From Spirogloea muscicola (Eukaryota > Streptophyta > Zygnematophyceae > Spirogloeales > Spirogloeaceae): a DNA stretch of 25,147 nt. A program made the translations under genes and the position numbers. Shown piece after piece: positions 1-25,147 of the stretch. The stretch's first letter is position 1; the number at the start of each line of letters is the position of its first letter. The notes beneath the pieces were generated by a model. The model did not search any database, was not told the DNA's origin, and saw only the letters and a program-made list of their open reading frames with translations. The stretch covers positions 39,917 to 65,063 of the forward strand of contig WELB01000261.1 of NCBI GenBank assembly GCA_009602725.1, in the 5' to 3' direction.

Positions 1-3000
1 CCGCCACTGGTCATCGCATGCGGAGCACCTGGCGGCGCTGGCGGCAGCGCTGGGGGTGGCGACGCCTGCGCCTCTGCGCCTGGCCGCCATGGAGCCACTG
101 CCAGCGTGGCTTGAGCCGCAGCGGCTGCTTGACATCGGGGAGGCGCCGAACGGCGGCCATGACGCCGCGGCAGCGCTGCGGGCGACGGCGTCGTGGCCAG
201 CAGCTCCAGCGTCGGCGGCAGCGGCGGCAGCGGTGGCCCTGGGGCCGGTTTGGCTTATATTCAGTCCGGACAGCGTGGCCCGCCTGGCGGCGTTCGCTGC
301 TCGCGTGTGCTCCGACCCCGCCCTCACCATGTGGCGGCTGTCGGCTGCTCCATCGTCGCAGCCACCGCTGTCAACGCCAGGTTGCGGCGGAGCACCAGTG
401 ACTATTAGCGTGGCAACGCCAGTGGTCCGTGCAGTGCTGGGTGTGCAGTGCGCCAGCGGCAGCGGCCACTGGGCGCCCGAGGCTGCGGCTCTCACGCTCG
501 CGCCGCCCTCCAACGGCGCGCCGCTTGTCGTGCTCCACGCCAGCGGCGGCGGCGGCGGTGGTGAGCGGCGGTTGGCAATGGAGGCGAGCTCCATGATGCT
601 CGACCTGTGCATGGCAACGAGAGGAGAGAGGGCAAAAGGAGGCGAGGAGGAGGGAAGGAGGAGGGAGGGAGCGGGCTGGCTGCACGCGCTGCCACTGCTG
701 CGTGCAGCGGAGGAGGCCGGCCAGCCGGTCTCGCTGGAGGTCGTGGTCCACGGCAGCAAGAGCAGCGGGGACGGCGGCGGCAGCGGCAGCAAGCACTTGC
801 AGCTGGCGGCAGCGCTGGCGGAGGCGACGCGGCGACGCGGCGGCGGCGGGCTCGGTATCGCAGGCCCGGGCGCGACCTTCTCGGCGGCGGCTGCCGAGCA
901 ACTGGCCGAGGTGGAGGCGGCCGATGCCGTGCTGCGGAAGGCGGTCCTCGCCAGTGCAGTGGTCATGACTGCGGCCGCAGTGCCACGACTCGAGCTCGTT
1001 GCTTCGCCTGCTGCCGCACATGCCGCTGGGGCGCTGGCGCGCGGCCTCAGCGGCGCTGTCGCAAGCCATGGGCCGGGGCCGCCGACTGCTTCAGCGTCGA
1101 CAATGGCAGCTGCATTGTCATCGACGCTGGCGCTGCGGGCTGACCATGTGGTGCTGGCGCTGGATCTAGCGGAGATGGCCGGGGGGGACAGCAGCGACGG
1201 GAAGGGGGAGGAGGGAGGAAGGACTCAGACCGAGGCGGCGGCCTTCCAGCGGCCGCAGTGGGGCCGTGGCTGGACTGGCCTGCGAGTGGCGGCGGCCGGC
1301 CTGGACCTGTGCGCCACGGCCGCCCCTGGCGGCGTGGCCGGTGCGCGCCATGTGTGGCTGAGCGTCGGCGAGTACGCCGTGTACGGCGGCCGGCGGCGGC
1401 CTGCTGTTGGTGGCGAAGCGTGGTGGTGGCTCACAGGGGAGGAGGCAGGGAGGAGGGAGGCGGCAGAGGAGAGAGGTCGGAGCAGAGAGGCGGGGGAGCG
1501 TGAGCTCTTTGCCTGCCGCGCCGCTTGCCTAGGCCGCGGAGCTGGTGGCGGTGCGGCAGGCGGCAACGTGCTGTCGGTGGGCACCGCAGGCGTTGCGCTT
1601 GCGTACACGGAGCTGCCCAACGGCGGCGGCAACGCCGTGCTCGCGCTCACAGTGAGAGGCGGCACTGCGTCGGCGCCCGGCGGCCGCTTGGACTGGCTGC
1701 TCGCCCTTGCCGGTTTTGCTCAGAAGGCCTCGACAGCATTCGCCAATGCTAGACCTGGGGATGAGGGAGGGGGCTCTCCCGGCCCTTCTCGACCTCCCTC
1801 CTCCCCACCCATCTCGCCGTCCTCCTCCACTAACGTCTTCCTCAACCTCCATGACGTCGGGCTCTGCTACTGGCCAGGTCCTGAGGCAGCCGCCGCTGCC
1901 GCCGCCCGCCTCGGTGCAAGCAGTAAGCCCGCTCTGAAGCCTGTCACGCTCGTCACTGCTTGTGAGACTATCTGTTACACCAAAATGTGTCATGACAGTA
2001 CTTGAAATGTGATCTATACCTCGTTCATTGAAGCTTCTTGCTAGTGTGCTAGGACAGTTACTTGACCAGGTTCTTAGAACCAAAATATCTAGTTCTACAC
2101 CTAGTTGTGGACACTACTGCCAAAGTTAGGACCTGACTGATCATTTGTCAGCCCGTGCGTGCACCAGGTAGCAGCACCGCGGCAGCGGCAGCTGCAGCAG
2201 CGCCGTGCCGGCCTGTTGCTTGCATGCTACTGGTGGCGGCGGTACGTGTTGTTGGCCAGCTCCCGGGCGCCTTCGGCAGCAACATGGCAGCAGATAAGGA
2301 GGGGACTGTGCCAGCGCTGCGGTTTGAGGTGTGGCTACGTGATGCGGCAATGCACGTTCTTGACCTTGCCGTGCGCAAGACCCCCGCCGACCGGCGGTCT
2401 CTAGCGCCGGACGGTTGGAGCGCTGCTGCCATGGCTGCCCGCGGATTCGTCCAGGTGTGCTCACCTCCCCTCTTGAAGGTAGTCTTCTAAGCTGTCCAGG
2501 AATAGTCTGAATATTTTTGACTTTTACCTGAAGACTAGCCTAACCCAGCTGGAGAGGCAGATCTCAGTAGCGATCAATACACCTTGTTCATACCTGTGCC
2601 ATGTGATTGTGCAAATTCCAGATGTAAGCTCGAGTCTAATGATTGTGAAGCTCAGCCTGTATGTGCTTAGAAGCTCAATATGTCAGTCAAGCTTCAAGAG
2701 TCGTAAGCAATCATTGAGTCCAAGTCCAAGGCAGAGTCTGCAAGCATTTCATTGACGCCTCTTCTCACGGCAATGTAAGTACAGAGCTCTTCAGATTCAT
2801 CATATTTTTACCCAAGTGGAGGGCTACTGTAACTCTGACTTACCATTTACTAACTTATCAATCACTTAATATGGAGAAGGTGGCTCGCGAGGGCGTCATG
2901 GAGGCGTGCGTGCAATCGCGTGCCACGGGCGGTGGCGGAGGCGGCGCCCCACAGTGGGAGCTGGAGTGCGCAAACAACCAGCTGCGCCTGGACACGTGCT

Positions 3001-6000
3001 GCGACACGGCAGCAGCTGTCGCGGGGCTCGGCGGCCAGCTGCAGCAGCTGCTGGCGCCCGACCCAGCGGCGGCGTCAATGACGATGGTGGCGCCGTCGCT
3101 GAGGAGCAGCGGCGATGGCAGCGGCAGCAGAGAGGCGGCAGCGAGCTCGGCTGGCAGTCTTCCGGCGGCGCTCGCGGAGCGGCCGAGGAGGGCAGAGGGT
3201 GGAGGACGAAGTGAGGCGGCAGCAGCAGCTGTGGAGGCAGCGATGGCGGCGGTCCTGGCCGCTGTCCCTATGGCCACCGAGACCTGGGAGGTGCTGACAG
3301 CGGTGGAGCCCGTCGCGCTTCCCAAGCACGTGCCGGCCGCCATGGCCAGTGACGGCGGCGGCTGCTGCAGCAGCGGCCGTACGGCCAGGCAGCAGCCGCT
3401 GGCCGGCCCCATGTTCATCGAAGACTACTACGAAGCAGCTCCAGCAGTAAGCCCTGCCGCCGATGGTGGCGCTCCTGGCCCGCCTTCACGGCCGGCGGCG
3501 GCGTTGGCCGGCGGCGGCAATCGCAGAGCGTCAGTGGGGATGCGGCAGTCCGAGCAGTGTGCCGAGTGGTACAGCGGGCGCGCCGCGGAGGTGCGGCCTG
3601 ACCACGTGCCAGTGGCGCCGGTCCGAGAGCAGGAGCCCCAGTCGGGCGGCCTTGGTGTGAGCGGCGCTGACGGCAGCGGGGCCCAGCGTGGCGGAGGCGG
3701 CGGCGGCAGCGGCGGCGGCGGCGGCGGCGGCATGGTGCTGGCTGCCAAATTCCCGCCGTCGGCAGCCCGCGTCGTGCTGCGGGACCTGAGCCTGCGCTGG
3801 CGGCTCTACGGTGGCCGCGACTGGCCCGACAGTAGCGCTCCGGCTGCTGACCCGGCAGTCTCCGCCGCTGACTCGGCCGTCAACGCCGCTGCTGCGGATG
3901 CAGCATCGGATGGCGTCAGCAGCTGTCGAGCATCAAGGGGCCGCCAGCAGGACGTGTGCATGGAGGTGCAGCTGGCAGGCGTGCACCTGCAGCACGACGC
4001 GTTCCCTGCCGGCGGCCTGTACGCGTCGCGCCTGGCCGTGGGCGTGCGCGACGTGGGCGTGTACGACTGCAGCGCCGCCGCTACATGGCGCCTCGTGCTC
4101 GGGCCGCACCGCGTGTCCGGGCGGCCGCGCGAGCCAGCTGCCCGGGCGCTGCGCCTCGAGATGGAGGCCGTGCGGCCTGACCAGCGGTCGCTGCTTGAGG
4201 AGTACAGGTGCGCATAGCCTTCATGCCTCATTGCTTCAGCTTAGACGGAGTGCATGACAAAGTAGATCGGCATTCCGAATTGTGTTTGTCTAGCTTTACC
4301 CAAGCTCTTATGTTATGTAAGTGCCATTTTGTCAAGCTACTTTTCTGATTTCTACAGCTTACGCCCCAATTGCAAGCGCTTACTCAACGTCCTTCTGTCC
4401 TAATTAGCTTAATGTAGATCTCGAAACATTTCCTAGAGCTCCTCACCGAGAGCCCCTGAGTGATGCGCTCCTGCAGGCTGCGGGTGGCGCTGCTGCCAAT
4501 CCGCCTGCACCTGGACCAGCGGCATATCGACTTCTGCCGCGACTTCTTTGCACCGCCTCCGCCGCCAGCGGCGGCCGGGGGGGCGGCAGCCCCAATGGGC
4601 GGGTATGGCTGCGCCAGCACCAATGGGTCGGAGGACCTCACCACTGTCATTGCTGAGGAAGCTCTCCTACCCTTCTTTCAGGTGCAGGCACTGCAACACT
4701 CAGGAGTCCTATGACTGATATCTATATTGACACATGTTTGAGGAATCAAAGCTAGGTACCTGATTTGTGGGTCCCCAAGGTCCAGAGCAATGGACTGACA
4801 GACACGTCTGTGGTTGCGTGTTGTTCCAGTGGTTGCGTGTTGTTCCAAGAGCCTGAGCATGCAGCAATGACTGGTCTTGGTTACTGTTCTTAAAATCATA
4901 TCAGCTATCTCCAGCGCTGTTGACAACAACTCGCTTGACATACTACGATACAGCTACTCTGGGATTGACAAAGACATCAACCATGTCTACATTAGCAAGC
5001 TGACTTGGTAGTACATTGTACGTTGGCAGGTGTGCGAGCTACGGCCCATCACGGTGCGCGTGGACTACCTGCCGCGCCGCATCAACCTGCGGGCGCTCCG
5101 TGGCGGCAACTACGGCGAGCTCCTCAACTTTGTGCGGTGGCAGGGCGTGGAGCTGCAGCTCAAGCGCGTGCGCATCGTCGGCGCAGCCGGGTGGGAGGCG
5201 CTGGGGGGCGCCTTCCTTGGCGAGTGGCTGGAGCACGTCGCAGCCACTCAGGTGCACAAGTTTGTGCGCGGCGTGTCCACCATAAGGCCACTGTACGCGC
5301 TCGGCGAGGGCGCTGCAGCGCTCGTCAGCCTCCCCGCCGAGCAGTACCGCCGTGACCGCCGCCTCCTGCGTGGCATGCGCAAAGGTCTGTGTATATCACC
5401 TCGCTTCATGAAATCACTTAATGCACTTACTATGGGCCTCCAAGCTTTAACAAAGCGCTAAGTCAGATGAGAGAGCTAAAGATTTCAGAGCCTTGTCATG
5501 AAGCCTGCCTTATGTTCCTACTTTCGCTGAAGCTGGAAGCGCAAGTAATAATATACAGATTGACATCACAAGTATTTAGTGCAGAGGCATGCAATTGGAA
5601 TTGTTACTACGTACTGCGGTTAAATGCAGCATTGATGCTTGATGTGAGCTATCTGTGTTCCTGAGCGAGGGTTAGTGACATCTCTCCGAGTCATGCCTCC
5701 TAAGTGCTTGCTGCCAAAGCTGGGCCGCCTCTACCATCAAGATACTGATAGTCAGTGGCGCTCATAGCAACCCGATGCATTGGTCGGTGGTCCCAGGCGC
5801 AGTGGCGTTCGTGCGCAGCGTGTCACTGGAGGCACTGGGGCTGGGTGCGCAGCTGGCGGCTGGCACGCACGACCTGCTGCAGCATGCCGAGGTTGCTCTT
5901 GGACGCGGGCTTGGCACGGCGCAGCTGCCAGGGGCGGTGGCGCCACCAGGAGGCGGCGACCAAGGCCGTGCGCTGTCGGCCGCCAGCGCAGTGGCTCAGC

Positions 6001-7103
6001 CCAGCGGGACTCGCGAGGGACTTCAGCAGGTCCTTGACCCTGACTTACCCTAAACCCTAAACCCTAAAATCCTAAATCCTAGATCCTAAATCCTAAATCC
6101 TAAATCCTAAATCCTAAAGCAGTACTGTGAACAAGCTTCAATATAAGCTGCAACCTTAGTCGATGCCCTCATCCTGTTGCTTTCAAATATGGGAAGCTGT
6201 CAAACTTAATTGCCATCAATTTCAAATGCAAGAACCCCTAGAAATTTGGAAGTAACAGCATTAGTTATCATCCTTCATTGTGGACCCGCACAAAGCTAAG
6301 AAGTGGACATAGCAGCTATTGTTGACATTTTGCTGGCCTTGTCCTTGTTGACTTGAAGGTCATAAGTGCCGTAATTAGGAGCTATCTCTTGAAGCTTCGG
6401 TCCCTGTGTGCAAGCAATTGAGGTACATAGTAGCCCAGTCTGTCCTTTTGCTGATCCTGTCAGCGCCAAGCGGCTGGCGATGTTGCCGCTGCAGGCATGC
6501 GAAAGCTTGTCGAGAGGCCTGGAGAAGACGGCGCTGTCGCTCGTCGGCAACCCCGTTAAGGCGTATCAGCGGGGCGCAGGCGTTGCGACTTCGCTGGGAG
6601 TTGCTCTCAAGGTATGCTAGCTCTCCACTGCCGAGGATACATGCTCACGTAACTCGGCTTTGCTACTTGCTTGCACTGTGGGCTGCATGAAATGCTCATT
6701 ATCTGTAGTTGTTAATATGTTCACATAGAGAGCCGTCACCACAACCTTATAGGGTAATCGTTCGTTCAGACATCATGTCGTTGGTCAAGCTGCTTGCTTA
6801 GCTTGAGACTAGTTGGACCTTAGAAGCTTCATCCTCGACCTCGGCATTCATGCTGATGAAGGTAAGTAAGCGCATTATCTCTGACTCGCAAATGAACCCC
6901 CCAGCAGCAGCACCACTGGCTCTGAGTCCAAGGGCCTGTGGCTGCTGCTACAGGCGGTCCCGACAGCGGTGATCGTGCCAGCTTCGGCGGCCGCATCGGC
7001 CCTCTCGTCGGCGCTGCTAGGCGTCCGCAACGAGATCGACCCCGAGCACAAGCGGGAGCAGGATGAGAAGCACGCCGGCCCACCTGGCCGCCGGATGACG
7101 TGA
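1..7103 (+). CDS. ATG2: Autophagy-related protein ATG2, C-terminal part (5' end outside window)
   Basis: Rod-shaped bridge-like lipid-transfer protein that moves phospholipids from the ER to the growing autophagosome membrane (known for the family). Exons read from the sequence: <2-1922, 2168-2454, 2880-4207, 4477-4681, 5030-5384, 5797-6029, 6495-6611, 6954-7103. They join in one frame (1531 codons plus TGA at 7101). Family landmarks: VAREGVMEA and [14 protein letters not shown] at the start of exon 3; [14 protein letters not shown] in exon 4; the conserved C-terminal autophagy domain in exon 5 ([36 protein letters not shown]); [16 protein letters not shown] in exon 6; [14 protein letters not shown] in exon 7; [15 protein letters not shown] in exon 8. 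The N-terminal chorein region lies to the left. Exons 1 and 3 hold long Gly/Ala/Ser and purine-coded Glu/Arg inserts. A TACTAAC branch-point-like site lies at 2848-2854 before exon 3. The exon 6 donor (GTCCTT) is weak. Identity is very sure; exact boundaries in exon 1 are less so. Confidence 0.93.
2848..2854 (+). promoter_or_regulatory. Consensus intron branch-point-like site in ATG2 intron 2
   Basis: The string TACTAAC lies 26 bases before the inferred 3' splice site (AAG at 2877-2879) of ATG2 intron 2 and matches the classic branch-site consensus. It supports exon 3 starting at 2880 rather than at the in-frame ATG at 2871. Splicing at 2880 gives the family motif [13 protein letters not shown] across the junction. 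Confidence 0.55.
4810..4847 (+). repeat. 19-bp perfect tandem duplication in ATG2 intron 4
   Basis: Two adjacent identical 19-base copies (GTGGTTGCGTGTTGTTCCA) lie inside the intron between 4681 and 5030. They have no effect on the coding sequence and look like a simple local duplication. Confidence 0.9.
6048..6118 (+). repeat. Interstitial telomere-like tract (CCCTAAA / TCCTAAA) in ATG2 intron 6
   Basis: Three perfect CCCTAAA units are followed by about seven TCCTAAA-type variants, one of them altered to TCCTAGA. The tract begins 18 bases after the inferred exon 6 donor at 6030. CCCTAAA is the C-strand of the TTTAGGG telomere repeat used by plants and several green algae. The change from perfect to uniformly variant units suggests an older insertion that later expanded as a variant. 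It supplies the first in-frame stop if the intron is not removed. Confidence 0.92.
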
Positions 7104-8148
7104 TTGCTTCCTTGTGGCTGCATATCGCCTTCTGGGACTTAGCTTCTGGCTCAGCACCTGTTTGCTTACTAGCACCAATCTGAACCTCACAAGCAGGTCG
7201 CACTCGCCGTGCATGTCACAATAGGCGGCACTTTTTGCTCACAGCATTCCAGCAGCTCCTCACCAACTGTATATGTATTGTCAATGTAGCAGATCACGTG
7301 CCATGTTGCTGACAAAGAACTTAACAGAATCGAGCACCGTAACATGGACTTGCTGGAGCCTTTGCTCTGCTTACATTGCTTGCCGAAAGCTGCGGAGCAA
7401 GTAGTACAGACAAACACAGGTGTTGCCTGCAGTGCACATCTTATTCTTTCTATTCTTTAGCCTGGCAGGAGCAATCACCATGTACAGATGCTCGGACTAG
7501 CTGACTGCTCCTGCCAAGGCTTGTCACGAAACGTTGCTCTACACTTTCCTTCTCAGTCACTTTCTTCTTACCAATTGATTACATGAGTAAATTGTAGGTG
7601 GTTGTGCATCCTTTGCAGTGACATTCCTTCTTGACTTTGTAGGTGGTTGTGCATCCCATGCAGTGACATAGCCATCTGAGCATGGTCTTAGACCGCATGA
7701 CTTTCATGTCGAATCGGCAGTAAGGTCGTTGTGCTCTGCTTGGAGCTTTACATAGCTATCTATCTACATAGCTTTGGCTGCGGCCTCTGGCTATGGAAAG
7801 TGGACCTGCCACTGGGAGACTAATTTCTCTTACCTGCGGCTGCTCATTAGGAAATTGAGCACCCAGTGACGACTTGAGTCGCTGTAGTCGCTGTGTGCTG
7901 TAGCGCTTTTATGTCCCTGCGAGCTTTTCCCAATCGATGTCTGGGCTGGCCACTCACAGCCATCGCCCTCGACTGGGAAAGTCCATCTTTCTTACTTATT
8001 ATCCATCTAAAGCAAAGCATAGCGCTCGCCTCTTAGTGGTGACTACTCTTCTTGGCCACGGTTGCGGCGTCGTCCCTGGCTCTGCGCGTCAGCGGTGGCA
8101 CAAACAGCTTCATGCAGAAGACGTCAATCCTCGTGTAGCCGGCATGTA
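7104..8148. other. Spacer between ATG2 and panC; ATG2 3' UTR and no recognisable gene in most of it
   Basis: The stretch is AT-rich relative to the exons, with only short ORFs that resemble no family and show no codon bias. It must contain the 3' untranslated region of ATG2. I see no TGTAA polyadenylation motif close after the stop. Near its right end, 8043-8141 reads as a coding-like frame (ATVAASSLALRVSGG..., stop at 8139-8141), but a stop at 8040 closes it on the left and no good acceptor is visible. Confidence 0.5.
7594..7669 (+). repeat. Direct repeat, about 31 bp at 45-bp spacing
   Basis: The sequence GTAGGTGGTTGTGCATCC followed by TGCAGTGACAT occurs at 7594 and again at 7639, with small differences in the middle. 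The intervening bases are unlike each other. It lies in non-coding spacer downstream of ATG2. Confidence 0.85.
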
Positions 8149-8149
8149 G

Positions 8150-8383
8150 GTGCTGCGCTGCTGCCACAACGCAATGCTGGAGCTGCTCGCCTTGCAGTCC
8201 CACTTTGGCGCCGCCGCAGTGGCGCTTGCCTCGGCACCGCTGTCGGAACGACCAGTGGCAAGCAGCAGCAACCTCAGTGCAGTCCTCCTGATGCAGATAC
8301 ACAACACCCACTTGACGGCCGAAGAACAGCAACCATTTCTCCTCCGTCGACGCATGCGGACGCTGCTTGACACAATGGCGTGA
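8150..8383 (+). CDS. Coding-like segment upstream of panC, product unknown
   Basis: An open frame of 77 codons ends at TGA 8381-8383. It has G/C-rich third positions and a natural-looking composition (MLELLALQSHFGAAAVALAS near the start, LLRRRMRTLLDTMA at the end), unlike the surrounding spacer. The codons after the stop look coding in a different frame (from 8382: ELGDGISAAIKLSC...) and run almost into the panC start codon. This could be the last exon of a small + strand gene, the 5' UTR or an upstream ORF of panC, or a gene with an assembly frameshift near 8381. The reverse strand here also has open frames, so even the strand is not certain. I do not recognise a family. Confidence 0.3.
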   Translation: MLRCCHNAMLELLALQSHFGAAAVALASAPLSERPVASSSNLSAVLLMQIHNTHLTAEEQQPFLLRRRMRTLLDTMA

Positions 8384-8457
8384 ACTGGGCGATGGCATCT
8401 CGGCCGCCATCAAGCTGAGCTGCAGCGAGGAGAACCTGAGAGTGCTGAGAGACGGCC

Positions 8458-10719
8458 ATGGAGGTGATAAAGGACGTCGACGCAATGCGGGCGTGGTCGC
8501 GGGCGGTGCGACGGCGCGGCGGCGGCGGCGCCGTGGCGCTGGTGCCCACGATGGGCTACCTGCACGACGGCCACCTCTCGCTCGTCCGCGAGGCTCGTCG
8601 TCTCGCCGGCAATGCTGGCGTCGTCGTCGTGTCCATTTACGTCAATCCGGGGCAATTCGCGCCTACCGAGGACCTCGCGACATACCCACGTGACACCGCT
8701 GGCGATCTGAGCAAGCTGGAGGTAAGCCCAAGTTGCACGCCTTTGCCAGATCACAAACCTTCGCACTGACCCCAAGCTTAAAATCTGTACTCAGCTCCAA
8801 CTTTGTCATTTCCTGATCTTAAGTGGCGGTAGCTTATGGGTATCCTCAGCTTTAGCTGCTGCCGTGACCGTCAGCCGCAGTCGTGATTTCACATGCTTTG
8901 CTAACGTTGAGCATGGAGCTTGCTTTGCAGGTTTCTAGTAAAAATTTTAGCTTTTGTGTCAAGCCAGATCTCTATACCCCTAACCCTCAAACCTAAACCC
9001 CTAAACCCTGACCCTAAACCTAAACCCAAACCCTTAACCCCTAAACCTTCACCCCACAGTGTACACTCGCACTCTATGTAGCTTAGCCCTCAAAACCTCG
9101 TCAACTTCTGCGAGTCCTAAGCACTATTGTACATAGGACCAGAGATGCAGCAGCTGTGCCTTACTTGTGGCAGATCGGGAAGCTGCACCTCACTCTCAGG
9201 GCGCTCTCCTGTGCTGCCAGTGCAGACGCTCAGCATTGACGCCGTGTTTCTGCCAGCCGACCTTTATGTTCGGGATGCTGCGGCCTCAGTATCCACGGCA
9301 GCAGCACTCAGTAACTCTGGAGCTGCGAGCAGCCGGGACGCTGTCGGCAATGCAGAGGGGCTGCCTGCAACCAGGAGTAGCAGCAGCAGCGGCGGCCACG
9401 AGACGTGGATACAGGTGGAGCGCCTCCAGCAGGGGCTCTGCGGGCGCAGCCGGCCCACCTTCTTCCGCGGCGTAGCCACGGTCGTTGCCAAGCTCTTCAA
9501 CATCGTGGAGCCCGATATCGCAGTTTTCGGGCGCAAGGACTACCAGCAGTGGCTCCTCATCCAGCGGATGGTGATGCCCGAGCAGCACTTAAGCTCAAGA
9601 AGGAAAGGAAGCAAAAGAAGGAATTGACAAAAGGACAACACAGTCTCACTGAAATGCTTGTAATTATACCCATGCCATTCACTTACAGACTCGTGACTAT
9701 TCTGCTGCAATCGTCATAAGCAGTGAGTGCCAAGGGGTCTGCGCAGCCCTGTCCGCCAACTTCTGTTATCTCTTTGCAGGTTAGGGACCTCAACTTTGCA
9801 GTCGAGGTGGTGGGCGTGCCGCTGCTGCGGGAGCCAGACGGCCTGGCGATGAGCAGCCGCAACGTGCACCTTGACCCCGACCAGAGGCGGAAGGTGTGGG
9901 CTTGCACGTCTGCAATCCTGCTAGCTGTGCTAATGGGCTTTTAGCCTAGGCTTCTTTGCCATTATAATATTTGCCTAAATTAAGCAGTGATTGCTCATCT
10001 GCAGGGCAGCCATTGTATGTTGTCCTCTGGCTGACAGAGCCAGATTCAAGAAGTCTCTGAGATTTGCTGTCACCATCTCTCAGACTGCTCAACCTCGGTT
10101 GCACTTCAGATCATGTCCAGCTTGTCCTCATTATACACATAGGTCCCAGAAGCCTGCATGGCAAAGCTTGCACGCCTTTACCACGTGGCTTATGGGCTCG
10201 TCGTCTGTTGATAGGCACTCTCCATCAGCACAGCACTCCAAGAAGTGAGCGAGCGGGTACAGTCCCACGAACTTGACGCACAGCCCCTTGAGCAGCTAGT
10301 CATCAGCTCAATCCAAGCGGCTGGGGGGAGGGTAGACTACGTTGAGGTTAGCCCCATGTGCCTCAATGTGATATATCAGAGCTGAAAGTGTATCCATCAG
10401 GTTGACTATGTGCAAGATGAAAATCTATAGGACCTACAACATGCTCTGGCTTTCAGCTCAGCGTGCCTACTTTTTTGACTGATTGCCACTGTTCTATGCT
10501 GTCCTTCTCTATTAGATTCAGCAATATATGGCTACTGCTGACTTGCTCACTGTCATTTCTCATGTCCTGCTGTATTAGATGGTGGGCCAGGAGTCCTTGG
10601 ACCGTGTTGAGCGGATCACAAAGCCGTGCGTCCTGGCGGTGGCTGCCTGGTTTGGCTCGGTCAGGCTGCTGGACAATGTGGAGCTGCAACCGTCAGGCAG
10701 AGAAGCAAGCTTGTCATAG
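8458..10719 (+). CDS. panC: Pantothenate synthetase (pantoate-beta-alanine ligase)
   Basis: Joins pantoate and beta-alanine with ATP to give pantothenate, AMP and PPi, the last step of vitamin B5 synthesis (known for the family). Exons 8458-8721, 9226-9570, 9780-9893, 10215-10346, 10579-10719; all introns are phase 0; 331 aa, close to plant PanC. Active-site motifs: MGYLHDGH (residues 32-39, HIGH-type ATP site), NPGQF (63-67), FGRKDYQQW (189-197) and MSSRN (227-231, KMSKS-like loop). The C-terminal dimer/lid part is GGRVDYVE then [19 protein letters not shown]. The start is fixed because an in-frame stop at 8446 precedes the ATG. The catalytic core starts almost at once, so there is no transit peptide and a cytosolic enzyme is inferred, as reported for plants. 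Exon 2 carries a roughly 45-residue Ser/Ala-rich spacer between LYVRD and HETWI, in the place where plant enzymes also carry one. Exon 4 has an unusual short acceptor (GATAG), but it restores ALSISTAL. Confidence 0.95.
8977..9050 (+). repeat. Degenerate telomere-like tract in panC intron 1
   Basis: A run of about ten CCCTAAA-related units (CCCCTAA, CCTAAAC, CCCTGAC, CCCTTAA and similar) sits in the middle of the 8722-9225 intron. The units differ by single-base gains, losses and substitutions, so the tract is older or more eroded than the one in ATG2 intron 6. It has the same orientation, with the C-rich strand in the mRNA sense. Confidence 0.88.
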
Positions 10720-12051
10720 AGCCGCCATGATGGTCCTTAGCATCCGGTCAAGCTTGACTAACTTCCTGCACTTGTCAACCTCGTTTGCTCTAGTCCAGTA
10801 ATAAATGTCCACTTATCTCATTGAATATTAAGGAGCTTGCTTAGTACCATTTACTTCTACCCTTGAACTGCCACGCATGTGAGGCGATGAGATCTTGACA
10901 GCATGGTTTGTGCAATTATTGCTAACTTTTAGAGCATACATTGTTGGAGCTTCAGAATTGACAGGCTTGTCACAGTGTCGGAAGGTAAATTGTCAAGGCC
11001 TTAAAAGACGCTGTAAATAGTGTTTCCTGCATTTGACAAACACAGCTCTTCCAGTGTAAGGCAATGGCTGTGAGAGGCCAGCCCAAAGGAATGTACAAGG
11101 TCACAAAGAGCCGGCAGGCGCAAAAGGCAGGATAGTATTGTTTATGACTTCTGCAAGAGGGCGCTCAATAACCTCAAGTCAGCGGGTGCAGATCTTGACT
11201 AAGGGGCAGAAAAGCGTCGCTCTGGTGGAACCCGGAAGCAGCAGCCAAAACGCGGCCTACCCACAAGTTGGACGGCCAATGCTGAGGACCGCTGCAGGGT
11301 GATGGCAAGCCGCATCCTGTGCAAGCAAACCCCACGCATTGAAGCCGGGCTGCTCGGTCTGCTGCCCTTGGCGGCGGGACGCAGCGGGGCAGTGGCAGTG
11401 GTGTTTGGGCCACAAGAACAATGAGCAAGCAGTGAGAGGCAATATTAGGATAAGTCCAGCGCACTTGACTGGGCAGTGGCTATTAACTACCATTAGCCTG
11501 AAACACAAACGAGTCATAAGTGTCTCCAGCGTTCGCGAAATAAGAACATCATCTAAGCAACGGGCAAGGTCCAAAGGGGCCGGGACCATGCATGCATGCA
11601 AGTGGCTACTACGACTGGGTGCAGTGTAACCCCTAGTCAATAGCAGCCGTTTGAAGTAGCTAGCTGCTGGAAAGAGTCGCCTCACCAACTCTCAGAAGCT
11701 CCATTTGACTGACTTGTCAGCCTTCTAACATCATGGAGAAGCCAGAGCTCCATGAAGCTTATGTGAAAGAATGGTGCCAGTGGCAGATTGCCTCCTGGAC
11801 TTCTTCTTATGCGTGTATATTTGCCAGGCACTAATATTGGAAATATCTGAAAGGGCTGCGTATGAATCTTTTGGGCTAGCTTGGCACCAGAGTATGGCCC
11901 GTAAACCGACAAAAGGGCCTGACATAGCAAGTGTACATTTGCTACGTGATCGTACGCTTACTAATTGCTGCAAGCATCCAAGTCTTCCAGGATGGTGTGC
12001 CTGCAAGCTACTCCATGATCATCTGAGCCTGTGCTTTGTTGTCAGATACTG
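10720..12051. other. Spacer between convergent genes; 3' UTRs, no recognisable gene
   Basis: panC (+) and the FIST-LON gene (-) point toward each other across this 1.3-kb stretch. A TGTAA motif, the usual green-algal polyadenylation signal, lies at 11012-11016, about 290 bases after the panC stop. One copy of a short dispersed repeat lies at 11068-11098. The ORFs at 11170-12000 show no bias or family resemblance, and I see no tRNA-like or other RNA gene. Confidence 0.5.
11068..11098 (+). repeat. Dispersed repeat core, copy A
   Basis: A core reading CTGTGAGAGGCCAGCCC then AAAGGAATGTACAAG recurs at 18040-18070 and, with two changes, at 22786-22816, always in non-coding DNA. It looks like a fragment of a dispersed element; see the longer inverted pair at 17945-18036 and 22229-22325. 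Confidence 0.8.
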
Positions 12052-15000
12052 TTATTGGTTGTTGTCAGAGGCGGGCAGCGAGAGCATTTTCAGGTGCTGC
12101 GAGAGGTCTAGGAGACGGAGCCGTGTATCAGTGGTGCACAACCACCTCCTCTTGACCGCCGTCTACACGTCAGACATAAGGAAAGCGTCCATCAGTGCAT
12201 ATCAGCAATGCAAAGGGCGTGGACTTCGACTTCATCTTGGACGTTGCCAGAATCTAAGGATACAATCCTAAGCAAGATAAGCACTCAATTTATCAGCTTG
12301 CAGTCATTGATGAGAAGAATTCATTGTACAGGACAAGACGTGGACATTGAACTCTAAGCAGCGTGGGAAGCACTTTCAAGAGCATACTGGTGCTTCTAGA
12401 ACGTGAGCCAAGGCAAAGGACGCTGCAACTGGATCATCCGCCTTGCTGCTCAAATTAACAAGTGCTTCCGCCTGGCAACAAGGACAACAACCACATCAGT
12501 AAATGAGCAGCATCACCCACAAGGGCTTCATGTATGCTGCTGTGCTTTGTCCATGGCATGCATGACAGTAGCTAGATGACAAGAGGGTCATCCTAACCTT
12601 AGGAACTATCCGCTGACAAAGCTCAATGGTGCGTTTGGTAAGGTAGAGCAACTGCCTCATTTTCCGGCCCTCCTCCACTGCGTCATCTTCCAAGAGCTCA
12701 ATCGGGGCCTGACATGAATTTACAGCTTGTCTCAGTGCTGCAACTTTCCTCAACTTCGACTGAAATTCAGAAGTGCACCAAAGGATCAAAGACCATGTCA
12801 TATAGTTGACTGGTAAGTTTATTTCTGTCCTGCAACTCCTGGCTGGATGGAGAGTGCACCGATCTTGACTTAGCACCTTGGCGACGTGCAGACCAAACGA
12901 ACCACCTCGTTGTATTCTCAGACTGTACAGGTACAGCAAGTTAGTCAGTTGCTTTGTCTTGTTGTGAGGTCAGAAGTGAGGCTTTCTTTTTTAACTCAAG
13001 GCAGGGCTCAGAGATGACGACTTTGTGAATGAGACATGCCAACAAAGAAGTGATGCTGTATGTCAGGCTGAAACCCCTCATGGATATAGACTGCTAGTCA
13101 TTCGCAGCATGCGGCACGGACCTCGTCTCAGGCACTTGAAACCGCCTAACCCCGTGGGCTACAATCACAGATCGACCATCTGGTTTATAGTGTTGAACTT
13201 TGAGGTTCTGACTAAGTGGTATTGATGGTGGGCAAGAAGTGTCAGACAGGCAAGAAGTGTCAATCAGGATAAATCAACTCAAGAAACACAGACCAGAATA
13301 AAACCATGTTGCGTCGCTTCATTTTGCGCTTCATTCAACGAAGTAATACATAACCATTGGTAGCAGTGCAATATAGTACTGTCAGGCGCAACAATCGGCA
13401 ATCAACACCAATTACTTGCCTTGCAGTGCAGCTCAAGTATGAGAACTCACAGCAAGGGTGCCAATGACGTGTGCAACGTTGCTTGACGAAGTCGACTCCT
13501 GAGACCCCGAGGAATAGTCCAACCCAGCTATGCCAAATGGCCTTCCTTCTTGGACGCACTCCTTGACCTGAAGCAGTTAGCAGAAGGGCCTTGATTAACA
13601 AGTTTGTCCATAGTGCAGCTCAAAATTACGAGGTTAAGATACAGAAGGTAGCATTTGTCATGACAACAGGGGATGCAAGAAGGACGTCCTCACTGTATTA
13701 AGTCAAAGTAGTGTCACAGTACATATGCTTCATGTCGTGGGACTTTGACTTCAGGCTTCATGAGATTAGAACATGGTTTTGGGGCTTCTGTCAAATTGGG
13801 TACCATGAGTCGGTAGCGGGGCTCAAAAATGTGGTACGCCCGTGACCAGCCGGGGAAGACAACGTCGTCAAACAGGGCGAGCGCCACATCGCCGCTGCTC
13901 CAGGCCCGCCACCCTGCTCTGACTCGTCGCTGCTCGCCGGCTTTCCTCCGATCCAAGCCGTCAGCCAACACCCTCTCCTTATCTGTCTGATCCTGCTTAC
14001 TCGCTCTCGACTGCAATGCCTCCTGCCTCATCCTTGCCTCTTCTTCGCCCTTCTGACCGCGCCTTGAGCCCCGCTTCATGGCGTCAAGCACCACCTGCTG
14101 CGTTCCTCCCTGGAGAATGCCTGCAGCGTCCACCTTCTTGTCTCCACTTGCTGCAGCACTCGCCAGCTCCCTCAGGAGCCCAATGGAGGCCTTCACGTCT
14201 GCTTGTGCATCTTCGCCTGCCTTTGACGACAGAGCGTCGGCAAGACTTGTTGCAGCTTGAGCTGCTTCAACGGGTGAACTGGCAGGAATGGCCTGAATGG
14301 AGACTGCTCTAGCCGCCCTCTTCCCATCCTGTTGAGCTCCTGCTTGTTGCTCCTGCAATTGGCTGACTGGCAGAAAGAGCTTCTCGCTGACCACATCACT
14401 GCATGAAAGAGTAATCACTACAGTCACTACAATCTGAATAATACTGTCAACGATGTGCAATACACTCTAGACCTTGGCATGGCACGATGTCTCAGGCATC
14501 AATGGCTAGACATTCAAACAATGTCCCGACTGTCCTTACTCGAGGTACAGGATGGCATTCAGTCGTGGTACTCCAATCGAGAACTGAACAAATTGTGAGA
14601 AGGCCTCAAGAGGTACTGGCGAATGGGCCCCTGCCACGAGTACAAGACAATACATAAGAACGTAGCAGTTGGAGCCAACAGCCGGGCCGAGGACCGGAAG
14701 TCATCCGGCTGAGGATCAAGGAGTCAAGGCTTGGGGTTTTGGGTGTACGGTGCCTACTCATGCCATGGATCTCAGGCTTGTACAAAAGGCTACTTACGCC
14801 CTCAAGATTTCAAGCAAGGTTCGAAGCACGGCCTCTGAAGCTATTCTGCAGCTGTTGCACAAGCGCTACGTTCCAGATATAAATCAAAGCCGCTCTGGGC
14901 TGAATAGGTACCATCGGAGGTGAAGGACAGGCCCACTGCTCCAGCGGTAGAGGTGTTTGCACCAAAGAAGAGGGTCTCATTGTTGTCAGACTGGGCTGAA

Positions 15001-16642
15001 TCCAGCTGCACCCCACCACGCGACCTCTTCCAGACCGCTTGGCCCAGGAAGGCTCCAGCCCTGTTGATATCAAACAGCCACTAAGCCTCACTCAGAACAA
15101 CTTGTGCTCAGATGTCCATTGTTGGTTTACGTGTTAGCAACCTCAGCGGGCTTATAAGATGAGTGTCAAGTAAACAACCAACAGTGACCAGCAGCATGCA
15201 AGCCACATCAGGTTGCAGTCTACTTGCCTGAATCGTCAATCATATATTCATATTGCCATACTTGCAGACAATCACAGCATTGAGATGTTGGGGTACAGAT
15301 TTGTAGTGCAAGAATTTCGAACTTTGGCAATAACAGTGATTGTTATGGTGCGTAGCAAGGCTCGTTCACCTGGCCCCATGTGGGAATACAGTAGTTAGTC
15401 GCTGCACAAATTCTGTGAAATCAAAGCCTGCAGCACAAACATCACAATGCCATTGGGCCAAAGAAAGCATCCTCATCCTGTCCTTCAAAAAGCTCCAGAT
15501 TGTGGTGCTGGAATTTTCTGGTGTGCTTGCATGGACAAACAAAGGTCTTCAGGCTCTCAAGACGTTCAAATTCTACATTTGCTAAGACTGCGCCACTCAC
15601 CAGGTGCGCAGAAGAAGAGCATGTGAGGGTTCTCTGCTACCACAGCGCGCTCCATGTTGGGAAGGTACGGCAGTGCCGGGCTGGCCGTGTGGAAGGAGGT
15701 GGCCGCGACACCGGGCAAGTGGGCAAGGCAAAGCACAAGCCGGAAGCTGTTGGGGCTCCGGTGGTCGCCGCCACCCAAGGAGTAGAGGTTGCGGTAACGT
15801 GCTGGGCTGGAGGACGGGAACGTGATCGAAGCGAGGATCGAGTCAGCACTGCTGCTGTTGTTGTGCTGCGGCGTCCGCGCCACCGCTCTGCGCGAGGAGC
15901 GGCCATGGCCGCCATGCCCGCCGGCATGCAAGGCGGGGAAGAAGTCAGCCCAGCTCTCTGCTTCGTCCGTGCAGCTGGCAGCGTCCTGCGGCCCCGCCGC
16001 GCCGCCGGGCTCGCCCTCCTCCCACATTGCCTCCTGGAGGTCCTCCAGCAGCGCCCCGAGGTCCACCTCCTCCTGCTCGTCGTCCTCGTCGTCGTCGTCC
16101 GTGTCAGTCCCCCCCCCGTGTTCCTCGTCGCTGCCGCTGCTGTTCTCGCCGCTGTCACTGCTTTCGTCGTCGTCGTCGTCGTCGTTGTCGTCAGTGGCAG
16201 AGAAGAACTCGAAGCCCGCATTGCTTGCACGCACGTGCTCCAGCAGCGCTGCAAGGTCCTCCTCGTCGTGCACCCGGAAGCCACCCACGCTGACGACGCC
16301 GCTCCGGCGGCTCTCCTGCTCGCCACCGCCGCTCCCGCCGCTGCTCGCTGCCGCCGCGGCTGTCGCGGCCGTGCCCCGCCTCTCTGCCGAGCTGCGCGGC
16401 TCGCCGGCCACAGTGCTCGACCGGCTGCCGGGGTCCCGGCTGAGCGCATTCGGCCAGGGCAGGCCCACGCAGCCGATTAGCGGCGGCGCAGCGCCAGCCT
16501 CCGGAAGTGTCGCGGCCATCTCGTCACGGCTGGACGCCAGGAGCTCCGCCAGCTTCGCCACGCCCGCAGTCGCAGCTGGGGACGCGCTCGACACGAAGGC
16601 CACGGCCGCGGTCGGCGGCCCCCCGATCATCGACCGCGCCAT
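12052..16642 (-). CDS. FIST-like sensor region fused to a LON substrate-binding domain
   Basis: Exons on the minus strand: 16642-15601, 15427-15370, 15060-14912, 14630-14540, 14398-13804, 13567-13451, 13207-13122, 12922-12877, 12708-12598, 12471-12388, 12150-12052. They join in frame to 825 aa. Residues 12-58 (AAVAFVSSASPAATAG, LIGCVGL) and about 299-415 (RLVLCLAHLPGVAATSFH, HMLFFCAPGFDFTEFV, FPHGARAGAFL, TLFFGANTSTAGAVGLSF) follow the FIST N pattern, a small-ligand sensor domain known mainly from prokaryotic signalling proteins. Between them sits an insert of about 240 residues with a strongly acidic Asp/Glu/Ser tract (151-193). A charged, Ala-rich linker (about 450-615) precedes a LON N-terminal domain (about 620-815: LALFDDVVFPGW, YHIFEPRYRLM, CVQEGRPFGIAGLD, IGTLA, KPDGRSVIVAHGVRRFQV). 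No AAA+ or Ser-Lys protease part follows, so it is not Lon protease. The LON domain here may bind substrates or partners, as in LON-only and cereblon-like proteins (inference). No targeting peptide is seen. LON is sure; FIST is likely; exact splice points are by eye. Confidence 0.82.
13229..13265 (+). repeat. Short direct repeat in a FIST-LON intron
   Basis: GGCAAGAAGTGTCA is repeated after 20 bases inside the intron between exons 6 and 7. It is a simple local duplication with no evident function. Confidence 0.75.
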
Positions 16643-17359
16643 CTCCCACGCCTCTGCGGCAGTTCACAGGAGCCTCTTGTCAGTCATGAGTCTGGAAAGA
16701 GCTTCAGTCTGGCCTCGAGCCTGTCGCCCGTCTGCAAGACATGCCAGGCCACAGCTGACGTAGCGCCCAGAGGCACATTGCCCCTCTGCAGCCAGCTGAG
16801 TCCATCGCGAGGCGTCCGGCAGAGCAACTGCGAGCACTCGGACGTCATAGTAAGTGGGCCGTCACCCCAAGCTCCACATAGAAGCCCAAATTAGCGATGC
16901 TCAGTGAGCCCTCTTGACACGGGCGGTGGCGCAGACCGGCCTCCGCATCAACCTCGCAGTCTCACAAGTGCTGAAGCAGGCCCTCTGGTTAACTGAGCCC
17001 CACCAGATCGCAGCTGCAACACGCAGGAGCATGCATTCTATGCATATCCCTTTGATATTTGAAAACAATTATGAAAAGCCGGCAAGTAGCTGGTCAGATG
17101 TTCTCTTCACGTGAACCATATTACCGACATCCTGACTGCAGTCACTGATCCCAGTAGCTGCAGGATCAGCCGGACATGATGACGCACTCCTCTGCAAACC
17201 GAGCGGCCCCTCTTAACCCGAGGTCTGAGTAGCCCAAAGGGTCCCATTACCACCCATTATAATACGCGAATGGCCGGCTTAACCTGCTCAGTAACGATGT
17301 TGCATGTCCCCCATCCCTCTCGCTACCGAAGTGGTCGTGGACAGCCACTGATGGTGGTT
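16643..17359. other. Upstream region of the FIST-LON gene; no gene seen
   Basis: This stretch presumably holds the 5' UTR and promoter of the minus-strand FIST-LON gene, whose start codon is at 16642. GC content falls off to the right. The short ORFs have no family resemblance, and I cannot point to a TATA box or other defined promoter element. Confidence 0.35.
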
Positions 17360-17790
17360 CCCTGTGGCTCCTGACGACGGGCTAGCGGCGCTTGCGGCGT
17401 TCCAGAGGGCCATCGCCAAAGGCCCGGACGGTCTGCAGCTCCGGAGCTCGGGCTCGGCTCGGGAGCTCACCCACGACGGCGCCGTGGCCGGCCCTCACGT
17501 TGGCCACGACCGCGGCGAAGCGGTGGACCCGGCCGTCGTCGCCGCGGAGCTGCGCCGCGAAGCTCTCGTCCTCCGGCGCCGCGCCGCCGCTGCCGCCGCC
17601 GCCGCCGTCATGTACGAGGGCCGTCCAAATCTGGCGGCGCCCGAAGCGGCGGGCCGCGCGGCGGAAAACCCGGCGGGGCGCGCGCTGCGGACACGGAGCT
17701 AGCGAAGGCGCTCCGGGAGCTGCTGCCACGTGTCAGCGCGTCGCGGCGCACCGGGGCCGCCCAAGTCAACGGACGACCTCGGCTTAGCAT
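17360..17790 (-). other. Isolated GC-rich block with an open minus-strand frame (17382-17729), possible exon
   Basis: The block is very GC-rich inside AT-richer spacer. The minus frame reads like protein in part (RRQIWTALVHDG, then EDESFAAQLRGDDGRVHRF) and ends in a basic tail (PLERRKRR, stop at 17382-17384). A stop lies just upstream in frame, so it would need a splice acceptor or a start inside the block. The plus strand is also open across it. I recognise no family. It may be a terminal exon of an unnamed gene, a promoter CpG-type block, or a remnant. Confidence 0.25.
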
Positions 17791-17944
17791 GGGTGGGTTG
17801 GTTTCTCACTTTCCTGTGGCTGGCTTTTCACAGAAAACAGCCGTTCCAAGTCAAGGCAGTGGCTGTGACCTGATGTTGCTCACTCGTGGGTACTGAGCTT
17901 CCCTCTGCATCGTCTACGTGTTTTGCAGTGTTTTGCAGTGTAGT

Positions 17945-18070
17945 CCTTTTGCCGGCTCCTCTTTCTTTGGCTTTGGACATTGTCCATTCGCTTTTGGGCT
18001 GGCTTTGCCAGCCCCTCTTCTCTATGGGCGAGCACTTTCTGTGAAAGGCCAGCCCATAAGAATGTACAAG
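17945..18070 (-). repeat. Dispersed repeat, inverted copy (partner at 22229-22325) plus core copy B
   Basis: The reverse complement of 17945-18036 matches 22229-22325 over roughly 90 bases, by eye nearly nine bases in ten. Shared landmarks in order are GTGCTCGCCCATAGAGAAGA, GGCAAAGCCAGCCCAAAA, GAATGGACAAT and AAGCCAAAGAAA. Copy B of the short core (CTGTGAAAGGCCAGCCC...GAATGTACAAG) follows directly at 18040-18070. A small hairpin (GGCTGGC, 3-base loop, GCCAGCC) lies at about 17998-18014. No coding capacity is seen. It is consistent with a short non-autonomous element. Confidence 0.8.
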
Positions 18071-20257
18071 TATGCATCTTTCCACAGCCCTCGCTGCTTC
18101 TTTACCTCAGCAGCAGCCCGATCACTTGTTTCTTCTTCTTTCTGCTGCTAGAAACTGACCTTCACATGTGCCAGCAAATTCGCCGCAGGTTGACCGGGAA
18201 GTGATGATCAGCTGCGATGCACAGATCTTCGCGAAGTGGTCAAAGGCCATTCCTCCAAGTCTGTGCTAACGCAGGGGGACAAAGTGCACACACAAGTACT
18301 GTAACGTGGAAGAGGAGATGTTGCACCTCGTCATTCACCTCCCACTGCGACGAAGCAGGTGGCCTCTTTCAGCCTGAGCTCCGCTGCTCCAGGCGCTTGC
18401 CTTCGGCGCAAACGTGGCACTGTGCTCATGGTGAAGTACTTACTGCACCTCTCAACGCCGCTGCCTACATGTGGGGCAAGCTTCACATACGTTCCCATTG
18501 TTGTCACAATACCAACACAGGAGCTGCAGCATAAGGAGATGCGTAGAAGACATGAGTGCGCCACCCCGGACAAACTGCTGGAAATCGTGGCCACTTCTGC
18601 CTGGCGTACCCTAGAGGCGTCCTGTAGGTTTGGACGACCCTGGAGCACAGTGCCCGCGTCCACCGTAGGCAAGCGCCTGCAGGAGGCGGAGCTATGGCTG
18701 AACGTGTNCCCCCCCTCTCTCAACCCCCCTCACTTTCGCTGTCCCTCTCTTCCGGCTCCACTTCCTTTCCACCACCATCAGCGCCTTGTCATGCGAGTAG
18801 GCGTCGGTGCGAAATGACGTCGATAGGTCTAGACGATAACAAACCTTGGCAAGTGTATGACCCAGCCTAGGAGCCACATAGAGAGAAAAGTGGTCCTCCA
18901 TCCTCAGCGTGAATCACACACCGAAGGGTGAGTTAGGCTAGTAAGGCCACGTGTGAAGCCCAGTCAGCGGTCCTAGTCAGATCGACACAAATAGGCAGTC
19001 GACAGGATGTGGCACGACAGCCTCTTTGGGACGAGCTGTTTCCCTTGTAAATACTTTGCGTGGGCTGGCCTCAGCTCAACATATGAACTTCTCCATTTCT
19101 GTTGGGTTGCGAGAAGCGGGAAATGGAGAGCTTCATTACACGCTTCGCTTGTAGACAGGTCCTCTCGATAGTAGTGCACATGTCTGGACTGGGCCAGGTA
19201 CAGCCAGTTGAAATTAGAAGACAATGTTGAAGCCTCATATGGGGTCCTTGGAGTGGAGATTCTCGTAGCCAAGTATAGGGCCCTTCGAGCTGGCCATCGT
19301 CTAACCATCACCAAGTCTTTTGCACTTCAAGCAGATTGTCTTCACTTTCGTGTGAGGTAGTTTGTCAGCCTGAAAGTCACCATTTCTGAGATTCGTTGAG
19401 GCAAGTTGCCGGTTCATGTGAGGTAGTTTGTCAGCCTGAAAGCCACCATTCCTGAGATTCATTCAGGCAAGTTGCCGGCAATGCATCACTTCGGAATTAG
19501 ACTCACACGACAGTCGCCTGTATTAATGCCCCCAAGCGTGCATAGGATAGGAAAGGCCATAAGAATCAAACATTTTCCAGACATCGTCCACTGTTTGTTG
19601 ATCTGCTTTCAGAGAGGAGAATGAGAGGCTCACCAGAAGCAGATAGCAGCTGATAGTACCAGCTCACGAATGAAAATTGAGAATCTTCAAAATTACTGCT
19701 GACTATTGCATTCAAGTGTCATGCACTGTACCAAACCCTGCTTGGTTGTTGGAGGTTTTGTCACAATGTCTTGTGCCCACTTACCACTCAGACGTAATGT
19801 AAGAATATTTGCAACAGCTGTGCTACAGCCACTCGTCTTGCTTTGCTTCTATTTGACCTCCCTTCTGCTTAACAAGTGTCAGCCTGGAGTGTCACATCTG
19901 CGAGAGCCAATCATAACCAGCATTCACATTGGCAGAGACAATCTAGACACTGGCATTGATCAAAAAAGACACTTGAGGCAAATTCCGATGCAGCACCAGC
20001 ACAAAAGCTTTGCAATGGCTAAGGCAGCCATGACATATGGTAATGTCAAAACCCTCGAACAGGAGCTGCTGCGGAACTAGGCAACACTACCAGCTAAACC
20101 TTAACTCAGACCACTCAAAGTGGTAGTAAGAGTGTGCAATGTACACAAAAGAGCTGCTACAAGAGGAGGCTTGATAGGCCAAGCACATGCAACCATGCCA
20201 GACACTCAGAGCCCCTAACTTCACCACCAGACTGTGGGAACAAGACAAGTAGGCATA
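18071..20257. other. Spacer with a degenerate coding-like stretch; no named gene
   Basis: At 18217-18720 all three plus frames show short protein-like runs (for example VEEEMLHLVIHLPLRR and LLEIVATSAWRTLEASC), but no single frame stays convincing. This suggests either small exons of an unrecognised gene or a decayed element. Position 18708 is an unresolved base (N) beside a C run. From about 18830 to 20257 the sequence is AT-richer with no codon bias. It contains the 66-bp tandem duplication at 19351-19478 and presumably the 3' UTR of the EF-hand gene, which ends at 20258. Confidence 0.35.
19351..19478 (+). repeat. 66-bp tandem duplication
   Basis: Two adjacent copies with a 66-base period (19351-19416 and 19417-19478) both start TGTGAGGTAGTTTGTCAGCC and end CAAGTTGCCGG. 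They differ at only a few positions, so the duplication is fairly recent. It lies in non-coding spacer. Confidence 0.92.
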
Positions 20258-21468
20258 TTAACAGAGCCCGAAACTTTGGCACATCATCCTCCTGAACTCC
20301 TCAAAGTCGACCTGACCGTCACCATCCACATCCACGCCGGCAATCATTTGGCTGCACTCCTCAACAGTAACCTTGTCCTCACCAAGGTTACCAAGCACTC
20401 TGCAGCAAACGCTACTGCCCTGGTCAGCCTCCGTGCATCTCGTGGTGATGTACATCAAAATTTCCCTACACTCACAATGAGCTTGCTTTGTGGAACCGAT
20501 CATGTATCTATGTCAATTGTATTTGAAGCAGTCTCACATCATCCTTATTGTGCAAACTTGGCAACACAAGAGAAAAGAATTTCATGAGCATCTACCTGTG
20601 TAGTTCCTCAGCAGAGATGTAACCATTGCTGTCCTTGTCAAACAGGTTGAAGACTGCTCGGAGCTCGTCCTCAGTGCCCGAGCCGTTGCCAGCACTGGTC
20701 GCAAGCATATTGAGCCTGATAAACTCCTCCAGATCAATGGCGCCGTCACCGTCCAGGTCCACCTCTCTCACCATTGCTTCAAGCTCCTCCTGCATGTGCC
20801 ACATATTAGCCACTGTCAGTTCAGCGTCACTGGAAAGTGCTCATCGTAGCTGCAATGCCAGCGACAACACTAGACAATTCAGACGGCCGTAGTACATGCG
20901 ATGGTCACCAAATGGCCATCACTCATGTGCTACCTGTGCTTACACTGGTCACAAGGACCCAGGCAGCTACTCCCAATTTGCATGAGAAGGAGCAAAACGG
21001 CATGCACGTTCTGAGCGAGGAACCATCCCAGCATGGTGCAATGTCTAAGGCCTTGACACTTCAGTAATTGACATTATGCCATGGTGCTATACACTGAAAA
21101 GTAGCCCGCTAGCTTACGCTGTCAATTGGCCACCTCGGTAGCATGCATGCTGAACCTCCTGCCTACCGTAAGTACCAGAAGAGGATGCTTGAGCGGGACA
21201 CCAGGCCATTTGAGGAGCAACATAAGCTTTGACAGTTGATAGACTGTACCTTGGTTGGGTCATCGCCGAGGCAGCGGAGCATGGCGCCGAGCTCCACCGT
21301 GCAGATTCTGCCGTCGTTGTTCACGTCAAATGCCTGGAAGGCCTCCGTGAGCTCCGTCACGAGCGTGGGGTCGAGCGACGAGAGGCCGTCCAGCTGCGCG
21401 GGCTCGCGCGCCGCTGACGCCATGCGGTCGGAGACGGCGCTGGGCGACAGGGCGACCTCGGCGGCCAT
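20258..21468 (-). CDS. Calmodulin-like protein with four EF-hands
   Basis: A calcium-binding sensor that would bind Ca2+ and then a target protein, in the cytosol or nucleus (known for the family; the target is unknown). Exons 21468-21250, 20789-20596 and 20399-20258 join to 184 aa. All four 12-residue loops are canonical, with D at position 1, G at 6 and E at 12: [12 protein letters not shown] (48-59), [12 protein letters not shown] (84-95), [12 protein letters not shown] (124-135) and [12 protein letters not shown] (161-172). It is longer than calmodulin (about 149 aa) because of a 36-residue Ala/Ser-rich N-terminal extension and a Gly/Ser-rich linker (103-112) between the lobes. No second-residue Gly or terminal Cys-rich lipid anchor is seen, though the last residue is Cys. 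The ATG at 21468 is the first in frame, and a GC-rich leader lies upstream. It could equally be called centrin-like; the divergence from calmodulin makes CML the safer label. Confidence 0.93.
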
Positions 21469-21676
21469 GTGACGGCTGGCTAAGGAGCGCCGCGCGCGCT
21501 CCGGGATTCACGCCGGCCCTTGCGGCGGGCTCCGCGCGACGGCTCTGCCCCTGACACGCTAATGCCGATGCGACCGCCGCGGCGCCGTCCACCGAGAGGA
21601 GAAGCTCGCTGGGAAATTCTCCACGCCGGGGAGTTTGCCGGGGCGTTCCGCCGCGCGGCGAATGCGGCGCGGCTCG

Positions 21677-21738
21677 CGGCGGCGGCGGNGGCGGCGGCGG
21701 CTGCGGCGGCGGCGGCGGCGGCGTCGGCGTCGGCGGCG
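21677..21738 (+). repeat. GGC trinucleotide tract with an unresolved base
   Basis: About twenty GGC/GCG-type triplets, with occasional CTG and GTC interruptions, contain an N at 21689. The ambiguous base inside the tract shows that its true length is not settled in this assembly. Confidence 0.9.
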
Positions 21739-21927
21739 ATGGTGTTGGCAATGGCGGTGGTGGCCCTTAACCCTTGTTATGGGGGCGGTAGGTGCCAGGG
21801 TGGGGGGAGCCTCCTCCCTCCCCGGTCACCGCTCCCAGCTATGTACTGGCCCCTCCCCTCGGAGCCCAGAACCTCCCTCCTACTGGCGGAGACCGCCCCC
21901 GCTCGCCCCCCCGAAGCTGCGCGCGCC

Positions 21928-21967
21928 GCCATAGCCGGGCGCCATAGCCGGGCCGCCATAGCCGGGC
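21928..21967 (+). repeat. Triplicated 12-bp motif GCCATAGCCGGG
   Basis: Three copies at 21928, 21941 and 21955 are separated by one or two bases, in GC-rich DNA upstream of the EF-hand gene. The regular spacing could be protein-binding sites or a plain minisatellite; the sequence alone does not decide. Confidence 0.85.
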
Positions 21968-22228
21968 CCCGCCCCTCCCCGTAGCTCCTTACCAGCGCGG
22001 CCGCCATATGATTCGCGCACGGATCCGATTAATCGGATACGCACCCACCCGGTCTCCTTCCCGGTAACGCGTACCTTCTGCGGCTCCCGGGCGGTACGCC
22101 GCGTCCCGGCAACCGCGTGGGGTTCAGATGGAGTTTTGTCTTTCTCACGAACTCCCCATCAAGCCCAGGAGCGCCCAACAAGCCAGCCCAGCTGCTTCCC
22201 GAGCTGCCGCGTGGCCCTCTGCCAAGCA

Positions 22229-22325
22229 AAGAAGTGCTCGCCCATAGAGAAGAGTGGCCGGCAAAGCCAGCCCAAAAAGAATGGACAATATCCCAAGCCA
22301 AAGAAAAAGGTGCCGAGCAAAGGGC
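22229..22325 (+). repeat. Dispersed repeat, forward copy (partner at 17945-18036)
   Basis: This is the plus-orientation member of the inverted pair. It begins GTGCTCGCCCATAGAGAAGA and runs through GCCAGCCCAAAAAGAATGG. A related phrase (GGGCTCGCCCATTTGAAAG) recurs at about 22389-22407, so pieces of the element are clustered here. Confidence 0.8.
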
Positions 22326-22785
22326 CAGTGCTCCAACGTGAGGTTCAGCATGTTTGCAGCGTGCCCAGGCTAATGCTTTGCACCAGAAAGAAAGGGCTCG
22401 CCCATTTGAAAGCTGGGCAAGCCCTAGGCTGGTGGCAGAAGGGCTTCGTACCTGCCATCTAGTATTCAGGCATCGATTACCGACCGTAATGTGTTGACCA
22501 GTGGTTACTGAGCGGGTCAATCTGCTGTGGGTGATGTACGTCTTCAGATATGCTTGCCATTGTACTTGGCCATTTGGCCTTGGCTTGTTTCAAATACACG
22601 AACATTCCCCTTCAGCAGAGCAGAAAGTAACAGGTCTTCTTCCACTGGAAAAAGAGCTCTTCTTCCAATGGAAAGACTCTTCCAGTTGAGGGCGGGGGCG
22701 ATGCTGTGATGGCCGGCCCAGCAAAGAGAATAAACGAAGCTCGAAGGGGCCAGAAACTCTTCTAGACATATTATGCAAGGCAACT

Positions 22786-22816
22786 GCTGTGAGAGGCCAG
22801 CCGAAAGGAATGTCGA
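22786..22816 (+). repeat. Dispersed repeat core, copy C
   Basis: CTGTGAGAGGCCAGCC then GAAAGGAATGTCGAAG matches copies A (11068) and B (18040) with two or three changes. It lies in non-coding DNA. Confidence 0.75.
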
Positions 22817-23969
22817 AGGGCTGGGCTGGGCTGCCGAATCGTCCTGCAAAGAGGGCGTCCAATCAGGCAATAAGTTAGCCGGCACTCAGAAGTGCAACCA
22901 TACAGCAATGCAAGTGGCTAACATGAGAGCGACTGTGAGAAGAGGCACTTAATAATGCAATGGCTGATAGCCAATGTACGGGACATGGTACTGGGAGTGG
23001 CATCGCAAGCAGAGGGTGCTGTGATGGGCCAGTGCACAAGGTACTGGACTGTGAGGGGATTTCACAAGAGGGCGCGGCCAATGAACATTGGGTGCAATTG
23101 GCCAGTCCATAAGAGAGTGTCGAAGTCTGCAGCCAATGAGCTATAGCTGTAAAAGCCAGTGCATAAGACAGTGTATGTTAAATTGTGTTCTGCTTTCAGA
23201 CCCCTTCAAATTTCGTGCTCGATATAAGCTGTAAACAAGTGGGAATTTGTCGAACGTGCGGAGCAACCATTTGGCTGCGAGTGGATAGCCACAGCCAGAC
23301 CGCAGAGAGTGCCCGCTGCGATTCCAGCAGCAATAGCCGCTTACCTCACTTCACTTGCATGTTCTTACAATAAACTTGACCCAGGCTTCAGTCCTTCTAG
23401 TATGACCAGCGTGGTAACTAGAGTCTACATGCCGCTCCACATAGAAATTGGATGGCCATCAAATGCACTGATTACAAATGGTGCTCACCCGGGCTTGACA
23501 AAGTTTATAAAGTATTAGCGTCCTCGTAGCTGTTTGAGATGGCATGCAGCTCTTGCATAATCGATGAGTGCTGCTCCCATCACGAGTCTCTAATTGCGGT
23601 TGTGATGCTGCCCAATCCTGAAGCTGGCCTTCATGACCTGCCCATCCTGTGGCTTGTCACAGTCAATAGCTACACGGACAACACTAGTGCTCGCCTCCAC
23701 TAGTGACAAGATCGTGTGAGGCACTTTGAACCTGCTGAAACTGTGACATGACTTTGGAGTGTTACTGGACGTGACATGATTCTGGAGTGTTATGATTCTG
23801 GAGTGTTAATGGACATCAGAATCCAGTCTCTCTTTGTGCTCAAATCTTGCACAAGCACCAGTCAGAGAAGCACCCTTTCCATTGGAGGCGTGCACAAGCG
23901 GTGCAAAAGGCGTCAGACTTCCACACAGGTTTGCTACATACGAGAGAGCACGTGGTCCATCAACTGCTG

Positions 23970-25147
23970 TCACCCCTGCCGTGCCTTCCTAATCTGCTCA
24001 TCTGTGAGCGGCAGGAAGTACAGGCTGGGCTTAGCCTTGGTCTTCTTGAAGAGGTCGTCCAGCGTAGGCAGCGGCTGCTCTGGCTCTGCAATCATAGCGG
24101 CGAACCACAGCTAATTTTACATTGTACGGCAATCATTACAATTTACTTCAGAGAGAGAGTGTTATGCTAGAAAGAGGTGTGGCAAGAGTAGCACCTAGCA
24201 GGTAGGCTCATTGACGTTACGGTTACGTTAAACAAATGAAAAATGGTCAACTTGGTGAAACACCACTCAGAAGAGGCGACGGCGTCAGCAACGGTGGCGA
24301 AGAGGCTGCAGTTGCACACCTTTCCGGGGCGGCGGAGCGGGCCGTTCGCTTGGCCTGGCCTGGGCCGGCCCTTGCGGCAGCACAGCACCGGCGGCGGGGG
24401 ACGGCGGCTCGGCCTCCGCAGCGGCCTTGGCTGCCGCTTCCTCCTCCTTCTTGGTGGCCACCTCAGCGGGGCTCACAAACCGCGCGGCCAGCGGCCGCTC
24501 CGCGTGGCTCGGCCACGTGAGGTTCTGCAGCACGTCCCGCGACGCCACCGCCTCCTCCACCGTTGCATACTGTGCCAACGGAGCATATAGCCTCAGCGGC
24601 CAAGCTGGCATTCTCTACTCAGAGACAAACATCTGCTGTGCAAGCAAGTAATGCAAGAAGTCCGCTGCAATTGTTGACTGCGCAGACAACCCAAAGACTG
24701 CTGCTCTGTTTTAGGAAATGACCAAAGTGGCTGGGCTAGGCACATGAGCATGAGAGCGAGTCACATGCTGTAGGATGACGTCAGCTTCCTTATGCCAGGC
24801 ACAACAAGCTGATGCGCACTACATTATTCAACAATACTGACAGTAAATTCATTAGTACACTCAGGCATAGCTTGCATTTTCATAGTCTTTGAGTTTCGAA
24901 TCGCACAGTGACGTAGCAGTGCGTGCGGATGGTGTCCATCCAGTAGGCCTGCACAGTGCCGGTCTGGCCAAGGAGCTCCAGGACCTGCTTCTGCGTGAAG
25001 GGCCGCCGGAAGTGGTCGATGCGCAGCGAGGTCGTGGGCGGCACCCGGGGCGACTGCGGCGGCAGCGGGCCGGCACGCCGGCCATTGGCGATTGGCTCCG
25101 GCTTGACGGCCCTCGGCCCGGCGCCGCGGGGGCTGGCCAGCGCGGCC
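23970..25147 (-). CDS. Acinus-type RNA-binding protein, C-terminal part (5' end outside window)
   Basis: Acinus is a subunit of the ASAP complex with RNPS1 and SAP18, which joins exon-junction complexes and affects splicing in the nucleus (known for the family). Minus-strand exons: >25147-24907, 24569-24320, 24085-23970, with the stop at 23970-23972. The RRM spans exons 1 and 2: [37 protein letters not shown], then [20 protein letters not shown] and [11 protein letters not shown]. An Ala/Glu/Pro-rich linker follows. The last exon carries the RSB motif that binds RNPS1-SAP18 in animals and plants: [20 protein letters not shown] then [14 protein letters not shown]. Intron phases (0, then 1) fit exactly. 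An N-terminal SAP domain, if present, lies beyond the right edge, so the full length is unknown. Confidence 0.9.

Follow-up and report, generated by a model that had tools for sequence, protein, structure and literature searches.

Gene structure

The question raised by this locus is whether a single algal gene joins a FIST-like region to a LON substrate-binding domain, and what such a protein might do. The predicted gene lies on the minus strand of the window (the whole stretch of 25,147 nucleotides analysed), where eleven GT-AG exons join in frame, without an internal stop, from an ATG at 16642 to a TAA at 12052 (Table 1). The first-pass annotation also joined eleven exons in frame, and its protein length of 825 amino acids is corrected here to 829. 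The acceptors of exon 7 (13207) and exon 9 (12708) were picked by their fit to the LON domain, and an exon 7 acceptor 4 nt earlier breaks the frame with either of the two exon 9 acceptors tried. Codon usage gives weak support for coding: from a training set of only 351 codons, 10 of the 11 exons favour the modelled frame over both alternatives on the sense strand and 6 favour it over all five other frames, and the value of the modelled frame is below zero, i.e. no better than the intron background, in 8. TGTAA is the poly(A) signal of green algae; its single copy on the gene's strand between 10500 and 17800 is inside intron 8 and none follows the stop codon either, so this check is uninformative. 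An Rfam scan of the whole window gave no match at the gathering threshold. A single transcript from 16642 to 12052 is a prediction of the gene model.

Table 1. Predicted exons and protein regions of the gene (window positions)
Feature	Positions	Strand	Residues	Content and support
First FIST N segment	16463..16654	-	aa 1-60 plus EAWE before ATG 16642	FIST profile 18-68
Insert in FIST N half	15743..16462	-	~aa 61-300	~240 residues, acidic core
Exon 1	15601..16642	-	aa 1-348	FIST segment 1, then the insert (acidic core), then the beginning of FIST segment 2; open frame, donor GTGAGT; start codon provisional
Exon 2	15370..15427	-	aa 348-367	FIST segment 2; GT-AG, in frame; within match aa 302-416
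Exon 3	14912..15060	-	aa 367-417	FIST segment 2, terminal GAVGLSFTSD; GT-AG, in frame; hhalign aa 302-416
Exon 4	14540..14630	-	aa 417-447	No family match; GT-AG, in frame
Exon 5	13804..14398	-	aa 447-645	Linker rich in A/Q, followed by the first LON strands (LON from ~13884); phase fits exons 4 and 6
Exon 6	13451..13567	-	aa 646-684	LON domain
Exon 7	13122..13207	-	aa 685-713	LON domain (DGRS...GVRRFQV)
Exon 8	12877..12922	-	aa 713-728	LON domain
Exon 9	12598..12708	-	aa 729-765	LON domain (APIELLEDD)
Exon 10	12388..12471	-	aa 766-793	LON domain
Exon 11	12052..12162	-	aa 794-829	End of LON domain, TAA stop

The ATG at 16642 is a provisional start codon. The in-frame residues EAWE that precede it raise the hhalign score of the first FIST segment from 31.2 to 36.1, and an in-frame stop lies just upstream of them, so that they would be translated only if the gene had a further exon upstream, spliced to this point. 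The best of 225 spliced candidates from 16700-18600 reached -0.1 bits, as against 6.2 bits for the best of 739 false ones (8.9 at any profile position), and because the real candidates scored no better than the false ones no upstream exon is proposed.

The LON domain

The C-terminal part of the predicted protein (amino acids 619-818) matches the Pfam family LON_substr_bdg (PF02190) with an E-value of 6.3e-17 and 62.6 bits, against a curated cut-off of 28.7, over positions 4-199 of the 200 in the profile; this full-length match above the cut-off places the domain in the family, and its presence is clearly beyond chance. No other Pfam family matches the 829 amino acid protein at E<=1. The AAA+ ATPase and serine-lysine protease domains were not found after the LON domain, whose match leaves 11 residues up to the stop codon, and by its predicted domains the protein is not a Lon protease, just as the first-pass annotation had it.

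A blastp comparison of the LON domain with the ORFs of 30 LON loci, kept from matches in genomes of the cyanobacterial phylum, found 17 of the 19 short frames (<300 aa) at E 2.3e-7 or better and left two without a match, whereas the best E-value among the 11 long-frame loci was 0.23. A LON-only profile built from 16 of these 17 matches aligns to the domain with an hhalign probability of 98.4, and the open frames of exons 5 and 7 by themselves score 19.3 and 7.8 bits against it. On these comparisons the domain is a complete LON domain of the LON-only type of cyanobacteria, the closest among those compared. Like the present protein, the cyanobacterial LON-only proteins have the LON N-terminal domain but neither ATPase nor protease; they are widespread in cyanobacteria, mostly about 215-260 amino acids long, and have no FIST domain. 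The plastid LON-like proteins (iLON; Arabidopsis LON-like1-3, AT1G19740, AT1G35340 and AT1G75460), to which we liken the present protein by description only, also have a non-catalytic LON domain with neither ATPase nor protease, but the iLON family as described is without the FIST segment that is present here.

The FIST N half

The ancient FIST domain is known chiefly from bacteria, as a module for sensing, and from FBXO22, in which it binds the substrates to be degraded. The Pfam profiles that bear out the LON half of the first-pass annotation do not recover FIST N or FIST C: there is no FIST match in Pfam or NCBIfam at E<=1, and with the insert cut out Pfam FIST N (PF08495) gives none at E<=10, though a cyanobacterial control was detected; the HMMER filters drop most weak matches. 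FIST is seen only by comparison with cyanobacterial FIST proteins, for which a set of 31 proteins of the ~430 amino acid type was taken by a start-motif filter from 43 loci (L082-L124), with 12 of the 31 in alignment A1 and 8 in alignment A2.

The stronger of two segments is the second (amino acids 302-416), which aligns to profile positions 89-197 with hhalign probabilities of 91-94 and scores of 55-58; in the comparison with decoys, amino acids 271-480 score 55 and the maximum among 345 decoys is 29.7. Judged by 300 shuffles and these 345 decoys the match is beyond chance and points to homology with proven FIST N proteins, while exon 3 by itself gives only 1.7 bits (profile positions 167-195). 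The first segment has an hhalign probability of 27 from the ATG, 56 with EAWE and 60 with seven residues; its score from the ATG stands against 25.5 for the best of 300 shuffles and 29.7 for the best of 345 decoys, which would put it only just beyond chance. Its PLIGCVG motif carries the Cys that is invariant in alignment A2, so that the Cys of LIGC is kept as in the cyanobacterial ~430 amino acid proteins, and the two segments lie in the right order along the profile. In blastp searches of a set of 24 ORFs, the FIST N half matched locus L086 at E 1e-5 and amino acids 1-147 matched L094 at E 0.003.

With HMMs the FIST N half scores 9.9 bits on profile A1. A FIST HMM score of 8.4 was reached by none of 1000 shuffles (best 4.3). 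Taken at database scale, with Z 177635, the HMM score has an E-value of 1.5 and is not significant. When all 870 ORFs of the window are scored with the FIST profile, the best is the exon 1 frame (6.8 bits, E 0.13), an unrelated plus-strand ORF is a close second (5.7 bits, E 0.26), and a score of 8.9 bits came from one of 739 artificial chimeras; given that ORF and that chimera, the case for FIST rests on hhalign and the order of the segments.

The N-terminus appears to be a diverged and split FIST N half, the kind of domain first proposed but not a full sensor. The FIST N pattern that had been assigned to the whole first half holds for amino acids 302-416 and weakly for 1-60, and does not extend to a complete FIST module. 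The insert between the segments, with an acidic core (amino acids 147-210) of 30% D and 19% E, corresponds to a stretch of ~20 residues in cyanobacterial FIST proteins. FIST C (PF10442; MFxCxGRG / GEIG motifs) has no Pfam match in the modelled protein, and ORFs of the gene are absent among the matches listed for the FIST C part of the cyanobacterial profile. The exon 5 linker has no Pfam match, and the search for a diverged FIST C in it came out at chance level: amino acids 451-525 match a NosP-like profile (built from the 5 of 10 candidate loci that passed the filter) weakly, at 2.3 bits by HMM, and 80 of 200 linker shuffles score as high by hhalign. The FIST segment itself does not match the NosP-like FIST profile (hhalign probability 1.1) and resembles the cyanobacterial ~430 amino acid type instead. 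It shares with that type the FIST N half (profile 18-68 and 89-197), but those proteins have a FIST C with MFxCxGRG and FFCxGEIGP, no LON domain and no long insert.

Search for the pairing elsewhere

Among the 194 genomes of the cyanobacterial phylum, FIST N was found in 81, FIST C in 81 and LON in 108, and LON is also present in 79 of the 81 genomes with FIST C (a Rosetta-stone test), a co-occurrence that may reflect genome size and lineage only. There was no FIST-LON fusion among the matches in these genomes and no FIST and LON in one frame among the matches listed, where the nearest pair found by eye is ~10 kb apart and its LON frame is of Lon-protease length. None of the 167 pattern matches for close relatives in viral contigs, or of the 117 obtained in genome contigs with the LON domain as query, was confirmed. 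Tblastn of the FIST segment had no match in phages; two plasmid records (E 3 and 5) were set aside, their annotations being unrelated. Full-text search found no report of the pairing, and PMC6460959, on plant Lon proteases, mentions neither FIST nor iLON in its accessible part. Both domains are of known kinds, and their pairing appears to be without earlier report in the searchable literature and these 194 genomes, which agrees within that scope with the first-pass annotation.

One gene or two, and possible function

The pairing would be an artefact if the gene model had mis-joined two adjacent genes. Exons 1-4 would then belong to a FIST gene that is partial or decayed, and a separate LON-only gene would have its start within exon 5, for instance at the Met in DAMKRG. 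The linker without a family match, in whose first 104 codons codon usage ties with another frame, would fit this, as would the LON-only proteins that stand alone in the cyanobacterial phylum and the absence of FIST C, as in a possible decayed gene. However, exon 5 is part of one 250-codon stop-to-stop frame in which the linker runs into LON, and the 141 nt intron between exons 4 and 5 has GTAAGG and CAG borders and matching phases. We consider mis-joining unlikely.

The reading we prefer, at a tentative probability of about 0.42, is that of one nuclear gene, from an alga that is probably green, whose product is a non-enzymatic proteostasis adaptor. The LON domain would bind a client or a protease or ligase partner, the FIST N remnant might offer another surface for binding proteins, and flexible spacing could come from the insert and the linker. 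The likeliest setting would be chloroplast proteostasis, in the choice of substrates or in regulation, with the plastid and Clp as the leading guess, since among the proteins compared the cyanobacterial LON-only proteins come closest to the LON domain and Arabidopsis LON-like proteins are captured by a chloroplast CLPC1 trap; the compartment itself is a guess. LON-only proteins are present in plant plastids (PMC8889267), with their function unsettled.

Cereblon, which combines LON with a CULT domain and is not known to have FIST, is another eukaryotic protein with a non-catalytic LON domain, but here there is no Pfam match besides LON. We give a small chance to a ubiquitin-linked adaptor of the cytosol or nucleus, comparable to cereblon or FBXO22, in which an upstream exon absent from the gene model would encode an F-box or another domain. 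Substrate receptors of ubiquitin ligases are known with either domain, LON in cereblon and FIST in FBXO22. The FIST of FBXO22 recruits substrates and binds BACH1 via its third FIST repeat (PMC11185555); sequence for a third repeat was not found in our protein. Human FBXO22 (F-box plus FIST, solved) is similarly diverged, with an N half at 8.6 bits on profile A1 and GVVGLSFSG for GAVGLSFTS here, so that the two are about equally distant from the cyanobacterial FIST profile, and a GC-rich patch at 17300-17799 (65-81% GC) could be an upstream exon. Nevertheless, Pfam finds neither an F-box nor any other domain of the ubiquitin system in the modelled protein, nor is there one in the ORF at 17385-17732 (the neighbour scan covered ten, not all, of the window's ORFs), and FIST C, which on this profile is better conserved than the rest of FBXO22 (36.1 bits; Cys326), was not found here; FBXO22 in turn has no LON.

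A sensor of heme, NO or another ligand, in which the FIST part controls a LON effector, is the least probable alternative, and a heme/NO role is unlikely: the proteins with links to NO and heme, NosP and CdpA, are FIST-FIST_C proteins (PMC8846402), FIST C was not found here, the segment is not NosP-like, the match of amino acids 451-525 is at chance level, and the FBXO22 FIST structure has no obvious ligand pocket (PMC11185555). Of the ligand-sensing adaptor for protein turnover first suggested for this locus, the adaptor fits both families, and for the same reasons ligand sensing is weakly supported.

Returning to the preferred adaptor, it is conceivable, though we would give it low odds, that the protein represents an alga-specific class of FIST N-LON fusions in which LON replaces FIST C, a chloroplast (Clp-linked) or ubiquitin-linked adaptor. 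A single chain with both domains would join two substrate-recognition modules and offer a handle on what LON-only proteins bind.

Structure of the candidate gene

Eleven exons with GT-AG sites and matching phases (table) join into a predicted protein of 829 amino acids; the in-frame exons of the first-pass annotation stand, and its length of 825 amino acids is corrected. Introns are 126–309 nt long, and the window's two ambiguous bases (18708 and 21689) both fall outside the gene. An alternative exon 7 acceptor was rejected, as it breaks the frame with either of two exon 9 acceptors; the sites finally used leave the LON domain unbroken, and the frame around exons 7 and 9 is therefore not independent of homology. 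A GC-rich patch (17300–17799, 65–81% GC) lies upstream and may hold the first exon, but no such exon was identifiable. The neighboring ATG2, PanC and EF-hand frames, together with the introns, indicate a eukaryotic nuclear genome, probably that of a green alga; the open frame at 2–2002 preceding the ATG2 frames gave no hit.

Coordinates of the candidate gene's exons and of other features in the window
Feature	Position	Strand	Details
Exon 1	16642..15601	minus	GT-AG, phase matching
Exon 2	15427..15370	minus	GT-AG, phase matching
Exon 3	15060..14912	minus	GT-AG, phase matching
Exon 4	14630..14540	minus	GT-AG, phase matching
Exon 5	14398..13804	minus	GT-AG, phase matching
Exon 6	13567..13451	minus	GT-AG, phase matching
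Exon 7	13207..13122	minus	GT-AG, phase matching
Exon 8	12922..12877	minus	GT-AG, phase matching
Exon 9	12708..12598	minus	GT-AG, phase matching
Exon 10	12471..12388	minus	GT-AG, phase matching
Exon 11	12162..12052	minus	GT-AG, phase matching
ATG2 (autophagy-related protein 2) gene	2718-5458 (open frames 2718-4214, 5012-5458)	plus	Pfam ATG2_CAD 1.7e-17, 4.4e-38
PanC (pantoate-beta-alanine ligase) gene	8449-9624 (at least 2 open frames, 8449-8766 and 9121-9624)	plus	
EF-hand open frame	21166-21507	minus	
Dispersed repeat, inverted orientation	17945-18037 and 22232-22323		copies about 4.2 kb from each other, 81-96% complementary
Tandem pair of 66-nt units	19347-19478		92% identical

We judge the probability that the FIST-like and LON parts form one gene to be about 0.8. 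Exon 5 runs from the linker into the LON domain as one open frame, and the exon phases match across the model, both of which argue against two separate genes. Codon usage bears on both sides: the modelled frame outscores the other two sense frames in 10 of the 11 exons and all five others in 6, but the score is negative in 8 of the 11, and over the initial 104 codons of exon 5 it ties with another frame.

The LON domain

The only family that Pfam finds at E ≤1 in the 829-amino-acid protein is LON_substr_bdg, essentially full length at amino acids 619–818 (E 6.3e-17), which bears out the earlier description of a C-terminal LON domain without ATPase or protease. Its weak PDB relatives by sequence are 1zbo (E 0.0023) and 7cay (E 0.0037). 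Thirty LON loci from genomes of the cyanobacterial phylum were kept for comparison, 19 with a frame <300 amino acids and 11 longer. Seventeen of the 19 short-frame proteins match the domain at E ≤2.3e-7 (best L136, 3.5e-15), the other two giving E 1.6 (L132) and no hit (L126); the longer loci reach E 0.23 at best. A profile of 16 LON-only proteins gave E 1.4e-19 (one comparison). Since it matches most of the short-frame proteins and this profile and not the long frames, the predicted domain is, by sequence, of the LON-only kind.

The FIST-like segments

HMM searches of the joined protein recover LON, whereas FIST is absent from the Pfam and NCBIfam results; as a control, Pfam finds both FIST halves of a cyanobacterial protein (118 and 112 bits). 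FIST was tested directly with reference proteins gathered from the cyanobacterial phylum. One, L086, matches amino acids 302–414 at E 1e-5 (set of 24 ORFs), and a profile of 31 gives 8.4 bits (E 4.5e-5, one comparison), reached by 0 of 1000 shuffles (best 4.3). A 12-sequence profile gave 10.9 bits, non-significant on a database scale (E 1.5 at Z 177635). The exon 1 frame had the top score of the 870 ORFs in the window (6.8 bits; an unrelated ORF, 5.7), and one artificial chimera out of 739 scored 8.9 bits. As a yardstick, on profile A1, from 12 aligned cyanobacterial proteins, the candidate scores 9.9 bits and the N half of human FBXO22, whose FIST fold is structurally solved (PMC11185555), 8.6.

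Profile-profile comparison is the stronger evidence. Segment 2 (amino acids 302–416) aligns to FIST profile positions 89–197 with probability 91–94 and score 55–58. The highest score among 300 shuffles was 30.0 and that among 345 decoys 29.7, the decoys being 186 other ORFs of the window and 159 from fetched loci; the candidate's own LON domain scores 17.9 and its linker 14.2. The FIST N pattern first noted in this half is thus upheld for segment 2 by this comparison, though not as a Pfam or NCBIfam match. Segment 1 (amino acids 1–60) aligns to profile positions directly preceding those of segment 2. Its score is 31.2 when started at the ATG and rises to 33.4 with AWE and to 36.1 with EAWE, residues that would be supplied by candidate acceptors at 16651 and 16653 (best of 300 shuffles, 25.5). 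Started at the ATG, it barely exceeds the decoys. The FIST N half is interrupted by an insert of about 240 residues, the core of which (amino acids 147–210) is acidic (30% D, 19% E).

FIST C is well conserved in FBXO22 (36.1 bits on the cyanobacterial FIST profile) and in the cyanobacterial proteins, but in the candidate gene it was found neither by Pfam nor among the listed matches of the FIST profile to window ORFs. Amino acids 451–525, tried as a NosP-like FIST, gave a weak HMM match only (2.3 bits, E 0.94 among window ORFs), and by hhalign the NosP-like match in the linker is at chance (80 of 200 linker shuffles score as high). The FIST fold consists of three repeats related by pseudo-threefold symmetry, the third being the one that binds BACH1 in FBXO22 (PMC11185555); the candidate would represent no more than the first two repeats. 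The Cys of the FIST C motif MFxCxGRG, found in all 12 of the cyanobacterial proteins aligned, corresponds to that of FBXO22 MFACVGRG, Cys326 when counted along the alignment, where degraders are thought to attach (PMC13316043); in the candidate model it is missing along with FIST C, which was not found there. In the FIST protein at L086:955-2187 and its relatives, this Cys is the counterpart of the proposed aldehyde-degrader attachment site (PMC13316043).

Possible role and distribution

Arabidopsis LON-like proteins have an N-terminal LON domain only (PMC8889267), and FBXO22 recruits substrates through FIST (PMC11185555). The best-supported reading is that the predicted protein would act as a non-catalytic adaptor. 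A plastid/Clp setting leads because of the LON domain's kinship, a ubiquitin-linked one being its main rival. The ligand-sensing role first proposed loses ground, an NO or heme sensor being unlikely: the proteins linked to such sensing, NosP and CdpA among them, are of the FIST-FIST_C type (PMC8846402), and no FIST C was found here.

The pairing had been called undescribed, and full-text literature searches returned nothing on it. LON has matches in 108 of the 194 cyanobacterial-phylum genomes searched, FIST N and FIST C in 81 each; among the matches listed FIST and LON never share a frame. Among algae the fusion may be widespread though unreported, or unique to this one.
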